Made by a program: the position numbers and the translations under genes | Source of the DNA: Pedococcus sp. 5OH_020 | GTDB taxonomy: Bacteria; Actinomycetota; Actinomycetes; Actinomycetales; Dermatophilaceae | Reading direction: 5' to 3' | Assembly: GCF_027812955.1 (NCBI RefSeq) | Contig: NZ_JAPYZV010000006.1 | Span: forward strand, 62,001 to 126,000 | Length of the DNA stretch: 64,000 nt | Notes under the pieces: generated by a model | What the model saw: only the letters and a program-made list of their open reading frames with translations | What the model was told of the DNA's origin: nothing | Database searches by the model: none | In this document: positions 1-64,000 of the stretch, piece after piece | How the letters are laid out: every line of letters begins with the position of its first letter | Position numbering within the stretch: the first letter of the stretch is position 1

Positions 1-380
1 CGATGCAGCTCCACGACCCGCGGGTCCAGGACGAGGTCGGCGATCCCGCTCTCCTCCCTGGACTCCCGGGTGGCGGCGGCATGCACCGAGCGGTCCTCGG
101 GCTCGAAGTGCCCGCCGAACTGCAACCACATCCCCGCTTTCGCGTGGAGCGTGAGAAGGACCTTGTCCAAGGTGCGGTTGAGGACCACGGCGCCTGTGGT
201 CAGATGCTGGGGCGGGCCCTGCTTCCACAGCGCGTCCGGGTTGGCGCGACAGTGTGCCAGCAGGTCAGCCCGCCACTGCTCCTGCTGAGGGTCGGGCGCG
301 TGCCAGCTCTCCAGGAGGCGCATCGCGTCGTCGCGCAGGGTGAGGAACCCGTCAGGCACGGCCGGCAGGGTGCCCCTCAT
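1..380 (-). CDS. NUDIX hydrolase (C-terminus beyond left edge)
   Basis: The 126 visible residues are the N-terminal part of a NUDIX hydrolase; these enzymes hydrolyse nucleoside diphosphates linked to another group. The segment QFGGHFEPED followed by TRESREESGI is a NUDIX box (G...E...RExxEE.G), with two more residues than usual between the first Glu and the RE pair. The ATG at 378-380 overlaps the TGA of the upstream zincin-like gene (ATGA), so the two are probably cotranscribed. The substrate cannot be inferred, and the C-terminus lies outside the window. Confidence 0.85.
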   Translation of the reverse strand, partial: MRGTLPAVPDGFLTLRDDAMRLLESWHAPDPQQEQWRADLLAHCRANPDALWKQGPPQHLTTGAVVLNRTLDKVLLTLHAKAGMWLQFGGHFEPEDRSVHAAATRESREESGIADLVLDPRVVELH

Positions 381-1864
381 CTGTCGCTCTCGCCGTAGCC
401 GCCCTCGCCGTCGCTGCGCCCGCCCTCGCCGTCGCTCCCTCCGCTCTCGTTGAGCAGCTCGTCCAAGGCTGCGTCCAGATCCGAGTCGGTGCTGGTCCCC
501 ACCCTGTCGACGTACGCCAAAGGGTCGTCGAGGTCCGCCGCGGTGGGAGCGACGTCAGGGTGGCCCCAGGCGGCGTCCCGGGCGTCCTGGCCGTGTCTGG
601 CCTCGAGAGCGGCCCAGAGGTTCGCAGCGTCGCGCAGCCGTCGCGGGCGCAGCTCGAGACCGACCAGTCCGGCGAAGACCTTCTCGGCGGGGCCGCCGGT
701 CGCGCGCCGCCGCCGGACAGCCTCGCCGAGGGCGGCGGACTGCGGCAGGTGGTTCCGGGTGGCGCGGTCAGCCACGACGTCCACCCAGCCCTCCACCAGC
801 GCGAGGTAGGTCTCGAGCCGCACCAGGGCAGCGCGCTGTGTCGCGCTGGGGTCGGGCCGGAAGAGCTGGTCCTGCAGGGCAGACTGCAGCGCGTTCACGT
901 CGCTGGGGTCCACCGACTGCAGGGCGCTCTCGATGCGGTCGGTGTCGATGCTGATGTCCCGGGCGTAGTCCCGCACGGCGGCCATCAGCTGCGGCCCCAG
1001 CCACGGCACCTCCGAGAAGAGCCGCACTCGGGCGGCCTCACGGGCGCAGAGGTACAGGCGCACCTGTTCGAGGTCCACGGCCAGGCCGTCCGCGAAAGCC
1101 TCGACGTTCGCAGGCAGCAGGGCCACCGACCGGTCGGCGACGAGAGGTAGTCCCACCTCCGTGCCGCTCACCGTCTCCGACGCCAGCGCCCCCACCGCCT
1201 GTCCGACCTGGAGTCCGAACATCGAGCCGCTCATCCGTTCGAGCATCGGCTCCATCTGCCCCAGCAGCTGGGCAGGGTCCATGCCGGCGGGGAGCAGTCC
1301 TTCCGGCAGCGCGCCCTCCCCGAGCTGCTGTAGCTGCGTACGCATGGCGTCACCGATGGCTCGGCCCACTCCCTCGGCGACCGGCTCGACCAGGGTGCGC
1401 CACGCAGGCATGGTGGCCTCGACCCACTCCGCGCGGCTCCAGGCATGGGTCGTGATCCCGGGGGCCTCGAAAGCAGTCACCTCGTCGAGCCACAGCTCCG
1501 CCACCTGCGCAGCCTGGGCGAGCTGGCGGCGCGCCGCGTCGCCGACCGACGGGTCGCCGCTCTCCCCGACCGTCCGCCGGGCGGTGTCCGTCGCCAGCGA
1601 CACGTTGATCGGCTCCGCGTCGGTGCTGGTTGCGAACATGGCCTGCATCTGACCGGTCATCAGCTCCAGCATCGCGGGGTCCACCTTGTCGATCCCCATG
1701 CCCTGCAGCGCCTTGGCCATCTCGGGGTCGACCGGGCCCCCCGTCAGCCGGGCGAGCATCTGCTCGATCTCCGGTGGCAGTCCCGAGCTGCCCGCGCCTG
1801 TGGAGCGGTCGTCCGGGTCGCCCTCGGCGGAGGGGTTGTCGGCGGAGGGCGGCAGGTCGGGCAC
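377..1864 (-). CDS. Zincin-like metalloprotease family protein (DUF2342 type)
   Basis: This 495-residue protein matches the actinobacterial zincin-like family (DUF2342/Zincin_2), annotated as zinc-dependent metalloprotease or putative hydrolase. The N-terminal ~30 residues are low complexity. Then comes a conserved helix-rich region with LPPEIEQMLARL, a Gly-rich MFGLQVGQAVGALA segment near residue 220, and the family's REAARVRLFSEVPWL segment near residue 275. I find no HExxH motif anywhere, so catalytic activity should not be assumed. The start is GTG. The gene is divergent from the epimerase-like gene with about 60 nt between them, and its stop overlaps the NUDIX start. The family is fairly sure; the function is not. 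Confidence 0.8.
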   Translation of the reverse strand: MPDLPPSADNPSAEGDPDDRSTGAGSSGLPPEIEQMLARLTGGPVDPEMAKALQGMGIDKVDPAMLELMTGQMQAMFATSTDAEPINVSLATDTARRTVGESGDPSVGDAARRQLAQAAQVAELWLDEVTAFEAPGITTHAWSRAEWVEATMPAWRTLVEPVAEGVGRAIGDAMRTQLQQLGEGALPEGLLPAGMDPAQLLGQMEPMLERMSGSMFGLQVGQAVGALASETVSGTEVGLPLVADRSVALLPANVEAFADGLAVDLEQVRLYLCAREAARVRLFSEVPWLGPQLMAAVRDYARDISIDTDRIESALQSVDPSDVNALQSALQDQLFRPDPSATQRAALVRLETYLALVEGWVDVVADRATRNHLPQSAALGEAVRRRRATGGPAEKVFAGLVGLELRPRRLRDAANLWAALEARHGQDARDAAWGHPDVAPTAADLDDPLAYVDRVGTSTDSDLDAALDELLNESGGSDGEGGRSDGEGGYGESDR

Positions 1865-1924
1865 AACGGCTCCTGGGTGGTCCTGAGAGGATGAGTCCTC
1901 CTAGACAACCACGCGGAGGCCACA

Positions 1925-3064
1925 GTGAGTTCCCCCCGGGGCGCCGTTCGCTCGCGGCGTAGCGTCATCGACGTCGCCGTCATCGGCGACGGCGACGCGG
2001 TGAGCTCGGCCATGCTCCGGGCCCTTGTGACGGCTGCTGCCCGCGGCGTCGCCTCGGTCGGGGGTCAGCAGGAGGCACGCGTGGGCTCCGTGGTCGCCGT
2101 GGGCGGCGAGCCGGCGGTGGTCGGGGGAGTCGAGCACCGGCTCGCCGACCCGGCAGACCCGAGCCTCGTGCAGGCGTTGCGCGGCCTGCACGCCGCGGCC
2201 TACGTCGCGGCGAGCACCGACCTGGCGGGTGACCTGCAGCTCGGGCCCAAGGTGCGCAGGGACCGAAGCCTGCGCCGCGCCCAGACTGTCATCACCGCGT
2301 GCGCGGCCGCCGGGGTGCGTCACCTGGTGGTGGTCACGGGGGCACAGGTCTACGGCGCGTACGCCGACAACCCGCTACCGCTTGCGGACGCTGCGCCACT
2401 TCGCGCGCCCTCCGATGGTGGCCAGGTTGCCGAGCTCATGGACGTCGAGCAGCTCCTCTCGATCGCCCGGGAGGTGCATCCGGGACTCATGCTCACCTCG
2501 CTGCGACCGGCCGCGCTGGTGGGCCCGGGGGTCGACACGGTCATCACCCGCCACTTCGAGGCGCCAAGGCTGCTCACCCTTCGGGGAGCGGAGTCGGCCT
2601 GGCAGTTCTGCCATGTCGACGACGTGGGCTCGGCTGTGGCAGTGGTGCTCGCGCAGTCCCTCCAGGGCGCCGTCTCGGCCGGCGCGCCGGGATGGCTCAC
2701 CCAGGGCGACCTCGAGCGGCTCACGGGCATGCGTCACGTGGAGCTGAGCATCTCCGCGGCGATGGCCACGGCTGACCGCCTCCACCGCCTCGGGGTGTTG
2801 CCCACACCGGCCAGCGACCTCGCGTTCGTCGCCTTTCCCTGGGCGGTGTCCTCAGGGTTACTCCTCGACCGGGGATGGGTACCGGTGTACGACAACGAGA
2901 CCTGCGTGGGCGTCCTGCTGGACACCATCCGGGGCTCGCACGCGGTCGCAGCCCGCCGGCTGGACCGGAAGGACGCCGCCCTCGGGGCGGCCAGTGCGGC
3001 GGTCGCCCTCGTCGGCACCGCAGCCATCATGCGGCGCCGCCGCAGGAAGGGTTCGCCCGCATGA
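1925..3064 (+). CDS. NAD-dependent epimerase/dehydratase-like protein with C-terminal membrane anchor
   Basis: This 379-residue protein has the layout of an extended short-chain dehydrogenase: an N-terminal beta strand with VAVIGDG, a central VVVTGAQVYGAY segment like the family's Ser/Thr strand, and downstream LRPAALVGPG and QFCHVDDVGSAV segments typical of epimerases. The catalytic YxxxK is not visible where expected (the helix reads AELMDVEQLL), so it may bind a nucleotide without epimerase chemistry. The last ~30 residues form one hydrophobic helix followed by Arg/Lys (RRRRRK), a likely membrane anchor. The start is GTG. The stop overlaps the moaE ATG (ATGA), so the two are translationally coupled. 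Confidence 0.75.
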   Translation: MSSPRGAVRSRRSVIDVAVIGDGDAVSSAMLRALVTAAARGVASVGGQQEARVGSVVAVGGEPAVVGGVEHRLADPADPSLVQALRGLHAAAYVAASTDLAGDLQLGPKVRRDRSLRRAQTVITACAAAGVRHLVVVTGAQVYGAYADNPLPLADAAPLRAPSDGGQVAELMDVEQLLSIAREVHPGLMLTSLRPAALVGPGVDTVITRHFEAPRLLTLRGAESAWQFCHVDDVGSAVAVVLAQSLQGAVSAGAPGWLTQGDLERLTGMRHVELSISAAMATADRLHRLGVLPTPASDLAFVAFPWAVSSGLLLDRGWVPVYDNETCVGVLLDTIRGSHAVAARRLDRKDAALGAASAAVALVGTAAIMRRRRRKGSPA

Positions 3065-3513
3065 CCGAGCAGGTACCGCAGGGTCTGGTCGCCGCCGAGG
3101 TCGTGCTGAGCGAGGTGCGCGAGCAGCCCCTCAGCGTCGACGAGGTGCTGGACGCGGTCCGACACCCGCAGGCGGGGGGCATCGCGCTCTTCGTCGGCGT
3201 CGTCCGCGACCACGACCACGGCACGGCTGTGGCGTCGCTGGACTACTCCGCGCACCCGAGCGTCGTCGAGGCGCTGTCCCAGGTATGCCTCGCGGTCGCC
3301 GCCCGTCACCCCGTGGCGCGGGTGGGCGCCATCCACCGCGTGGGCCATCTGGAGATCGGCGACCTGGCGGTCGTCGCCGCGGTGTCTTCCGCCCACCGGG
3401 GCGAGGCGTTCGACGCCTGTCGGGACCTCGTGGACACCCTGAAGACGACCGTGCCGATCTGGAAGCACCAGCAGTTCGCTGACGGTACCGACGAGTGGGT
3501 GGGGCTGCCGTGA
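3061..3513 (+). CDS. moaE: Molybdopterin synthase catalytic subunit MoaE
   Basis: This 150-residue cytosolic protein is the large subunit of molybdopterin synthase. With sulfur-charged MoaD it converts precursor Z (cPMP) to molybdopterin. Visible family signatures are GGIALFVGVVRDHDHG, LDYSAHPSVVE, HRVGHLEIGD and, near the C-terminus, the conserved VPIWKHQQFADG segment whose Lys is the expected catalytic residue. The ATG at 3061 was chosen because it overlaps the preceding TGA. MoaD is not seen in this window. The molybdopterin oxidoreductase at 10334-11332 is a possible user of the cofactor. Confidence 0.93.
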   Translation: MTEQVPQGLVAAEVVLSEVREQPLSVDEVLDAVRHPQAGGIALFVGVVRDHDHGTAVASLDYSAHPSVVEALSQVCLAVAARHPVARVGAIHRVGHLEIGDLAVVAAVSSAHRGEAFDACRDLVDTLKTTVPIWKHQQFADGTDEWVGLP

Positions 3514-4601
3514 GCGAGCCGTTCGGGCCCGTGGTCACCGGCGACCCCTACCGGCTGAGCCGCCGCTCCACCGTCACCCTTGTCGTGGTCTTCGTCCTGA
3601 TCGCTCTGGCGGCGGTGTCCACGATGGTGGGCCTGCCGTACGTCGTCATGAAGCCCGGACCCGTCACGAACACCCTCGGGAAGCTGTCCGGCAGACAGCT
3701 CATCACCGTAAGCGGCGCGGCGACGTACCCGACCAAGGGTGCCCTCGACTTCACCACCGTACGCGTCGCCGGCGGACCCGGGTTCCGGGTCACCGTCTGG
3801 GACGTCCTCGAAGCCGCCGTGAACCCGAGTGAGGACATCGTCCGGGAGGAGGCGTACTTCCCGAAGGGGGTCACGGACAAGCAGGTCGAGCAGGAGAGCG
3901 CCGCCGAGATGATCGACTCCCAGCAGGAGGCGATCGCCGTGGCCCTCAGGTCGACCGGGGCGAAGGTCACCCAGCATGTCGTGATCGCGGAGGTCGCCAA
4001 GGACGCTCCCTCCGCCGCCCTCCTGAAGGCCGGCGACGAACTCCTGTCGGTGGACGGCACCTCCATCGACAGCAGCGAGGCGGTACGGACCGCGGTCTCG
4101 AAGCGCAAGCCGGGGGAGAAGGTGTCGCTCGTCCTGCTGCGGCAGGGCAAGCGCGTCGAGGTCCAGGCCAGTACCCGGGACTCCGGTGGTCGGACCACCG
4201 TGGGGGTCTTCCTTAACCTGCGCTTCAGCTCCCCCGTCAGCGTCAAGATCAACGCCGGCAACGTGGGCGGTCCCTCGGCCGGAACCATGTTCGCGCTCGG
4301 GGTCTACGACCTGCTCACTCCCGGTGCCCTCACCGGTGGGAAGCAGATCGCGGGGACCGGCACCATCGACTCCAGCGGCGCAGTCGGGCCCATCGGCGGC
4401 ATCCGGCAGAAGCTCGTGGGAGCCCACGATGGCGGAGCACGCTGGTTCCTCGCCCCGTCGGCGAACTGCGACGAGGTAGCCGGCCACGTGCCGGACGGTC
4501 TGCGGGTCGTGCGCATCGCGACGTTCGCCGAGGCACGCACCTCCGTGGAGAGGATCGCGGCCGGTCAGGGCGGCGCCCTACCGACGTGCACGGCCGGCTG
4601 A
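3510..4601 (+). CDS. Membrane-anchored PDZ and Lon-type (S16) serine protease, YlbL family
   Basis: This 363-residue protein has one N-terminal membrane helix (residues ~20-45), a PDZ domain around residues 140-220 (GDELLSVDGT), and a C-terminal Lon-like S16 domain. The Ser/Lys dyad is recognisable: Ser in GGPSAGTMFALG and Lys in GGIRQKLVGAHDGG. The family is secretion-side anchored, and the Bacillus member YlbL has been linked to turnover of a cell-division inhibitor. The GTG at 3510 overlaps the moaE TGA (GTGA); another in-frame GTG lies at 3495. The epimerase-like gene, moaE and this gene form one overlapping operon. Confidence 0.9.
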   Translation: MSEPFGPVVTGDPYRLSRRSTVTLVVVFVLIALAAVSTMVGLPYVVMKPGPVTNTLGKLSGRQLITVSGAATYPTKGALDFTTVRVAGGPGFRVTVWDVLEAAVNPSEDIVREEAYFPKGVTDKQVEQESAAEMIDSQQEAIAVALRSTGAKVTQHVVIAEVAKDAPSAALLKAGDELLSVDGTSIDSSEAVRTAVSKRKPGEKVSLVLLRQGKRVEVQASTRDSGGRTTVGVFLNLRFSSPVSVKINAGNVGGPSAGTMFALGVYDLLTPGALTGGKQIAGTGTIDSSGAVGPIGGIRQKLVGAHDGGARWFLAPSANCDEVAGHVPDGLRVVRIATFAEARTSVERIAAGQGGALPTCTAG

Positions 4602-4637
4602 GAGGCGTCACCTCGGGCGTGAGCTCGGCTTCGCCGC

Positions 4638-5174
4638 TCAGTCCTGAAGAGTCGCCCGCAACGCGTGCACGAGCCCGGGCGCGATGTCGTCGCCGAGGGC
4701 CACCTGGTCGTCGCTGTCGTGGGCTCGCTGCCGAAGCAGGCAGCGGCTTGCGCCGTCCCGAGTCACGGCCACGAGCAGCCGCACGTCCTGCCGGGCCGGA
4801 TGCGCCGCCAGGGCATCGACGGCGGAGTCCACGTCGGCAGGCAGGTCACGTTCCGCCTCCGGCGGCACGACGACCCGCTCGATGGCCAGAGCGGCGCCCA
4901 CCACCGCGTCCGGCCAGGCGATGCCGCCCAGCAGGCTCTCCACATTGGAGGTCGGCGGCAGTCCCTCCTGCTCGATCGCGCTGAGGGCGCCCTCCGTCAG
5001 GTCGGCACCGCCCATCCGTGACCTCAGGTGCGGCTCTCGTTCCAGCAGGTCCCGCGTCGGCACCAGGGCGAAGAGCCTGGGGTTCTGGTCCCATCCCGAC
5101 GCGGCGACGTGGCGCTCGGTGTCGAGTGCGGCGATGGACAGGGGGTCGGCCACCGGCCGAGGGGTCTGGCTCAC
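4638..5174 (-). CDS. PPA1309 family protein
   Basis: This 178-residue cytosolic protein matches the conserved actinobacterial PPA1309 family of unknown function. Signatures include HVAASGWDQNPRLFALVPT near the N-terminus, SLLGGIAWPDAVVGAALAIE in the middle and VTRDGASRCLLRQR towards the C-terminus. The GTG at 5174 (VSQTPRPVADPL) gives the family's usual length; the same frame stays open far upstream only because it runs antisense to the UPF0182 gene. It is divergent from UPF0182, and the ~195 nt between them hold a SigR-like promoter pointing the other way. Confidence 0.88.
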   Translation of the reverse strand: MSQTPRPVADPLSIAALDTERHVAASGWDQNPRLFALVPTRDLLEREPHLRSRMGGADLTEGALSAIEQEGLPPTSNVESLLGGIAWPDAVVGAALAIERVVVPPEAERDLPADVDSAVDALAAHPARQDVRLLVAVTRDGASRCLLRQRAHDSDDQVALGDDIAPGLVHALRATLQD

Positions 5175-5286
5175 CGCCCCAATGCTGCCGTATGGGTCAC
5201 TCGGACGGTGCTCGAGGCGCTCGCGCCGGGAGCTGTCGCCTCGCGCCGTCGGGCCGGAGCCGTCACGCGAGTTCACCGCAGGCGGC

Positions 5287-5313
5287 GGGAACCCCAGGCA
5301 GGGTCGGTAAGTT
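5287..5313 (+). promoter_or_regulatory. SigR-type promoter candidate for the UPF0182 gene
   Basis: GGGAAC (5287-5292), exactly 18 nt, then GTT (5311-5313). This fits the published SigR consensus of GGAAT, 18 nt, GTT, with C for T at the last -35 base. It points at the GTG at 5370. The same spacing is seen in the promoter before sigR in this window. Confidence 0.5.
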
Positions 5314-5369
5314 GGTCTAGTACCAGCAGGCGGCCACGGCGGGTGGCCGCGCGGCAGATCGGGCGTGGT

Positions 5370-8300
5370 GTGAGTTCTTCTGAGTGGTTCGGCCAGGGCG
5401 AACCAGGTGACCAGGGCAGGCCTCGCGCCGGTGGAGCCGGAGCGGGAGGACGGCGGCCGCCGACCTTCACCCTGCGTCGCAGGCGGGGGCCGCTGGCCCC
5501 GACCATCGCCATCCTCGTGGCGCTGGGGTTCGTGGTGTCCATCACTGCCTCGTTGTGGACGGAGGTGCTGTGGTTCCACTCCGTCGGCTACGAGGGGGTC
5601 TTCGTCACCGAGCTGACGACCAAAATCCTGCTCTTCACGATCGCCTTCATCCTGACCGCCGGTCTCGTCGCGTCCAGCCTGGTCCTCGGGTACCGAACCA
5701 GGCCGGTGTACGCGCCGGTCACGCCCCAGCAGCAGAGTCTCGACCAGTACCGCGAGGCGATCGAGCCACTGCGGCGCGTCGCCATGGTCGCCATCCCCGG
5801 GATCCTCGGTCTGCTCGCGGCGACCGGGGCTGCGGGGCAGTGGAAGACGTTCCTGCTCTGGCGCAACTCCGAGCGCTTCGGGACGAAGGACCCGCAGTTC
5901 CACCTCGACCTGTCGTTCTTCGTCTTCACCCTTCCCTGGATCCGCTTCGTGCTGGGGTTCCTCACGATGGCGCTGATCATGACGCTGCTCGCCGCGGCGT
6001 TCACGCACTACGTGTACGGCGGGCTTCAGATCCAGGCAAGGGCGGAGCGCACCACGCGCGCCGCTCGGACCCACCTGGCCGTCATCCTCGCGGTGCTCGT
6101 GCTCGTGCGGGCTGCGAGCTACTGGTTCGACCGGTACTCCCTGGCCACCAAGGACTCCGCGCTGCTCACCGGGATCCGGTACACCGACGCGCACGCCGTG
6201 ATGCCGACCAAGGCCATCCTCGCCGTGGCGGCGGTCATGACGGCGGCCCTGTTCATCGCCTCGATCTGGACGCACTCGTGGCGCCTGCCGGGAGTCGGCG
6301 TGGCCCTGCTCGTCATCACCTCGGTCGTCGTCGGCAGCATCTACCCGGCGCTCGTCCAGCGCTTCCAGGTGAAGCCGTCGGAGAAGTCGCTGGAACAGCC
6401 GTACATCGAGCGCGGGATCAAGGCGACGCGCGCCGCGTACGGGATCGACGGCATCCAGACCAAGCCCTACCAGGCGACGACCAAGGCCACGTCGGGCCAG
6501 CTGCGTGACGACGCCGAGACCATCCCGGGCATCCGGCTCGTCGACCCGATCGTGGTGTCCCCCACGTTCAAGCAGCTCCAGTCTGTGAAGTCCTACTACG
6601 CGTTCCCTGATGCGCTCGACGTCGACCGGTACAACATCAACGGCAAGCTGAGCGACACGGTGATCGCCGTGCGCGAGCTGGACCTCGACGGCGTGCCGGA
6701 GAACCAGCGGAACTGGCTGAACGACCACACCGTGTACACCCACGGCTTCGGCGTCGTTGCGGCCTACGGCAACCAGCGCGGCGCGGACGGCCAGCCGGTC
6801 TTCTACGAGCAGAACATCCCTCCTGTGGGCCCCTTGCGGGACTTCGAGCCGCGCGTGTACTTCGGCGAGCAGTCGCCGACGTACTCCATCGTCGGGGCCC
6901 CGAGCGGCGCCTCGCCGCGCGAGTTCGACTACCCCGACAGCGGCGCGGCCGGGCAGAAGAACAACACCTACGCCGGTTCCGGCGGTGTGCAGCTGAGCTC
7001 GTTCATGCGCAAGGTGGCCTATGCGCTGAAGTACCGGGAGCTGAACTTCCTGCTCTCGGACACGGTGAACGACAAGAGCCGGCTCATGGACCACCGCAAG
7101 CCCATGGAGCGCGTCCAGCGGGTCGCGCCGTGGCTGACCCTGGACGGCAACCCGTACCCGGCAGTGGTGGGCGGGCGCATCCAGTGGATCATCGACGGCT
7201 ACACGACCTCGGCGGACTACCCCTACTCGAAGCTCCAGGAGATCGACAACATCACCTCCGACTCCGTCACGGAGAGCTCGTCGGCCGTTCGTCCGATCAG
7301 CAGTGGTCGGGTCAACTACATCCGGAACTCCGTCAAGGCCACGGTCGACGCGTTCGACGGCTCGGTCAAGCTCTATGCCTGGGACCAGACGGACCCGTTG
7401 CTCAAGGCCTGGAGCAGCGCCTTCCACAACACGGTCCTGCCGATGGGCGACATCAGCGGCGACCTCATGTCGCACCTGCGCTACCCGGAGGACCTGTTCA
7501 AGGTGCAGCGCTCGACGCTGGCGAAGTACCACGTGACCGACCCGAACTCGTTCTACGGCGGCAACGACTTCTGGAAGGTGCCCAACGACCCGGCGCAGGA
7601 GGACAGGGTCGTGCCGCAGCCGCCGTTCTACCTCACCCTCGCCATGCCGGACCAGCCCAAACCGTCGTTCTCCCTGACGTCGACGTTCATGCCCGCCGGT
7701 GACCGCGAGGTCCTCTCGGGCTTTCTCGCGGTGGACTCCGACGCCGGCTCGGCGGACGGCCAGCGCCGTGTCGGGTACGGAAAGCTACGCATGCTGGAGC
7801 TGCCCCGGGACACCACGGTGAAGGGTCCCGGGCAGGTCGAGAACGAGATCAACTCCTCCAACGACAACACTCCCGACTCCACGCTGACGCTGTCGCAGTT
7901 CCTCAACAACAACCGGCAGCGCGGTTCCAGCGTCACCATGGGCAACCTGCTCACGCTGCCTGTCGGCGGAGGTCTGCTGTACGTGCAACCTGTCTACGTC
8001 CGTGGCACCGGCGCGGCGTCGTACCCGCTGTCTCGCGCAACCGTGGTGGCGTTCGGCGACAAGCTGGCCTGGGCCTACACCCTGGACGGTGCCCTCGACG
8101 GTCTCTTCGGTGGCAACTCCGGCGCGACTGCAGGCGACTCCGGTACCACCGCGAACCCGCCGCCTACCACCGGTGGCGGTACCGGGCCGACCGCGCCGAC
8201 CACGGACTCCAAGGCGCTCACGCAGGCGCTCGCGGACATACAGACCGCGTACGCCGACGGCCAGAAGGCCCTGAAGGATGGTGACTTCGCGGCGTACGGA

Positions 8301-8435
8301 GCTGCGCAGAAGCGGCTCGACGACGCGATCCAGCGGGCTGTCGCGGCGGCGCCCAAGGGTGGCAGCGCTACGGTGACGCCGACGCCGTCGGGGAGCGCCA
8401 GCCCCACCTCGTCGGCCTCTGCGACGTCGCGCTAG
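5370..8435 (+). CDS. UPF0182 family large integral membrane protein
   Basis: This 1021-residue protein matches the UPF0182 family, which is widespread in actinobacteria and has no established function. The N-terminal ~75 residues are hydrophilic (Gly, Arg, Pro). About seven membrane helices follow up to residue ~340, beginning with LAPTIAILVALGFVVSITAS. A large, probably extracytoplasmic domain extends to residue ~930 with family segments such as ERGIKATRAAYGID, YAFPDALDVDRY and EVLSGFLAVDSDAG. The tail is Pro/Thr/Ser-rich with an interposed helix. The GTG at 5370 was chosen over upstream starts, which overlap PPA1309 antisense. A SigR-like promoter precedes it, so thiol-stress induction is possible. 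Confidence 0.9.
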   Translation: MSSSEWFGQGEPGDQGRPRAGGAGAGGRRPPTFTLRRRRGPLAPTIAILVALGFVVSITASLWTEVLWFHSVGYEGVFVTELTTKILLFTIAFILTAGLVASSLVLGYRTRPVYAPVTPQQQSLDQYREAIEPLRRVAMVAIPGILGLLAATGAAGQWKTFLLWRNSERFGTKDPQFHLDLSFFVFTLPWIRFVLGFLTMALIMTLLAAAFTHYVYGGLQIQARAERTTRAARTHLAVILAVLVLVRAASYWFDRYSLATKDSALLTGIRYTDAHAVMPTKAILAVAAVMTAALFIASIWTHSWRLPGVGVALLVITSVVVGSIYPALVQRFQVKPSEKSLEQPYIERGIKATRAAYGIDGIQTKPYQATTKATSGQLRDDAETIPGIRLVDPIVVSPTFKQLQSVKSYYAFPDALDVDRYNINGKLSDTVIAVRELDLDGVPENQRNWLNDHTVYTHGFGVVAAYGNQRGADGQPVFYEQNIPPVGPLRDFEPRVYFGEQSPTYSIVGAPSGASPREFDYPDSGAAGQKNNTYAGSGGVQLSSFMRKVAYALKYRELNFLLSDTVNDKSRLMDHRKPMERVQRVAPWLTLDGNPYPAVVGGRIQWIIDGYTTSADYPYSKLQEIDNITSDSVTESSSAVRPISSGRVNYIRNSVKATVDAFDGSVKLYAWDQTDPLLKAWSSAFHNTVLPMGDISGDLMSHLRYPEDLFKVQRSTLAKYHVTDPNSFYGGNDFWKVPNDPAQEDRVVPQPPFYLTLAMPDQPKPSFSLTSTFMPAGDREVLSGFLAVDSDAGSADGQRRVGYGKLRMLELPRDTTVKGPGQVENEINSSNDNTPDSTLTLSQFLNNNRQRGSSVTMGNLLTLPVGGGLLYVQPVYVRGTGAASYPLSRATVVAFGDKLAWAYTLDGALDGLFGGNSGATAGDSGTTANPPPTTGGGTGPTAPTTDSKALTQALADIQTAYADGQKALKDGDFAAYGAAQKRLDDAIQRAVAAAPKGGSATVTPTPSGSASPTSSASATSR

Positions 8436-8446
8436 TCGAGCCGGAT

Positions 8447-8476
8447 TTGGTCTGCGACAGAGGTGTCCCGTAAGGT
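8447..8476 (+). promoter_or_regulatory. Housekeeping promoter of the initiator tRNA
   Basis: TTGGTC (8447-8452), an 18 nt spacer, then TAAGGT (8471-8476). This places transcription start about 6 nt before the mature tRNA at 8488. Confidence 0.55.
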
Positions 8477-8487
8477 GGTGTCACCGA

Positions 8488-8561
8488 CGCGGGGTGGAGC
8501 AGCTCGGTAGCTCGCCGGGCTCATAACCCGGAGGTCGCAGGTTCAAATCCTGCCCCCGCTA
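8488..8561 (+). tRNA. Initiator tRNA-fMet (anticodon CAT)
   Basis: A 74-nt cloverleaf with CAT anticodon inside CTCATAA and three G:C pairs closing the anticodon stem (GGG...CCC), the hallmark of initiator tRNA. Position 1 is C opposite T at position 72, an unpaired end that also marks initiators. The D arm contains AGCTCGGTAGCTC and the T arm GGTTCAAATCC. The 3' CCA is not encoded (the gene ends ...CCCCGCTA followed by CTC), so it must be added enzymatically. Confidence 0.96.
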
Positions 8562-8577
8562 CTCACGTGGTAGCACC

Positions 8578-8616
8578 GTCAGAGGCCCTTTCCCGGTATG
8601 GGAGAGGGCCTCTGAC
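8578..8616 (+). terminator. Terminator hairpin after tRNA-fMet
   Basis: GTCAGAGGCCCT pairs perfectly with AGGGCCTCTGAC (12 bp), and one mismatch further in TCCC pairs with GGGA around a small loop. There is no long T run, as is common in high-G+C bacteria. It starts 17 nt after the tRNA. Confidence 0.7.
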
Positions 8617-8711
8617 ATCTCCGGGCGCCCGGCGCGGCAGGTCGTGACGGGGGAAGATGGGGCCCACGGAGAGACCGCCAGCACACCGGTGGCGCGGGAC
8701 GGAGGGTTCGC

Positions 8712-9146
8712 ATGAGTGAGGATGCGGCGAAGCGCCGCGCTGAGCGTGCCGAGCGGGCGGACTACCACGTCGAGGCGCAACGGCGGCGTAGCGAGCAGGA
8801 GTCGGCGAAGGCTCAGGTCCTCGTCGACCGGTTCGTGGAGAAGGCCAAGGAGGCGGGGCTCCCCACCGAGGAGCTGACCGCCCGGCCATGGTCCGGACGT
8901 GGCCGCTACCGGACCGGCGTCGTCGGCTGGTACCTGCGCCGCGACCGCTCGATCGGCGTCGGCGTGGACGGCGGCTACTACGTACTCGTCGTACCGCCGG
9001 AGCGGTTCGGCCGCTGGCGTACGGTCCGCGTGGAGCCCACCGCTCCGCCGCTCCAGGTGGGCCAGGGAGCTCGCGACGGCGAGTCTGTGGCCCTCCACGT
9101 CCTCCTGGAGCTGCGGCTGCAGTGGTCCGGCGCGTCCGACGCCTGA
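8712..9146 (+). CDS. Conserved hypothetical protein, charged N-terminal helix
   Basis: This 144-residue cytosolic protein has an N-terminal ~55 residues that are highly charged and helical (KRRAERAERADYHVEAQRRR), possibly a coiled coil. A compact beta-rich part follows, with GRGRYRTGVVGWYLRRDRSIGVG and a conserved GYYVLVVPPERFGRW segment. I recognise it only as the kind of small protein common in actinomycetes and cannot assign a function. It follows the tRNA terminator, so it needs its own promoter, which I could not pin down. Confidence 0.75.
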   Translation: MSEDAAKRRAERAERADYHVEAQRRRSEQESAKAQVLVDRFVEKAKEAGLPTEELTARPWSGRGRYRTGVVGWYLRRDRSIGVGVDGGYYVLVVPPERFGRWRTVRVEPTAPPLQVGQGARDGESVALHVLLELRLQWSGASDA

Positions 9147-9322
9147 GCGTTCGGGTCTCGGGGGGAACGCCAACCAGGGAGACCGGATCTGTCAGCACAG
9201 GGGGCGGCGGGCATGAGGACGAAAAGCCAGGGTATGTAGCGCGGGGACGGCTCAGTGCGGCCGCCCTGGGACCGATGGCCCCCATCGGAACGGACACCAT
9301 CGCAGCGAGCCCGGAGGCAGGC

Positions 9323-9724
9323 GTGGGACTGACAGCGCGACAGGTCTCGCTGGGCCAGGGAACGTTCAACGTGCTCGGCGGTGCCTGGCCGCTGGTCAGC
9401 ATGCGGAGCTTCGAGGCGGTGTACGGCCCGAAGGCGGACGACTGGCTCGAGCGGACGGTGGCTGGGCTGCTGATGACCGTCGGCGTCGGCCAGCTGCTCA
9501 GTGTCTCCGACGATGAGCTCAGGGTGTCTCGCCGCATCGGCCTCGGCACTGCGGCCACGCTGCTGCTCGTCGACCTGGTGTACGTGCCCAAGGGCCGGAT
9601 CAGCCGGATGTACCTGCAGGACCTGGTGTGCGAGGCGGCCTGGATCGCGGCCTGGGGCGCGGTGACCACACGGGGATCTCACGGGCCGGCCGGCCGGAGA
9701 CGCGCCGGCCGGCAGCGCTCTTGA
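9323..9724 (+). CDS. Small three-helix membrane protein of unknown function
   Basis: This 133-residue protein has three hydrophobic stretches: TVAGLLMTVGVGQLL, IGLGTAATLLLVDLVYVP and DLVCEAAWIAAWGAV. The C-terminus is Arg/Gly-rich and probably cytosolic. The GTG at 9323 is preferred because GGAGG lies 5 nt upstream (9313-9317). An in-frame ATG at 9275 would add 16 residues but has no ribosome site. I do not recognise a family. Confidence 0.65.
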   Translation: MGLTARQVSLGQGTFNVLGGAWPLVSMRSFEAVYGPKADDWLERTVAGLLMTVGVGQLLSVSDDELRVSRRIGLGTAATLLLVDLVYVPKGRISRMYLQDLVCEAAWIAAWGAVTTRGSHGPAGRRRAGRQRS

Positions 9725-9784
9725 GCCTTCCCGGCGTCACTCCACGTGAGCTCCCGCGGCGTCACTGCACACCGGGGCGTCACC

Positions 9785-9802
9785 GCACACCGGGCGGTGT
9801 GC
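9785..9802. promoter_or_regulatory. 18-bp inverted repeat upstream of a promoter
   Basis: GCACACCG and CGGTGTGC flank a 2-nt centre. A partial direct copy (GCACACCGGGGCGTCAC) precedes it at about 9767. It ends 17 nt before the -35 box at 9820, a typical activator or repressor position. Confidence 0.35.
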
Positions 9803-9819
9803 AGGGTCCAGCCCGGCAC

Positions 9820-9847
9820 TTGACCGGGGCACCCGTCGACCTACCAT
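9820..9847 (+). promoter_or_regulatory. Promoter candidate for the 9956 gene
   Basis: TTGACC (9820-9825), a 16 nt spacer, then TACCAT (9842-9847). It lies about 110 nt before the ATG at 9956. Confidence 0.5.
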
Positions 9848-9955
9848 GGAAGCGACCCCCGCTGCGACGGCACAGAGGCGCAGGCCAGCACAGGGGCCGG
9901 CCACCGGGAGACGCCCGGCGGCGCGTCCACACCGGTGTGGGCAGCAGGAGCAGCG

Positions 9956-10267
9956 ATGAGCGACGTGACCACGGACAAGCCGAAGCTCCACTCCTCTCGG
10001 GTCGATCGAGATGACATCGACGGGGGCCTTGACACGATGTCGGTCCGAGACCTCCTCGCCGCTTTGGCGCATGTCGAGGCCGAGCTGCGCCGGACCCCCT
10101 TCCTGACCACTCGCAACGGGTCTACGGCGATCAACCCCGATGTGGCGCCCCTGCTCTCACGCCAGCGGCAGCTGGTCTACCGGCTTCAGGAGCACCGGAC
10201 ATCCCAGAGCCGGGGGGAGGCGGACCGCAGGAGGTCCGCCGCCTGGCCGCCGCCACCCTGGTCGTAA
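9956..10267 (+). CDS. Small helical protein of unknown function
   Basis: This 103-residue hydrophilic protein has two predicted helices: MSVRDLLAALAHVEAELRR and LSRQRQLVYRLQEHRTSQ. They could form a helical hairpin or dimerise. The ATG has an AGGAG ribosome site 6 nt upstream. It has its own promoter candidate and an upstream inverted repeat, so it looks individually regulated. I do not recognise a family. The gene is convergent with the molybdopterin oxidoreductase. Confidence 0.6.
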   Translation: MSDVTTDKPKLHSSRVDRDDIDGGLDTMSVRDLLAALAHVEAELRRTPFLTTRNGSTAINPDVAPLLSRQRQLVYRLQEHRTSQSRGEADRRRSAAWPPPPWS

Positions 10268-10333
10268 ACCCGCAACAGGTTCAGCCGCCCGCCACCTGCG
10301 GACGCTGCAGTCTGCTGTGGCTGCAGGGTGCGG

Positions 10334-11332
10334 TCACTGCAGGGGCAGCGGCACCTGGACCCACCACGGTTCGCTGTCGTGCTGGACCCGGACCACCCAC
10401 TTGACCCAGTGGTAGCCGCGTCGTCCGGGGACAACCAGACGGACCGGCGCTCCATGCCCGGCACTGAGCTCTGTGCCGTCGATCCGGGTGGCCAGCAGGA
10501 GCTGGTCGGTGAGCGGCAGCCGGCGCGCGTAGCCGGTAGCACTGGTCACCTCGACGGTGCCGGTGGCCGTAGGGGGAAGCAGTCGCGCCAGCCGTACGCC
10601 CGACCACTCGTGCCTGGTCCACCAGCCGCCCGTGCAGTCCAGTACGGCGACCTGCCGGTCGTCCCAGTCGGCGAGGTCCTGCAGGGACCAGTCACGCGAG
10701 TCATCACCGGTTGCCACGGTCAGCCGCCAGGTGTCTGGGTCCACGGCGGGCACCCGGTCGAAGAGCCAGGACGTCTCCGGGACTGCGGCGACCGAGGAGG
10801 ACGCCAGCTGGAACGAGCCGGTCGACCGACGGGCACCGGGTGACGTGGTGAGGGCGCTGGCCACCCGAGCCGACACCTCGAGGAGTCCCGCGGCGGAGGC
10901 CACCACAGCGCACCGCAGGAGCCAGCGACGGGACAGGTCGGTACGGCGTGGGTTGATGCGCCGACGGCGCGCGTGCCACAGCGTGAGAGCAGCCGCGCCG
11001 ACCCCCGTGCCGACGTGCGCCTGCAGGGTCGTCATGCGCGAGTCGGCGAGGAGGATGCCGACGCGGTGCGCCATACCGGTGAGCAGAGCCAGCACCACCG
11101 CAACCGTCAGGAGCAGCGACGTCGCCCTACCGGACCGGCGCGCCCGGCGAAGCCCACGACGCACGACCACCGACTTCCACGGCACCAGTACGACGACGGC
11201 CAGTCCGACGACGCCGTGCAGCGCGGCGATCGCCCAGACCGGACCACTGCCGAGGAGGAACATGACGAAACCCGACGCGGCGGCGAGTGGAACCAGCGCC
11301 AGGAGAACGAGGTTCGCGAACCGACCGTTCAT
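10334..11332 (-). CDS. Membrane-anchored molybdopterin-dependent oxidoreductase (sulfite oxidase fold)
   Basis: This 332-residue protein has four hydrophobic N-terminal helices (residues ~5-150) resembling a small membrane cytochrome-like region. An extracytoplasmic sulfite-oxidase-type molybdopterin domain (residues ~170-332) follows. The likely Mo-ligand Cys lies in VLDCTGGWWTRHEWSGV, where the sulfite oxidase family carries its conserved Cys. The C-terminus RGYHWVKWVVRVQ is also typical. The expected role is redox chemistry on a small substrate at the cell surface; the substrate is unknown. MoaE at 3061 could contribute to its cofactor. It lies about 80 nt after the DUF389 gene on the same strand. 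Confidence 0.8.
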   Translation of the reverse strand: MNGRFANLVLLALVPLAAASGFVMFLLGSGPVWAIAALHGVVGLAVVVLVPWKSVVVRRGLRRARRSGRATSLLLTVAVVLALLTGMAHRVGILLADSRMTTLQAHVGTGVGAAALTLWHARRRRINPRRTDLSRRWLLRCAVVASAAGLLEVSARVASALTTSPGARRSTGSFQLASSSVAAVPETSWLFDRVPAVDPDTWRLTVATGDDSRDWSLQDLADWDDRQVAVLDCTGGWWTRHEWSGVRLARLLPPTATGTVEVTSATGYARRLPLTDQLLLATRIDGTELSAGHGAPVRLVVPGRRGYHWVKWVVRVQHDSEPWWVQVPLPLQ

Positions 11333-11414
11333 CCACCCACGGTAGTGCCGACGGCTCCCACGCGTGTGAGCTGTGGTTCACTCCCGCCCGGTCCGTCGAC
11401 GTGGCCTCGCCGGC

Positions 11415-12380
11415 TCACGGCGTACGGTGGCGCAGCCGGCCCATGAGTCGGGCGCGACGCGCCGACATGCGTGCCCACACCCTCTGCTGGAGGGCCAGCG
11501 TCAACCAGCCGGCGATGGCCATCCCGGAGAGGTTGACAACCAGCTGGAGGGTGCTGCCGCGCACCTCGGCCCACGCGCCGAACGCCAGTCCCAACGCGAC
11601 GTTCCCGGCTGCCGGAACGGTGGTGACCGAGATGAAGACGCCCGAGAGCCCACCCGTGCGCGCCGACGTCAGCGACAGGACCCCCGCGGCGCCCGCGATC
11701 ACCGCGACGACGAAGGACCACTTGTCCGGCGAGTAGATGAAGTTGGTCCCCGGACGCCGTCCCGCCACCTCTGCCAGCGTCACCCAGCCCAGCGACCTGA
11801 CGACGACCGCGAACAGGGTCGTCACGACGATCCCGCCGGCGAACCCCGCCACCAGGGTCCGGGCGGCGAGGCGCAGCAGCGTCCAGCGCCGCCTCACCAG
11901 CGCCACTCCCAGGGCGGCGACCGCCCCGAACTCCGGGCCGAGGACCATCGCGCCGATGACGAGGATCTGTGAGTCGAGGACGATGGCGATGGTGGCGATC
12001 ATCGTCGCCAGCGTCATGAAGGAGGCGTAGGTCCAGTTGAGCTCGGAGTCCTCGTAGGCCCGTTGCGTCACGTCCGCCCAGACCACCGCGTCGGCCCCGC
12101 TTCCGGGCGTACGTCGCTCGGCCTCGAAGCCGTCGCGGGACAGCCAGGCCGTGACGGGCTCGAGCTGCACGGTCCCGTTCTCGTGGACCCCCATGGTGAC
12201 CAGCGCCTGGACCAGGTCGCTGGCCGCCTCGCGTGCCACGTCGGCCAGGACGAGGTCTCCCGCAGGGTGCAGGCAGGCGCCGCGTACGAGGGACAGGCTG
12301 CTCACGCTCGGGTCCTCACCCAGGACGCGCACGACGTCCTCGGTGAGTTCGGCCGGGCAGGAGACGCGAAGGGTGAGCAT
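11415..12380 (-). CDS. DUF389 family membrane protein
   Basis: This 321-residue protein has an N-terminal soluble domain of ~120 residues starting MLTLRVSCPAELTEDVVRVL. A membrane domain with about six helices follows, including the DUF389 signature ILVIGAMVLGPEFGAVAALG. The family has no settled function. The ATG at 12380 was chosen because it begins the conserved soluble domain; the longer frame upstream overlaps kdpE. It lies 70 nt downstream of the KdpE-like regulator on the same strand, so it may belong to the potassium-responsive transcript. Confidence 0.85.
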   Translation of the reverse strand: MLTLRVSCPAELTEDVVRVLGEDPSVSSLSLVRGACLHPAGDLVLADVAREAASDLVQALVTMGVHENGTVQLEPVTAWLSRDGFEAERRTPGSGADAVVWADVTQRAYEDSELNWTYASFMTLATMIATIAIVLDSQILVIGAMVLGPEFGAVAALGVALVRRRWTLLRLAARTLVAGFAGGIVVTTLFAVVVRSLGWVTLAEVAGRRPGTNFIYSPDKWSFVVAVIAGAAGVLSLTSARTGGLSGVFISVTTVPAAGNVALGLAFGAWAEVRGSTLQLVVNLSGMAIAGWLTLALQQRVWARMSARRARLMGRLRHRTP

Positions 12381-12450
12381 GGTGGGTAGTGTCTCCCAGC
12401 TGGCGACCACGATGGACGCGCCGGCGTCGACCACGGGCGACCGGCTCCGG

Positions 12451-13128
12451 TCATGGCTCGAAGCGGTAGCCGAGTCCCGGCTCGGTGATGAGATGACGTG
12501 GGTGTGAGGGGTCAACCTCGAGCTTGCGACGAAGCTGCGCCATGTACACGCGAAGGTAGTTCGTCTCGTCCTCGTACGCCGGTCCCCAGATGTCGTGCAA
12601 CAGCCGGCGACCGGGCACGAGCTTGCCCGGCTGGCGGACCAGCGCCTCGAGGAAGTGCCACTCGGTGGGGGTCAGCCGGACGTCGTGCGAGTCGCGCTGG
12701 ACGCGCTTGGCGCCGAGGTCGATCCGCAGCGTCGCGGTCTCCACGACGGGCACTGCGGCCGTGGCCTCTGCGCTTCGACGCAACGCCGCACGCACACGCG
12801 CCAGGAGCTCGTCCATGCCGAAGGGCTTCGTGAGGTAGTCGTCGGCGCCCGCGTCGAGACCGTCCACCTTGTCCCACTGCGAGTCCCTGGCCGAGAGGAT
12901 GATGATCGGCACGTTCGTCCAGCCGCGAAGGCCCTGCACGACCTCCACACCGTCTACGTCTGGCAGGCCGAGGTCGACGACCACGAGGTCGGGCACGGTG
13001 GACGCGGCCGCCCGGAGGGCCGACCGGCCGTCACCGACCGCCTCGACGTCGTACCCCCGCGCCTTGAGGTTGATGGCCAGAGCGCGCCGCAGCCGGTCCT
13101 CGTCCTCCACCACCAGGACTCTTGTCAT
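12451..13128 (-). CDS. kdpE: KdpE-like response regulator (OmpR/PhoB family)
   Basis: This 225-residue regulator has an N-terminal receiver domain with acidic pocket E8/D9, phospho-acceptor D52 (VVVDLGLPD) and the conserved Lys in DDYLTKPF. The C-terminal winged helix matches KdpE closely: LTPTEWHFLEALVRQPGKLV and ETNYLRVYMAQLRRKLE. KdpE normally activates the high-affinity potassium ATPase kdpFABC, which is absent here. The start ATG overlaps the kinase stop (ATGA), so the pair is coupled. Its likely target is the KimA-like transporter operon in which it sits; this is inference. Confidence 0.9.
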   Translation of the reverse strand: MTRVLVVEDEDRLRRALAINLKARGYDVEAVGDGRSALRAAASTVPDLVVVDLGLPDVDGVEVVQGLRGWTNVPIIILSARDSQWDKVDGLDAGADDYLTKPFGMDELLARVRAALRRSAEATAAVPVVETATLRIDLGAKRVQRDSHDVRLTPTEWHFLEALVRQPGKLVPGRRLLHDIWGPAYEDETNYLRVYMAQLRRKLEVDPSHPRHLITEPGLGYRFEP

Positions 13129-14555
13129 CGCGCCACCGGCACCGTCACGCTCATCGTCAGCCCGCCCCCTTCAGTCTGTCCTGGGGCGAGCCGGCCACCG
13201 AGCGCCTCGGTCAGTCCGCGGGCGATCGCCAGTCCGAGCCCGACGCCGTCGCGGGAGGTGTCTCCCAGTCGCTGGAAGGGCTGGAACATCTCCTCCCAGC
13301 GACCCGGCGACACTCCGGGGCCTCGGTCGACGACCTGAACCACCAGCGTTTCACCCAGCTCGCTGGCGCTCACCCGAACCGGATGGTCGGCCGGGCTCCA
13401 CCGCACGGCGTTCGCGACCAGGTTCGCGAGCACCCGCTCGAGCAGTCCCGGATCCACCCACGCGGCGGGGAGGTCCTCGGGAACGGCGACCTCGACGCCT
13501 CGCGAACCCGTCGAGAGAAGGGCGCGGCCCACCACCTCGTCCAGCGCGACACGGCGTGGGTGCACCGACAGGGCGCCGGCCTGGACCCGGCTCATGGCAA
13601 GGAGGTTGTCCACCAGGTCGGCCAGCCGGTCCGCGCCCTCCTCGATGGAGGCCAACAGCTCGTCCTCCTCACCCTCCTCCCAGTCCATCTGCGGCTGGCG
13701 CAGGCCTGAGGCCGCGGCCTTGATCCCGGCGATGGGCGTGCGCAGGTCATGGCTGACGGCGGCCAGCAGGGCAGCTCGGACGCGGTCCGTCTGGGCCAGC
13801 TGCTCCGCTTGCGCCGCCTGTGCGGCGAGTCCCTGACGCTCCCACGCCCTGGCCGCGCTCCCGGCGAGCACCTCCAGGAGGCGCCGGTCCTCGGCGAAGA
13901 CGTCAGCGCCGTATGCCGCCAGCACGAGCCCCTGGCCCGCCGGGACCGAGAGGGAGGCCGGGCCGACGCCCTCTGGGCCCACGGACGCCAGCACCGTGCC
14001 GTCCTCCTCCAGCAGCGCCACCGTCGCCATCGAGAACAGCGTCCGTACCTGCCCCAGCACGTCCTCCACCCCTGCCGCAGAGGCCTCGGCGGCGCTGAAC
14101 CGGGCGACGAGCCTGGACTCGAGTCGGTCGCGCTCGGCGACGGCACGACGCCTGGCACCGACCTCCACCACCACGCTGACGACCAGGGCCCCCAACAGGA
14201 AGACGACGAGGTCCACCACCGAGCTCCGGTCGTGGACGGCGAAGGTGCCGTAGGGCGGGGTGAAGAACCAGTTGACCAGGAGAAAGGAGCACGCGCCGGC
14301 GAGGAGCCCCGGCACCGCACCACCGAGCACCGCGACGACGACGACCCCGAGCATGTACACCAGCAGCGTGCTCTCACGGGCCAGGTCGCCCCGGAGGTGG
14401 ACGAGCACCGCGGTCTCCAGCGGAAGCCCGACGGTCGCGAGCAGCAGACCGGCCACCACCCTGCGACGCGGCAGCCCCCCGGCCCCGGACGGCAGGACGC
14501 CCAGCTCTCCCCGCGCGATGCCGGCCAGGGGCCGCGGCGGGTCCGCTCCATCCAT
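13125..14555 (-). CDS. kdpD: KdpD-like sensor histidine kinase lacking the N-terminal KdpD and USP domains
   Basis: This 476-residue kinase has four membrane helices at residues ~30-125 with the KdpD-type turn LLVNWFFTPPYGTF (DUF4118), then a GAF-like linker. The kinase core has the H-box AAVSHDLRTPIAGIKAA, N-box NLVANAVRWSP, G1 DRGPGVSPG and G2 GVGLGLAIARG. Full-length KdpD has about 900 residues with an N-terminal KdpD/USP region that senses potassium and c-di-AMP. That region is absent here, and no separate gene for it is visible. The gene follows the KimA-like transporter after 4 nt and overlaps kdpE. Confidence 0.88.
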   Translation of the reverse strand: MDGADPPRPLAGIARGELGVLPSGAGGLPRRRVVAGLLLATVGLPLETAVLVHLRGDLARESTLLVYMLGVVVVAVLGGAVPGLLAGACSFLLVNWFFTPPYGTFAVHDRSSVVDLVVFLLGALVVSVVVEVGARRRAVAERDRLESRLVARFSAAEASAAGVEDVLGQVRTLFSMATVALLEEDGTVLASVGPEGVGPASLSVPAGQGLVLAAYGADVFAEDRRLLEVLAGSAARAWERQGLAAQAAQAEQLAQTDRVRAALLAAVSHDLRTPIAGIKAAASGLRQPQMDWEEGEEDELLASIEEGADRLADLVDNLLAMSRVQAGALSVHPRRVALDEVVGRALLSTGSRGVEVAVPEDLPAAWVDPGLLERVLANLVANAVRWSPADHPVRVSASELGETLVVQVVDRGPGVSPGRWEEMFQPFQRLGDTSRDGVGLGLAIARGLTEALGGRLAPGQTEGGGLTMSVTVPVAR

Positions 14556-14559
14556 GCGG

Positions 14560-16509
14560 TCAGCGTCCCACAGGGGCGTGCGAGGTTCGGCGGTCCTGCG
14601 TCGCCTCGCTCAGCTGCCACGGGACGTTCGTCACCGTCACGCCCGGCTCGAAGAGCAGACGCGCCTTCAGTCTCAGCGCACTCTGGTTGTGCAGCAGGTT
14701 CTCCCACCAGTGGCCGACGACGTACTCCGGGATGTAGACGGACACGAGGTCTCGGGGATGGGCCCGGCGAAGCTCGCAGATGTGCTCCAGGACGGGTCCG
14801 GTGATGTCGCGGAAGGGAGAGTCGAGCACTGTCAGAGGCACGGGAACGTCGCGCTCGACCCAGTCACGCATGAGCTGCTCCGTCTCCGCGGCACGGGTCC
14901 GCACGGTCAGCGCTGTGAGCGTCGCCGGCCGGGTGGCTCGAGCGAACGCCAGGGCACGAAGGGCCGGTGTGTGCAGCGCCGACACGAGCACCAGGACATG
15001 GATCCGGCTGGGCAGCAGCACCCCTCCGGGTGCCGGACGCAGGCGACGTCCGAGGCTCTCGTAGTACCGGTGCACGAGCGTCATGAGCGCGTAGACGACC
15101 GGCATGGCGATCACCACGATCCACGCGCCGTGGGTGAGCTTGCTGACCAGCACGATGACCAGGACGAGGCCGGTGGTCACCGCGCCGATGGCGTTGACGG
15201 CCAGCTTGCGGCGAACCAGCCTCCGGTCGGCGCGAAGCCGTAGGCGCCGCAGGTCGGACGTCCAGTGCCGGACCATCCCCGCCTGGCTGAGGGTGAACGA
15301 GACGAACACGCCGATGATGTAGAGCTGGATGAGGCGGGTGGTGCTCGCGTCGAACACCAGGATCAGAAGCCCTGCCAGCGCCGCGAGGATCAGGATGCCG
15401 TTGGAGAAGACGAGCCGGTCTCCGCGGCGGGACAGCTGGCGCGGCAGGTAGCCGTCGTCCCCCAGGATCGACGCGAGGATCGGGAACCCGTTGAAGGCGG
15501 TGTTCGCCGCCAGGACGAGGATCGCGGCGGTGAAGGCCTGGACCGCGAAGAACCCCGCTGACCCCTTGCCGAAGACCGCCGAGGCGAGCTGTGCGATGAC
15601 GGTCCTCTGCTCGTAGCCGGCAGGGGCCCCGACCAGGTTCGCCGGGTCGGGCGACACATGGACGTGGGCGAGAACGGCCAGAGCGGTGATCCCTACGAAC
15701 ATCACGACCGTCAGGGCACCCATGACGAGCAGCGTCGCGGCCGCGTTGGCACTCTTCGGCGGGCGGAAGCTCGGCACCCCGTTGCTCACGGCCTCCACGC
15801 CGGTCAAGGCCGTGCAGCCCGACGCGAAGGCGCGAAGCAACAGGGCCACCAGGAGCAGGCCGCTGGCATGGCTGGTCGTGTGCAGGCCGATGCTCGCCGA
15901 CTCGGCCACCGGGGTGCTGCCCCGCAGGACGGACCAGAAGCCGAGGACCAGCATGGCGAGGACGCACACCACGAAGCCATAGGTTGGCACCGCGAAGGCG
16001 CTGCCGGACTCCTTCACGCCACGCAGGTTCACTACAGCCAGTAGGCCCACGCCCAACAGCGACAGCGACACCGCGTGCGGCGCCAGGACGGGCAGGGCCG
16101 ACACGATGTTCGCCACCCCGGCGGCGACGGACACGGCAACCGTCAGGACGTAGTCGACAAGGAGGGCGCTCGCTGCCACGAGGGCCGCGCCTCGTCCCAG
16201 GTTCGCTCGGCTGACGGCGTAGGCCCCGCCACCGTCGGGGTAGGCATGGCAGGTCTGACGGTACGAGGCGACCACCACGACCAGCAGGAGGACAACGCCC
16301 AGGCCTACCCAGGGAGTCAGGTGCAGCAGCGAGACGCCCCCGAGGCTCAGCACCAGGAGGATCTCTTCCGTCGCGTAGGCGTTGGAGGACAGCGGGTCGC
16401 TGCAGAAGACGGGCAGCGCCAGCCGCTTCGGCAGCAGGGTCTCTCCCATCCGTGAGCTCTGCAGCGGCCGGCCCACCAGGAGACGCTTCGGGAGGGAGAC
16501 GATGCTCAT
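14560..16509 (-). CDS. KimA-like APC-superfamily potassium transporter
   Basis: This ~649-residue protein begins with the family's typical SLPKRLLVGRPL and ETLLPKRLALPVFCSDPLSSNAYATEEIL. It has about 12 membrane helices (to residue ~480) and a C-terminal cytosolic domain of ~165 residues. Relatives include Bacillus KimA (YdaO), a proton-coupled potassium importer controlled by c-di-AMP. The ATG at 16509 was chosen on the conserved N-terminus; GTG at 16530 adds 7 residues. Potassium as substrate is supported by the KdpD/KdpE-like genes directly downstream, in the order transporter-kinase-regulator. Confidence 0.85.
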   Translation of the reverse strand: MSIVSLPKRLLVGRPLQSSRMGETLLPKRLALPVFCSDPLSSNAYATEEILLVLSLGGVSLLHLTPWVGLGVVLLLVVVVASYRQTCHAYPDGGGAYAVSRANLGRGAALVAASALLVDYVLTVAVSVAAGVANIVSALPVLAPHAVSLSLLGVGLLAVVNLRGVKESGSAFAVPTYGFVVCVLAMLVLGFWSVLRGSTPVAESASIGLHTTSHASGLLLVALLLRAFASGCTALTGVEAVSNGVPSFRPPKSANAAATLLVMGALTVVMFVGITALAVLAHVHVSPDPANLVGAPAGYEQRTVIAQLASAVFGKGSAGFFAVQAFTAAILVLAANTAFNGFPILASILGDDGYLPRQLSRRGDRLVFSNGILILAALAGLLILVFDASTTRLIQLYIIGVFVSFTLSQAGMVRHWTSDLRRLRLRADRRLVRRKLAVNAIGAVTTGLVLVIVLVSKLTHGAWIVVIAMPVVYALMTLVHRYYESLGRRLRPAPGGVLLPSRIHVLVLVSALHTPALRALAFARATRPATLTALTVRTRAAETEQLMRDWVERDVPVPLTVLDSPFRDITGPVLEHICELRRAHPRDLVSVYIPEYVVGHWWENLLHNQSALRLKARLLFEPGVTVTNVPWQLSEATQDRRTSHAPVGR

Positions 16510-16703
16510 GTCTGCAGGCAAGCACGCCACCGGGCCCCTTCGGTCGGTCCTGATGCCTCCTTGACGGTGCCCCGGGCGATCTTGACGGCTTCTTGACGGC
16601 GCACGTCGGGAGGGCGGTCGGCGGGGCCTCGGACTGGGCCCAATCCATCCGTACGAGGGCGCCGAATGACGGGGGCATCCGCTCCCGCACCGATTGGACC
16701 CTC

Positions 16704-18011
16704 ATGCCAGCACCACGCCGCGCCGTCATCGGGAGCGGGATCGCCGGGCTTGCCGCCGCTCATGTGCTCAGCACGCGAGGGCCGGTGACCCTGTACGAGG
16801 CCGACAACAGGCTGGGAGGGCACGCCGACACCCACCGGGTCCACGTCGCCGGCCGCACCGTCCAGGTCGACACCGGGTTCATCGTGCACAACGACCGGAC
16901 CTACCCGACGCTGCTTCGGCTCTTCGGCGAGCTGGGCATTGCGACCCAGGAGTCGGACATGTCCATGTCGGTGCGCTGCGACGAGGCAGGGCTCGAGTAC
17001 GCCGGCGGCAAGGGCGCCCGAGGTCTCTTCCCCAGGCCGGTAAACCTGACCACACCCGCCTACCTGCGACTGCTGGGCGAGGTCCGGCGGTTCCACCACG
17101 AGGCTCGGGCGGTGTTGCTGCTCGGTGACAGCGACACCGAACGCGACCAGACGCTGGCGGAGCTGGCGGAACGATGCGGTCTCAGCGGCTACTTCCGGCG
17201 GTACTTCCTGGAGCCGGTGGTGGCGGCGGTCTGGTCGTGCGACCCCGCAGTGGCGCTCGAGTACCCGGCTCGGTACCTCTTCGAGTTCCTGCACCACCAT
17301 GGGATGCTCACCGTCTTCGGCTCGCCCACCTGGCGCACGGTCGTAGGCGGTTCCGCACGGTACGTGGAGCGGTTGGCCGCCGGGCTGGACGACATCCGGC
17401 TCAGTGCCGGCGTCACGTCGGTGCGCGAGACCGACGGTCGTGTTGTCGTGCGGGACGCGACCGGCGGACAGGAGAGCTTTGCCGACGTCGTCGTCGCCAC
17501 GCACCCCCACCAAGCGCTGGCGATGCTCGCGGAACCCACCCAGGCACAGAGCGAGGTTCTGGCGGCGATCCCCTACTCGCACAACGTGGCACAGCTCCAC
17601 ACGGACGAGTCGGTCCTGCCCCGGAGCTCCGGCGCCCGGGCGTCCTGGAACTACCTGCGGCGCCCCGCGGGCGACGGGGCGGGCGTCCTCGTCACGTACG
17701 ACCTGACCCGGCTGCAGCGGCTCCACCTGAGCGGCACTCGACTCCTGCTGACCCTGAACGGCACCGACGTGGTGGACCCCAGCCTGGTCATCGACACCAT
17801 GCACTACGAGCACCCGTTGTACACGCCCCGTTCCGTGGCGGCCCAGCGCCGGCTACCGGAGATCGACACCCCGCACGTGGCCTTCGCCGGCGCTTACCAC
17901 GGCTGGGGCTTCCACGAGGACGGCGCGAGGTCGGGGGTCCGGGCCGCGGCGGCCCTCGGCGTCGGCTGGGACGCGGCGGTACGCGCGTCGCAGGAGCAGG
18001 TACTCGCCTGA
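16704..18011 (+). CDS. FAD-dependent oxidoreductase, amine-oxidase fold (COG2907 type)
   Basis: This 435-residue flavoprotein has an N-terminal Rossmann motif AVIGSGIAGLAAAHVL and the FAD-contact segment GGHADTHRV typical of flavin amine oxidases and desaturases. It also has VDTGFIVHNDRTYP and a C-terminal AGAYHGWGFHEDGARSG that closes the FAD site. Proteins of this type accompany cyclopropane-fatty-acid-synthase-like methylases and DUF1365 in many bacteria, where they are thought to oxidise or desaturate the modified acyl chain; that role is inferred from context. It is the first gene of a four-gene operon, divergent from the KimA-like transporter, and its stop overlaps the next start. Confidence 0.88.
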   Translation: MPAPRRAVIGSGIAGLAAAHVLSTRGPVTLYEADNRLGGHADTHRVHVAGRTVQVDTGFIVHNDRTYPTLLRLFGELGIATQESDMSMSVRCDEAGLEYAGGKGARGLFPRPVNLTTPAYLRLLGEVRRFHHEARAVLLLGDSDTERDQTLAELAERCGLSGYFRRYFLEPVVAAVWSCDPAVALEYPARYLFEFLHHHGMLTVFGSPTWRTVVGGSARYVERLAAGLDDIRLSAGVTSVRETDGRVVVRDATGGQESFADVVVATHPHQALAMLAEPTQAQSEVLAAIPYSHNVAQLHTDESVLPRSSGARASWNYLRRPAGDGAGVLVTYDLTRLQRLHLSGTRLLLTLNGTDVVDPSLVIDTMHYEHPLYTPRSVAAQRRLPEIDTPHVAFAGAYHGWGFHEDGARSGVRAAAALGVGWDAAVRASQEQVLA

Positions 18012-18742
18012 TGAAGGCGTCCCTGACCACCCGCATCTACGCGACGTCGGTTGCCCATGCTCGCTCCGAGCCCGTGCGGCACTCCTTCCGGCACCGCAGC
18101 CACACCTGGCTCGTCGACCTCGACGACCTCCCGAGGCTGGGGATCCTCGGCCCCCTGGGCCGGTTCCTGCCCCGGGACCACCTCGGTTCTGGGGCGGGGA
18201 CCCTGCGGGGGAACCTCGAGGCCTACCTGGACACGCAGGGGGTGACCCTTCAAGGCGGCCAGGTGCGGATGCTCGCCATGCCGCGTGTCCTCGGAGCCGT
18301 CTTCAACCCCATCTCGGTGTACTGGTGCCACGGTCCGCAGGGAGAGCTGCGCTGCACTGTGGTCGAGGTCCACAACACCTACGGTGACCGGCACGCCTAT
18401 CTTGTCCACCCGGACGAGCGCGGGCGCGCCGAGGTCGACAAGACGCTCTACGTCAGTCCCTTCAACGACGTCTCGGGGTACTACCGACTGACCGTGCCGG
18501 AGCCTGACGACCGTCTGCGCCTTCAGGTCGTCCTGGAGCGGCCTGGACGGGACCCCTTCGTCGCGACGGTCAGCGGGCGGTCCCTGCCAGTCACCGCCGG
18601 GACCGTCCTGCGTCTGGCCGTCAGGCAGCCGCTGGAGCCGCTCGCCGTGTCCGCACGGATCCGGGTGCACGGCGTCCGCCTGTGGCTGCGGCGCCTACCG
18701 GTCCACCCCCGCCCGACCCATCACCAGGAGGCAGTCCAGTGA
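18011..18742 (+). CDS. DUF1365 family protein
   Basis: This 243-residue cytosolic protein matches DUF1365: an early SEPVRHSFRHRSHTWLVDLDDL, the conserved VFNPISVYWCHGPQGELRCTVVEVHNTYGDRHAYL, and FNDVSGYYRL. The family is almost always beside COG2907 oxidoreductases and CFA-type methylases, but its chemistry is not established. The ATG shares one base with the preceding TGA (TGATG), and its own TGA overlaps the next GTG. It clearly belongs to the lipid-modification operon. Confidence 0.88.
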   Translation: MKASLTTRIYATSVAHARSEPVRHSFRHRSHTWLVDLDDLPRLGILGPLGRFLPRDHLGSGAGTLRGNLEAYLDTQGVTLQGGQVRMLAMPRVLGAVFNPISVYWCHGPQGELRCTVVEVHNTYGDRHAYLVHPDERGRAEVDKTLYVSPFNDVSGYYRLTVPEPDDRLRLQVVLERPGRDPFVATVSGRSLPVTAGTVLRLAVRQPLEPLAVSARIRVHGVRLWLRRLPVHPRPTHHQEAVQ

Positions 18743-20079
18743 CCACCGCCACCGCACGCCTTGCCGGCCGGCCAGCAGTCGACCCCAGGCACTGGCCGCA
18801 CCTCGCAGTCCCCAGTCATAGCGTTCGTCGCGCGCTGCAGGCCCAGCTGGCGCAGACGTTGTTCCGGTCGATCGTCCGCAGGCTCCCGATGCGCGCCGAG
18901 CTCGCCGAGCGGGAGCTGATCGGGGGTGGCGCGCACGACTCCAGCGCTCCGGTGATGCGCCTGCGCCGCCCGGAGGCCTTCTTCGGAGCCGTCGGCGCGG
19001 ACGGGCTGATCGGGTTCGGAGAGTCCTACATGGCCGGAGACTGGGACTCGCCGGACCTCGGGCGCCTCCTGGGGGTCTTCGCGGCACAGCTCCCCACGCT
19101 CGTGCCGGCACCCTTGCAGCGCCTGCGCTCCCTCTACGTGGCGCGTCACCCCCGCTCCGAGCGGAACACGAGCACGAACACCCGCAGCAACATCGCCCGC
19201 CACTACGACCTGTCGAACGACCTGTTCGCCACGTTCCTCGACTCGACGCTGAGCTACTCCGCGGCGCTGTTCGACGGTCTGAGCACCATCGGCGAACCGC
19301 TGGCCGGGGAGTCCGTGACGGTCAGCCGGCCGGCCCAGCCGCAGAGCTGGGACGTCCTGTCCCGGGCGCAGGAGCACAAGATCGAGCGGATCCTCGACGC
19401 CGCGCGGGTGGGCGAAGGGACCCGTCTGCTCGAGATCGGCACGGGCTGGGGGGCGCTGGCGGTGAGCGCCGCCCGCCGCGGTGCGTCCGTCCTGACCGTC
19501 ACGCTCTCCAGCGAGCAGCAGGCTCTCGCCAGGGAGCGGGTGTCCGCCGCCGGGCTGAGCGACCGGGTCAGCGTGGAGCTGCTCGACTACCGCGCCGTAG
19601 AAGGCCGGTTCGACTCCATCGTCTCGGTCGAGATGGTCGAGGCGGTCGGGCACGACTACTGGCCCGAGTACTTCCGCACCCTGGAGCGTGCGCTGGCGCC
19701 CGGCGGGACGGTCGCCCTCCAGGCGATCACCATGCCCCACGAGCGGATGGTGGCGACTCGCGAGACCTATACCTGGATCAACAAGTACATCTTTCCCGGT
19801 GGCTTCCTGCCCTCGACCCAGGCCATCATCGACGTCACCCGCGACCACACCACGTTGCGCCTGGTGGACCGGCTCTCCTTCGGCCAGCACTACGCCGAGA
19901 CGCTGCGACTGTGGGACGAACGGTTCGTGGCCTCGCTCGACAGGGTGCACGCGCTCGGCTTCGACGAGGTCTTCGCGCGCATGTGGCACTTCTACCTGGA
20001 GTACTCGCGGGCCGGCTTCACCTCCGGGTACCTCGACGTGCAACAGCTCGTGCTTCGGCGGGCAGAGGGCGCGACATGA
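18739..20079 (+). CDS. Cyclopropane-fatty-acid-synthase-type SAM-dependent methyltransferase
   Basis: This 446-residue enzyme has an N-terminal lipid-binding part with LIGFGESYMAGDW, then a class I methyltransferase core. Signatures are NIARHYDLSNDLFATFLD, YSAALF, the SAM-binding LLEIGTGWGALAVSAARRG and SVEMVEAVGHDYWPEYF with its conserved catalytic Glu and His. The segment TWINKYIFPGGFLPS is also characteristic. The enzyme transfers a methylene or methyl group to the double bond of a membrane phospholipid acyl chain. With an oxidoreductase and a DUF1295 reductase beside it, the product might be a methyl-branched or further oxidised fatty acid instead of a cyclopropane. AGGAGG lies 9 nt before the GTG. 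Confidence 0.9.
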   Translation: MTTATARLAGRPAVDPRHWPHLAVPSHSVRRALQAQLAQTLFRSIVRRLPMRAELAERELIGGGAHDSSAPVMRLRRPEAFFGAVGADGLIGFGESYMAGDWDSPDLGRLLGVFAAQLPTLVPAPLQRLRSLYVARHPRSERNTSTNTRSNIARHYDLSNDLFATFLDSTLSYSAALFDGLSTIGEPLAGESVTVSRPAQPQSWDVLSRAQEHKIERILDAARVGEGTRLLEIGTGWGALAVSAARRGASVLTVTLSSEQQALARERVSAAGLSDRVSVELLDYRAVEGRFDSIVSVEMVEAVGHDYWPEYFRTLERALAPGGTVALQAITMPHERMVATRETYTWINKYIFPGGFLPSTQAIIDVTRDHTTLRLVDRLSFGQHYAETLRLWDERFVASLDRVHALGFDEVFARMWHFYLEYSRAGFTSGYLDVQQLVLRRAEGAT

Positions 20080-20879
20080 CGGTCGACGGCTCGAACCTCC
20101 TCGTGGTGAGCGGTCTCTCGCTGCTGGCGGTCGTCGTCCTCATGACGCTCACCGCTCTGGTGGGCAGGCGCCAGGGCAGGGTCAGCGTCGTGGACACGGC
20201 GTGGGGGCTGGGCTTCGTGCTCGTCGCAGGCGTGGCCGCTGTGGCCGGCCACGGCTCCGGTCCGCGCCGTCTACTGCTGCTCGTCCTCGTCGCGCTCTGG
20301 GGCCTCAGGCTCGCGTGGCACATGCACCGGCGGAACTCCGGCAAGGGGGAGGACCCGCGGTACGCCGAGATGCTCGCGGAGCAGGCGGGCAACCCCACCC
20401 TCGTGGCAGTCCGCAAGGTGTACGGCGTCCAAGGTGTCTCTGTCTGGTTCGTGTCCCTGCCGATCCAGGTGAGCGCCGCCGCGGGCGGGGGACTCTGGCC
20501 CGTCGCTGCGCTCGGCGTGCTTCTGTGGGCGACCGGTCTGACGTTCGAGGCGGTCGGGGACCACCAGCTCGCACGGTTCAAGGCGGACCCGGTCACGCGG
20601 GGCACGGTCATGGACCGCGGACTGTGGGCGTGGACTCGGCATCCGAACTACTTCGGCGACGCCTGCGTCTGGTGGGGGATCTACCTCGTCTCGGCGAGCG
20701 CCTGGCCCGGCGTACTGACGGTCCTGTCGCCCGTGGCGATGACCTACTTCCTCGTCTTCGCGACCGGCGCCCGGCTCCTGGAGAGGCATCTGGCCCAGCG
20801 ACCCGGCTACGCCACGTACCGTCAGCGCACCAGCTACTTCCTGCCGCGGCCGCCGAGAGGGCCGTGGCGGGCGCACTAG
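20076..20879 (+). CDS. DUF1295 membrane protein (steroid 5-alpha-reductase-like family)
   Basis: This 267-residue integral membrane protein has about six helices. It carries the family signatures VDTAWGLGFVLVA near residue 45, LARFKADPVTRGTVMDRGLW and TRHPNYFGDACVWWGIYL near the C-terminus, which resemble the NADPH site of sterol and enoyl reductases. A reductase acting on the lipid made by the preceding methylase is a reasonable inference. The ATG overlaps the methylase TGA (ATGA). It is the last gene of the operon. Confidence 0.87.
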   Translation: MTVDGSNLLVVSGLSLLAVVVLMTLTALVGRRQGRVSVVDTAWGLGFVLVAGVAAVAGHGSGPRRLLLLVLVALWGLRLAWHMHRRNSGKGEDPRYAEMLAEQAGNPTLVAVRKVYGVQGVSVWFVSLPIQVSAAAGGGLWPVAALGVLLWATGLTFEAVGDHQLARFKADPVTRGTVMDRGLWAWTRHPNYFGDACVWWGIYLVSASAWPGVLTVLSPVAMTYFLVFATGARLLERHLAQRPGYATYRQRTSYFLPRPPRGPWRAH

Positions 20880-20888
20880 AGTCCCGGC

Positions 20889-21311
20889 GTGGACTGCCTC
20901 TTCTGCCGGATCGTCGACAGCGCGGTACCGGCCACCGTCGTAGTGGACGAGCCCTTCGTGCTCGGCTTCCTGGACACCCGTCCCGTCTTCAAGGGACACG
21001 TGCTCCTGGTGCCCAAGATCCACGTCGACACGTTCCTCGACCTGCCGGCTGAGCTGCTGCCCGTACTGATGGGCGCCGCCCAGCGCCTGGCGACCGCCGT
21101 CGTGGCCGGCCTGGGGGCCCAGGGGTCCTTCGTCGCGATGAACAACGTCGTCTCCCAGTCCGTCCCGCACCTGCACGTCCATGTGGTGCCGCGGACCAAG
21201 GGCGACGGGCTGCGCGGGTTCTTCTGGCCACGCACGAGGTATGCCTCGGACGAGGAGGCCGCGACGTACGCGGCTCGCGTCGCCGCCGCGCTCCCCGTCC
21301 CGCCCGGCTGA
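20889..21311 (+). CDS. HIT family nucleotide-binding protein
   Basis: This 140-residue cytosolic protein carries the histidine triad HLHVHVVPR near residue 99, with CLFCRIVDSAVPATVV at the N-terminus and KGHVLLVPKIHV before the triad. HIT proteins hydrolyse nucleoside phosphoramidates or AMP-linked substrates; the precise substrate is unknown. The start is GTG, 9 nt after the DUF1295 stop, so it may be read from the same transcript. Confidence 0.92.
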   Translation: MDCLFCRIVDSAVPATVVVDEPFVLGFLDTRPVFKGHVLLVPKIHVDTFLDLPAELLPVLMGAAQRLATAVVAGLGAQGSFVAMNNVVSQSVPHLHVHVVPRTKGDGLRGFFWPRTRYASDEEAATYAARVAAALPVPPG

Positions 21312-21345
21312 GGGCACTGTCGGCATCGGCTGGGACGATGACGCG

Positions 21346-21843
21346 GTGAGGACCCACACCACGCTGCCGTCGCCGGTCGGTGACCTGACAGTCGTGGCCG
21401 AGTCGGGCAGCCTGGTCCGCCTCTCCATGGGCGGACCGAAGGGTGGTGTGGACGCGGGCGGCCTGGGCCGCCGGGACGACCGGGGTCTGGCCGCCGCGGT
21501 GAAGCAGCTGGAGGAGTACTTTCGCGGCTCGCGAACCACCTTCGAGCTCTCCTTGGCGCCCGAGGGGAACTCCTTCCAGCACAGAGTGTGGGAGCTGCTC
21601 ATGCAGATCCCGTACGGCCAGACCCGCAGCTACGGCGACCTGGCGCGCGCCTTGGGCGACGTGACGCTCAGCCAGGCCGTGGGCGCGGCGAACGGCCGTA
21701 ACCCCATCGCCATCGTCGTTCCCTGCCACCGGGTGATCGGTACGGACGGAAGCCTGGTCGGCTACGCAGGAGGTCTGGAGCGTAAACGCTTCCTCCTGGC
21801 GCTGGAGGAGTCGGCCGAGACCCGCGCAGGCAGGCTGTTCTGA
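21346..21843 (+). CDS. ogt: Methylated-DNA-protein-cysteine methyltransferase (Ogt/MGMT)
   Basis: This 165-residue protein removes alkyl groups from O6-alkylguanine by transferring them to its own Cys. The active-site motif IVVPCHRVIG is intact, as are FQHRVWELLMQIPYGQTRSYGDLA and VGAANGRNPIA. The length fits the Ogt class without an Ada regulatory domain. The start is GTG. It lies 34 nt after the HIT gene. Confidence 0.94.
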   Translation: MRTHTTLPSPVGDLTVVAESGSLVRLSMGGPKGGVDAGGLGRRDDRGLAAAVKQLEEYFRGSRTTFELSLAPEGNSFQHRVWELLMQIPYGQTRSYGDLARALGDVTLSQAVGAANGRNPIAIVVPCHRVIGTDGSLVGYAGGLERKRFLLALEESAETRAGRLF

Positions 21844-21971
21844 CCAGGGACGGGTGATGCCGGCGTGACGCCAGTCCGCTTTGCTCCTCGTCCGTTAGTG
21901 CCATCTTCGCGCGGCGCGGGTTCCGCAGCGGTGCCCGTGGGTCAAGGTCGTCCTGCGGAAGGGAGAGAAGT

Positions 21972-23297
21972 GTGAGGCTGCTCAGAGCCGGCGTTCTTGC
22001 GGCCACGGTCGCCGCGCTCGCTGTGCAGGGCGGGTCGGTGCTCCAGGCACGGTCCGCGGCAGAGCAGCTGCGGCCCCCGGTCCAGGCGCGGGCTGCGTCC
22101 CGTAGTCACCCCGCGGTGGCGCCCGACCACGCCGTGGCTCCGGTCCCGCCTCAGTGGTCCTTCGACGACGCCCGTGGCTCTCTCGCCTTGGGCCGAGTGC
22201 GACCGGTCGCCGCGGTGAGCCGCCCCGCGACAGCCACGACCGCCGGTGGACGGCCGCTGAGGCGCCCCCCGAAGAAGGCGGCGACCGGGACCGCTCCGCG
22301 AACCGGCAGTCCGCAGGCGGTGCTGGCGGCGGCCTACCGAGCGGCCCAGCGACGCTCCGACGCTGGTTGTCACCTGCCGGTGGACCTGCTGGCCGCCATC
22401 GGCCAGGTCGAGTCCGGCTCCGTCGGTGGACGGTCGGTGGACCGCGGGCATCGCGTCACGCCCGCGATCTACGGCCCACTCCTGGACGGCGGGCCCTTCG
22501 CGGTCGTCCGCGACACCGACGGCGGCCGCTACGACGGCGCGAGCGACTACGACCGCGCAGTGGGGCCGCTGCAGTTCCTGCCGGGGACCTGGGGCTGGGC
22601 AGGTCGGGACGGGGACGGCGACGGGCGCCGGGACCCGCAGAACGTCTATGACGCGGCTCTCGCCACTGCGGGGTACCTCTGCCAGGGCCGGAACCTCGCG
22701 CGGACTGGCGACCTGCGGTCGGCGGTCCTGTCCTACAACAACTCCGCGGCGTACCTGTCCACCGTCCTGGAATGGGTGACGTTCTTCGACCGGCACGGGC
22801 TGGCCGCTCTGGACGACGTGGCGTTCCGCGTGGGCTCCGGCGGTCGCGCCAGCGCCCTGGGCCCTGCTCCGACCTCGGGAACGAGCTCGACGGCCTCTGT
22901 CGGCGCTGTCTCCAAGGACCACCCGGCGGCTGCTGTCCCGGCGGCGACCTCGCGGCCTGCCTCGACGCCCCAGCCAGCACCATCGCCGACCAGCACGCCC
23001 ACCACCCCGCCGAAGCGGTCACCGGCCCCGGCTCCCTCACCCTCTCCCAGCAGCCCGTCTGACCCAGCGCCCACCACGCCTGCGCCGGACCCCACGACCA
23101 CCCCGCCACCGGCCCCCACGACCCCGGTGCCGGACCCCACCACGCCGGTTCCAGACCCCACGACCACGGTGCCGGACCCGGTCTCGAGCTCCACGGTGCC
23201 CAACCCCACAGTGCCGACAACGGCGGTGACGACAACCGCGGTGACGACAACGGCGGTGACGACAACCGCGGTGACCCAGACGAGCACGCCGGGCTGA
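21972..23297 (+). CDS. Secreted lytic transglycosylase-like protein with Pro/Thr-rich tail
   Basis: This 441-residue protein has an N-terminal signal sequence (MRLLRAGVLAATVAALAVQGGSV), a ~90-residue linker, then a lysozyme-like/transglycosylase domain at residues ~115-280. That domain contains LLAAIGQVESGSVG, whose Glu is the expected catalytic acid, and DRAVGPLQFLPGTWGWAGRD. It would cleave peptidoglycan glycan strands outside the membrane. The last ~130 residues are Pro/Thr/Ser-rich with PDPTTP-type repeats and four VTTTA-like units; they probably extend through the wall. The GTG has GGAGAGAAG just upstream. Confidence 0.87.
   Translation: MRLLRAGVLAATVAALAVQGGSVLQARSAAEQLRPPVQARAASRSHPAVAPDHAVAPVPPQWSFDDARGSLALGRVRPVAAVSRPATATTAGGRPLRRPPKKAATGTAPRTGSPQAVLAAAYRAAQRRSDAGCHLPVDLLAAIGQVESGSVGGRSVDRGHRVTPAIYGPLLDGGPFAVVRDTDGGRYDGASDYDRAVGPLQFLPGTWGWAGRDGDGDGRRDPQNVYDAALATAGYLCQGRNLARTGDLRSAVLSYNNSAAYLSTVLEWVTFFDRHGLAALDDVAFRVGSGGRASALGPAPTSGTSSTASVGAVSKDHPAAAVPAATSRPASTPQPAPSPTSTPTTPPKRSPAPAPSPSPSSPSDPAPTTPAPDPTTTPPPAPTTPVPDPTTPVPDPTTTVPDPVSSSTVPNPTVPTTAVTTTAVTTTAVTTTAVTQTSTPG
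23223..23275 (+). repeat. 15-bp tandem repeat encoding VTTTA units
   Basis: The unit GCGGTGACGACAACC/G is present in three full copies (23223, 23238, 23253) plus a partial fourth. It encodes the pentapeptide VTTTA at the end of the secreted transglycosylase-like protein. Copies differ only at the last base, so the array is recent or slippage-prone. Confidence 0.85.
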
Positions 23298-23406
23298 CCA
23301 CCCGCTGGGACGCGGACGTGATCCCGGTCGCACCGGGTGCACGCTGTCGAGGCAGCCGGCATACGTACGCAGCTATGGTGGTTGCAGTGAGAGCAACGCG
23401 TCACCG

Positions 23407-23439
23407 AGGACGGCGGACCCCAGCTGGGGTGGCCGTCCT
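23407..23439 (+). promoter_or_regulatory. Hairpin in the ndh leader (terminator or attenuator-like)
   Basis: AGGACGGC (23407-23414) pairs with GCCGTCCT (23432-23439), and inside it CCCC pairs with GGGG around an AGCT centre. TCGTCTTTC follows directly, then the ndh ribosome site AGGAG at 23451. It could terminate the upstream gene or act as a conditional terminator in the ndh leader. A second small inverted repeat (GTTGC...GCAAC) lies just upstream at about 23381-23397. Confidence 0.5.
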
Positions 23440-23464
23440 TCGTCTTTCACAGGAGAGTGTTGGT

Positions 23465-24886
23465 ATGTCGTCGCACCAGGTCCCCGGCCCGCCCCGTCAC
23501 CGTGTCGTCGTCATCGGCTCCGGCTTCGGCGGCCTGTTCGGCACCCAGGCCCTGAAACGGGCCGACGTGGATGTGACCCTGATCGCCAAGACCACGCACC
23601 ACCTGTTCCAGCCGCTGCTCTACCAGGTGGCGACCGGCATCCTGTCCGAGGGGGAGATCGCTCCCGCCACCCGTGAGGTGTTGGCGCACCAGCAGAATGC
23701 CACCGTCCTGCTCGGCGCCGTCACCCACATCGACCTCGCCGCCCGGACGGTCACTTCCCGGGTGCTGGACCGCGAGACCGTCACGCCGTACGACTCGCTG
23801 ATCGTCGCCGCCGGCGCAGGACAGTCGTACTTCGGCAACGACGAGTTCGCCCGTTACGCCCCGGGGATGAAGTCGATCGACGACGCCCTGGAGCTGCGTG
23901 GCCGGATCTTCGGCGCGTTCGAGTGGGCGGAGCTCGCCAGCACCCCCAAGGAGGTCCAGCGTCTGATGACCTTCGTGGTCGTGGGCGCCGGGCCCACCGG
24001 CGTCGAGATGGCGGGACAGATCGCCGAGCTCTCTCGGCGGACGCTGCGTCGGGACTTCCGCAAGATCGACACGAGCCGCGCCCGGATCGTCCTGCTCGAC
24101 GCGGCGCCCAGCGTGCTCTCCGCCTTCGGTGACCGGCTCGGCGCGAAGGCCGCAGAACGGCTCGAACAGATCGGCGTGGAGGTACAGCTCGGCGCCAAGG
24201 TGACCGGGGTCGACGCCACGGGGATCGACGTGCAGGACGCGGACGGCACGACCCGGCGCATCGAGTCCGTCTGCAAGGTGTGGGCGGCCGGCGTCCAGGC
24301 CTCCGAGCTGGGTGCCCAGCTCGCCGAGCAGTCCGGCGCGCCCCTCGACCGAGCGGGTCGGGTGTCGGTGAACGACGACCTCACGCTGCCGGGTCATCCC
24401 GAGGTCTTCGTCGTCGGCGACATGGCGTCGCTCAAGGGCTACCCCGGCGTGGCCCAGGTGGCGATCCAGGGCGCGAGGTACGCCGCGGACACCATCAGGC
24501 GGCGGCTGGACGGCAGGCCTGAGAAGGGGCCCTTCGAGTACCACGACAAAGGCTCCATGGCGACGATCTCACGCTTCAGCGCGGTGGCGTCCGTCGGCAG
24601 GCTGCGGTTCACCGGGTTCGTCGCCTGGGTGCTCTGGCTGGCGGTGCACCTCGTCTACATCATCGGCTTCAAGAACCGGCTGACCACCCTTCTGCACTGG
24701 GCCGTGAGCTTCCTCGGCCGGGGGCGCTCGGAGCGAACGGTGACCGAGCAGCAGGTGTTCGCACGTCTGGCCATCGAGCAGCTGGGGGAGGGGTATGCCC
24801 CCTCCCTGCCACGGGTGCCCAGCGACAGGAAGCCGCCGGCGCAGTCCGTCGCGCAGGCCCGCGAAGAGGGAAGCCGGGCGCTGTAG
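23465..24886 (+). CDS. ndh: Type II NADH dehydrogenase (NDH-2)
   Basis: This 473-residue flavoprotein oxidises NADH and reduces menaquinone at the inner membrane without pumping protons. It has the FAD motif VVVIGSGFGGLFGTQAL, the quinone-side segment HHLFQPLLYQVATG, the NADH motif FVVVGAGPTGVEMAGQI and VFVVGDMASLKG. A hydrophobic C-terminal part (GFVAWVLWLAVHLVYIIGF) fits the membrane-binding region. The ATG at 23465 has AGGAGA 9 nt upstream. The leader contains a terminator-like hairpin, suggesting regulated read-through. Confidence 0.94.
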   Translation: MSSHQVPGPPRHRVVVIGSGFGGLFGTQALKRADVDVTLIAKTTHHLFQPLLYQVATGILSEGEIAPATREVLAHQQNATVLLGAVTHIDLAARTVTSRVLDRETVTPYDSLIVAAGAGQSYFGNDEFARYAPGMKSIDDALELRGRIFGAFEWAELASTPKEVQRLMTFVVVGAGPTGVEMAGQIAELSRRTLRRDFRKIDTSRARIVLLDAAPSVLSAFGDRLGAKAAERLEQIGVEVQLGAKVTGVDATGIDVQDADGTTRRIESVCKVWAAGVQASELGAQLAEQSGAPLDRAGRVSVNDDLTLPGHPEVFVVGDMASLKGYPGVAQVAIQGARYAADTIRRRLDGRPEKGPFEYHDKGSMATISRFSAVASVGRLRFTGFVAWVLWLAVHLVYIIGFKNRLTTLLHWAVSFLGRGRSERTVTEQQVFARLAIEQLGEGYAPSLPRVPSDRKPPAQSVAQAREEGSRAL

Positions 24887-24915
24887 GCGCGTCGGCTTTG
24901 CGGCACCTGGTTCAG

Positions 24916-24943
24916 GACCCCTCGCGGCCGACCCCTCGCGGCC
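24916..24943. repeat. 14-bp perfect tandem duplication
   Basis: GACCCCTCGCGGCC occurs twice head to tail in the 83 nt between ndh and the first M16 gene. No function is evident. Confidence 0.8.
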
Positions 24944-24969
24944 GCCGCGGGTCGCCTAGGGTGACGCAC

Positions 24970-26253
24970 ATGCGACTGGACTACCCGATCCACGAGACCA
25001 CCCTTGGCAACGGGCTGCGCGTCGTCGTCTCGCCCGACACCAGCGTGCCCACCGTGACCGTCAACCTCTGGGTGAACGTGGGGTCACGGCATGAGGTGGC
25101 TGGCCGGACGGGGTTCGCCCACCTCTTCGAGCACCTGATGTTCCAGGGGTCGCGGAACGTCGCTAGCGGGGAGCACTTCACCCGCCTGATGGCCGAGGGC
25201 GGCCGGCTCAACGCCACGACGTGGTTCGACCGCACGAACTACTTCGAGACGGTCCCCAAGGGTGCCTACGAGCTGGCTCTGTGGATGGAGGCCGACCGGC
25301 ACGGCCATCTCCTGGACGCGGTCACCCAGGAGAACCTGGACAACCAGCGGGACGTCGTCAAGGAGGAGAAGCGGCAGCGGTACGACAACGTGCCCTACGG
25401 CAAGGCCCTCATGGAGGTCTACGCCGCGGTGTTCCCCGCCGGACACCCGTACCACCACCCGACCATCGGGTCGATGGAGGACCTCGACGCGGCCAGCCTG
25501 GAGGACGTGCGCGCCTTCTTCCGCCGCTACTACGGGCCGAACAACACCGTGCTGACCCTGGTCGGCGACCTCACCGCCGACGAGGGGTTCGCCGCGGCTG
25601 AGCGGTACTTCGGCTGGCTGCCGGCCTCGGCGGAGCCGTCGCGCCCCAACCTCTCGCAGCTGCCCCCGCTGTCGCACCCCGTGCTGGTCGACCGGCCGGG
25701 CAACGTCCCCAACGACCGGCTGCACATCGCCTTCCGGTTGCCCGTGGACAACACGCCGGACTTCTTCGCCGCCGCTCTGGCGGTGGACGCGCTCGGAGGC
25801 CTGTCCACCTCCAGGCTCGTCCAGCGGCTGGTCCGACGCGAGCAGGTGGCCAACGCGGTCCAGGCGAACGCCATGGGCTTCGTCGACGGAGTGTCCCTGG
25901 GCTTCTTCGTCGTCGACGTGGCCGACGGACAGGACCCCGCGCGGCTCGAGGCGGCTGTGGTGGAGGAGCTCCACCGGTTCATTTCCGAGGGCCCGACGGA
26001 CGTCGAGCTGGAGTCCGCCCTCGCTCAGTCCGAGCGGTCCTGGCTGTCCGCGCTGGCCGGGCAGGAGGAGCGGGCAGACCTCATCAGCCAGCACGTCCTC
26101 CTGCACTCCGACCCTCAGTTCGTCAACACCTTCCTGGACCGCATCGGTGCGGTGAGCGCAGAGGCCGTGAAGGCGGCCGCCGCCAGGTGGCTGCACCCCG
26201 ACACCCGCGCGGTGGTCCGTCACCTCGTGGCAGAGCAGGAGAACGCGGCATGA
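24970..26253 (+). CDS. M16 family zinc metallopeptidase, catalytic type
   Basis: This 427-residue protein is the active partner of an M16 pair. The inverted zinc motif HxxEH is present in FAHLFEHLMFQGS near residue 55, with the distal Glu expected in NLDNQRDVVKEEKRQRYDN. The fold is the two-domain processing-peptidase type. The likely role is degradation of peptides held in a clam-shell chamber; the location is uncertain as there is no signal peptide. The ATG at 24970 is used; GTG at 24961 is an alternative. The stop overlaps the next ATG, so the two subunits are made together. Confidence 0.92.
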   Translation: MRLDYPIHETTLGNGLRVVVSPDTSVPTVTVNLWVNVGSRHEVAGRTGFAHLFEHLMFQGSRNVASGEHFTRLMAEGGRLNATTWFDRTNYFETVPKGAYELALWMEADRHGHLLDAVTQENLDNQRDVVKEEKRQRYDNVPYGKALMEVYAAVFPAGHPYHHPTIGSMEDLDAASLEDVRAFFRRYYGPNNTVLTLVGDLTADEGFAAAERYFGWLPASAEPSRPNLSQLPPLSHPVLVDRPGNVPNDRLHIAFRLPVDNTPDFFAAALAVDALGGLSTSRLVQRLVRREQVANAVQANAMGFVDGVSLGFFVVDVADGQDPARLEAAVVEELHRFISEGPTDVELESALAQSERSWLSALAGQEERADLISQHVLLHSDPQFVNTFLDRIGAVSAEAVKAAAARWLHPDTRAVVRHLVAEQENAA

Positions 26254-27617
26254 GCGCGTCGCCGTCCACCGCCCCCGCTCGGCCAGCGGTACAGCCTCCG
26301 GGTCCGTGGAGCTTCCCGACCCCGACCCGTCACACACTGTCCAACGGCGTGGAGCTGGTGCTCTACGACATCCCAGGACAGTACGTCGTGTCCGTGCGCA
26401 CGACGCTGCCCTTCCCGCTGACGGTGGAGCCGCGACGGGTGGAAGGCGTTGCCACGATCATGGCGCGCATGCTCGACGAGGGGACGGCCGAGCACAGCCC
26501 GGAGGAGTTCGCGGAGCTGCTGGAGCGCAAGGGGATCGCCTTCGGTGCATCGGTGACGGACGCCGGCCTCGCGGTGGACCTCGACGTCCCGAAGCGCCGG
26601 CTGCCCGAGGCGCTGGACCTGCTGAGGCAGACCCTCTCGGCTCCCGTGTTCCCCCAGCCGGAGGTGGACCGTCACCTGAAGACGCGGCTTGCAGAGATCG
26701 AGCAGGAGCGCGCCCTGGCCCCCCAACGAGCGGCCCGTGAGTTCATCGCGACGTTGTACGACGGCGAGGACCGGGCGTCGAGGCCCACCGGTGGGGCGGC
26801 CGGCACGGTCAGTGCCATCTCGCGCCAGGACATCGTGGACTTCCATGCCGCCCGGGTGGGACCCCGGGACATGACCGCGGTCGTGGCGGGCGACCTGGCC
26901 GGACTCGACGTCGTCGACCTGGCAGACCGGGCGCTGGGGACGTGGGAGTCGTCGTCGCAGCGACCGGCGCCAGAGTCACAGGCGGGACGGGTCGCCGCCG
27001 ATGCCGCGAGGGTCGTCCTGGTCGACAGGCCTGGCTCGGTGCAGACGGAGGTGCTGGTGGGCTGTGTAGGGCCCGACCGGCGTGTGCAGGCTACCTGGGC
27101 CGCCTTCCCCGTGCTGGGGTTCATGGTCGGTGGCTCGCCGAACGCTCGCATCGACGCCGTCCTTCGGGAGGAGAAGGGCTACACCTACGGCATCCGCTCG
27201 GCGTTCCGTCCCCGGCGGGTCGGAGGGCTCTTCCTGACCTCTGGTTCCGTCCGCGCCGAGTCGACCGTCGAGTCCGTGCAGCTACTCCTGCAGATCCTGG
27301 AGTCGGGGAGAGAGGGGTTCGCCGAGGAGGAGGTCCGGGCCGGGGTCGACTTCATCAGCAAGACGGCGCCGGGCCGCTTCGCCACCGCGGACGCCGTGGC
27401 TGACGAAGCCGCCAGCCTCGCCCTGGAGGGGCTGACCACGGAGTTCACGACCGCCACTCTCGAGGCCATGCGGGGCCTCGACCCGCAGGCCCTGGTCGAC
27501 GCGTACCGCCAGTGGGTGACAGGGCAGTGGACGGTCGTGGTCGTCGGCGACACCGGCCTGTACGCCGGGGGCTTGCAGGAGCTGGGGATCGGCCCGGCCA
27601 CCGTGGTACCGGCCTGA
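26250..27617 (+). CDS. M16 family peptidase-like partner subunit without zinc motif
   Basis: This 455-residue protein has the M16 fold (TLSNGVELVLYDIPGQYVVSV at the N-terminus) but reads MARMLDEGT where the active subunit has HxxEH, so it cannot bind zinc there. The C-terminal half keeps REEKGYTYGIRS, the conserved R/Y pair that contacts substrate. This division of labour is like mitochondrial processing peptidase alpha and beta, and a heterodimer with the preceding protein is expected. Confidence 0.9.
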   Translation: MSASPSTAPARPAVQPPGPWSFPTPTRHTLSNGVELVLYDIPGQYVVSVRTTLPFPLTVEPRRVEGVATIMARMLDEGTAEHSPEEFAELLERKGIAFGASVTDAGLAVDLDVPKRRLPEALDLLRQTLSAPVFPQPEVDRHLKTRLAEIEQERALAPQRAAREFIATLYDGEDRASRPTGGAAGTVSAISRQDIVDFHAARVGPRDMTAVVAGDLAGLDVVDLADRALGTWESSSQRPAPESQAGRVAADAARVVLVDRPGSVQTEVLVGCVGPDRRVQATWAAFPVLGFMVGGSPNARIDAVLREEKGYTYGIRSAFRPRRVGGLFLTSGSVRAESTVESVQLLLQILESGREGFAEEEVRAGVDFISKTAPGRFATADAVADEAASLALEGLTTEFTTATLEAMRGLDPQALVDAYRQWVTGQWTVVVVGDTGLYAGGLQELGIGPATVVPA

Positions 27618-27672
27618 GCCCCCGAGGTGCAGCGTCGTCCCCGTGAGCAGCAGCGGTCGGCGACCTCGGCCC

Positions 27673-27709
27673 CTCGAGAACGTGCTCGGCTGCTCGAGAA
27701 CGTTCTCGG
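27673..27709. promoter_or_regulatory. Two tandem CGAGAACGT-type palindromes between convergent genes
   Basis: CTCGAGAACGTGCTCGG (27673-27689) and CTCGAGAACGTTCTCGG (27693-27709) differ at one base and are 20 bp apart, about two helical turns. The second contains a perfect 14-bp palindrome (CGAGAACGTTCTCG, 27695-27708). A GAACGTTC core is like LacI-type operators, but the site lies between two gene ends, not at a promoter. Confidence 0.55.
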
Positions 27710-27715
27710 CGTGGG

Positions 27716-28495
27716 CTAGGTGCCGATCCGGCCGAGCACCTCGTCGTGCAGGAGTCCGTTGGTCGCGAGTGCGTTGCCGCCCCATGGTCCGTTCTTCCCG
27801 GCCAGTGAGGTGAAGCGGCCCCCGGCCTCCGTGACGATGGGCACGAGCGCCGCCATGTCATAGACCGCCAGCTCCGGCTCCGCGGCGATGTCCACCGCTC
27901 CCTCGGCGACGAGCATGTACGACCAGAAGTCCCCGAAGGCACGGGTGCGCCAGCAGTCGTCTGCCAGTGCCAGGAACTGCGCGTGGCGCTCGACCGCCCG
28001 CCAGGACGAGATGCTGGAGTAGGACAGGGACGCGTCCTCGACCCGCGAGACCTGGGAGACGTGGATGCGCTTGGCGGCGGCCAGGCTGCGTCCGGACCAG
28101 GCTCCCGAGCCGTTCGCCGCCCACCATCGCCGGCCGAGCGCGGGGGCGGCCACCAGGCCGAGAACGGGCATGCCGTCGTCCACCAGGGAGATCAGAGTGG
28201 CCCAGGCGGGGACCCCGCGGACGAAGTTGTGCGTGCCGTCGATCGGGTCGATGACCCACCGTCGAGGTCCGTGTCCCGTGGTCTCGAACTCCTCGCCCTC
28301 GACGGCGTCCCGGGGTCGCGTCCGCTTGAGCTGGGCGCGGACCAGCTCCTCCGCCGACTTGTCGGCGTCGCTGACCAGCGTCAGGTCGGGCTTGGACTCC
28401 ACGACGAGGTCCTCCGCGCGGAACCGGGCCATCGTGATCCGCTCGACGGCATCCGCCAGGACATGGGCGAGACGAAGGTCGTCGTCATAGGGCAC
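27716..28495 (-). CDS. hisN: Histidinol-phosphatase, inositol monophosphatase family (HisN)
   Basis: This 259-residue enzyme of the inositol-monophosphatase fold catalyses a late step of histidine synthesis in actinomycetes (histidinol phosphate to histidinol). The metal-binding residues are in AVEGEEF and VIDPIDGTHNFVRGVP, with VYDMAALVPIVTEAGG at the third site. The N-terminus VPYDDDLRLAHVLADA fits HisN, which fixes the GTG at 28495 as start; GTG at 28501 is possible. A general inositol phosphatase cannot be excluded, but neighbours rsgA and aroA match the Streptomyces hisN region. Confidence 0.85.
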   Translation of the reverse strand: MPYDDDLRLAHVLADAVERITMARFRAEDLVVESKPDLTLVSDADKSAEELVRAQLKRTRPRDAVEGEEFETTGHGPRRWVIDPIDGTHNFVRGVPAWATLISLVDDGMPVLGLVAAPALGRRWWAANGSGAWSGRSLAAAKRIHVSQVSRVEDASLSYSSISSWRAVERHAQFLALADDCWRTRAFGDFWSYMLVAEGAVDIAAEPELAVYDMAALVPIVTEAGGRFTSLAGKNGPWGGNALATNGLLHDEVLGRIGT

Positions 28496-28642
28496 CCGCA
28501 CCACGCTAGCCCGTCGGCACCGCCACGACGCGGACCGCCACGGCAACGCCGGCTCCGCTGGCTGCAGCGGCGGCTCCGCTAGCGTCAGCACAGCCGACCA
28601 CCGGCCGCGGTGGTCTCGGCACCCCGACGAGCAGGAGACCAC

Positions 28643-29113
28643 GTGTTCGACACCGTCCTCGGCCTTCCCGTCCACGCCCTGGTGGTCCATGCCGTGGTCG
28701 TGCTGCTCCCGCTCGCCGCGCTCGCCACGGCGGTCTGGGCGTGGCAACGTCGGCCCGAGCGACGCACCCCCAGGACGGGCTGGCTGGTGGTCGCGCTCGA
28801 CGCGGGGGTGACCGTGCTGGCGCTGGTGGCGAAGCAGTCCGGAGAGGCGCTGCAGCGGCGGCTGGGCGGGCAGGTGGCACTGGAGCACGGCAGCCAGGGC
28901 CGGTGGCTGCCGTGGCTGGCGCTGGCGCTGACGGCCGTCACCCTGCTCGTCCAGCTGTCCCGGCGGTCCGGGGACCGGTGGCCAGTGCCCGAGGTGGTCT
29001 CCGGGTCGGTGCTCACGGTGGTGGTGCTGGTGGTGCTGGTGTGGACCGTCCGAGTCGGTCATTCCGGCGCCACGGCGGTCTGGGGGCCGATTGTGGAGCA
29101 CACCGGCAAATAG
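28643..29113 (+). CDS. DUF2231 family four-helix membrane protein
   Basis: This 156-residue protein has four hydrophobic helices, starting with FDTVLGLPVHALVVHAVVVLLPL, and the family's conserved His-containing first helix. DUF2231 proteins often have histidines in the membrane and may bind haem or metal, but no role is proven. The GTG has AGGAG 6 nt upstream. It is divergent from hisN. Confidence 0.82.
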   Translation: MFDTVLGLPVHALVVHAVVVLLPLAALATAVWAWQRRPERRTPRTGWLVVALDAGVTVLALVAKQSGEALQRRLGGQVALEHGSQGRWLPWLALALTAVTLLVQLSRRSGDRWPVPEVVSGSVLTVVVLVVLVWTVRVGHSGATAVWGPIVEHTGK

Positions 29114-29343
29114 GGACGAACCGGCCTGGACCGGGCGGGCGCCGAAGATCTGCTCTCAACTCGGCTGCAAGACGATCACGTTTTTGTCTCGGGTTGGCTC
29201 AGACCGTCGCCTTTACCCTTTCCTTGCTCTTTCATGGGTGCCACAACACGACGCACTGTGCGTTTCAGGGCTGCGCTCCACCCGGTTCGCGGCCCGGACC
29301 GACCGTTCACTCGAACGGCTGACCCCTATGTAGGAGGACATCA

Positions 29344-30993
29344 ATGCGAGGAACTACTCGCACGGTGGCCATGGTTGCCGGTGTCTCCGCCGTCACGCTG
29401 CTTGCTGCAGCGTGTGGTGGTGGCGACAAGGGCAGTAGTGGCTCCAGCTCCAGCGCGGCTGGCAAGACCGGCGGCGCCGTCACGGTCCGTGGGTGCAACC
29501 CGCAGAACCCCCTGATCCCGGGTAACACGAACGAGACGTGTGGTGGGAACGTGCTGGACGCCATCACGGCGAAGCTCATCCACTACAACCCCACGAACGC
29601 GGCCCCTGAGAACGACATCGCGGACAAGATCGAGTCCAGCGACAACCAGAACTTCACGGTCACCCTGCAGAAGGGCTACAAGTTCCACGACGGCACCGAG
29701 GTCAAGGCCAAGAACTTCGTCGACGCGTGGAACTGGGTGGCCAACGGCAAGAACGCCCAGCTGAACAGCTACTTCTTCGAGCCGATCGAGGGCTTCTCGG
29801 ACGTGCAGTGCGGCGACGCCGACTGCAAGGTCAAGCCTAAGGCGGACAAGATGACCGGGCTCGCGGTCAAGGACGACTACACCTTCACCATCAAGACGAC
29901 GGAGAAGGTCTCGAACCTTCCGGTCCGTCTGGGCTACACCGCCTTCGCGCCGCTGCCCGACTCGTTCTTCAGCGACCCCAAGGCCTTCGGTGAGCACCCG
30001 GTCGGCGCCGGCCCGTTCAAGTTCGACTCGTGGACCAAGAACACTGAGATCAAGCTCAGCAAGTTCGCCGACTACAAGGGCAAGTTCCCGGCCAAGCTCG
30101 ACAACCTGACCTTCAAGATCTACCAGGACGATGACGCGGCGTACAACGACGTCATCGCCAACCAGCTCGACGTGATCGACACCATCCCGTCCTCGGCTCT
30201 GATCGACGACAAGTACAAGACGGACCTGCCGGATCGCAACCTCTCCAAGCCCGTCGGGGTGTTCCAGGACATCAACTTCCCGCCGTCCAAGGTCGACCCG
30301 GCCTACGCCGACCCGAAGGTTCGCCAGGCCATCTCCATGGCCATCGACCGGCAGACGATCGTCAAGCAGATCTTCAACAACACGCGCCAGCCTGCGACGG
30401 GCTGGGTCGCCCCGGTCGTGGACGGCTACAAGGCCAATGCATGTGGTGAGTACTGCACCTTCGACGCGGCCAAGGCCAAGGCGAAGCTCGACGAAGCCGG
30501 TGGCTTCAAGGGTGGCAAGATGACCATCGCCTACAACGCCGACGCATCCCACAAGGCCTGGGTCGAAGCTGCCTGCAACTCGATCAAGACCGCCCTCGGG
30601 GTGGACTGCGTGGCCACGCCGGTGGTGGACTTCGCCACGTTCCGCAGCAAGATCACGGAGCGCAAGATGAAGGGCATGTTCCGTAGCGGCTGGCAGATGG
30701 ACTACCCGTCGATCGAAGACTTCCTGGCTCCGATCTACAAGACGAAGGCATCGTCGAACGACAACGACTACAGCAACCCCGCCTTCGACAAGCTCCTCGA
30801 CGAGGCGGCAGCGCAGACGGACGCGGCGCAGGCCAATGCCAAGTACCAGCAGGCGGAGGCGCTGCTGGCCAACGACATGCCGGTCGCCCCGCTCTGGTAC
30901 GGCACCGCGCAGTTCGGGTGGTCGGACAAGGTCACCAACGTCAAGGTGACCCCGTTCGGCACGGTCGACCTCACCAGCCTGCAGCTCAAGTAG
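29344..30993 (+). CDS. Oligopeptide/dipeptide ABC transporter substrate-binding lipoprotein
   Basis: This 549-residue lipoprotein has a signal peptide ending in the lipobox LLAAAC (Cys24), a Ser/Gly linker, then an SBP_bac_5 domain. Typical segments are YKFHDGTEVKAKNFVDAWNW, VGAGPFKFDSW, VRQAISMAIDRQTIVKQIF and APLWYGTAQFGW. It would capture peptides and deliver them to the permeases encoded next. The ATG has a strong AGGAGG site 7 nt upstream. The 230-nt region before it is A/T-richer than its surroundings (TTTTTGTC near 29180) and probably holds the operon promoter, but I could not identify clear boxes. Confidence 0.93.
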   Translation: MRGTTRTVAMVAGVSAVTLLAAACGGGDKGSSGSSSSAAGKTGGAVTVRGCNPQNPLIPGNTNETCGGNVLDAITAKLIHYNPTNAAPENDIADKIESSDNQNFTVTLQKGYKFHDGTEVKAKNFVDAWNWVANGKNAQLNSYFFEPIEGFSDVQCGDADCKVKPKADKMTGLAVKDDYTFTIKTTEKVSNLPVRLGYTAFAPLPDSFFSDPKAFGEHPVGAGPFKFDSWTKNTEIKLSKFADYKGKFPAKLDNLTFKIYQDDDAAYNDVIANQLDVIDTIPSSALIDDKYKTDLPDRNLSKPVGVFQDINFPPSKVDPAYADPKVRQAISMAIDRQTIVKQIFNNTRQPATGWVAPVVDGYKANACGEYCTFDAAKAKAKLDEAGGFKGGKMTIAYNADASHKAWVEAACNSIKTALGVDCVATPVVDFATFRSKITERKMKGMFRSGWQMDYPSIEDFLAPIYKTKASSNDNDYSNPAFDKLLDEAAAQTDAAQANAKYQQAEALLANDMPVAPLWYGTAQFGWSDKVTNVKVTPFGTVDLTSLQLK

Positions 30994-31030
30994 GTCGCCG
31001 ACCGCTCCCGCGCGAGGGACGTCGACAGCT

Positions 31031-31064
31031 CATCGGCCTGCCGGCCCCAGCCGGCAGGCCGATG
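31031..31064 (+). terminator. 14-bp perfect hairpin between binding protein and permease genes
   Basis: CATCGGCCTGCCGG pairs exactly with CCGGCAGGCCGATG around a CCCCAG loop, 38 nt after the binding-protein stop. No T run follows. Such stems often give partial termination or stabilise the message of the binding protein, which is needed in excess. Confidence 0.65.
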
Positions 31065-31221
31065 GCCTGCCAGGGGCGCGGGGTGATGACCTCACCCTGT
31101 GCGCCCTTCCTTGTACGGTCGATACGACTATGTTGTGAAGACCGGGGCGATGCACATCGCCCGGCTTGGATCACCGCCTCCGGCGTCACCCCGCCGAGGC
31201 TCCAACCTTTCAGGAGGTGAC

Positions 31222-32148
31222 GTGTACAAGTACATCCTGCGGCGACTGATCCAGATGGTCCCCGTGCTGCTTGGGGCCACGTTCATAATCTTTGCCATGG
31301 TGTTCGCGCTACCTGGTGACCCCACGGCGGGCATGTGTGGCGACCGACCCTGCTCCCCGGCCTTCGTCGCCCAGTTCCGCACCGAGCACAACCTGAACGA
31401 CCCACTTCCCACGCGGTATGCCAAGTACATGGTGAACCTCAGCCATGGTGACCTAGGCACGAACTTCCGTGGGGTCAAAGTCGCCGAGGACCTCAAGCAG
31501 CGCTACCCCACGACAGCCAAGCTTGCTGCTATGGCCATCGTCTTCGAGACGGTCATCGGCCTCATAGCCGGCGTCCTCGCCGGGATCCGCAAGGGCAAGT
31601 TCATCGACAACCTTGTGCTGGTGAGCACACTGCTTGTGATCGCCATCCCGGTGTTCGTCATCGGCGCGACGATGCAGTACTACCTCGGCGTGAAGTGGAA
31701 GCTCTTCCCGGTCACCGTCTCGTCCGGGGCGACGTTCTACGAGCTGCTCATGCCGGCCTTCGTCCTGGGCAGCGCCTCGATCGCCTACGCGGCACGCCTG
31801 ACCCGCACGAACCTGGTGGAGAACCTGCGCGCGGACTACCTGCGGACGGCCGTGGCCAAGGGCCTGACTCGTCGACGGGCGATCGGCGTGCACGCGCTGC
31901 GCAACTCGCTCATCCCGGTGGTCACCTACGTCGGGGCCGACTTCGGCGGTCTCCTCGGCGGTGCGATCGTCACCGAGCGCATCTTCAACATCCAAGGGGT
32001 AGGCGGTTACACCTTCACCAGCCTGCACAACCGCGACGGTGTGGCCGTCGTCGGCACGGTGACGATCCTCGTGCTCGTCTTCCTGCTTGCCAACCTGCTC
32101 GTCGACCTGTTGTACGGCGTGCTCGACCCGAGGATCAGCCATGACTGA
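31222..32148 (+). CDS. Oligopeptide ABC transporter permease (DppB/OppB type)
   Basis: This 308-residue inner-membrane protein has about six helices. It begins YILRRLIQMVPVLLGATFIIF, the standard start of this family. The ATPase-contacting loop is LRADYLRTAVAKGLTRRRAIGVHALRNSLIP (EAA-like motif). GTG at 31222 is preceded by AGGAGGTG. About 155 nt separate it from the hairpin upstream, so a second promoter is possible. Its stop overlaps the next start. Confidence 0.93.
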   Translation: MYKYILRRLIQMVPVLLGATFIIFAMVFALPGDPTAGMCGDRPCSPAFVAQFRTEHNLNDPLPTRYAKYMVNLSHGDLGTNFRGVKVAEDLKQRYPTTAKLAAMAIVFETVIGLIAGVLAGIRKGKFIDNLVLVSTLLVIAIPVFVIGATMQYYLGVKWKLFPVTVSSGATFYELLMPAFVLGSASIAYAARLTRTNLVENLRADYLRTAVAKGLTRRRAIGVHALRNSLIPVVTYVGADFGGLLGGAIVTERIFNIQGVGGYTFTSLHNRDGVAVVGTVTILVLVFLLANLLVDLLYGVLDPRISHD

Positions 32149-33070
32149 GGCAACCATCGTCGTTGGCGCTGAGACAACGGCCCCGCCCGGAGCCGGTCCC
32201 GAGGGAGCCCGGTCACTGGCATCCGACGCGTGGCGCTCCCTCAAGAAGAACCCCATCTTCTGGGTGTCTACCGCCCTCATCGTCCTCTTCGTCCTGATGG
32301 CGATCTGGCCATCGCTGTTCACGAACGTGGACCCGAACGCGGCGGTCCTGAAGGAGGCGCGGGCGCGGCCCAGTTCGAGCGCCTGGTTCGGCCGAGACAT
32401 CCAGGGCTACGACATCTACTCGCGCACCATCTACGGTGCCCGCGCCTCGATCCTCGTGGGTGTCTTCACCTCCGTCGCCACCGTCATCATCGGCGGTGTC
32501 ATGGGCGTGCTCGCCGGCTACTACGGGGGGTGGATCGACTCCCTGGTCTCCCGCGTGACGGATATCTTCTTCGCGATCCCGCTCCTGCTCGGCGGCATCC
32601 TGTTCATGGCAACGTTCCCCAACGACGTCAACTCCCCGTACCTGCTGGTCGTGGGCAAGGTGGTACTCGTTCTGGCGATCTTCGGGTGGCCGAGCCTGGC
32701 CCGTCTGATGCGTTCCTCCGTGCTGCAGGTGAAGCCGAACGACTACGTGCAGGCGGCCCGCGCGCTGGGGGCCAGCCCGTGGCGCATCATCCGCGCCCAC
32801 GTCCTGCCCAACGCCGTGGCTCCCATGATCGTCGTCGCGACGATCAACCTCGGCGTCTTCATCGCTGTCGAGGCCACGCTCAGCTTCCTGGGTATCGGCC
32901 TGACGCCGCCGGCGGTGTCCTGGGGGGTGGCGATCTCGGACGCCATCGTGGCGCTGCGGACGACCCCGCACATCCTGCTGTTCCCCAGCCTGTTCCTGAG
33001 CCTGACCGTGCTGGCCTTCATCATGCTCGGAGACGCCGTGCGAGACGCCTTCGACCCGAAGTCGCGTTGA
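32141..33070 (+). CDS. Oligopeptide ABC transporter permease (DppC/OppC type)
   Basis: This 309-residue permease has an N-terminal cytosolic extension, then LKKNPIFWVSTALIVLFVLM and further helices. The EAA loop is NDYVQAARALGASPWRIIRAHVLPN, followed by the family's VEATLSFLGIGLTPPAVSWG. It pairs with the DppB-type permease to form the channel. The ATG overlaps the end of the previous gene by 8 nt. Confidence 0.93.
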   Translation: MTEATIVVGAETTAPPGAGPEGARSLASDAWRSLKKNPIFWVSTALIVLFVLMAIWPSLFTNVDPNAAVLKEARARPSSSAWFGRDIQGYDIYSRTIYGARASILVGVFTSVATVIIGGVMGVLAGYYGGWIDSLVSRVTDIFFAIPLLLGGILFMATFPNDVNSPYLLVVGKVVLVLAIFGWPSLARLMRSSVLQVKPNDYVQAARALGASPWRIIRAHVLPNAVAPMIVVATINLGVFIAVEATLSFLGIGLTPPAVSWGVAISDAIVALRTTPHILLFPSLFLSLTVLAFIMLGDAVRDAFDPKSR

Positions 33071-33090
33071 GGCAGGAGAGACGACGACCC

Positions 33091-34143
33091 ATGACAACGA
33101 CGACTGACTCCAGGGCCGCCGAGCGCGCACAGCGCACCGCTGACTCGCGGTACATCCCGCAGGCCGGCCTCCTGCTCGAGGTGGACGACCTCCACGTCGA
33201 GTTCCGCACCGCCGACGGCGTGGCCAAGGCGATCAACGGGGTGAGCTTCAACCTGAACCAGGGCGAGACGCTCGCGATCCTCGGCGAGTCCGGCTCCGGC
33301 AAGTCGGTGACTGCCCAGGCCATCATGGGCATCCTCGACATGCCTCCCGCGGTGATCCCCAAGGGCCAGATCCGGTACTGCGGCCAGGACCTCCTCACCA
33401 TGCCCGACGACCAGCGGCGGCGGACCCGCGGGCCGGAGGTCTCCATGGTGTTCCAGGACGCCCTCTCCTCGCTCAACCCGGTCTTCCCGGTCGGGTGGCA
33501 GATCGCCGAGATGTTCCGCGTGCACCGGCGCATGAACAAGTCGGACGCCATGGAGCGCGCTGTCAGGCTGATGCAGCGCGTCCAGATCCCGGCTGCGAAG
33601 GAGCGGGTGAAGGCCTACCCGCATCAGTTCTCCGGCGGGATGCGCCAGCGCATCATGATCGCGATGGCGATCGCGCTCGACCCCGCGGTCCTGATCGCCG
33701 ACGAGCCGACCACCGCCCTGGACGTCACGGTGCAGGCGCAGATCATGGCGCTGCTCCAGGAACTGCAGGAGGAGCGCCAGATGGGGCTCATCCTCATCAC
33801 GCACGACCTCGGCGTGGTGGCGGACGTCGCCGACAAGATCGCCGTCATGTACGCCGGCCGGATCGTCGAGCGGGCCGACGTGTACGAGCTGTACCGCCAG
33901 CCGGCGCACCCGTACACCAAGGGCCTGCTCGAGTCGATTCCCCGCCTGGACCAGAAGGGGCAGCAGCTGGCGGCGATCGGCGGCCTGCCCCCGAACCTCA
34001 TGCGAATCCCTCCGGGCTGCGCGTTCCACCCCCGCTGCAAGTACGCCCAGGACGTCTGCCGAGAGGACCGGCCTCCGCTGCGCGAGGTGGTTCCCGGTCG
34101 GGAGTCGGCGTGTCACTTCGCAGAGGAGGTGCTCCATGGCTGA
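33091..34143 (+). CDS. Oligopeptide ABC transporter ATPase (DppD/OppD type)
   Basis: This 350-residue ATPase has Walker [10 protein letters not shown]-loop [12 protein letters not shown], signature SGGMRQR, Walker B VLIADEP and H-loop ITHD. The C-terminal oligopeptide-transporter extension has the Cys-containing [14 protein letters not shown], a cluster often present in this subfamily. It lies 20 nt after the permease, with GGAGAG just upstream of the ATG. Confidence 0.94.
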
Positions 34144-35239
34144 GGCGATCCTCACCGCGAAGGACCTGGTCAAGCACTACCCGATCAAGGGCGGCGTCCT
34201 GCGTCGCACCGTGGGCCACGTCAAGGCCGTCGATGGCGTCAGCTTCGAGCTGCTCAAGGGTGAGACGCTCGGCATCGTGGGGGAGTCAGGCTGTGGCAAG
34301 TCCACCCTGGGCCGGCTGCTGATGCGGCTGGAGGAGCCCACGTCGGGCTCCGTCGTCTTCGACGGGGTGGACATGTACGCCCAGCGGGGCCGCGCGATGC
34401 GCAAGCTGCGTCGTGACATCCAGATCGTCTTCCAGGACCCGTACACGTCCCTGAACCCACGCAAGACGGTGGGCGACATCGTCGGCGAGCCCTTCGACAT
34501 CCACCCCGACGTGGTGCCGAGGAAGGGCCGCCGCAAGGCGGTGCAGGACCTGCTGGACCTGGTCGGGCTGAACCCCGAGCACATCAACCGGTACCCGCAC
34601 CAGTTCTCCGGTGGCCAGCGGCAGCGCATCGGCATCGCCCGGGGGATCGCGCTGAACCCCAAGGTGCTGATCTGCGACGAGCCGGTGTCCGCCCTGGACG
34701 TCTCGGTACAGGCGCAGGTCGTGAACCTCATGGAGAAGCTGCAGGACGAGCTCGGCCTGTCGTACGTCTTCATCGCTCACGACCTGTCGGTGGTGCGGCA
34801 CATCTCCGACCGCGTCGGCGTGATGTACCTCGGCAAGATGGCGGAGCTGGGGGAGGAGGACGACATCTATGGCCGTCCGACGCACCCCTACACCCAGGCG
34901 CTGTTGTCGGCCGTCCCCGTGCCTGACCCGACCCTGCGGGACAAGCGCGAGCAGATCGTCCTCAAGGGCGACGTGCCGTCCCCCGCCAACCCGCCGTCAG
35001 GCTGCCGGTTCCACACCCGCTGCTTCAAGGCGCAGGAGAAGTGCTCCGTGGAGATCCCCCTGCTGGAGATCCGGCCGGACGGTGCGGGCGGACACCTGTC
35101 GGCCTGCCACTTCGCAGCTCCACGCGAGATCATCGAGACAGTGGACCTCACGGACACGCCCCAGGCGACCACGTTCGACAGCGGGCTCCGCGACGACTCC
35201 TCGCTCGAGCCGGTGGGCGACGGGACCCAGGACTCCTGA
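34136..35239 (+). CDS. Oligopeptide ABC transporter ATPase (DppF/OppF type)
   Basis: This 367-residue ATPase forms the second half of the nucleotide-binding pair. It has Walker [10 protein letters not shown]-loop [13 protein letters not shown], signature SGGQRQR, Walker B VLICDEP, H-loop IAHD, and the Cys-rich tail [14 protein letters not shown]. The ATG overlaps the previous stop by 8 nt. It is the last gene of the operon, ending 23 nt before a perfect 19-bp terminator stem. Confidence 0.94.
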
Positions 35240-35262
35240 GCCAGCCTCGCTCCGGCCACTCT

Positions 35263-35304
35263 GACGACGGCGCCGTTCCCCGGTCGGGGAACGGCGCCGT
35301 CGTC
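35263..35304. terminator. Bidirectional terminator, 19-bp perfect stem
   Basis: Positions 35263-35281 and 35286-35304 are perfectly complementary (GACGACGGCGCC...) around a GGTC loop. It sits between the end of the oligopeptide operon and the end of the convergent sigma-partner gene, so it can serve both. Confidence 0.85.
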
Positions 35305-35309
35305 GGTCC

Positions 35310-35918
35310 TCAGCGCCCCGGGAGGCGCCGGTTGAGCGAGAACACCCGGCCCAGCAGCGGCATGAGCACGATGTTCAACCCATGCAGGACGCCGATGATC
35401 AGCAGGATGCCGCCAAGGCGGCCCAGCTCGAAGGTGACCTGTCCCGCGCTGACCTCCTGCGTGAGGCCGTTCTCCCAGCTGTCCTTGGGCGCCACGTGGA
35501 GGGTGAAGAGGATGTACGCCGCGAAGATCAGGTAGTAGACGATGTCGGTCAGGACGATGTAGCTCTTCCCCGTGAGCGGGTTGTCGTGGAACACATCGGC
35601 GGCATACGCCCGTCCGAACCGCTTGATGAACGGGCCGAGCCAGAGCGCGAGCCCGACCAGCGCGAGGTTGGTCGCGACCTCGAGAATCCACCAGGGCATG
35701 TGTAGTCCTCTCTCGTCCCTCGGTGTCAGGGCTAGAACGGCTGCTGCGGCGACGGCGAGCCCGACGGCCCACGACACCGCGGTCCGGACGGCGCGGTGCC
35801 GCCGCGCCCGGTCCTGGTCGATCCCGACGACGACCCGGGCGAAGAGGTCGGGCGAAGGCTCGCGGGCCGCGCCCTCGGCGCTGAGCGCGTCACGCAGGCG
35901 ATCCTCCAGGGCGCTCAC
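35310..35918 (-). CDS. Sigma-factor partner protein, two-part membrane protein with an internal start
   Basis: This 202-residue protein is encoded directly after an ECF sigma factor, sharing ATGA with it. Residues 1-40 (MSALEDRLRDALSAEGAARE...) resemble the short cytosolic part of proteins that often follow SigE-type sigma genes; a membrane helix follows at ~46-66. From residue 74 on (MPWWILEVATNLALVGLALW) comes a different three-helix membrane protein with FKRFGRAYAADVF-like and GKSYIVLTDIVYYLIFAAYI segments. Met74 (ATG at 35699) has its own AGAGGA ribosome site, so a shorter protein of 129 residues may also be made. An anti-sigma role is suggested by position only. Confidence 0.7.
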   Translation of the reverse strand: MSALEDRLRDALSAEGAAREPSPDLFARVVVGIDQDRARRHRAVRTAVSWAVGLAVAAAAVLALTPRDERGLHMPWWILEVATNLALVGLALWLGPFIKRFGRAYAADVFHDNPLTGKSYIVLTDIVYYLIFAAYILFTLHVAPKDSWENGLTQEVSAGQVTFELGRLGGILLIIGVLHGLNIVLMPLLGRVFSLNRRLPGR

Positions 35919-36466
35919 TGCTTCACCTCCAAGCCGGCCGCGAGCGACCTGAGCCCGCGTTGCAGGTGGGTCTTGACCGAGTTCGCGGAGACTCCCAGGG
36001 TCTGGGCGATCTCCTCGACGGGCAGGTCCAGGTAGTACCGGAGCACGACGCAGTCGCGTTGACGGCGCGGCAGCAGGCGCAGTGCGGCCACCACCTCCTG
36101 GCGCGACTCCCGCGCCGCGGCGGTGTGCTCTGCGGACGGCTCGTCGAGGACAGCGGGTGGGCGGTGCCTGAGCGACACCAGCCCCCGCCTGTTGTGGTCA
36201 CGAGCCAGGTTGATGACGATCGACCGCAGGTACGCCGCGGCGCGGTCACGTTCGCGGATCCGATGGCTGCTCCGGGCGAGCCTGATGAAGGCCTCCTGCA
36301 CGAGGTCCTCAGCTGCCGTGCGGTCCTCGACGAAGAACCGCGCGAGCGAGACGAGGCGGCGCGCCTCCGTGGCGAACAGGTCGGCCACCACCGCGTCGAC
36401 GTCGCTCGGCGACGCCGATCTCTCAGCCTCCTCGGCCCGGCTGGGGAGTATGCCCACGGACTCCAT
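35915..36466 (-). CDS. ECF sigma factor (SigE-like family)
   Basis: This 183-residue RNA polymerase sigma factor has region 2 with FFVEDRTAAEDLVQEAFIRLARS and YLRSIVINLARDHNRR. Region 4 has LPRRQRDCVVLRYYLDLPVEEIAQTLGVSANSVKTHLQRGLRSL. The ATG at 36466 is preferred; a GTG directly before it adds one codon. It is divergent from the SOD-like gene and translationally coupled to the membrane protein downstream, a usual arrangement for a sigma factor with its regulator. Confidence 0.9.
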   Translation of the reverse strand: MESVGILPSRAEEAERSASPSDVDAVVADLFATEARRLVSLARFFVEDRTAAEDLVQEAFIRLARSSHRIRERDRAAAYLRSIVINLARDHNRRGLVSLRHRPPAVLDEPSAEHTAAARESRQEVVAALRLLPRRQRDCVVLRYYLDLPVEEIAQTLGVSANSVKTHLQRGLRSLAAGLEVKQ

Positions 36467-36607
36467 CACCTCGACAGACGAGTAGCCGAACCCGTTGGGT
36501 GACAGCGGAAGTCGAGATTTATCCGCCGGATCTGCCTGTCACCCGCCGTGCGGGAGTGGCGCGTCGGTAGGGGTGTCAGCACAGTTCCGCATACGCAAGG
36601 AGACATC

Positions 36608-37147
36608 ATGAACAGGTCCGGAGCATCACTCGTTTGGCGGAGGACCGGCCTTGCACTGGCCTGCACCGCCGCCGTGGCCGCTGCTGCCGCGGTCACTCCG
36701 GCGGTCGCCGGCGTCGCGAACCTCTTCCGTGGCGACCTGGCGGACCTCGCGCCCGCTGCCGCGGGACCGTTCGACCACGCGAGCGCGCAGCTGGTCCTGG
36801 TGGGCCACGGCAGTGCGTCCACGGTCGTCCTCCTCGTCAAGGGAGTCGACACGGCTGTCGCGACCCGGACGTTCGGTGCGCACCTGCACTCGGGGCCCTG
36901 TGTCGCCGGCAACGGGCCCGCAGCAGGTCCGCACTACAACCACAGCGGCGTGGTCCCCCCGGTCGTCAGCGACGCCACGGAGATCTGGCTGGACTTCACG
37001 GTCGACGACGACGGGAACGCTCAGTCGGTCTCCCACGTCGACTGGGTTCCCACGGCCGGCCAGCGCTCGGTCGTGATCCACCAGGACCGGACCGCCGCGA
37101 ACGGTACCGCCGGTCCGAGGCTCGCCTGCCTGCCGGTCGAGTGGTGA
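36608..37147 (+). CDS. Exported Cu/Zn-superoxide-dismutase-like protein
   Basis: This 179-residue protein has a signal peptide (GLALACTAAVAAAAAVTPAVA). The mature domain carries GAHLHSGPCVAGNG, matching the GxHxHxxGxC segment of Cu/Zn SOD, plus a distant His in AAGPHYNHSG and VIHQDRTAANGTAGPRLACLP at the C-terminus. A second Cys needed for the SOD disulfide is present in that tail. Some copper ligands are not obvious, so superoxide dismutation is plausible, not certain. AAGGAGA lies just before the ATG. It is divergent from the ECF sigma gene and may be its target. Confidence 0.72.
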   Translation: MNRSGASLVWRRTGLALACTAAVAAAAAVTPAVAGVANLFRGDLADLAPAAAGPFDHASAQLVLVGHGSASTVVLLVKGVDTAVATRTFGAHLHSGPCVAGNGPAAGPHYNHSGVVPPVVSDATEIWLDFTVDDDGNAQSVSHVDWVPTAGQRSVVIHQDRTAANGTAGPRLACLPVEW

Positions 37148-37746
37148 CCATGGACCCCAGCAGGCACGGCTTCCTTCACGCCGCCCTCGCCGGCCTCGGA
37201 CTGGGGGCGGCGTGGGGAGCCCTGGCCCGGATCTGGATGCGGCTCGTGTCCACCGACCCGCAGTTCTCGTGGCCCGGAACGCTCCTGATCGTGCTGCTCG
37301 GCGCCGTCTTCGGGCTGCTCGTCGGGATCGCCTGGCGGGCCCGGACCTCGACCGGCTGGCGCAGGTGGCTACGACTGCTCGCGGTGCCCGGGCTGGTGCT
37401 CTTCGCCGGTCAGGGGCTGCCGCTGGCGCCGGGGTTCCTGGTGGCGGGTCCGCTGGTCCGCCGTCGTGGCCTCCTGCCGCGGGGCGTGGCCGCTGCCGCA
37501 CTGGTCGGACCCGCCCTGACCTTCTGGTGGTTCGAGAGGTTCGACGACGAGACGATGACCGCCGCGCCGGCGCGGGTGCAGCTGAGCTTCCTGCTCGGGA
37601 TGCCCGTGCTGGCAACGGCTCTCGCCTGGGCGGGCCATCTGGTGATGGGTCCGCTGCCTGCGTCGCCTCAGTCGGACTCCCCGGACCGCGCCCTGAGCAG
37701 CCGCCGCAGCGACTCCAGCCTCGAGGCGCCGGCCGGACCGGCCTGA
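37144..37746 (+). CDS. Integral membrane protein of unknown function
   Basis: This 200-residue protein has about five hydrophobic helices (LHAALAGLGLGAAWGALARIW, LLIVLLGAVFGLLVGIAW, LRLLAVPGLVLFAGQGL and others) and a Ser-rich hydrophilic C-terminus. The GTG at 37144 overlaps the TGA of the SOD-like gene (GTGA); an ATG follows at 37150. The 3' end overlaps the 3' end of rsgA by 79 nt on the other strand. No family is recognised; coupling to the SOD-like gene suggests a linked role. Confidence 0.7.
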   Translation: MTMDPSRHGFLHAALAGLGLGAAWGALARIWMRLVSTDPQFSWPGTLLIVLLGAVFGLLVGIAWRARTSTGWRRWLRLLAVPGLVLFAGQGLPLAPGFLVAGPLVRRRGLLPRGVAAAALVGPALTFWWFERFDDETMTAAPARVQLSFLLGMPVLATALAWAGHLVMGPLPASPQSDSPDRALSSRRSDSSLEAPAGPA

Positions 37747-38705
37747 CCCGACGTCACCCAGTCGTCGAGGGCGCACTCCGGCTCGTCGTGGCTGCACCCT
37801 CGCGGGCAGAGCGCCGTGCCGGGCTCGAGGTCGGGGAAGTGGTCGATGATCCGTCGGGGGTCCACGTGGGCAAGACCGAACGACCGCACGCCCGGTGTGT
37901 CGATGACCCAGCCCTTCTCGCCGGGCAGGCGCAGCGCCACTGCCGAGCTGGACGTGTGTCGGCCACGTCCGGTGATGTCGTTGACCACGCCCGTGGCGCG
38001 TCGAGCACCGGGCACCAGTCCGTTGACGAGGGTGGACTTGCCGACCCCGGAGTGCCCGACGAAGACGCTGACCCGACCTTCGAGGGCCTGCTGGAGGGCG
38101 TTCAGCCCTTGGAACCTCGAGGCGCCGGTCGCCGTGACGATGTGGCGCACGTCCAGCGGCGCGTAGTGCTCGAGGAACGCGGCCGGGTCCGTGAGGTCCG
38201 CCTTGGTGAGGACGAGGAGGGGCTCAAGCCCCGCGTCGTACGCCGCCACGAGGCACCGGTCGATCAGCCGGGGCCGCGGCTCGGGGTTGGCGAGCGCCGA
38301 GACGATGACGAGCTGGTCGGCGTTGGCGACGATGACCCGCTCGACCGGGTCCGTGTCGTCCGCGGTCCTGCGCAGCACGGATCGGCGCGGCGTCAGCCGT
38401 ACGATCCGGGCGAGGGCGTCCGGACCCCCCGAGAGGTCGCCGACAAGGTCGACGTGGTCCCCGACGACGATGCCCTTGCGCCCCAGCTCCCTGGCCTTCA
38501 TGGCCGTGACCACTCGCTCGGGCAGGCGCCTGCCGCCGACGCCCGCCGCGACGAGGATCGTGTACCTGCCACGGTCGACGGCCGTCACGAACCCGGGAAG
38601 CGCTTCCTCGTGCGCGGGGCGGTCCTTGGACCGAGGTCGCGACCCCCGCCGGCTGGGCCGGATCCGGACGTCACTCTCGTCGTAGTCGGACGTGCGCCGG
38701 CTCAT
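37668..38705 (-). CDS. rsgA: Ribosome small-subunit-dependent GTPase RsgA
   Basis: This 345-residue GTPase assists late 30S subunit assembly. It is circularly permuted: NKxD-like LTKADL precedes Walker A GHSGVGKSTLVN, followed by DTPGVRSFGL. The C-terminal zinc motif is CPRGCSHDEPEC, with the expected Cys/His pattern. An N-terminal OB-fold contains GKIVVGDHVDL-like VVGDHVDLVGD. The ATG shares one base with the aroA stop (TGATG), so the two are coupled. Confidence 0.93.
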   Translation of the reverse strand: MSRRTSDYDESDVRIRPSRRGSRPRSKDRPAHEEALPGFVTAVDRGRYTILVAAGVGGRRLPERVVTAMKARELGRKGIVVGDHVDLVGDLSGGPDALARIVRLTPRRSVLRRTADDTDPVERVIVANADQLVIVSALANPEPRPRLIDRCLVAAYDAGLEPLLVLTKADLTDPAAFLEHYAPLDVRHIVTATGASRFQGLNALQQALEGRVSVFVGHSGVGKSTLVNGLVPGARRATGVVNDITGRGRHTSSSAVALRLPGEKGWVIDTPGVRSFGLAHVDPRRIIDHFPDLEPGTALCPRGCSHDEPECALDDWVTSGQAGPAGASRLESLRRLLRARSGESD

Positions 38706-40045
38706 CAGCCTGCTACGCCGACCTGAGGCTCGACGAGGTGCTCCCACAACGTGGTGAACTCCGGCAGCGTCTTGGCAACCGTCCCAGCATCCTGCACCAC
38801 CACGCCCGGCACGCGAAGCCCGAGGAGCGCTCCGGCCATCACCATCCGGTGGTCGGCGTAGGTGTGGAACAGTGCGCCGAGCAGCGGGCGCGGCACGATC
38901 CGAAGGCCGTCCTCGGTCTGCTTGACGTCGGCACCCAGGGCGGACAGCTCGGTGGCGAGGGCGGCCAGCCGGTCGGTCTCGTGCCCCCGGATATGGGCTA
39001 CGCCACGGATGACGGACGGGGAGTCCGCGAAGGCCGCCAGAGCGGCGACGACGGGTGTGAGCTCGGCCGCGTCATGCAGGTCGAGGTCGAGGCCGGAGAT
39101 CTCTCCCGTGCCGGACACGGTCAGACCGTCGCGCGTCACGCGCACGTCAGCGCCCATCGTGTCCAGGATGTCTCGGATGGCATCCCCCGCCTGCGTCGTG
39201 TGATGGGGCCAGCCCGGAACGGTCACCCGCCCTCCGGCGACCACGGCGGCGGCCAGGAACGGAGCTGCGTTCGAGAGGTCCGGCTCCACCTGGACGTCCA
39301 GACCGTTGATCTCCGAGGGCTCCACCCGCCAGGTGTTCGCCTCGCTGTCGTCGACGAGCGCGCCTGCGTCCCGCAGCGTCTCCACGGTCATCTCGAGGTG
39401 CGGCTCCGAGGGCACGGGCTCGCCCACGTGACGCACGGTGACTCCCTGCTCGTAGCGCGGGCCGGCAAGCAGTAAGGCCGAGATGAACTGCGAGGACGCG
39501 GAGGCATCGAGGACCACCGAGCCACCTGGGAGCTTTCCGTGGCCGCGAACGGTGAAGGGCAGGACCCCACGACCACCGTCGTCGAGGTCGCCGCCGAGCC
39601 GCCGCAGGGCGTCCAGCACCGGGCCCATGGGCCGGACCCGGGCCCCCGGGTCGCCGTCGAAGGTCACCGGGCCCTGGGCCAGTGCCGCGACGGGCGGGAG
39701 GAACCGCATGACGGTGCCGGCCAGGCCGCAGTCGACATGCCCGCCGCCCTGCAGAGCTGCAGGCGTCACGAGCCAGTCCGTCGTCTGCGAGGGCTGGGAC
39801 GGAGGCGAGGCGACATCCTCGACGCCTGCCCCCAGCTGCCGCAGACCCTGGGCCATGAGCAGAGTGTCTCGCGAGCGCAGCGGACCCCTCAGGAGGGACG
39901 GCGCGTTCGCGAGAGCGGCCAGGACGAGGAACCGGTTCGTCAGCGACTTGCTTCCCGGCAGGACGACGTCTGCGTCGAGCGCGGCGGCCGCGGTCGGCGC
40001 GGACCAGTCGCCGGTCACCGGTGGAGCGGGGTCAGGTGAGGGCAT
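38705..40045 (-). CDS. aroA: 5-enolpyruvylshikimate-3-phosphate synthase (3-phosphoshikimate 1-carboxyvinyltransferase)
   Basis: This 446-residue enzyme joins phosphoenolpyruvate to shikimate-3-phosphate in the shikimate pathway. Signatures are LPGSKSLTNRFLVLAALA at the N-terminus, CGLAGTVMRFLPPVAAL, DASASSQFISALLLAG, EVEPDLSNAA-like QVEPDLSNAAPFLAAA, and HTYADHRMVMAGALLGL at the C-terminus. The ATG at 40045 gives the usual length and overlaps the DoxX stop by 14 nt. Confidence 0.95.
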   Translation of the reverse strand: MPSPDPAPPVTGDWSAPTAAAALDADVVLPGSKSLTNRFLVLAALANAPSLLRGPLRSRDTLLMAQGLRQLGAGVEDVASPPSQPSQTTDWLVTPAALQGGGHVDCGLAGTVMRFLPPVAALAQGPVTFDGDPGARVRPMGPVLDALRRLGGDLDDGGRGVLPFTVRGHGKLPGGSVVLDASASSQFISALLLAGPRYEQGVTVRHVGEPVPSEPHLEMTVETLRDAGALVDDSEANTWRVEPSEINGLDVQVEPDLSNAAPFLAAAVVAGGRVTVPGWPHHTTQAGDAIRDILDTMGADVRVTRDGLTVSGTGEISGLDLDLHDAAELTPVVAALAAFADSPSVIRGVAHIRGHETDRLAALATELSALGADVKQTEDGLRIVPRPLLGALFHTYADHRMVMAGALLGLRVPGVVVQDAGTVAKTLPEFTTLWEHLVEPQVGVAG

Positions 40046-40571
40046 CGTGTGCCTGGGTCGCGGCGAGCTTGGCCTCACGCCTGGCGGACCGCGCGGCATA
40101 CCTCGCTTCGCGCCTGGCGCGCTGAGCAGCCCGCTTTGCGGAGTCGCCCGCCATCCCGGCCCGGTACGCAAGCCCGGGCCTGCCCTCGGTGTCGACCGCG
40201 GCCAGGAGCAGCCCGCCGAGAAGCCCGACGTTCTTGAGGAAGCCGATCCGCTGGACGCGCTTCATCGTGGGGTCGGTCTCCGCCCAGAACGGGTGGCCGA
40301 CGTACGTGGTGGGGATGATCGACCCGGCGAGGGCCAGCGAGGCGAGCCGGGGCAGGTGTCCGGTGGCCAGGAGCGCTCCGCCGCCCACCATGGTCGCGCC
40401 GTTGGCCCGGACGAGGAGCTCCGGGTCGTCCGGGAGGCCCAGCGGCGCCACCTTGCGCGCGAGGGGCTCCACCTTGTCGGCCAGCGCGCCGGGGTGCCGT
40501 AGCTGCTCCAAGCCCTGGACGACGAAGATGGCGGCCAGCATGGGTCGGGCCACACGGCGGACGAGGGTCAT
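40032..40571 (-). CDS. DoxX family membrane protein
   Basis: This 179-residue protein has a DoxX domain with four helices, beginning RPMLAAIFVVQGLEQLRHPG, with LVRANGATMVGGGALLATGHLPRLA and IGFLKNVGLLGGLLLAAVD. The C-terminal ~40 residues are a basic, Ala/Arg-rich helix (RAAQRARREARYAARSARRE). DoxX proteins are linked to redox and thiol homeostasis in actinobacteria, which fits the nearby sigR. Its position before aroA matches the Streptomyces order. Confidence 0.87.
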   Translation of the reverse strand: MTLVRRVARPMLAAIFVVQGLEQLRHPGALADKVEPLARKVAPLGLPDDPELLVRANGATMVGGGALLATGHLPRLASLALAGSIIPTTYVGHPFWAETDPTMKRVQRIGFLKNVGLLGGLLLAAVDTEGRPGLAYRAGMAGDSAKRAAQRARREARYAARSARREAKLAATQAHDALT

Positions 40572-40675
40572 GGTCGCTCCTGGACGGCTCGGGTCGCGGA
40601 AAGGGTCGAAAGGGTCTCGGTCGCCTCCCTTCCTACCGTATTGGCCGGGTGGCGTCGCTGCGTACCCTGTCCACC

Positions 40676-41596
40676 ATGTGCGGCCGATACGCAGCCACTG
40701 CTCACCCGGACGAGCTCATCGAGGAGTTCGAGGTGGAGCTCGACCGGACCGGCGAGCCCTCGCGCAGCATCCTGAAGAGCCCTCAGTCCCCGCCGCCGGG
40801 AACGCCGGACTTCAACCTGGCCCCGAGCAAGCAGGCACCGGTGGTGCTGAGCCGCGCGCCCCGGCCGTCAGCCGGCGCCGCCGCGAACGACGCAGGAAGC
40901 ACTGGAGGCTCGGCGCCGGTGCGCCAGCTGAGGTTGCTGACCTGGGGGCTGGTTCCGAGCTGGGCCAAGGACGCCAAGATGGGGCTCCGGATGATCAACG
41001 CTCGAGCGGAGTCGGTCCTGGAGAAGGGCGCGTTCGCCAAGGCGGCCGCCTCACGCCGTTGCCTCGTGCCGGCCCAGGGCTGGTACGAGTGGCAGAAGTC
41101 GCCCGTCGCCACCGACCCGAAGGGCAACCCGCGCAAACAGCCGTTCTTCGCCCACCGGGCCGACGGGCGGACCCTGGCCTTCGCCGGGCTCTACGAGTTC
41201 TGGCGCGACCGGAAGATCGCCGACCCGGACGACCCCGAGGCGTGGCTGACCACCTTCACGATCATCACGACCCAGGCCGAGCCGGGGCTGGACCGGATCC
41301 ACGACCGGCAGCCGCTCGTCCTCGAGCCGGAGGACTGGGCCACCTGGCTGGACCCCACCATGGAGGACCCCGACGAGGTCGCTCGGCTCCTGGCCTTCTC
41401 GGCGCCTGGCCGGTTCGAGGCGTACCCGGTCGGGACAGCGGTTTCCTCCAACCGCAGCAACGGTCCTCAGCTGCTGGAGCCCGCAGGCGAGGACGACCTC
41501 GTGGGAGTGGTCGACCCGATGACCGGCGAGATCGTCGGCGCCCCGGACCAACTGGCGGCCCGACAGGAGACCCACAGTGGTCCCAACCCCGCGTGA
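40676..41596 (+). CDS. SOS response-associated peptidase (YedK/HMCES family)
   Basis: This 306-residue protein forms a thiazolidine crosslink with abasic sites in single-stranded DNA, shielding them from cleavage. Cys2 (MCGRYA) becomes the reactive N-terminal residue after Met removal. Other conserved parts are LLTWGLVPSWAKD, INARAES, RRCLVPAQGWYEW and a His in IHDRQPL. The ATG at 40676 is fixed by the need for Cys at position 2. It is divergent from DoxX. Confidence 0.94.
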   Translation: MCGRYAATAHPDELIEEFEVELDRTGEPSRSILKSPQSPPPGTPDFNLAPSKQAPVVLSRAPRPSAGAAANDAGSTGGSAPVRQLRLLTWGLVPSWAKDAKMGLRMINARAESVLEKGAFAKAAASRRCLVPAQGWYEWQKSPVATDPKGNPRKQPFFAHRADGRTLAFAGLYEFWRDRKIADPDDPEAWLTTFTIITTQAEPGLDRIHDRQPLVLEPEDWATWLDPTMEDPDEVARLLAFSAPGRFEAYPVGTAVSSNRSNGPQLLEPAGEDDLVGVVDPMTGEIVGAPDQLAARQETHSGPNPA

Positions 41597-42266
41597 GGCG
41601 GTCCCTCCCGACCGGGGTAGGAGGCCCACGCTGAAGCCGACCAGGGTCGTGGAGATCGCCACGCCTCACGGTCCGGGGCGCGCCACCGTCTACCGCCCTC
41701 GCGGGGCGCACGCGACCCTGGTACTGGGACACGGCGCTGGGGGACAGGGGTGGGCCGGCGACCTTGTCGCGGTGACCGAGGCGATGACCCGTGCCGGCTG
41801 GGCGGTCGCCCTCGTCGACCAGCCCTGGCGCCTCAAGGGGCTGAAGGTCGCTAGCCGCCCCCCGACGCTGGACGAGGCCTGGATACCGATCGTGCGCCGG
41901 CTCCGGACGGGTCGCGGTGGGCTGCCCGGGCCGCTGGTGGTGGGCGGGCGCAGTGCAGGCGCCCGAGTCGCCTGTCGCACCGCAGACGAGCTGGCGGCGG
42001 CCGCCGTGCTGTGCCTGGCCTTCCCGCTGCATCCGCCCGGCAGACCAGCGGTCTCCAGGGCCGACGAGCTTCTGCGACCAGTCGAGGCACGGATTCCTCT
42101 GCATGTCGTGCAGGGCGAGCGTGACCCGTTCGGCTCCCCCGCGCAGGTCCGCGAGCACCTGCCGAACCCGGCCATGGTGTCGGCCGTGCAGGGCGCCCAC
42201 AGCTTCGGGCCCGGCCCCCTCGACGTCGTCAGGGCCGCCAGCAGCTTCCTGTTGTCCCTGACCTAG
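41577..42266 (+). CDS. Alpha/beta hydrolase, dienelactone-hydrolase/Tex30-like
   Basis: This 229-residue protein is a small alpha/beta hydrolase. The oxyanion region is LVLGHGAGGQGWAGD, the nucleophile Ser lies in VVGGRSAGARVA, the acid is likely Asp in VVQGERDPFGSPAQ, and the His is in VQGAHSFG. The natural substrate is unknown. The GTG at 41577 overlaps the preceding gene by 20 nt, with CAGGAGA upstream. It ends 39 nt before the sigR promoter. Confidence 0.85.
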   Translation: MVPTPREAVPPDRGRRPTLKPTRVVEIATPHGPGRATVYRPRGAHATLVLGHGAGGQGWAGDLVAVTEAMTRAGWAVALVDQPWRLKGLKVASRPPTLDEAWIPIVRRLRTGRGGLPGPLVVGGRSAGARVACRTADELAAAAVLCLAFPLHPPGRPAVSRADELLRPVEARIPLHVVQGERDPFGSPAQVREHLPNPAMVSAVQGAHSFGPGPLDVVRAASSFLLSLT

Positions 42267-42305
42267 CCGCCCAGACCCTCACCTGTCGCTGGTCGCCGAG
42301 GGCGA

Positions 42306-42332
42306 GGGAATGAGGGCCACGGAAGTCCCGTT
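42306..42332 (+). promoter_or_regulatory. SigR autoregulatory promoter (p2-type)
   Basis: GGGAAT (42306-42311), exactly 18 nt, then GTT (42330-42332), a perfect match to the known SigR promoter consensus. The expected start point is next to the GTG at 42340, so the transcript would be nearly leaderless for the long SigR isoform. Confidence 0.85.
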
Positions 42333-42507
42333 GTGACTGGTGACCCCCTCGTCACTGTCCCAGGAGCAAGCCGTGCCCGTGCTGACCGACCCGCCGCCGG
42401 CGCGGACCATCGACCTGACGGGCCCGCCGGTCGGCGCACGCGCCCTCGGTCTCGCGGCAGGAAGCCAGAAGGCGGCCCCGCTACGCGCCGGGCTAGGCTG
42501 GCGGGTG

Positions 42508-43131
42508 ATGACTGAGACTCCCGCCCCCGACGCCACGGTCGACGTGGACACCGAAGGCCGGCAGGCACGCCAGGCGCGCTTCGAGCGCGAGGCCATGCCG
42601 CTGCTGGACCAGCTCTACTCCGCTGCCCTGCGCACCACGAGGAACCCTGCGGATGCCGAGGACCTCGTCCAGGAGACCTACACCAAGGCGTTCGCGGCCT
42701 TCCACCAGTACCGCCCGGGCACGAACTTCAAGGCGTGGATGTACCGGATCCTCACGAACACGTACATCAACAGCTACCGCAAGAAGCAGCGGGAGCCCCT
42801 GCAGTCGGATGCCTCCGAGGTGGAGGACTACCAGCTGGCGCGCGCCGAGTCGCACAGCTCGAGCGGCCTCAGATCGGCGGAGACGGAGGCGCTGGACCAC
42901 CTGCCCGACACGGAGGTGAAGCGCGCCCTGCAGGAGCTTCCGGAGGACTTCCGGATGGCGGTCTACCTCGCCGACGTGGAGGGCTTCGCCTACAAGGAGA
43001 TCGCGGAGATCATGGAGACGCCGATCGGGACGGTCATGTCGCGGCTGCACCGTGGCCGGCGTCAGCTCCGTGAGCTCTTGACCGAGTACGCCGCAGAACG
43101 CGGCTTTGCGACCCAGGGAGCGGACTCATGA
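42508..43131 (+). CDS. sigR: ECF sigma factor SigR of the thiol-oxidative stress response, with an upstream-extended isoform
   Basis: This 207-residue sigma factor (ATG at 42508) has region 2 [22 protein letters not shown] and [25 protein letters not shown]. Region 4 has [44 protein letters not shown], typical of SigR/SigH. It activates thioredoxin, mycothiol and proteolysis genes when RsrA is oxidised. The same frame opens at a GTG at 42340, adding 56 residues directly after a SigR promoter. In Streptomyces coelicolor an unstable longer isoform made from the SigR-dependent promoter provides feedback. The gene overlaps rsrA by 4 nt. Confidence 0.95.
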
Positions 43132-43412
43132 AGTGCGGACCTGACTCTGGCATGGACGAGGCGGCCGGCGCCGACTGCTCGGAGGTGCTGCACCGCGTCT
43201 ACGAGTACCTCGACGGTGAGATGACCAGGGACGACACGGTCAAGATCCAGCACCACCTCGACGCGTGCGCGCCCTGCCTTCAGCAGTACGACCTCGACCA
43301 GGCCCTCAAGGCCCTGGTGAAGCGGTCGTGCGCCTGCGAGGAGGCGCCGGTCGAGCTGCGTACGCAGATCATGGCCCGGATCACCACCATCCGGTTCGAG
43401 ATCGCGGAGTAG
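43128..43412 (+). CDS. rsrA: Zinc-containing anti-sigma factor RsrA
   Basis: This 94-residue ZAS-family anti-sigma binds SigR when reduced. The zinc motif H-x3-C-x2-C is HLDACAPC (His43, Cys47, Cys50), with Cys17 (DCSEVL) as the likely fourth ligand and redox partner; Cys3, Cys68 and Cys70 are additional. Disulfide formation expels zinc and frees SigR. The ATG overlaps the sigR TGA (ATGA), ensuring matched synthesis. A strong terminator follows at 43462. Confidence 0.95.
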
Positions 43413-43461
43413 CTCGCCCTCGCCGGGGAGCTCGGCCTTTCGGGCACCGCATCCCTCGTAG

Positions 43462-43513
43462 ACGACGAAGCGGGGCGGTCGGACCTGAGAGTCCGATCAC
43501 CCCGCCTCGTCGT
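43462..43513. terminator. Bidirectional terminator between rsrA and the bL37 gene
   Basis: ACGACGA...GCGGGG and GTCGGAC on the left pair with GTCCGA, CCCCGC and TCGTCGT on the right, interrupted by single mismatches, with a CTGAGA loop. It is placed to end rsrA transcription from the left and bL37 transcription from the right. Confidence 0.8.
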
Positions 43514-43535
43514 CTGCTGCGTCTGTGGCGCGGGC

Positions 43536-43610
43536 TCAGGCGTTGGGCTTGCGGCCGTGGTTGGCCGCGTTGCCCTTGCGCGAGCGGCGCTTGCGGGCGC
43601 GCTTGCTCAT
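43536..43610 (-). CDS. Ribosomal protein bL37 family (AURKAIP1/COX24-type), 24 residues
   Basis: This gene is too short for routine gene finders. The translation starts MSKRARKRRSRKGNAANHGR and ends KPNA, 24 residues, ten of them Arg or Lys. This matches the tiny basic protein of the AURKAIP1/COX24-like family, seen as an extra large-subunit protein (bL37) in mycobacterial ribosomes. It is encoded on the opposite strand downstream of rsrA, facing the shared terminator. The upstream side is the A/T-richer 43611-43917 region. The very regular RK pattern and the typical C-terminus NHGRKPNA make the call firm despite the length. Confidence 0.88.
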   Translation of the reverse strand: MSKRARKRRSRKGNAANHGRKPNA

Positions 43611-43917
43611 GGGGGTCACTCCGTCGGATTTCGGTCTGGCGCGGGGTGCGCCCGGTCTGGCGCGCTATTGTCTCACAGTTCCCGCGAATAAGCGCCTGCC
43701 ACCGGACAAGAGCGTCCGAATGTGTGCGTTTCCGGTGCAATCGGTGGATATGGATCTTCAAGACTTGGTCAAGAACAAGTCAGTAAACAATCAACACCGC
43801 AGGTTGGAGGGCATCATAGTCCTGCCAGCCAACCGCACCCCTGACGGTTCGCGGCATTGACCGCCCGATTGGTCCGAACGGACGATACAGGCATCGGGCA
43901 TAAGGAGACCATCAGCC
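43611..43917. other. 307-nt divergent regulatory region between bL37 and the TWSWGG peptide
   Basis: This stretch is clearly A/T-richer than its neighbours, especially 43660-43800. It must hold promoters in both directions. Rightward, TTGACC (43857-43862), 18 nt and GACGAT (43881-43886) form a promoter candidate, with an inverted repeat GTCCG-AA-CGGAC inside the spacer as a possible operator. Leftward boxes for bL37 are less clear. AAGGAGA at 43902-43908 is the ribosome site of the peptide gene. I see no further gene in it. Confidence 0.5.
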
Positions 43918-44046
43918 ATGAAGGCCATCACCACCATCTTCGAGTCCATCCTCCGCGACAACAAGGACCTGGTCTGGGCCCCCGAGGACTCTCGCGACGG
44001 TGCTGCGACCCAGTTCGCGTCCAACACCTGGAGCTGGGGCGGCTGA
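43918..44046 (+). CDS. 42-residue conserved-looking peptide ending TWSWGG
   Basis: The peptide starts MKAITTIFESILRDNKDLVW, continues with the acidic APEDSRDGAAT, and ends QFASNTWSWGG. It has a strong ribosome site (AAGGAGA, 9 nt before the ATG), its own promoter candidate and codon use like neighbouring genes, so it looks real. There is no signal peptide or membrane helix. The amphipathic N-terminal half and the aromatic, Gly-rich C-terminus resemble the leader/core layout of ribosomally made modified peptides. No modifying enzyme is adjacent, however. It precedes two membrane HD-domain proteins by 41 nt. Function unknown; a regulator or ligand of those proteins is a guess from position. Confidence 0.7.
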   Translation: MKAITTIFESILRDNKDLVWAPEDSRDGAATQFASNTWSWGG

Positions 44047-44087
44047 TTCACGGCTGCTGAACCTCACTGCCGGACTAGAGTGAGGTC

Positions 44088-45539
44088 GTGACGGCCGGGC
44101 GTACGAACGAGTCCGGGACCCACCGGAAGGCGCTGTGGACCAACCTCTTCGTGAGTGTGGTCGTGTGCGCGGCGGTGTGTCTGCTCTGGCTCGGGTACGT
44201 CGTAGCGGGAAGGCCGTACGCGACAGGCGCCCTTGGTGTGCTGGCAGTACTGGCCGTGACCGGCTGGGTGCTCCGTGAGGGCGACGTCGGTCACCGCGTG
44301 CAGTTCTCCTCCACGAGCATCGTCCTACTGGCCTCAGCCGTGATCATCGGCCCGGTCGGCTCCGGGCTCGTGGGACTGGTTTCCAACCTCACCGAGTGGC
44401 GACGGGGACGACCCGTCGTCTGCGCCTTCAACGCGGCGATGCACTCGGTCGTGGGAAGCGTCGGCGGGCTCGTGTTCTTCGCCCTGACCGGCCCCCACGC
44501 CATCGAACAGGTCCACGGGGCCCTCGACATCATCGGCCGGATCGGCGCACCACTGCTCGTCGCCGACATCGCGCAGTGCGGGACGAACGCCGTCCTCCTC
44601 GCAGGTGTCATGCGCGTCTCCGCCGGGGTCCCTGCGCGGACCCAGATCATCAAGCTTCTGAGCACCACGGGCGTCGCCTACGTCGGCTACGGCGTCATCG
44701 GCTTCCTCTTCGTCGTCCTCTGGGTCCCCGCCGAGGTCGGCTGGTTCAGCGCCGTGCTCGTGCTGGCCCCCCTCTTCGTGGCCCGCTGGGCCTTCGTGCA
44801 GTACGGCGACGAGCTGCGAGCCCAGGACCGCACGCTGCGAGCCCTCGTGACGGCTGGCGAGATCAAGGACCCCTCCAGCGCCGGCCACAGCGACCGCACC
44901 GCACAGCTCGCCGAATGGCTTGCCGAGACGCTCGGGCTGGGGCACAAGGAGATCCAGGAGGTCCGGACCGCCGCCATGCTGCACGACATCGGGAAGGTCT
45001 GCGTGCCGACGCGGCTCCTTCGCTCGCGGCAGGTGCTGTCCGACGACCAGCTCGTCGTCATGGCGGAGCACGCGCTCAGCGGGGTGGACCTCGTGCAGGG
45101 CATCGACTTCCTCTTCGGGTCCGTCCATGGCATCGCGCATCACCACGAGCGGTATGACGGCCGCGGCTATCCCGCGGGCCTGTCGGGCGACCGCATCCCC
45201 TTGGTCGCGCGGATCGTCGCGGTGGCTGACGCCTTCGACAGTCTGACGACCTCGCGGCCGTACCGGCGTGCCGCCACGGTGGAGGGGGCTCTGGCCGTGA
45301 TGGCCGCCCGTGCCGGCTCGCAGTTCGACCCGCAGATCGTCGAAGCGCTGCGGCGGGCTCTGGCGCGCCACGACTGGACGCCGACCGAGCGGACGCCGGA
45401 CCAGCTCGCCGCGGCCGGGGTAGCGCTGGACCACGACGAGCCGGAGATCTCGGACCTCTTCGCCACCCGGCGGGACCTGCGTGACCGGGTCCAGGGCGCG
45501 ACGACGTCCGTCGCCCTGCCCACGGGGAGCCATCGGTGA
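44088..45539 (+). CDS. Membrane HD-GYP-type phosphohydrolase
   Basis: This 483-residue protein has about seven membrane helices in residues ~15-240 (from LFVSVVVCAAVCLLWLGYVV), resembling the sensory part of other actinobacterial HD proteins. A C-terminal HD domain follows at residues ~255-450. The metal site is intact: TAAMLHDIGKV, MAEHALSG, IAHHHERYDGRGYPAGLSGD (the HD-GYP signature) and VADAFDSLTTSRPYR. HD-GYP enzymes usually hydrolyse cyclic dinucleotides such as c-di-GMP, but that substrate is not proven here. The start is GTG. The end overlaps the second HD gene (GTGA). Confidence 0.88.
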   Translation: MTAGRTNESGTHRKALWTNLFVSVVVCAAVCLLWLGYVVAGRPYATGALGVLAVLAVTGWVLREGDVGHRVQFSSTSIVLLASAVIIGPVGSGLVGLVSNLTEWRRGRPVVCAFNAAMHSVVGSVGGLVFFALTGPHAIEQVHGALDIIGRIGAPLLVADIAQCGTNAVLLAGVMRVSAGVPARTQIIKLLSTTGVAYVGYGVIGFLFVVLWVPAEVGWFSAVLVLAPLFVARWAFVQYGDELRAQDRTLRALVTAGEIKDPSSAGHSDRTAQLAEWLAETLGLGHKEIQEVRTAAMLHDIGKVCVPTRLLRSRQVLSDDQLVVMAEHALSGVDLVQGIDFLFGSVHGIAHHHERYDGRGYPAGLSGDRIPLVARIVAVADAFDSLTTSRPYRRAATVEGALAVMAARAGSQFDPQIVEALRRALARHDWTPTERTPDQLAAAGVALDHDEPEISDLFATRRDLRDRVQGATTSVALPTGSHR

Positions 45540-46843
45540 ACCGGCTGCGCCGCCTCACCGTCGATGCCAGGTGGCCTGTCGCGGTGGCCGCAGGCGCGAC
45601 CGTGGTGGTCTCGGGATGGGTGGGCCGGGCGGACCTTCGGGAGCTGCACGGCGGGCTTCTGCTCTCGGTCACTCTGTTCCTGCTGGCGATCGCCGTCGGG
45701 GAGACTGCCCGGCTCACGATCCTCACCGGACGCGAGACCTCGCCCATGTCGACGGCTGCCGCTCTGGGGCTCGCCTTGTCGCTGCTGAAGTTCCAGGGGT
45801 CCGCTGGCCACGTCGGCGCGGCCCTGGTCACGGCTGTCGTGGCCTGTGGCATCATCGTCGGCTCCCTGCTGCTGAGGGCCACCGGCGCCCGTGTCTCCTG
45901 GGTGGACATGTCCGCCCGGGTCGCCGGCGCCTGGGTGGCCCCCGTGCTCTACCGGTACGTCCGCTTCGACGGCCAGACCCTGGTGCAGTGGCAGGAGGCG
46001 TGGGCGCACCACCGTTGGCTGGTCGGGCTCGTCATGCTGCTCGTCGGTGGGGTGGCGATGCTGGTCGACCTCGTCCTGGAGGCAGCGGTCCGCGCCGGAC
46101 GCGACCAGGCTCCGCTCCTACCGGCCGTCATCGACGAGGTCCGCTCCACGGTCGCCCTCGCCACCGCCCTGGTGACCTCCGGCGCCCTCATCGCGCTCGC
46201 GGCACACGCGATCGGCATCGCGGCCCTCCCGCTGTTCCTCTTCCCGCTGGTCCTGACGTCGTTCGCCGTCCAGCGCTATGCCAGCATCCGGCTCACCTAC
46301 CGCCAGACCATCGGCGCCCTGTCCGGTCTCACGGAGCGCGCGGGGTACACGGTCACCGACCACGGCCAGCGGGTGGCGCAGCTGTCGCTGGCGGTGGGGC
46401 GTGACCTCGGTATGGGGCAGCGGGAACTGACGGACCTGGAGTATGCCGCGTTGCTGCACGACCTGGGGCAGGTGGCGTTGCGGGAGCCGATCCCCATGGG
46501 TGCCACGGTGCTCGTGGCGCCCGCGGACCAGCAGCGGATCGCCCACGACGGCGCGGAGATCGTGCGCACCACCGGCGTACTCGACAACGTCGCGGCCATC
46601 CTGGAGGCGCAGACGACGCCGTACCGACAGGTGCGGGAGTTCGGCCAGGACCTGCCTCTCGCCAGCAGGATCATCAAGGTCGCCAACGCCTACGACGACC
46701 TCAGCGCTCCCGGCGGCGAGAACGACGAGCGCGCCATCGAGCGCATCCACCTCGGCCTCGGCTACGAGTACGACCCGCGCGTCGTGGACTCGCTGACCCG
46801 CGTCCTGGACCGCCGCCGCCGGCTGACCACCGCGCACGGGTGA
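45536..46843 (+). CDS. Membrane HD-domain protein with degenerate GYP region
   Basis: This 435-residue paralog of the preceding protein has about seven helices (residues ~15-245), then an HD domain. LEYAALLHDLGQVAL keeps His-Asp and HDGAEIV keeps the next His. The expected HHERxDGxGYP segment is replaced by AILEAQTTPYRQV, so two metal ligands and the GYP motif are missing. VANAYDDLSAP retains the last Asp region. It is probably catalytically weak or inactive and may pair with the preceding enzyme. The GTG overlaps the previous stop. A strong terminator follows. Confidence 0.85.
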   Translation: MNRLRRLTVDARWPVAVAAGATVVVSGWVGRADLRELHGGLLLSVTLFLLAIAVGETARLTILTGRETSPMSTAAALGLALSLLKFQGSAGHVGAALVTAVVACGIIVGSLLLRATGARVSWVDMSARVAGAWVAPVLYRYVRFDGQTLVQWQEAWAHHRWLVGLVMLLVGGVAMLVDLVLEAAVRAGRDQAPLLPAVIDEVRSTVALATALVTSGALIALAAHAIGIAALPLFLFPLVLTSFAVQRYASIRLTYRQTIGALSGLTERAGYTVTDHGQRVAQLSLAVGRDLGMGQRELTDLEYAALLHDLGQVALREPIPMGATVLVAPADQQRIAHDGAEIVRTTGVLDNVAAILEAQTTPYRQVREFGQDLPLASRIIKVANAYDDLSAPGGENDERAIERIHLGLGYEYDPRVVDSLTRVLDRRRRLTTAHG

Positions 46844-46899
46844 CGCGCCGTCGGTGTCGCACGGGTGACGTGCGGCGGCCCCGGGCGGCACAACGAAGC

Positions 46900-46939
46900 G
46901 AGAAGCGGTGCCGGGACCGAGGCCCCGACACCGCTTCTC
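46900..46939. terminator. Bidirectional terminator after the HD genes
   Basis: GAGAAGCGGTG (46900-46910) pairs with CACCGCTTCTC (46929-46939), with CGGG/CCCG inside. It lies between the convergent HD gene and the symporter gene. Confidence 0.8.
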
Positions 46940-46960
46940 CGGTACTGCTGCGACGCGCCG

Positions 46961-48637
46961 TCAGGGCGCGCCGGTGGTGAGCCGGACGTCCATCTCGAGG
47001 TTCTTCTCCACCCGCGGGTCTCCCGCGTCGGCGAAGTAGTCACCCTTGATCGTCTCGTCCCGGCCCGGGTCGACCTTCATCGCGTTGAGGACCAGCGTCA
47101 CGATGGCGGCCACCACCAGGTTGATGACGAACGCCGTCATGGCGATGTAGCCCAGCTTCCCGATGACGGGCATCTGGGCGAGCGACCCACCGAAGTGTCC
47201 CTTCGTCGTGGGGTTGATGACGTTGTAGGCGACCAAGGTTCCGTAGACCATGCCGACGGCCCAGCCGGCCAGGAGCCCCCACCGGTGGAACCAGCGGGTG
47301 TAGAGGCCGAAGACGATCGCCGGGAAGGTCTGCAGGATCCAGATACCGCCGAGCAGCTGGAAGTTGATCGCGTTCTGCTTGTCCAGCGTCAGCACGAACA
47401 CCAGGGCGAAACCCTTGACGAGCAGCGAGACCAGCTTGGAGACCTTGGCCTCCTGGGCGTGCGTGGCGTCGGGCTTGATCCAGTCGCGGTAGATGTTCCT
47501 GGTGAACGTGTTCGCCGCCGCGATCGACATGATGGCCGCCGGAACCAGCGCTCCGATCGCCACCGCGGCGAACGCCACGCCGGCGAACCAGCTCGGGAAC
47601 ATGTCCTCGAACAGCTGCGGGATGACCAGCTGCGCGTTCGGCTTCCCGTCGAGCCCGATCGGCTTGGTGCCCGCCGCGATCGCCACCCACCCCAGAAGAG
47701 CCAGCAGTCCGAGGACGAACGAGTACGCCGGCAGGATGGAGGCGTTGCGGCGGATGGTGTTGCGGTTCGAGCTGGACAGCGTCGCCGTGATCGAGTGCGG
47801 GTACATGAACAGGGCGAGGGCCGAGCCCAGCGCCAGCGTGGCGTAGGCCCAGTACTGCTGGGCGCCCGGGATGAACGAGCCGGTTGGCTTCGCCGGGTTG
47901 GCGACGCTGGGCTTGGCCATCTTGGCCTCGGCGGCGCTGAAGACATGGGCCCAGCCGCCCACCTTGGACGGCAGGTAGATGACGGCCACGATGATCACCA
48001 GGTAGATCAGCGCGTCCTTGACGAACGCGATGACGGCGGGCGCCCGGAGCCCGCTCGAGTACGTGTAGGCGGCGAGGAGGGCGAAGGCGATGAAGAGCGG
48101 CAGGTCCTTGGCGAGGGCGTTGCTCCCGCCGAGCCCGGCCACCTCCAGCACGGCCTGGATGCCGACGAGCTGAAGAGCGATGTACGGCATCGTCGCGAGG
48201 ATGCCGGTGATCGAGACGGCCAGGGCGAGGCCCCTCGACCCGTAGCGGCCCTTGACGAAGTCGGCCGGCGTCACGTACCCGTGACGGTGGCTGACCGACC
48301 ACAGCCTCGCCATGAAGACGAAGATGATGGGGTAGAGCACGATGGTGTACGGCACGGCGAAGAAGCCGTTCACTGCTCCGAGCGCGAACATGGCGGCCGG
48401 GACGGCCACGAAGGTGTACGCCGTGTACAGGTCGCCGCCGAGCAGGAACCAGGTGACCCAGGTGCCGAAGCGTCGACCGCCCAGGCCCCACTCGTCGAGC
48501 GACTCCATCGAGTCGGCCCTACGCCAGCGGGTCGCCCAGAAGCCCATTCCGGTGACGAGCGCGAAGAGCACGATCAGGACCACGAGCGCCACGCCGTTGA
48601 CGCCGGTGTTCGCGGCCGCGGGCACGAGACTGCTCAT
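46961..48637 (-). CDS. Sodium:solute symporter (SSS family, monocarboxylate-permease type)
   Basis: This 558-residue permease has about 13 helices. It shows the family's early WGLGGRRFGTWVTWFLLGGDLYTAYTF and the sodium-site region ALVPAAIMSIAAANTFTRNIY. Such proteins with a DUF3311 partner are usually uptake systems for short monocarboxylates (acetate, propionate, lactate) of the MctP type. The substrate here is inferred. The start ATG overlaps the DUF3311 stop by 4 nt. Confidence 0.88.
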   Translation of the reverse strand: MSSLVPAAANTGVNGVALVVLIVLFALVTGMGFWATRWRRADSMESLDEWGLGGRRFGTWVTWFLLGGDLYTAYTFVAVPAAMFALGAVNGFFAVPYTIVLYPIIFVFMARLWSVSHRHGYVTPADFVKGRYGSRGLALAVSITGILATMPYIALQLVGIQAVLEVAGLGGSNALAKDLPLFIAFALLAAYTYSSGLRAPAVIAFVKDALIYLVIIVAVIYLPSKVGGWAHVFSAAEAKMAKPSVANPAKPTGSFIPGAQQYWAYATLALGSALALFMYPHSITATLSSSNRNTIRRNASILPAYSFVLGLLALLGWVAIAAGTKPIGLDGKPNAQLVIPQLFEDMFPSWFAGVAFAAVAIGALVPAAIMSIAAANTFTRNIYRDWIKPDATHAQEAKVSKLVSLLVKGFALVFVLTLDKQNAINFQLLGGIWILQTFPAIVFGLYTRWFHRWGLLAGWAVGMVYGTLVAYNVINPTTKGHFGGSLAQMPVIGKLGYIAMTAFVINLVVAAIVTLVLNAMKVDPGRDETIKGDYFADAGDPRVEKNLEMDVRLTTGAP

Positions 48638-48918
48638 CGGCCATCCTCCTCACGGTAGCCGCCGGTCATCGGTCGGTGCGGGCGAGCCTTGAGCACCAGG
48701 CGGTACGCGGTGTACGTCATGGCGGAGCAGAGGAACACCCACAGGAACTGGTACCAGATGAAGAACGGGAAGCCCCACAGCTGTGGGTCCTTCTTCGCAT
48801 AGCTGCTCACCCACAGCAGAGCGATCAGCGGGATCGCCAGCAGAACGCCGGCGATGGCCAGCAGCCCCTTGTTGGCGGGCGGGACGGTGTCGTGATCGAC
48901 GTCGGTGTCGGTGCTCAC
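48634..48918 (-). CDS. DUF3311 small membrane partner of the symporter
   Basis: This 94-residue protein has an acidic N-terminus and two helices: GLLAIAGVLLAIPLIALLWV and FPFFIWYQFLWVFLCSAMTY. DUF3311 proteins are encoded with MctP-type symporters and are thought to assist them. The GTG at 48918 has GGAGG 5 nt upstream. The 218 nt upstream of it contain no other gene. Confidence 0.85.
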   Translation of the reverse strand: MSTDTDVDHDTVPPANKGLLAIAGVLLAIPLIALLWVSSYAKKDPQLWGFPFFIWYQFLWVFLCSAMTYTAYRLVLKARPHRPMTGGYREEDGR

Positions 48919-49090
48919 CTTGACCTCCAGATGACAGGCGACGACTGCGGATGCGCAGCCGGGTGCACGATATGCCCGACTCCCGGGTAACGGGGGGATG
49001 TCACGGGTCACATCGGTAACAGCCCGTGGCGTCGGCTCGAGCACACGTACCCCAACCGACCGGTACCCGATCCGCGGCCCGGAGAAACGA

Positions 49091-49120
49091 CGGCGCCCGC
49101 CCCCGAGGGGGCGGGCGCCG
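49091..49120 (-). terminator. Terminator hairpin after sodN
   Basis: CGGCGCCCGCCCC and GGGGCGGGCGCCG pair around a very short centre (CGAG), 17 nt after the sodN stop. Confidence 0.75.
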
Positions 49121-49136
49121 GTCCGAGCGACAGAGG

Positions 49137-49535
49137 TCAGGCCGCCTTCGTCTCCTTGAAGATGGCGTCGATCTCGTCGATCTTGGCGAGAAGCTCGTCG
49201 GCCTTGCCGGCGTCGAACTCGCCCTTGGTGCCCGAGGCACCCGCGAGCTTGGTGGCCTCGTTGAAGAGCGTGTGCAGCTGGGGGTACTTCTCGAAGTGCG
49301 GGGCCTTGAAGTAGTCGGTCCACAGCACCCAGAGGTGATGCTTGACCAGTTCGGAGCGCTGCTCCTTGATGAGGACCGCGCGGGTCCTGAAGTCAGGGTC
49401 GCTGTTGTCGGCGACCTTGGCGATGATCGCCTTGATGGACTGCGCCTCGATGCGGGCCTGGGCAGGGTCGTAGACGCCACAGGGGAGGTCGCAGTGGGCG
49501 CTGACCTCGGTCGGGGTGAAGAAACGGGAGAGCAT
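49137..49535 (-). CDS. sodN: Nickel superoxide dismutase (precursor)
   Basis: This 132-residue precursor is processed so that His14 becomes the N-terminus. The nickel hook HCDLPCGVYDP (residues 14 onward) supplies the His, two Cys and backbone ligands. The remainder is the expected four-helix bundle (SIKAIIAKVADN, LVKHHLWVLWTDYFKAPHFEKYP). The mature hexamer dismutates superoxide in the cytosol. The 13-residue leader MLSRFFTPTEVSA must be cut by a SodX-type protease, which is encoded just upstream. In actinomycetes nickel activates sodN, but I could not identify a Nur site. Confidence 0.96.
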   Translation of the reverse strand: MLSRFFTPTEVSAHCDLPCGVYDPAQARIEAQSIKAIIAKVADNSDPDFRTRAVLIKEQRSELVKHHLWVLWTDYFKAPHFEKYPQLHTLFNEATKLAGASGTKGEFDAGKADELLAKIDEIDAIFKETKAA

Positions 49536-49650
49536 GCGAATCCCTTCTGCGAGATGGACGATCACGTGCTGGTTCAACCTACCCCGGCCCCTCCCGGCCC
49601 GCACAGGCCCCCTCGGCACGCTGCGAGAGCGACTCCCCCCGGGCCTGGTG

Positions 49651-50013
49651 TCACTGGAGGGGTCGGCGGCCTCCGGGGAGCCGCAGGCGCTGCGGGATGC
49701 GGAAGAGGACGACCGCTCTGATCTGTTCGCGGGCGAGGGATCCGATGCCATGCGTCCAGGAGTCGGCCACGCCTGACACGGTCTGGTTGTCGCTCTCCAC
49801 CCAGTACCGCCGCGGGTCGCTGGGGTCACGGCCGGTGACCCGCTTGATCGCCAGCGGACGCGGCATACCGCTCTCGTCGGGGGGAAGGCGGACGATGGCG
49901 AGCCGACCCATCCGGGGCGGGGCACCGCGCAGTACGACCATCCGGTCACCGGTGTGCAGAGTGGGCTCCATCGACCGCCCCCGGACCACCACGACGCCTA
50001 GCCCGACCGCCAT
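49651..50013 (-). CDS. sodX: Nickel-type superoxide dismutase maturation protease (SodX type)
   Basis: This 120-residue S26-fold peptidase has catalytic Ser in VVRGRSMEPTLHTGDR and Lys in RPLAIKRVTGRDPSD. The final WVESDNQTVSGVADSW segment is typical of the family that trims the Ni-SOD leader. It lies 115 nt upstream of sodN on the same strand. The assignment rests on fold and neighbourhood. Its start is 22 nt from the end of the amino acid ABC operon, so transcription may continue from there. Confidence 0.88.
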   Translation of the reverse strand: MAVGLGVVVVRGRSMEPTLHTGDRMVVLRGAPPRMGRLAIVRLPPDESGMPRPLAIKRVTGRDPSDPRRYWVESDNQTVSGVADSWTHGIGSLAREQIRAVVLFRIPQRLRLPGGRRPLQ

Positions 50014-50035
50014 CAGGCGTGCCCGTCCCGGCGCA

Positions 50036-50824
50036 TCAGGCGTGCTCCTCCTGGCGCATGCGCCGCAGGAAGGTCCTGGTGCGCTCGTGTTGCGGGTTGG
50101 TGATGACCTCCGACGGTGGTCCCTGTTCCACGACGACGCCCCCGTCCATGAAGACGACCCGGTCGGCCACCTCGCGGGCGAAGCTCATCTCGTGGGTCAC
50201 CACGATCATCGTCATGCCGTCCTGGGCGAGCTGGCGCATCACCTTCAGTACCTCGCCGACGAGCTCCGGGTCCAGGGCGGAGGTCGGCTCGTCGAAGAGC
50301 ATGAGCTTGGGCTTCATGGCCAGTGCGCGCGCGATCGCCACGCGCTGCTGCTGGCCGCCGGAGAGCTGGGCGGGGTAGGCCGAGGGCTTGTCCTTGAGTC
50401 CCACCTGTTCGAGGAGCTCCAGAGCGCGGGCCTTGACCTCGGACTTCTTCTCGCCGTTGACCTGAATGGGCGCTTCCATGATGTTCTCGAGGGCCGTCAT
50501 GTGCGGGAAGAGGTTCCAGCGCTGGAAGACCATGCCGATCTCACGTCGCTGTGCGGCGATCTGCTTGTCGGTGAGGTGGTGCAGGTGGCCATCACGGTCG
50601 GAGTAGCCCATGAGCTCTCCGTCCACCCAGATCCGGCCGCCGTCGATGGACTCGAGCTGGTTGATGCACCGCAGGAACGTGGTCTTGCCGGAGCCGGACG
50701 GACCGAGGAGGCAGACGACCTCGCTCTTGTCCACGTCCATATCGATGCCTTTGAGGACCTCGTTGCCGTGGAAGGCCTTGGTCACGTTGACTGCGTGGAC
50801 GAGCGCAGGATGCCGGTCACTCAC
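50036..50824 (-). CDS. Polar amino acid ABC transporter ATPase (GlnQ type)
   Basis: This 262-residue ATPase has Walker [10 protein letters not shown]-loop [18 protein letters not shown], signature [15 protein letters not shown], Walker B LMLFDEP and H-loop VVTHEM, typical of the PAAT family. The GTG at 50824 overlaps the permease stop (GTGA). The C-terminus RTRTFLRRM is also standard. It is the last gene of a three-gene importer in the order binding protein-permease-ATPase. Confidence 0.93.
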
Positions 50825-51789
50825 TTGCCACCACCTCCGAGTCCTTGGAACGACAGGAGCCTGGCCCGCAGGGCACCCTGCTTCGCCGTCGACCCGGTGC
50901 CGAAGCCGCGTCCGAAACGCCGCTCCAGGTAGTACTGCCCGACCATGAGCACGCTGCACACGATGAGGTACCACGCCGTCGCCGCGACGTAGGTCGGCAT
51001 GATCTTCAACGTGCGGGAGCCGATCGTCGAGGCCTGGTAGAAGAGCTCGGCGTTCACCGGGATGGCGATGAGGAGCGAGGTGTCCTTCACCATGGCGATC
51101 GTCTCGTTGCCGGTGGGCGGGACGATGACACGCATGGCCTGCGGCAGCACGACGCGGCGCATCGTCTTGGCCGACGACATGCCCAGGGCCTGGGCTGCCT
51201 CCACCTGTCCCTGGTCCACGGACAGGATGCCGGCCCGCGCGATCTCGGCCATGTAGGCGGCCTCGGACAGCCCGAGGCCGATGATGCCCATGAGCAGCGT
51301 GCTGCTGAACTGGTTGACGTCGAGGGAGAAGAAGGTGAGGTCGCTGCTCAGGCCGAAGAGGTGGCTGAGCTGCTGGCCGAAGGGCACCCCGATGTCGAAC
51401 TTGCTGTAGAGGTAGCCGAGGCCGGTCCCGAGGATGACGAGCAGCACGTAGCGGGGGATGGCACGGAAGAACCAGGTGTAGACGAACGCCACGCCGCGCA
51501 GGACGGGGTTGGTCGACAGGCGCATGATGCCCACGACGACGCCAAGGCCCACCCCGAGGACCATCGCGCCCAGCGTGCCCAGGATGGTGCCGCGGACCAG
51601 TCCGTTGAGGACCGGGTTGAAGTTCATCACCTGAAGGGCGAAGGGGAAGTCCCAGCGCGGGTTGGTGACGAACGAGCTGACGACCATCGCGACGATGACT
51701 GCGATGAGCGCCAGTGCGACCCAGCGCCACGGGTGGGGGACCGGCCGAGCGTGGATCGCGCCCGGCCGGTCCTGGCTTGCGTCAGTCAT
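50821..51789 (-). CDS. Polar amino acid ABC transporter permease (HisM/GlnP type)
   Basis: This 322-residue permease has an N-terminal helix ([21 protein letters not shown]) and the family core from [21 protein letters not shown]. The ATPase-contact loop is [25 protein letters not shown], followed by [13 protein letters not shown] single permease gene is present, so it probably works as a homodimer. The gene lies 12 nt after the binding-protein gene. Confidence 0.92.
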
Positions 51790-51801
51790 CTGATCCTCGG
51801 A

Positions 51802-52725
51802 TCACGGGTTGACGGCGAAGTCGGAGATCGCCCCGGAGTCGTTGCCCCACTTTGTGAGGGTCGCCTTGTACGTGCCGTCGGCGGCGATGGCCTTGAACGC
51901 GTCGGCGATCGCCTGGGCGAAGTCCGTCTCGGCCTTGGGGACCACGATGCCGTAGGGGGCGGAGTCATAGATGTCGCCCAGGGCTTCGAGCTGGCCGCCG
52001 GTCTGCTTCACGGCGTACAGGCCCACCGGGGAGTCGGCGAGCATCGCGTCCGACTTACCGGAGATGACACTGGCCGTGACCTTGCTCTGGTCGGCGTCGA
52101 TGATCTGCTTGATGGCCGGCTTCCCGGCGTCGGTGCACTTCTTGGAGCGTGCGGTCAGGTCGTCGATCTGCGTGGTGCCCTTCTGGACGCCGATCGGCAG
52201 CCCGCAGGCGTTGTTGGGGTCGACCTTCTTGGGGTTGCCCTTCTTCACGGCCCACTGGGTGCCGGCGTTGAAGTAACTCACCATGTTGACCTGCTTCTTG
52301 CGGTCCGGGTTGATGGTGAAGGAGGAGACACCGACGTCGTACTTGCCCGAGGTCACGCCGAGGATGATCGTGTCGAAGCCGGCGTTCTGGAAGTCCGCCT
52401 TGAGCCCCAGCTTGGCCGCCACGGCCTTGAACAGGTCGACGTCCATCCCGACGACCGTCTTGCCGTCAGGGTCGATGAACTCGTTGGGGGCGTAGGAGGC
52501 GTCGGAGCCCACGACGATGGTGCCCTTGTCCTTGATCTTCTGGGGCACCTTGGCCGCCAGCGCGCTGTCCACCGAGGTGGTGGTCGAGCTGCTGCTGCCC
52601 GACGAGGAGGAGGAGCTGGAGCTCGAGCCTGTGTCGAGGGAGTTCGAGCCGCAGGCGGACAGGGCCAGACCGGCGGTGGTGAGCCCCGCGAGGAGGAGGG
52701 TGGTGGGGCGAAGGCGCTGGATCAT
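51802..52725 (-). CDS. Polar amino acid ABC transporter substrate-binding lipoprotein
   Basis: This 307-residue lipoprotein has a signal peptide with lipobox LALSAC, a Ser-rich linker of ~25 residues, then a type 3 solute-binding fold. Signatures are IVVGSDASYAPNEFIDPDGK, VGMDVDLFKAVAAKLG, FDTIILGVTSGKYDVGVSSF and ADSPVGLYAVKQ. Two Cys in the mature domain (NNACGL and KKCTDAG) may form a disulfide. The exact amino acid cannot be told. AGGAG-like bases precede the ATG only weakly (AACGCCCCAGCAC), so the ribosome site is poor. Confidence 0.92.
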   Translation of the reverse strand: MIQRLRPTTLLLAGLTTAGLALSACGSNSLDTGSSSSSSSSSGSSSSTTTSVDSALAAKVPQKIKDKGTIVVGSDASYAPNEFIDPDGKTVVGMDVDLFKAVAAKLGLKADFQNAGFDTIILGVTSGKYDVGVSSFTINPDRKKQVNMVSYFNAGTQWAVKKGNPKKVDPNNACGLPIGVQKGTTQIDDLTARSKKCTDAGKPAIKQIIDADQSKVTASVISGKSDAMLADSPVGLYAVKQTGGQLEALGDIYDSAPYGIVVPKAETDFAQAIADAFKAIAADGTYKATLTKWGNDSGAISDFAVNP

Positions 52726-53081
52726 GTGCTGGGGCGTTCCTTTGCTCGTATGCCGTGGCCGAGGTACCGGGCTGTGGGCCGGGACCCGCCGAATGGCGGT
52801 TAGAGCGCATCCTGCCAGCATTGACCCAGCGTGCGGAAAGAACCCGGCAACCTAAACAGTCTCGGGTGCGAGATTCGCCGATCGGACAGCGTCGATGGGC
52901 GCGAGACGCGTCACAGTCGGAGGACGACGCTGGCGACGGCGTCCTCGGTGTGTCAGCATGAACCCGCGGGTAACCCCCGCCCCCGCGTCTGAGCGGCCAC
53001 ACCCGGCCCGTCTGATCGACTGGCCCTACGTCGGTGTCGAGCCCCCGCCGCACTCCTCGAGCGACCTGAGGTGAGCTTTCG
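52726..53081. other. 356-nt divergent intergenic region
   Basis: This region lies between the amino acid binding protein (leftward) and malic enzyme (rightward). It must hold both promoters, but I could not find convincing boxes. TAGGTT on the minus strand (52854 down to 52849) is a possible leftward -10. An imperfect hairpin (GAGGACG...CGTCCTC) lies near 52918-52946. GAGGTGAG at about 53069 is the malic enzyme ribosome site. No gene is seen. Confidence 0.45.
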
Positions 53082-54248
53082 ATGTCTGTCCCCGCCCCTC
53101 CGTCGGTGTACCCACTGTTCGACGCGACCGCCCCCGTCTTCAGGGCCCACGAGGGGGGCAAGCTGGGCGTACACGCCACTCAGCCGCTGCGGGACCGGGC
53201 CGACCTCTCGTTGCTCTACACCCCCGGGGTCGCCGACGTGTCACGGGCCATCGCAACGGACCCATCGCTGGCGTCCCGTTACACCTCTCGCGGGAACACC
53301 GTCGCGGTCGTCACGGACGGCACGGCGGTCCTGGGCCTTGGAGACATCGGCCCGCTCGCCGCGATGCCGGTGATGGAGGGCAAAGCCCTGCTGTTCAAGC
53401 ACTTCGCCGATGTCGACGCCGTGCCCGTCTGCATGGAGACGGGCACCGTGGATGAGCTTGTCGAGGCCATCGCCCGCATCGCCCCGACCTACGGTGGCAT
53501 CAACCTCGAGGACATCTCCGCGCCGCGTTGTTTCGAGATCGAGCAGCGGCTTCAGGAGCGGCTCGACATCCCGGTGTTCCACGACGACCAGCACGGGACG
53601 GCCGTCGTCGTACTGGCCGGTCTGATGAACGCGGCCCGTGTCGTGGAGCGGTCGCTGTCGTCCCTGCGAGTCGTCGTCGCGGGTGCGGGAGCGGCTGGGG
53701 TCGCGGTGACCCGGCTCCTCGCCACAGCGGGCGTGACCGACCTGGTGGTCTGCGACTCGCGGGGCATCATCGCGCCGTCGCGGCCGGACCTCGCGGACCA
53801 CAAGCGCCGCCTGGCTGCGTTGACCAACTCTCGTGGGCTGTCGGGCTCCCTCGCTGATGCGCTGCTGGGTGCTGACGTGTTCGTCGGCGTCTCGGGCGGC
53901 ACGGTGGCGGAGTGCGACATCGCCGGGATGGCCCCGAGGTCGATCATCTTCGCGCTGGCCAACCCTGACCCTGAGGTCCATCCGGACATCGCGTCGAGGT
54001 ATGCCGCGGTCGTCGCCACCGGGAGGTCGGACTTCCCGAACCAGATCAACAACGTGCTTGCCTTCCCGGGCATCTTCCGTGGCGCGCTGGACTCCGGGGC
54101 GGCGCAGGTCACCGAGGCGATGAAGCTCGCCGCCGCCTCGGCGATCGCTAGCCTTGTGCCTGTCCCGACCGCTGAGGAGATCGTCCCGAGCGTCTTCCAC
54201 GAAGGTGTCGCAGAGGCGGTGGCCCGGGCGGTCGCCCGGTTGGCATGA
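53082..54248 (+). CDS. NAD(P)-dependent malic enzyme
   Basis: This 388-residue enzyme oxidatively decarboxylates malate to pyruvate. It has [16 protein letters not shown] (catalytic Tyr), [23 protein letters not shown] (catalytic Lys region), the metal-binding [15 protein letters not shown] and [11 protein letters not shown]. The nucleotide motif is [16 protein letters not shown], and [10 protein letters not shown] follows. The length fits the short bacterial class without a phosphotransacetylase domain. Cofactor preference cannot be decided by eye. Confidence 0.94.
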
Positions 54249-54334
54249 CCGGTGTGGTCCCGCCTGCGCGGTCGTGCCACGCCGAGCAGTCCGGCCTCAA
54301 CGCCCTCCCTTCATCGCGTCGATAGCCTTGAGCC

Positions 54335-55033
54335 GTGCGCATCTTTCTGGACATCGGTGCCCATACCGGTGAGACGTTGGACGTGGTCCTGGACGCGCGG
54401 TGGAAGTTCGACCGGATCTTCAGCTTCGAGCCCGCTCCCTCCTGCTGGCCCGCCCTCGAGTCCCGACGGGACCCACGTCTCACGCTGTGCCGGTTCGGGT
54501 TGTGGACGCAGGACACATCCATCCGGCTGCACAACCCTGGGGACGTCGGCGCCTCTGTCGCGGAGGACAAGGACGACGTCGAGAGCTCGGCGCTCTGCGA
54601 CTTCCGGGACGCCGGGGAGTGGTTCGAGCAGAACGTCTCCAGCGACGACGAGGTGTTCGCCAAGATCAACATCGAGGGCGCCGAGTACGAGGTGGTAGAG
54701 CGGCTCGCCGCCAGCGGGCAGCTGGCCAAGATCGACCACCTGCTGCTTCATCTCGATGTGCGCAAGTCACCGAGCCGGGCGCATCTGGAGCCGCTGATCC
54801 GGGCTGACCTGGAACGAGCGGGCGTGGAGTACCAGACCGCGGACCAGATCCAGTTCGGTGGGGTGCTTCGCGGCACGAGGAACTGGCTCCTCTGGTGCGC
54901 GGCCGACCCACGCTGGCGGGACCTGCGGTACAAGCGGCTGCGCAGCATAGAGAGCCGGGCCAGGGTCGCGCTGTACCCCCTCAAGGTCAGGGTCGCGGGG
55001 CGGCGGGGCGAAGGGTCAGCCACCCGCAACTAG
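54335..55033 (+). CDS. FkbM family methyltransferase
   Basis: This 232-residue protein opens with the SAM-binding FLDIGAHTGETLDVVL and continues with IFSFEPAPSCWPAL and KINIEGAEYEVVERL, the conserved pattern of FkbM-type O-methyltransferases. At the start of a polysaccharide cluster it probably methylates a sugar hydroxyl. The C-terminal ~40 residues are basic. The start is GTG. Confidence 0.85.
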   Translation: MRIFLDIGAHTGETLDVVLDARWKFDRIFSFEPAPSCWPALESRRDPRLTLCRFGLWTQDTSIRLHNPGDVGASVAEDKDDVESSALCDFRDAGEWFEQNVSSDDEVFAKINIEGAEYEVVERLAASGQLAKIDHLLLHLDVRKSPSRAHLEPLIRADLERAGVEYQTADQIQFGGVLRGTRNWLLWCAADPRWRDLRYKRLRSIESRARVALYPLKVRVAGRRGEGSATRN

Positions 55034-55081
55034 GATGGCGGCAGTGTCCTGTCCTGACCAACCACGTCGTGGAGATCTGTC

Positions 55082-56008
55082 TTGCGGTTGCTCATCACCG
55101 GCGGTGCCGGGTTCATCGGGTCCAACTTGGCACGCCTGGCACTGGCCCAGGGACACGAGGTGACGGTCATCGACGACCTGTCGACCGGGTTCGAGGAGAA
55201 CCTCACCGGTCTGGACGTCACCTTCGTCCGTGGTTCCATTCTGGACGAGGTGGCGATGGCCTCGTCGGTCCGAGGCGCCGACTCCGTCGTGCACCTCGCG
55301 GCGCTCGGCAGCGTGCCGCGCAGCATCAAGGACCCGGTGGCGACCCATGCCGCCAATGCCACAGGGACCCTCGCCGTGCTCGAGGCCGCGAGGGCCGCGG
55401 ACGTGAGCCATGTCGTCGTGGCGTCGTCTTCCTCGGTCTACGGCCTCAACCCGGCCCTGCCCAAGAGTGAACGGGAGTGGGTCCGCCCCATGAGCCCGTA
55501 CGCGGTGACGAAGCTCGCGACCGAGCAGTACCCGCTGGCTTACCAGCAGTCCTACGGCATGAGCACGCTCGCATTCCGGTTCTTCAACGTCTACGGCCCG
55601 TACCAGATGGCCGGCCACGTGTACGCCGCAGTCATCCCCACCTTCGTCGACGCGCTGCTGCGCGCAGACGTGCTCGCCATCAACGGCGACGGGACGACGT
55701 CCCGCGACTTCACGTACGTGGGGACGGTCTGCGCCGTACTGCTGGACGCGTGCGTGCGTCGCCTGTCCCACCCAGAGCCGGTGAACCTCGCGTTCGGCAC
55801 GAATACGACGCTCCTCGACCTCGTGCGCCGGATCGAGGTCGCAGCAGGGCTGGAGGCCAAGGTCATCCACCGGGAGCCCCGGCCGGGGGACGTGAAGCAC
55901 TCGCAGGCCGACAACACCGTCCTTCGGTCCCTCTTCCCGCAGGTCCGGCCCGTGCCGCTGGACCAGGGGCTGGCCGAGACCGTCGCATGGTTCAAGGAGA
56001 CCCAGTGA
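55082..56008 (+). CDS. NAD-dependent sugar-nucleotide epimerase (UDP-glucose/GlcNAc 4-epimerase type)
   Basis: This 308-residue extended SDR has LLITGGAGFIGSNLARLAL (GxxGxxG), a Ser/Thr strand VVASSSSVYGLNP, catalytic YAVTK (Tyr and Lys present), and FRFFNVYGPYQ. The start is a TTG at 55082, with GGAG a few bases upstream; no better start fits the Rossmann strand. It lies 48 nt after the FkbM gene and overlaps the following dehydrogenase (GTGA). A 4-epimerase supplying UDP-sugars to the dehydrogenase would fit. Confidence 0.88.
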   Translation: MRLLITGGAGFIGSNLARLALAQGHEVTVIDDLSTGFEENLTGLDVTFVRGSILDEVAMASSVRGADSVVHLAALGSVPRSIKDPVATHAANATGTLAVLEAARAADVSHVVVASSSSVYGLNPALPKSEREWVRPMSPYAVTKLATEQYPLAYQQSYGMSTLAFRFFNVYGPYQMAGHVYAAVIPTFVDALLRADVLAINGDGTTSRDFTYVGTVCAVLLDACVRRLSHPEPVNLAFGTNTTLLDLVRRIEVAAGLEAKVIHREPRPGDVKHSQADNTVLRSLFPQVRPVPLDQGLAETVAWFKETQ

Positions 56009-57276
56009 AGAAGAGCCTCGTCGTCATCGGCCAGGGGTATGTCGGGCTCCCCATGGCCCTGCGGGCGGCCGAGAAGGGCTTCGACGTCGTGGGACTCGAC
56101 ACCAACGGCGCCGTCGTGGAGGCCCTCAACAGCGGGGTGTCGCACATCGACGACGTCTCGGACGAGCAGCTGAACCGCGGCTTAGCCGGTGGGTACCGCG
56201 CCGCCACCGACGCCGCCACGATCGGCGATGCAGACGTCGTCGTCGTGTGCGTGCCCACGCCGCTCAGTGCGGACGGCGGGCCGGACCTGCGTCCCGTCGA
56301 AGCGGCCGCCCGAGCCATCGGTGAGCACGTCCGGCCTGGCACGTTGGTGGTTCTCGAGTCCACTACGTATCCGGGAACCACGGAGGAGGTTTTCACACCC
56401 TTGGTGGTGGGGGACATCCTCATACCAGGGGTGGATGTCTTCATCGCCTTCTCCCCGGAGCGGATCGACCCCGGCAACGAGCGGTTCGGCGTCCAGAACA
56501 CCCCCAAGGTCGTCGGTGGGCTGACCCCTGAGTGTGGCCACCGGGCGCGTGAGTTCTACGCGGAGTTCGTCGACACGGTGGTCGAGGCCAAAGGCGCCAA
56601 GGAGGCCGAGATGGCCAAGCTGCTCGAGAACACCTTCCGCCACGTCAACATCGCTCTCGTCAACGAGATGGTCCGCTTCTCCCATGAGCTCGACATCGAC
56701 CTGTGGGACGCGATCGAGTGTGCTGCGACGAAACCCTTCGGCTACATGGCCTTTCGTCCCGGTCCGGGGGTGGGCGGGCACTGCATCCCGGTCGACCCTT
56801 CGTACCTGAGCCACCGGGTCAAGGCGCAGCTCGGCTATGCCTTCCGCATGGTCGAGCTCGCGGAGGAGATCAACACCGCCGCCCCCCTCTACGTGGCCAC
56901 CCGTATCTGGCAGGCGCTCAACGAACGGAGGATCGCCGTCAACGGTGCCAAGGTGCTTCTCGTCGGCGTGACCTACAAGGCCAACATCTCAGACCGGCGC
57001 GAAAGTCCGGCCGACCCTCTCGCCAAGAGGCTCGTGGAGCTCGGCGCGGAGCTGAGCTACTACGACCCCTACATCGCTGAGTGGCAGGTCGAGGGGGCCA
57101 GCGGACTGCATCTGCGCAGTGCTGAGGATCTGTCGGCGGCCGCCCGAGACGCCGACCTGGTCGTGTTGCTGCAGGCCCATCGAGACATCGACCTGAAGAC
57201 GCTGGCTCACGAGAGTACGACTGTGCTGGACACTCGGGGAGTCATGCCTCCCGGGAAGAGTGTGTCCCGGCTCTGA
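56005..57276 (+). CDS. UDP-sugar 6-dehydrogenase (nucleotide sugar dehydrogenase, WecC/WbpA type)
   Basis: This 423-residue enzyme oxidises C6 of a UDP-hexose or UDP-N-acetylhexosamine to the uronic acid. The N-terminal NAD motif is VIGQGYVGLPMALRA, then CVPTPLSADGGPDL and ESTTYPGTTEEV. The catalytic Cys is in GPGVGGHCIPVDPSYL, and the C-terminal domain has LLVGVTYKANISDRRESP. The sequence leans to the N-acetylmannosamine/glucosamine group over UDP-glucose dehydrogenase. The GTG overlaps the epimerase TGA. Confidence 0.9.
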   Translation: MKKSLVVIGQGYVGLPMALRAAEKGFDVVGLDTNGAVVEALNSGVSHIDDVSDEQLNRGLAGGYRAATDAATIGDADVVVVCVPTPLSADGGPDLRPVEAAARAIGEHVRPGTLVVLESTTYPGTTEEVFTPLVVGDILIPGVDVFIAFSPERIDPGNERFGVQNTPKVVGGLTPECGHRAREFYAEFVDTVVEAKGAKEAEMAKLLENTFRHVNIALVNEMVRFSHELDIDLWDAIECAATKPFGYMAFRPGPGVGGHCIPVDPSYLSHRVKAQLGYAFRMVELAEEINTAAPLYVATRIWQALNERRIAVNGAKVLLVGVTYKANISDRRESPADPLAKRLVELGAELSYYDPYIAEWQVEGASGLHLRSAEDLSAAARDADLVVLLQAHRDIDLKTLAHESTTVLDTRGVMPPGKSVSRL

Positions 57277-57289
57277 CAAGGGACCCCTC

Positions 57290-58879
57290 TTGAGCCCTTC
57301 TCGCCACGATGGCCCATACCTCAGCCGTCGCGCCGTCCTGCTGGGAGCGGGCGTGCTCGTCGCCTCGTCCTGCACGGCCGAGCCGAAGACCCGAAGCTCG
57401 GCCAGCGGCCCCGCATCGCCGTCCACGTCTGCTCCTGCCAGCCCAGCACGTCCCGAGATCCACGTGGCCCGCTTCGGGGCGGTGGGGGACGGACGGACCG
57501 ATGACCGCGCCGCGATTCAGGCCGCCCTCGACGCCGTTCCCGTGGGTGGTGCTGTTGTTCGCTTCCCGGCCGGCGTCTTCCAGGTGGCGGGCACGCAGGG
57601 GGACACGATCCTCACCCTTCGGCCCGGCACGAGCCTGCGGGGCGAGTCGCGTAGCGCCTCGACGCTGAGGGTGGCCCCGGGGACCGGCAGCTGGGGCGCC
57701 TTCCTCGAGTACGAGAACCCGAGCATAGATCCCGGGTCGCTTGCCGTCTCGGACCTCACCTTCGACATGAACTCCCGGGCGAACCCGGTGGTGGACAACC
57801 CCCAGGCGACCAACCGTCCCCGGATGGTCATCCGCAGCGCTGGTGGTGCGGGGCCAAGCCTTTCCATAGTGGGATGCAGGTTCCACGACTGCTCCAACGT
57901 GAACACCCTGTACCTCGCGGGTCGGCGGGTCGTCGTGCGTGACTGCCTCTTCACTGGAACGGGCGCTGGGGCGGTGGGTGGTTGGGACCACTCGTCGATC
58001 TATGCCGTCGCTCGAAGTGGCGGCTCCATCTCGATCACGGGTAACCGCTTCGTCGGCACGCTCGGTTCGGGCGCGAGCCGCACGGCGATCGAGACCCATG
58101 GCGGATCCCAGATCGTGCAGCAGAACACCATCGACGCGTACCTGAAAGGCATGAACCTCACTGGCGTGGCGCAGGAGCGGACCGACACGGTGGTGGTCGC
58201 CTCCAACACCATCAGCAACGCCCTCATACCGTTCCATCTGTGGGCCGCCCCGTACGCGAACCAGCCATCGGGGACAACGCTGAGCAATGTCCTGCTTCGG
58301 GCCAACCACGCACTCATCGATCCGGCCGCATGGCGCGACGTGCCGGGCGCGACCGGCGTCTACGCGTGCGGGGTACTGCTCGACCCGCAGGCCGGGTGCA
58401 CCATGCTCGACATCACGGTGCGCGGCAACACCTTCCGGTGGACTGGCGAGCTGCCGCCGCCCTTCCGGCCACTCGACGAGCGCGCGTGCGGAGTCACGTT
58501 CAAGAGCGCTGGGGTACTGAGCGGCCTTCAGATACTCGGAAACACCTTCGAAACGCCGCCCTCGGCCGGTGTCCTCCTCGACGGAAGTGTCGTGACTGCA
58601 ACCGTGTCGGGCAACGTCTTCCTGGACCCTGGCCGCCTGGCAGCCTCCCTGGAGGACGCCACGCTGGCCTCGGGCGTGGTGCTGGGCGGTCGCATCGACG
58701 GCGCGGTGGTGACGGGCAACAGGACGACGGACCGCCGGCGTCCCCACGTCGTGGCGCAGGGTGTCGCCTCGAGAAGTGGCCTGCTCGTGACCCGGTCCCG
58801 CGTGTCGGGGAACCAGATGCAGTGCTCGGACGGGACCGTGCCACCGGAGATGAGCGAACTGATGTCCCAGCTCGTGTGA
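57290..58879 (+). CDS. Tat-exported lipoprotein with right-handed parallel beta-helix
   Basis: This ~529-residue protein begins with a twin-arginine signal YLSRRAVLLGAGVLVASSC, whose last residue fits a lipobox Cys. A Ser/Pro linker follows, then a pectate-lyase-type beta-helix starting FGAVGDGRTDDRAAIQAALD, the usual entry of such folds. Repeated NxF/NTI rungs (ITGNRFVGTL, ASNTISNAL, VRGNTFRW, ILGNTFETP) are visible. The fold acts on or binds polysaccharides, so a lyase, hydrolase or epimerase for the cluster's product is likely. The TTG at 57290 has AAGGGA upstream, and its use is less certain than the fold. Confidence 0.82.
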   Translation: MSPSRHDGPYLSRRAVLLGAGVLVASSCTAEPKTRSSASGPASPSTSAPASPARPEIHVARFGAVGDGRTDDRAAIQAALDAVPVGGAVVRFPAGVFQVAGTQGDTILTLRPGTSLRGESRSASTLRVAPGTGSWGAFLEYENPSIDPGSLAVSDLTFDMNSRANPVVDNPQATNRPRMVIRSAGGAGPSLSIVGCRFHDCSNVNTLYLAGRRVVVRDCLFTGTGAGAVGGWDHSSIYAVARSGGSISITGNRFVGTLGSGASRTAIETHGGSQIVQQNTIDAYLKGMNLTGVAQERTDTVVVASNTISNALIPFHLWAAPYANQPSGTTLSNVLLRANHALIDPAAWRDVPGATGVYACGVLLDPQAGCTMLDITVRGNTFRWTGELPPPFRPLDERACGVTFKSAGVLSGLQILGNTFETPPSAGVLLDGSVVTATVSGNVFLDPGRLAASLEDATLASGVVLGGRIDGAVVTGNRTTDRRRPHVVAQGVASRSGLLVTRSRVSGNQMQCSDGTVPPEMSELMSQLV

Positions 58880-58919
58880 CCAGGGAGGTACCCCGGGGGA
58901 AGGGCTGCTGCTGCGTCGT

Positions 58920-59504
58920 TCAGCGGCTCGGCGGTCCAGCGTAGTCGGTCCGGTTGACCCACGCCGAGGAACCGGACCTCGAGACGACGCGAGCCGGTGC
59001 ACCCGCCACGGTCACGCCGTCCGGAACGTCGTCCACGACTACGGAGTTGGCGCCGACCGAGACGCCGTCGCCGATGTGGATTGCTCCCACCAGAACCGCA
59101 CCGGGGCCCAGGTAGACGTTGTCCCCGATCGAGGGCACCCCCGTCCTGTCGCCCTTCGTACTACCGATGGTCACATTGTGGCTCAGGTTGCAGTTTCTCC
59201 CGATGACCGCAGCGGCGTTGACCACGATGCCGCCGGCATGCCCGACGAGAAGACCAGGCCCTACGGCCGTCACGTAGGGCAGGTTGATGCCCATACGGTA
59301 TCGCAGCCGACGCAGTACCAGTCGCGCCGGGAGGAGGAGGGGTCGGGGGACCCCAGCGGTCTGAAGGTGGGCGCAGATGCGCATCCAGAACACGTACGCG
59401 TAGGTCTCGCCCGCGACGAGCTGGCGCAGCACGGAGGACCAGCTCATCGTTCCCGTGATGCGGTAGGCGTCGGCGCGAAGGGTCCAGCCGAGCGGGTCAG
59501 GCAT
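58920..59504 (-). CDS. Hexapeptide-repeat acyltransferase, serine-acetyltransferase-like
   Basis: This 194-residue protein has an N-terminal helical part and a left-handed beta-helix with hexapeptide turns (GIVVNAAAVIGRNCNL, SIGDNVYLGPGAVLVGAI, GDGVSVGANSVVVDDV). The catalytic His is probable in NLSHNVTIG. In this cluster an O- or N-acetyltransferase for a sugar is more likely than cysteine synthesis. The ATG overlaps the previous gene's stop by 8 nt. Confidence 0.83.
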   Translation of the reverse strand: MPDPLGWTLRADAYRITGTMSWSSVLRQLVAGETYAYVFWMRICAHLQTAGVPRPLLLPARLVLRRLRYRMGINLPYVTAVGPGLLVGHAGGIVVNAAAVIGRNCNLSHNVTIGSTKGDRTGVPSIGDNVYLGPGAVLVGAIHIGDGVSVGANSVVVDDVPDGVTVAGAPARVVSRSGSSAWVNRTDYAGPPSR

Positions 59505-60021
59505 CGCGCACCTGCCTGACCCGAAGGACGCGGGCCGGAGAACCGGCCGCGACGGCGCCGGCTGGGATGTCTTTGGTGACCACCGAGGCAGCTCCGACTG
59601 TCGCACCGGTTCCGATTGTCACACCGGGCAGGACCACCGTGCGCGCCCCGAGGAAGACGTCGTCCTCCACGGTGATGGGCCGTGACGTCCCCTGTACGTC
59701 ATCGAAGGTCTGCCCGTGGCCCGGGACCGGGTGGTCGTTGGTAATGAACAGGCACTGCGGGCCCATGCGCAGGTTCCGTCCGAGGTGAATGCTTCCGCCG
59801 CCGATGAACCACGACGACGCGCCGATGCCTGCCCTGTCCTCAACGACCAGGTAACGGCTTAGGCGTGCTCCTGGCTCGATGGACGCGGTGGACGCGACCC
59901 GCTCGCAGATGCGGTTGGCCAGCCAGGCCCGAAGGCGGTGCCCTCCCGGCAGAAGCGTGTGCAGATGACGTGCGAAGGAGTCGTAGGCGACCGCCGCCAG
60001 TCGTCGGCCCAGCTCAGACAT
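59497..60021 (-). CDS. Hexapeptide-repeat sugar O-acetyltransferase
   Basis: This 174-residue protein of the maltose/galactoside acetyltransferase type has LFITNDHPVPGHGQ with the catalytic His. Turns include IEPGARLSRYLVVEDRAGIG, ITVEDDVFLGARTVVLPGV and TIGTGATVGAASVVTKDIPAG. It probably acetylates a polysaccharide building block. It overlaps the flippase gene by 8 nt on one side and the other transferase on the other. Confidence 0.85.
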   Translation of the reverse strand: MSELGRRLAAVAYDSFARHLHTLLPGGHRLRAWLANRICERVASTASIEPGARLSRYLVVEDRAGIGASSWFIGGGSIHLGRNLRMGPQCLFITNDHPVPGHGQTFDDVQGTSRPITVEDDVFLGARTVVLPGVTIGTGATVGAASVVTKDIPAGAVAAGSPARVLRVRQVRDA

Positions 60022-61246
60022 TCAGGGGCTTCCTCTCCGCTGTTCGCGCCGCTCGCGTGCGCTGCCACAGCAGCAGGGTGGCATAGACCGCGTAGGTCGC
60101 GACCGAGGCCTGCACCGCTCCGGCTGCTCCACCGGCATGGATCAGCACGGCATACACAGCGACGGCGAGCGAGGTGGATGCCAGTGTGACGGCTCCCACC
60201 TCGCGCAGTCGGCCCAGCCCCATGACGATGCGCGAGTCCATCAGCGCCAGTCCCATGAAGAGCTCCGCGACCAACAGACCTCGCAGCAGTGGGACGGCGG
60301 GGAGGTAGTCCGCGCCGAAAACCTGCCCCACGACCCAGGGCGCCAGCAGCTCGAGCACACCGATGATGAGGAGCTGAAGGACCACCGCGAGCTGGTAGAG
60401 GTGCCGGACCTCGCGGGTGACCCCCCGCGAGCCGGCCGTGCGCACGAAGAGCAGCTGGCCGACGGCAGAGGACGTGATGCGAGCCGCCTCGGCCACCGTG
60501 GCGGCCACAGCGTAGACACCGCCAGCGCGTGGTCCGGCCAGAGGCACCAGCAGGAGGCGGTCCAGGCGCTGCATCGCGAGCAGGCCCAGGCCATACCCCA
60601 CTGTCGGCGCGCCCTGGCGGATGAGGGCGAGCCACCGCTCGAGTCGCCAGGTCGCCAGGAGCGCCGGCCGGAAGGCTCGGATGCAGGCCCACGAGAAGAG
60701 ACACTGCGCCACGGCACCCAGCACCCCGCAGGCGAGTGCGCCTGCCACGCTCCGATGACCCAGCCCGGCAAGCGCACCGAAGGCGACTGCCTGCACCAGG
60801 AACCCGACCCCGATCGAGAGGATCGAGGCGCTCGTGCGTCCGTAGGCCTGGACGAGGTCGGAGGCCTGACGCGACAGGAGGGCGGCGGCCCCATACGCGA
60901 AGATCGCCACCAAGGCGCCAAGGCCCACCACCCGTGCGGCGAGGAGCCACGCAGCAGCCATGGTGACCAGGCCGGACAGGGGCATGAGCCCCAGCGAGAG
61001 GCCCAGGAACGCGCGCACGTCCGTGGGGTCGGGAACGGGCGCGGACCGGACCCGCAGGCTGATTCCGGTGCCCGCCGAGAGCGCGAGCACCGTCATCGCC
61101 GAGGTGGTCGTCACCAGCGTCAGGGTGCCCTGGCCGACAGGCCCCAGGAGCCGGGCCGTTACGACGCCGAGCAGCATGGCGCTCGCGGCGTTCCCGATGG
61201 CCGAACCGGTCACTCCCGAGAGCGCTCTGATCCTGTTACCGCGCAA
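60014..61246 (-). CDS. Polysaccharide repeat-unit flippase (Wzx-like, MATE/MviN superfamily)
   Basis: This 410-residue membrane protein has about 12 helices, starting IGNAASAMLLGVVTARLLGPVGQGTLTLV, the usual opening of lipid-linked oligosaccharide flippases. It would move undecaprenyl-linked repeat units across the membrane. The TTG at 61246 overlaps the polymerase stop; a GTG at 61213 is an alternative 11 codons later. The gene lies in an all-overlapping minus-strand operon. Confidence 0.87.
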   Translation of the reverse strand: MRGNRIRALSGVTGSAIGNAASAMLLGVVTARLLGPVGQGTLTLVTTTSAMTVLALSAGTGISLRVRSAPVPDPTDVRAFLGLSLGLMPLSGLVTMAAAWLLAARVVGLGALVAIFAYGAAALLSRQASDLVQAYGRTSASILSIGVGFLVQAVAFGALAGLGHRSVAGALACGVLGAVAQCLFSWACIRAFRPALLATWRLERWLALIRQGAPTVGYGLGLLAMQRLDRLLLVPLAGPRAGGVYAVAATVAEAARITSSAVGQLLFVRTAGSRGVTREVRHLYQLAVVLQLLIIGVLELLAPWVVGQVFGADYLPAVPLLRGLLVAELFMGLALMDSRIVMGLGRLREVGAVTLASTSLAVAVYAVLIHAGGAAGAVQASVATYAVYATLLLWQRTRAARTAERKPLNV

Positions 61247-62642
61247 GGCCGCGGGTCTTCGTCTGTGCGTCTGGCTCGGTGGAGCTGCGATGACGCTGGT
61301 TCAGCACCCAGATCGCCAAGAGGACGGGGATGGTGGACGCGCACTCGGCCGGGACGGGGGTGAAGTCGTTACGGACCCACAGGAGCAGGGCGAAGGCAAG
61401 CATCCCGATGGTGGCATTCGAGTACTGCGTCACCCGGACGGAGTCCAGTGTGGCCACGAGGATGCCGATGAGTGCAAGCACGATGACGAGCCCCAACAGG
61501 CCGTGCGAACGGTAGGCCTCTGCCGCCGGTGAGCCGCCGATCGGCCCTACCCGACGGGCGATCATGGCGCCGAAGACGGTGGGGTCGTCGGCGACTGGAG
61601 TCACCTCCCCGCCCAGGAGGCGGCCCACGACAAAACGCCGGAACGGCGCGAGGTAGGTCGCTATGCCGACGAACGGCTCGTCCAGACGGTCGTGGTAGTT
61701 CGAGACCACGGCGAGCGGCCTGATGGAGTACCCGAGCTCGGCGATGCCCTCGAACGGGTTGAAGGCCGTGAGGCTGGTCCCGCCACCGCCGAGACCGAAC
61801 TGTCGCAGGACGCGCACGGCTGAGCCGGCCGCGAGCGCCGCCACCCCGGCGAAGGCCATCCAGGCACGAAGCCGGATCTCCCTGCGGCGGGCGGCGACGA
61901 CGATGTAACAGGCGGCCGGGATGATGACCTCACCGCGCAGGCCGAGCAGGAAGGCCGGAACGGCCCAGAGGCCGAACGCGACGAGGGCTACGCGACGCAC
62001 GCCCTGACGGTCACTGGCTGCCACGGCGCCCATGCCGAAACCCATCAGGAGGTACGCGGTGGGGAGCTGCGTGCCGGACGTGGCCTCGAGGAACCCTGCA
62101 TAGGAGGACCCGATGATGGGGACACCCGAGCGGAGCACGATGAACAGCCACAGCAGGACGCCCGCGAGCAGCAGGGTGGCGCCGACGATGCCGGCACCGT
62201 CGTTGCCCTTCGCCGCCGTGGGCGGCGGCGCCTCGGGTGGCTTGTCGATGAACCGGTAGCGAAGGAGGTAGCCGAGGGTGAAGGCGGTGATGGCGATCGC
62301 CGCCAACACCGCAGCCGACACGAAACCGGGGCTTTCCACCCACTTCAGGTCGGCGGGATTGAACAGGCTGACCGGCGCGCCCAGAGAGATCGGGAGCAGC
62401 AGCCCCACGTGGAAGACCGTCAGCAGGGCAGCGTAGATGCTCCCTAGGAGCAGCGGCCGGGCGGGGTTCAGCCGCAGGATGACGAGCACCGAGGCGGTGC
62501 CGACCAGACAGGCGACCAGTGCAGCGCCCTGCCGCGAGCCCTCGAGCGGCACGCGGAAGGCGAGAAGCACGAGCAGCACCAGAGCGAAGAGGACGATCCA
62601 CCAGAAGCGCAGCGGCGGGCTGTCCCGGGCGTCGCTACTCAT
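61236..62642 (-). CDS. Polysaccharide polymerase (Wzy-like, O-antigen polymerase type)
   Basis: This 468-residue integral membrane protein has about 11 helices. A long extracytoplasmic loop (around YSIRPLAVVSNYHDRLDEPFVG) near residue 330 is the layout of Wzy polymerases. It would join repeat units at the outer membrane face after flipping. Such proteins are poorly conserved, so the call rests on topology and position between a flippase and a glycosyltransferase. The start overlaps the glycosyltransferase stop by 8 nt. Confidence 0.78.
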   Translation of the reverse strand: MSSDARDSPPLRFWWIVLFALVLLVLLAFRVPLEGSRQGAALVACLVGTASVLVILRLNPARPLLLGSIYAALLTVFHVGLLLPISLGAPVSLFNPADLKWVESPGFVSAAVLAAIAITAFTLGYLLRYRFIDKPPEAPPPTAAKGNDGAGIVGATLLLAGVLLWLFIVLRSGVPIIGSSYAGFLEATSGTQLPTAYLLMGFGMGAVAASDRQGVRRVALVAFGLWAVPAFLLGLRGEVIIPAACYIVVAARRREIRLRAWMAFAGVAALAAGSAVRVLRQFGLGGGGTSLTAFNPFEGIAELGYSIRPLAVVSNYHDRLDEPFVGIATYLAPFRRFVVGRLLGGEVTPVADDPTVFGAMIARRVGPIGGSPAAEAYRSHGLLGLVIVLALIGILVATLDSVRVTQYSNATIGMLAFALLLWVRNDFTPVPAECASTIPVLLAIWVLNQRHRSSTEPDAQTKTRGLAR

Positions 62643-63741
62643 GCCCTGTACCCGAGTAGAGCCGAAGGTGCTCCCGCGTGGCGGTGCCATGCGCGAAGAG
62701 GCTCGAGTCGAAGTCACTCTCCAAGCTCCTTCGCCACTCGAGACTGCGGCCGGCCTCCGCCGCCATCTCCACTGCCACTGCCCAGGCGTCCACCGGGGAC
62801 TCCAGGGAGACAGGGTAGACCCCAGGTACGTGAGACGCGATGAACTGGACTCCGGGCAGGGCGGAGGCGACGACCGGCGTACCCGTGGACAGGGACTCGA
62901 TCACCACACCCGGCAAGCCCTCACGCAGACTCGTCAGTAGTACGACATCGGCCCCGCTCATGAGCTGACGAGCATCGAGGCGGGACCCGAGGTCATGCAC
63001 GCGCCCGGTGACCATCAGCCTGCTCGCCTCGGCCATCACCTGCTCGGAGTCGGCGCCCTGACCTCCCACCAGGGCCAGGTGCCAGTCTCCGCCTCGGTCG
63101 CACAGCGCCCGAAGGACCCGGACGGTGTGCACGCGGTTCTTCTCCGGGGACGGGCGACCGACGTGCAGGAGGAGCTGGCCCGGCGCTGCGACGAGCTCCC
63201 GCAGGGAGGCGCCCTCCGGGTCGGGGACGAACCGGGGTATGCCGTTGACGAGGACGCGCGCTCGTGCGTCCGTTGCCCAGTCCTTCCGGTAGCCATCCGA
63301 CAGCGAGGAAGGACTCACGCCGACGATGTCGGTCGCGAAGCCGCGGATCAGCGCGCGCATCAGCGACCGCTGGGACCGCCTCCGCAGGCTGTCCACATGC
63401 CCGTCTCCGTCGCTGCGGAAATGCGCCACCCGGCGGGGCACGTGGCACAGCCACGCGCCCAGCAGCAGCGCCCCGGAGAACGTGGCGACATGGCTGTCCA
63501 CCACCTGCGGACGCAGGGTTCGCAACAACGCCACGTAGCGGGCCGGGAAGCCGGGGCTGAGCGCCACAGGATGAACCTGGCCCCCCAGATCCCGGATCTG
63601 CTGAGCAAGGACACCCTCTCGGCCCGAGAGCGTGAGGAAGTGGAACTCGACACCTCGGGGGGCGAGCTCTCGCATGAGCTCGAGCGTCCGCATCTCCGCT
63701 CCGCCGATGTCCATCGAGCCGAAGACATGCAGAACCTTCAT
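62635..63741 (-). CDS. Glycosyltransferase family 4
   Basis: This 368-residue GT-B enzyme has VLHVFGSMDIGGAEMRTLELM at the N-terminus. The C-terminal nucleotide-sugar region has LLLHVGRPSPEKN and LTSLREGLPGVVIESLSTGTPVVAS (E-x7-E motif). It would add one sugar to the growing lipid-linked repeat unit in the cytosol. The donor cannot be inferred. Its start overlaps the preceding gene by 4 nt. Confidence 0.9.
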   Translation of the reverse strand: MKVLHVFGSMDIGGAEMRTLELMRELAPRGVEFHFLTLSGREGVLAQQIRDLGGQVHPVALSPGFPARYVALLRTLRPQVVDSHVATFSGALLLGAWLCHVPRRVAHFRSDGDGHVDSLRRRSQRSLMRALIRGFATDIVGVSPSSLSDGYRKDWATDARARVLVNGIPRFVPDPEGASLRELVAAPGQLLLHVGRPSPEKNRVHTVRVLRALCDRGGDWHLALVGGQGADSEQVMAEASRLMVTGRVHDLGSRLDARQLMSGADVVLLTSLREGLPGVVIESLSTGTPVVASALPGVQFIASHVPGVYPVSLESPVDAWAVAVEMAAEAGRSLEWRRSLESDFDSSLFAHGTATREHLRLYSGTGHE

Positions 63742-64000
63742 CGCGAGGAGCCTACGGCTCGTGCTGCGGCGGCCACGAACTGGTCCTCCGCGTCGGCCGC
63801 CGCCTCCGTCAACGCGACGGCCACCTTGATGTTCCTGGCGGCCGAGGTCGTCCAGGCAGCGGGGTCCTCCACGAGACGTGCGATCGCGGCGGCGAGTGCT
63901 TCCGGCTCCCGTGGCGGTACAAGGCGATGTGGTTCCAGCAGCTCCGGGACCCCCCCGACGCGGGTGGCGACCGCCGGAAGCCCGGAAGCCATGGCCTCCA
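63738..64000 (-). CDS. Glycosyltransferase family 4, C-terminal fragment (cut by right edge)
   Basis: The visible ~87 C-terminal residues include LEAMASGLPAVATRVGGVPEL, the family's conserved donor-site helix. The remainder is helical and Ala-rich. The N-terminus lies beyond position 64000. The Met in MASGLP is internal, not a start. The TGA overlaps the next ATG (ATGA), continuing the operon. Confidence 0.85.
   Translation of the reverse strand, partial: EAMASGLPAVATRVGGVPELLEPHRLVPPREPEALAAAIARLVEDPAAWTTSAARNIKVAVALTEAAADAEDQFVAAAARAVGSSR

Follow-up and report, generated by a model that had tools for sequence, protein, structure and literature searches.

Judging from sequence, the short peptides encoded directly ahead of HD1 are a widespread family across Actinomycetota that has so far gone unrecorded, and throughout the phylum the peptide is probably a dedicated ligand or regulator of its neighbor, the HdgA-type receptor HD1. 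We favor this reading because the peptide and HD1 genes are adjacent, gene order is kept, the peptide tail varies jointly with HD1 membrane residues, and the HD1 membrane domain has a predicted S-component fold. It is also favored because a clade without catalysis keeps the peptide, WxW cores are repeated, and the GVSWT tail is under purifying selection. The locus analyzed here lies in a 64,000-nt stretch of Pedococcus sp. 5OH_020, referred to as the window, with the following features.

43757-43774, +: conserved upstream block TTCAAGACTTGGTCAAGA, candidate operator (11/11 genus genomes)
43902-43907, +: Shine-Dalgarno sequence AAGGAG of the peptide gene (sequence)
43918-44046, +: peptide gene, 42 aa, MKAITTIFESILRDNKDLVWAPEDSRDGAATQFASNTWSWGG (sequence, genus conservation)
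44026-44043, +: C-terminal tail TWSWGG, proposed active part (position conserved, residues differ between species)
44076-44081, +: -10 box TAGAGT of HD1 at leaderless-transcript spacing (sequence, relatives)
44088-45539, +: HD1, HdgA-type membrane protein with intact HD-GYP domain (motifs, PF13487, AlphaFold2 model)
44088-44822, +: HD1 membrane domain, predicted S-component fold (Foldseek and VIA, residues ~41-220)
44427-44432, +: codons of HD1 F114-N115, residues that change together with the peptide tail (alignment rows)
44586-44588, +: codon of HD1 N167, invariant in class-level rows with a peptide (148/148 versus 0/10 in f37)
45536-46843, +: HD2, HdgB-type membrane protein with QTTPYRQ at the GYP motif (motifs, model pLDDT 90.3)
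46900-46939, no strand assigned: 18-pair hairpin between convergent genes (T-run on the minus strand only)

A conserved short gene precedes HD1

The 42-codon gene is real. As originally predicted, it has a ribosome site (AAGGAG) and ends in NTWSWGG; the open reading frame (43918-44046, +) comprises 42 aa and a TGA stop, and it is present in 11/11 genomes of the window genus examined, 10 by sequence and the eleventh being G105. The two overlapping HD genes were likewise described correctly: 41 nt separate the peptide gene from HD1, which starts with GTG at 44088, and HD1 and HD2 overlap by 4 nt.

The flanking signals fared less evenly. Where a promoter had been proposed, no sigma-70 consensus was found at the peptide gene; the DNA upstream does carry blocks conserved within the genus, with TTCAAGACTTGGTCAAGA recovered at the peptide locus of 11/11 genomes with 0-1 mismatch. 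The strong terminator assigned to the unit exists as a hairpin, but because its T-run is on the minus strand it fits the convergent symporter gene instead.

Neither Pfam nor NCBIfam has a family matching the peptide, and no description of it was among the literature matches listed, all from open-access literature. A Micrococcus competence paper is, from its excerpt, unrelated to the peptide (PMC8467076), and excerpts of a review of c-di-GMP sensing contain "autoinducing peptide" 0 times and "peptide" once (PMC8846402). In a family search with P0001 alone, matches outside the genus, nearly all of them inside ORFs of ~1100-1265 aa, were attributed to chance, a verdict that leaves out one match in a 90-aa frame (G057).

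HD1 combines an intact HD-GYP domain with a predicted S-component fold

HD1 carries the residues expected of an HD-GYP phosphodiesterase (LHDIGK and HHERYDGRGYP, for HD plus HHExxDGxGYP), and its PF13487 domain is intact (E = 2.4e-40). HD2 lacks this residue set, retaining HDLGQ and having QTTPYRQ in the place of the GYP motif, and its domain is degenerate (E = 2.4e-10). The AlphaFold2 model of HD1 (mean pLDDT, 84.6) shows seven long helical segments ahead of the HD domain when residues 76-104 are counted as one, and on that count the original description of seven-helix proteins holds for HD1.

VIA matched residues ~41-220 of this model to 4m5b, a transition-metal transporter (Z = 13.6), FolT (12.6), BioY (12.1), ThiT (11.8), and RibU (11.3), a Z near 13 being one that can be common among helical bundles. 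Foldseek matched the membrane domain to RibU (E = 0.021; probability, 1.00). The HD1 membrane domain is therefore predicted to adopt the ligand-binding fold of an ECF S-component; no S-component was among the 50 matches listed for the HD2 model. F114 and N115 are modeled near one end of helix 109-134 and may not line a pocket. Of the parts compared within the window genus, the membrane domain is the most divergent, with a mean identity of 56% against 65% for the HD domain and 89% for the symporter, a pattern that we count in favor of a ligand or regulator.

The peptide recurs ahead of HD1 across the phylum

The original prediction depended on the peptide recurring upstream of HD1 homologs. A mechanical scan, in which Trp near the C-terminus was one criterion and 4 bases the Shine-Dalgarno cutoff, found a peptide ahead of HD1 in 149/168 loci, many of them close relatives; the controls gave 28 on the reverse strand and 35 after shuffling. 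Before counting, seven of these calls were withdrawn (L221, L222, L224, L228, L239, L242, and L245). L245 is the real ORF with a late start, and an alternative candidate exists for L228 and for L239. Manual curation contributed five peptides (L176, L188, L099, L103, and L196), and a relaxed look a further 10. Both N115 and N167 are present in all 12 HD1 rows in which no peptide was called, and 10 of the 11 uncalled rows with upstream DNA showed one by eye on that relaxed look. L215 had no upstream DNA, and L219 and L226 had no well-aligned membrane part. In Streptosporangiaceae, peptides are present that a search for W-x-W only had missed. Shine-Dalgarno matches of 4-7 bases accompany 142 family peptides. 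We discounted as chance a 9-aa ORF in L293, 261 nt distant, and, at f37 loci, ORFs within rsrA that end in Trp.

Gene order is stable: sigR-rsrA-HD1-HD2 is kept in 29/30 loci, the remaining contig beginning beside HD1, and in L183 rsrA lies 5.3 kb from HD1. In family f37, which probably represents Streptomyces, HD2 adjoins HD1 in 10/10 loci checked and rsrA is present in 9/10.

What is conserved in the peptide is not the literal TWSWGG end that had been anticipated. N-termini are quite different between lineages, and the shared part is a C-terminal W-x-W or hydrophobic-x-W tail: the Trp, for which the scan had selected, is constant, and W, F, Y, I, V, L, or M stands two before it in 120/141 distinct peptides. 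Tails differ between species, and even within one genus. Some peptides carry two to six tandem tails, and in 9/9 peptides that contain at least two WxWxx units the WxW core is identical throughout. The GVSWT tail shows purifying selection (pN/pS, 0.19); the tails of two other groups show none (1.16 and 1.01), which counts against the ligand or regulator reading. So does the lack of a recognizable export signal in most peptides, the window's included: 12/141 distinct peptides fit a crude Sec rule, and the window peptide does not.

These forms bear on two other accounts of the peptide. It could be a small, nondiffusing subunit of an HdgA complex in the membrane of the cell that makes it, serving folding or activity rather than signaling. 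The single hydrophobic-helix forms (44/141 distinct peptides are hydrophobic by a crude rule) and the close gene layout fit such a subunit, which is nevertheless the less likely interpretation given the Sec-type forms with AxA sites, the repeated tails, the hydrophilic leaders of the window genus, and the divergence of tails within one genus. A leader-core layout and several identical cores per precursor would also suit the precursor of a Trp-cross-linked RiPP or bacteriocin, with HD1 and HD2 providing immunity or regulation. We consider this very improbable. The eight window neighbors between 40.6 and 50 kb (SRAP, an alpha/beta hydrolase, SigR, RsrA, the symporter, DUF3311, a Ni superoxide dismutase, and a signal-peptidase-like protein) include no peptide-modifying enzyme, and versions of the peptide are as short as 10-16 aa. 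No RiPP family matched among 23 members scanned, the single weak match being lactococcin 972 (E = 0.026). The suggestion of a precursor with a distant modifying enzyme found no support in these neighbors or in the peptide forms. The alpha/beta hydrolase recurs near other loci.

The peptide tail varies with two HD1 membrane residues

Among 206 rows, the tail Trp and F114-N115 are both present in 179 and both absent in 23, with the residues lacking Trp in 4 (three Tyr tails and one row with no peptide found) and Trp lacking the residues in 0; this is not a blind test, as the 114/115 rule was refined after an N115 rule broke, and peptides outside the class were selected visually with the residues in view. 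The simple rule that N115 means Trp had failed: in the sampling that broke it, 8 of 14 N115 loci had Trp. In other classes, N115S goes with same-leader peptides whose tails are GGRLG or GSRMG, and F114A or F114I accompanies ARFRI or ARFRF.

N115 and N167 occur in 148/148 class-level rows with a peptide, a set that counts the window twice and includes the five hand-added peptides, and in 0/10 rows of f37. There, a peptide was found in the gap before HD1 at 0/12 loci, and the HD1 catalytic residues are kept in 11/11 while F114-N115 and N167 are absent. The persistence of HdgA and HdgB without a peptide in f37 counts against the ligand or regulator reading. Conversely, a clade lacking the HD-GYP catalytic residues retains both peptide and membrane residues.

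This joint variation rests, by sequence comparison, on about five independent changes (5 at 114/115 and 6 of the tail) and is not significant on the tree, where an independent-pair test gave 4 pairs on supported branches, 2 agreeing and 0 opposing (P = 0.5).

The same short frames might instead act in cis, as leader ORFs whose Trp codons or ribosome-arresting tails control HD1 by attenuation or coupling, the peptide itself being inactive. The spacing is close, and in Nonomuraea the peptide stop is close to, or within, the approximate start of HD1. Trp codons lie near the stop (with WWW forms in L041 and L047), and some loci have strong hairpins near the HD1 start. Against this stands HD1's own -10 box: TANNNT precedes the HD1 start by 12-13 nt in 11/11 loci (the window, nine of genus g1, and P. 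cremeus), only 1/11 of which has a Shine-Dalgarno sequence there. In the MFAALL group, such a box is found in 8/16 loci when any in-frame start is allowed, versus 0/16 in a control that was a 37-nt shift only. The box is rare elsewhere (4/43, 1/16, 0/21, and 0/50 in other groups, with one start choice), which favors the leader. Even in the window genus, read-through may still place the peptide gene and HD1 on one transcript. Some lineages, family f75 among them, keep the ORF without Trp in its tail, so that a Trp attenuator fails there; Sec-type forms (12), tandem repeats, and a tail that follows membrane residues of the HD1 protein product are also hard to reconcile with an inactive peptide. 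In the window, the fold of the gap is unremarkable (z = -0.43), and a hairpin over the HD1 start was dropped as an attenuator on that value. Rfam gave no attenuator at 43400-44200, its 2 matches being microRNA families far below thresholds. Control in cis is thus quite unlikely.

A proposed model for peptide sensing by HD1

We therefore return to the peptide as ligand or regulator of HD1. Its N-terminus would carry it to or through the membrane as a Sec-type signal, a single hydrophobic helix, or an amphipathic helix, depending on lineage. The aromatic C-terminal tail would then dock on the S-component-like membrane domain, at or coupled to F114-N115, and shift the cytoplasmic HD-GYP domain into another state; HD1 together with HD2 would thereby alter the local c-di-GMP level. 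We infer the physical contact, the peptide's location, the direction of regulation, and the role of HD2, and the peptide's action may reach other cells or stay confined to the cell that makes it.

A broader and more doubtful proposal is a phylum-wide peptide language, in which exported Trp-tailed peptides, often multicopy with species-specific tails, are read by S-component-fold receptors that set c-di-GMP through HdgA-HdgB. If true, it would be a signaling class unlike the AgrD, ComX, or Rgg systems. Taken together, the original interpretation is partly supported: phylum-wide adjacency, Sec-type forms, tandem tails, and joint variation with residues 114-115 support its proposal that the peptide signals to the HD proteins or binds them.

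Comparison with known systems

In ComX-ComP and AgrD-AgrC, a short variable peptide is encoded beside its membrane receptor. Their receptor fold and output differ from those of HD1, and unlike in these systems no modifying or exporting enzyme was seen beside the window peptide gene. In MgrB-PhoQ, a tiny membrane-directed protein acts on a sensor; the peptide family differs in its tandem tails and its joint variation with one sensor site.

According to excerpts of PMC6205966, HdgA and HdgB of Streptomyces venezuelae (vnz24090 and vnz24095) are a membrane HD-GYP protein followed by a degenerate membrane HD-GYP protein, and HD1-HD2 is such a tandem pair, probably orthologous to it. Their deletion gave no developmental phenotype, a result that, the authors propose, may reflect a lack of activating signals (PMC6205966). 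Unlike the window locus, the pair is described in those excerpts with no mention of a peptide (PMC6205966), and f37 HD1 proteins differ from the window HD1 in lacking F114-N115 and N167. Work on HdgA/HdgB has so far lacked a known signal, for which the neighboring peptide offers a concrete ligand candidate, and the short ORFs before HD1 constitute a large family that neither of the two scanned libraries contains.

A similar architecture is that of BtsS, a pyruvate sensor among the 5TMR sensor kinases, which like HD1 joins an S-component-fold membrane sensor to a cytoplasmic output; the main text of the paper on these receptors contains none of the terms HD domain, phosphodiesterase, and diguanylate (PMC11109136). 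Unlike HD1, BtsS has a kinase output and a small-molecule ligand (PMC11109136). If the tail binds HD1, the S-component fold would be extended to peptide recognition.

A short Trp-tailed peptide is encoded ahead of HD1

The original prediction had placed a 42-codon gene with a ribosome site before two overlapping HD genes, and all of these elements were borne out in the window:

43918-44046, + strand: peptide ORF, 42 codons; AAGGAG ends 10 nt before the ATG
44088-45539: HD1 (HdgA-type membrane protein), intact HD-GYP domain
45536-46843: HD2 (HdgB-type), degenerate HD-GYP domain; overlaps HD1 by 4 nt

The peptide gene is real. A homolog was identified by sequence in 10 of the 11 genomes of the window genus, and the eleventh also has one (L264); P. 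cremeus (G042) was assigned to a neighboring genus code, and Pedococcus is a member of the Intrasporangiaceae. While MKAITTIFESIL shows almost no variation across the first ten genus genomes, the C-terminal tail depends on the species, with single tails (TWSWGG, VWGWGG, NWQWGG, and AWGWTS) and two-copy tails (e.g., RGWGWGG, RGWTWTG, GWEWR, GWDWKG, and GWKWDP). The order sigR-rsrA-HD1-HD2 is kept in 29 of 30 loci checked; at the thirtieth, the contig begins beside HD1.

Two elements lie nearby. A strong inverted repeat at 43460-43515 (MSKRARKRRSRKGNAANHGRKPNA), between rsrA and a small basic gene on the opposite strand, is perhaps a bidirectional terminator. A conserved block, TTCAAGNNTTGGNNAAGA (43757-43774), also occurs with 1 mismatch before another gene in five genus genomes (L270, L271, L272, L276, and L279). 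That gene encodes a protein of ~126 to 135 aa (..NSLGVFVQDQMNLLGWNRAVLAERT..) that appears HTH-like by eye, matched no Pfam family, and may regulate the peptide gene.

The peptide family is widespread before HD1 homologs

Upstream of HD1 homologs in other genera are short ORFs with unrelated N termini and a C-terminal Trp core. Conservation extends to short Trp-tailed ORFs in this position; TWSWGG itself is not conserved and varies by species. We scanned 172 distinct HD1 loci (168 usable; many close relatives, dozens of them Nonomuraea) for Shine-Dalgarno (SD)-preceded ORFs of 12 to 75 aa near the HD1 start with Trp within the last nine residues. Such an ORF was present at 149 of 168 loci. The same intervals yielded 28 when read on the reverse strand and 35 when shuffled by a first-order Markov model. 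With seven doubtful calls removed and five peptides added by hand, the family set holds 147 entries, 141 of them distinct.

The last Trp lies 0 to 6 residues from the C terminus in 138 peptides of this set. In 120 of the 141 distinct peptides, the position two residues ahead of this Trp is occupied by W, F, Y, I, V, L, or M, and 74 contain W-x-W. Nine peptides carry more than one WxWxx; the WxW cores agree within each of the nine, and one shows a difference at the fifth residue. Leaders are amphipathic (M[KS]KIxxxVExfL, MFAALLSALAS), hydrophobic (..PPGVSWT, ..TGWSWW), or, in 12 peptides by a crude rule rather than SignalP, Sec-like with AxA. Multicopy forms include five YHNWEPKAG-type units (L103) and six copies of NIDWA behind a hydrophobic start (L090). 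At L183/L029 (G025), where 5.3 kb separates rsrA from HD1, three tandem peptide genes with repeated WSWGPQSAWSW cores precede HD1, and at L191 (family f31) a possible second peptide of 9 residues, MREENWKWG, lies before HD1 beside MGKLRSVLEQFLSAGSTAKWE. No NCBIfam or Pfam family includes any of the 23 peptides scanned (four single weak matches; best E value, 0.0089).

In the shortest forms, of 16 aa (MLKETVGPVHPGISWT) and 10 aa (MQINSNWKWA), the leader is nearly absent. Such very short forms argue against the peptide being a RiPP, as do the eight window neighbors at 40.6 to 50 kb (SRAP, alpha/beta hydrolase, SigR, anti-sigma zinc finger, symporter, DUF3311, Ni superoxide dismutase, and a signal-peptidase-like protein), and on this local evidence we disfavor that reading.

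Judged from codon substitutions, the purifying pattern expected of a coding gene is clear in some parts of the peptide and absent in others. In the GVSWT group, pN/pS is 0.19 over the last eight codons and 1.08 in the leader; the MFAALL and KKI groups have values of 0.49 and 0.58 in the leader and 1.16 and 1.01 in the tail. The 16-aa group has 0.43. In the window genus, pN/pS is 0.35 for codons 2 to 12 and 1.15 for codons 13 to 26; the leader there shows little synonymous change (pS, 0.125), so constraint at the DNA level is possible.

The tail varies together with residues of the HD1 membrane domain

Every one of the 148 class-level rows that carry a peptide has N115 and N167 in the HD1 membrane domain (two of these rows, win and L022, are the window locus). 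Both are absent in 10/10 rows covering the two positions in family f37, which we infer to be Streptomyces. There, a peptide was found in the gap in 0 of 12 loci (two of them, L219 and L226, poorly aligned), catalytic residues are retained in 11/11, and HD2 is next in 10/10 checked. Most f37 genomes (L216-L225 and L255) carry a conserved element around GTGCTAATCC in the rsrA-hdgA gap where the peptide would be. Conversely, the HD-GYP motifs have disappeared from the clade around L031-L039, which retains the peptide and both Asn residues. Twelve HD1 rows have both Asn residues and no called peptide; a relaxed look by eye, made without a control, at the 11 with upstream DNA found one in 10, with L242 ambiguous.

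Among 22 loci scanned in other classes, a Trp peptide accompanies 13 of 15 N115 loci and 0 of 7 S115 loci (one chance 9-aa ORF discounted). At the two remaining N115 loci, the peptide ends NSRYP by eye (L295) or none was found (L291). All seven S115 loci have an ORF whose hydrophobic leader is the same and whose C terminus is GGRLG or GSRMG, by eye and by machine (in the machine check, the open frame of L298 extends farther upstream).

N115 alone broke down in part as a predictor, with Trp at 8 of 14 N115 loci among 17 further loci. In this set, peptides were picked from several candidate ORFs by visual inspection, no SD could be detected at L316 or L317, and L314 has too little DNA. F/Y114 with N115 accompanies a Trp tail in 8 of 10 loci and Tyr in 2; A/I/R114 or S115 accompanies a Trp tail in 0 of 6 (tails FRI twice, FRF, LKIPTQ, and GSRMG; no peptide found at L309). 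Over all rows, F114-N115 and Trp occur together in 179, neither in 23, the residues without Trp in 4, and Trp without the residues in 0. In a 104-row tree computed with these columns left out, the residue pair changes 5 times and the tail 6; supported branches give four independent pairs, two agreeing and none opposing, which is too small a number to reach significance.

In the simplest account, the tail would act on the HD1 membrane domain. Such action would explain that tail and 114/115 change together, that the residues are lost along with the peptide while catalysis is kept, and that the peptide is kept where catalysis is lost. The peptide may either pass from cell to cell or reside in the membrane next to HdgA.

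We also considered that the ORF is a leader peptide. At L041/L181 and L047/L182, RRTWWW[AT]PVA[SR] resembles Trp attenuator leaders, with a strong hairpin after it close to the HD1 start; this branch could have gained regulation. We nevertheless disfavor a leader peptide, given that some lineages retain the ORF without Trp, that Sec-type and repeated forms exist, and that in the window genus a promoter-like box stands before HD1 itself. A TANNNT box lies 12 to 13 nt before the HD1 start in 11/11 loci (the window, nine others of the genus, and P. cremeus), with an SD in 1/11. This is leaderless-promoter spacing, so HD1 expression there does not have to depend on the transcript of the peptide gene. 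The box is not general (4/43, 1/16, 0/21, and 0/50 in other groups), although the MFAALL group, with any in-frame start allowed, has it in 8/16 versus 0/16 in the control. In Nonomuraea, the peptide gene and HD1 about touch.

The HD1 membrane domain is predicted to resemble ECF S-components

In a structure model of HD1 (mean pLDDT, 84.6), the C-terminal half matches HD-GYP structures and the membrane half matches ECF S-components (Foldseek: RibU, E value 0.021, probability 1.00). VIA Z scores were 13.6 for 4m5b (transition-metal transporter), 12.6 for FolT, 12.1 for BioY, 11.8 for ThiT, and 11.3 for RibU; S-components make up 21 of the 50 rows listed, and helical bundles can reach such scores without kinship. 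The HD2 model had no S-component among the matches listed.

Across ten genus genomes, the membrane halves vary most, with mean identities of 56% in HD1 and 60% in HD2; the HD domains reach 65% (HD1) and 85% (HD2), rsrA 83%, and the symporter 89%. HD2 has a conserved QTTPYRQ in place of the GYP motif, and its HD domain is better conserved than its membrane domain, so HD2 is under selection for a role other than standard HD-GYP catalysis.

Among the matches listed in the open-access literature, none reports the peptide. Earlier work describes S. venezuelae HdgA and HdgB as membrane-bound, with no developmental phenotype upon deletion, and 13 of 93 strains as without HdgA or HdgB (PMC6205966); a later paper reports poor expression of hdgA and hdgB and self-interaction of HdgB (PMC13232838). 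The S-component fold is described from transporters, sensor kinases, and MreD (PMC11109136). For HdgA and HdgB, the authors suggested that activating signals were missing (PMC6205966).
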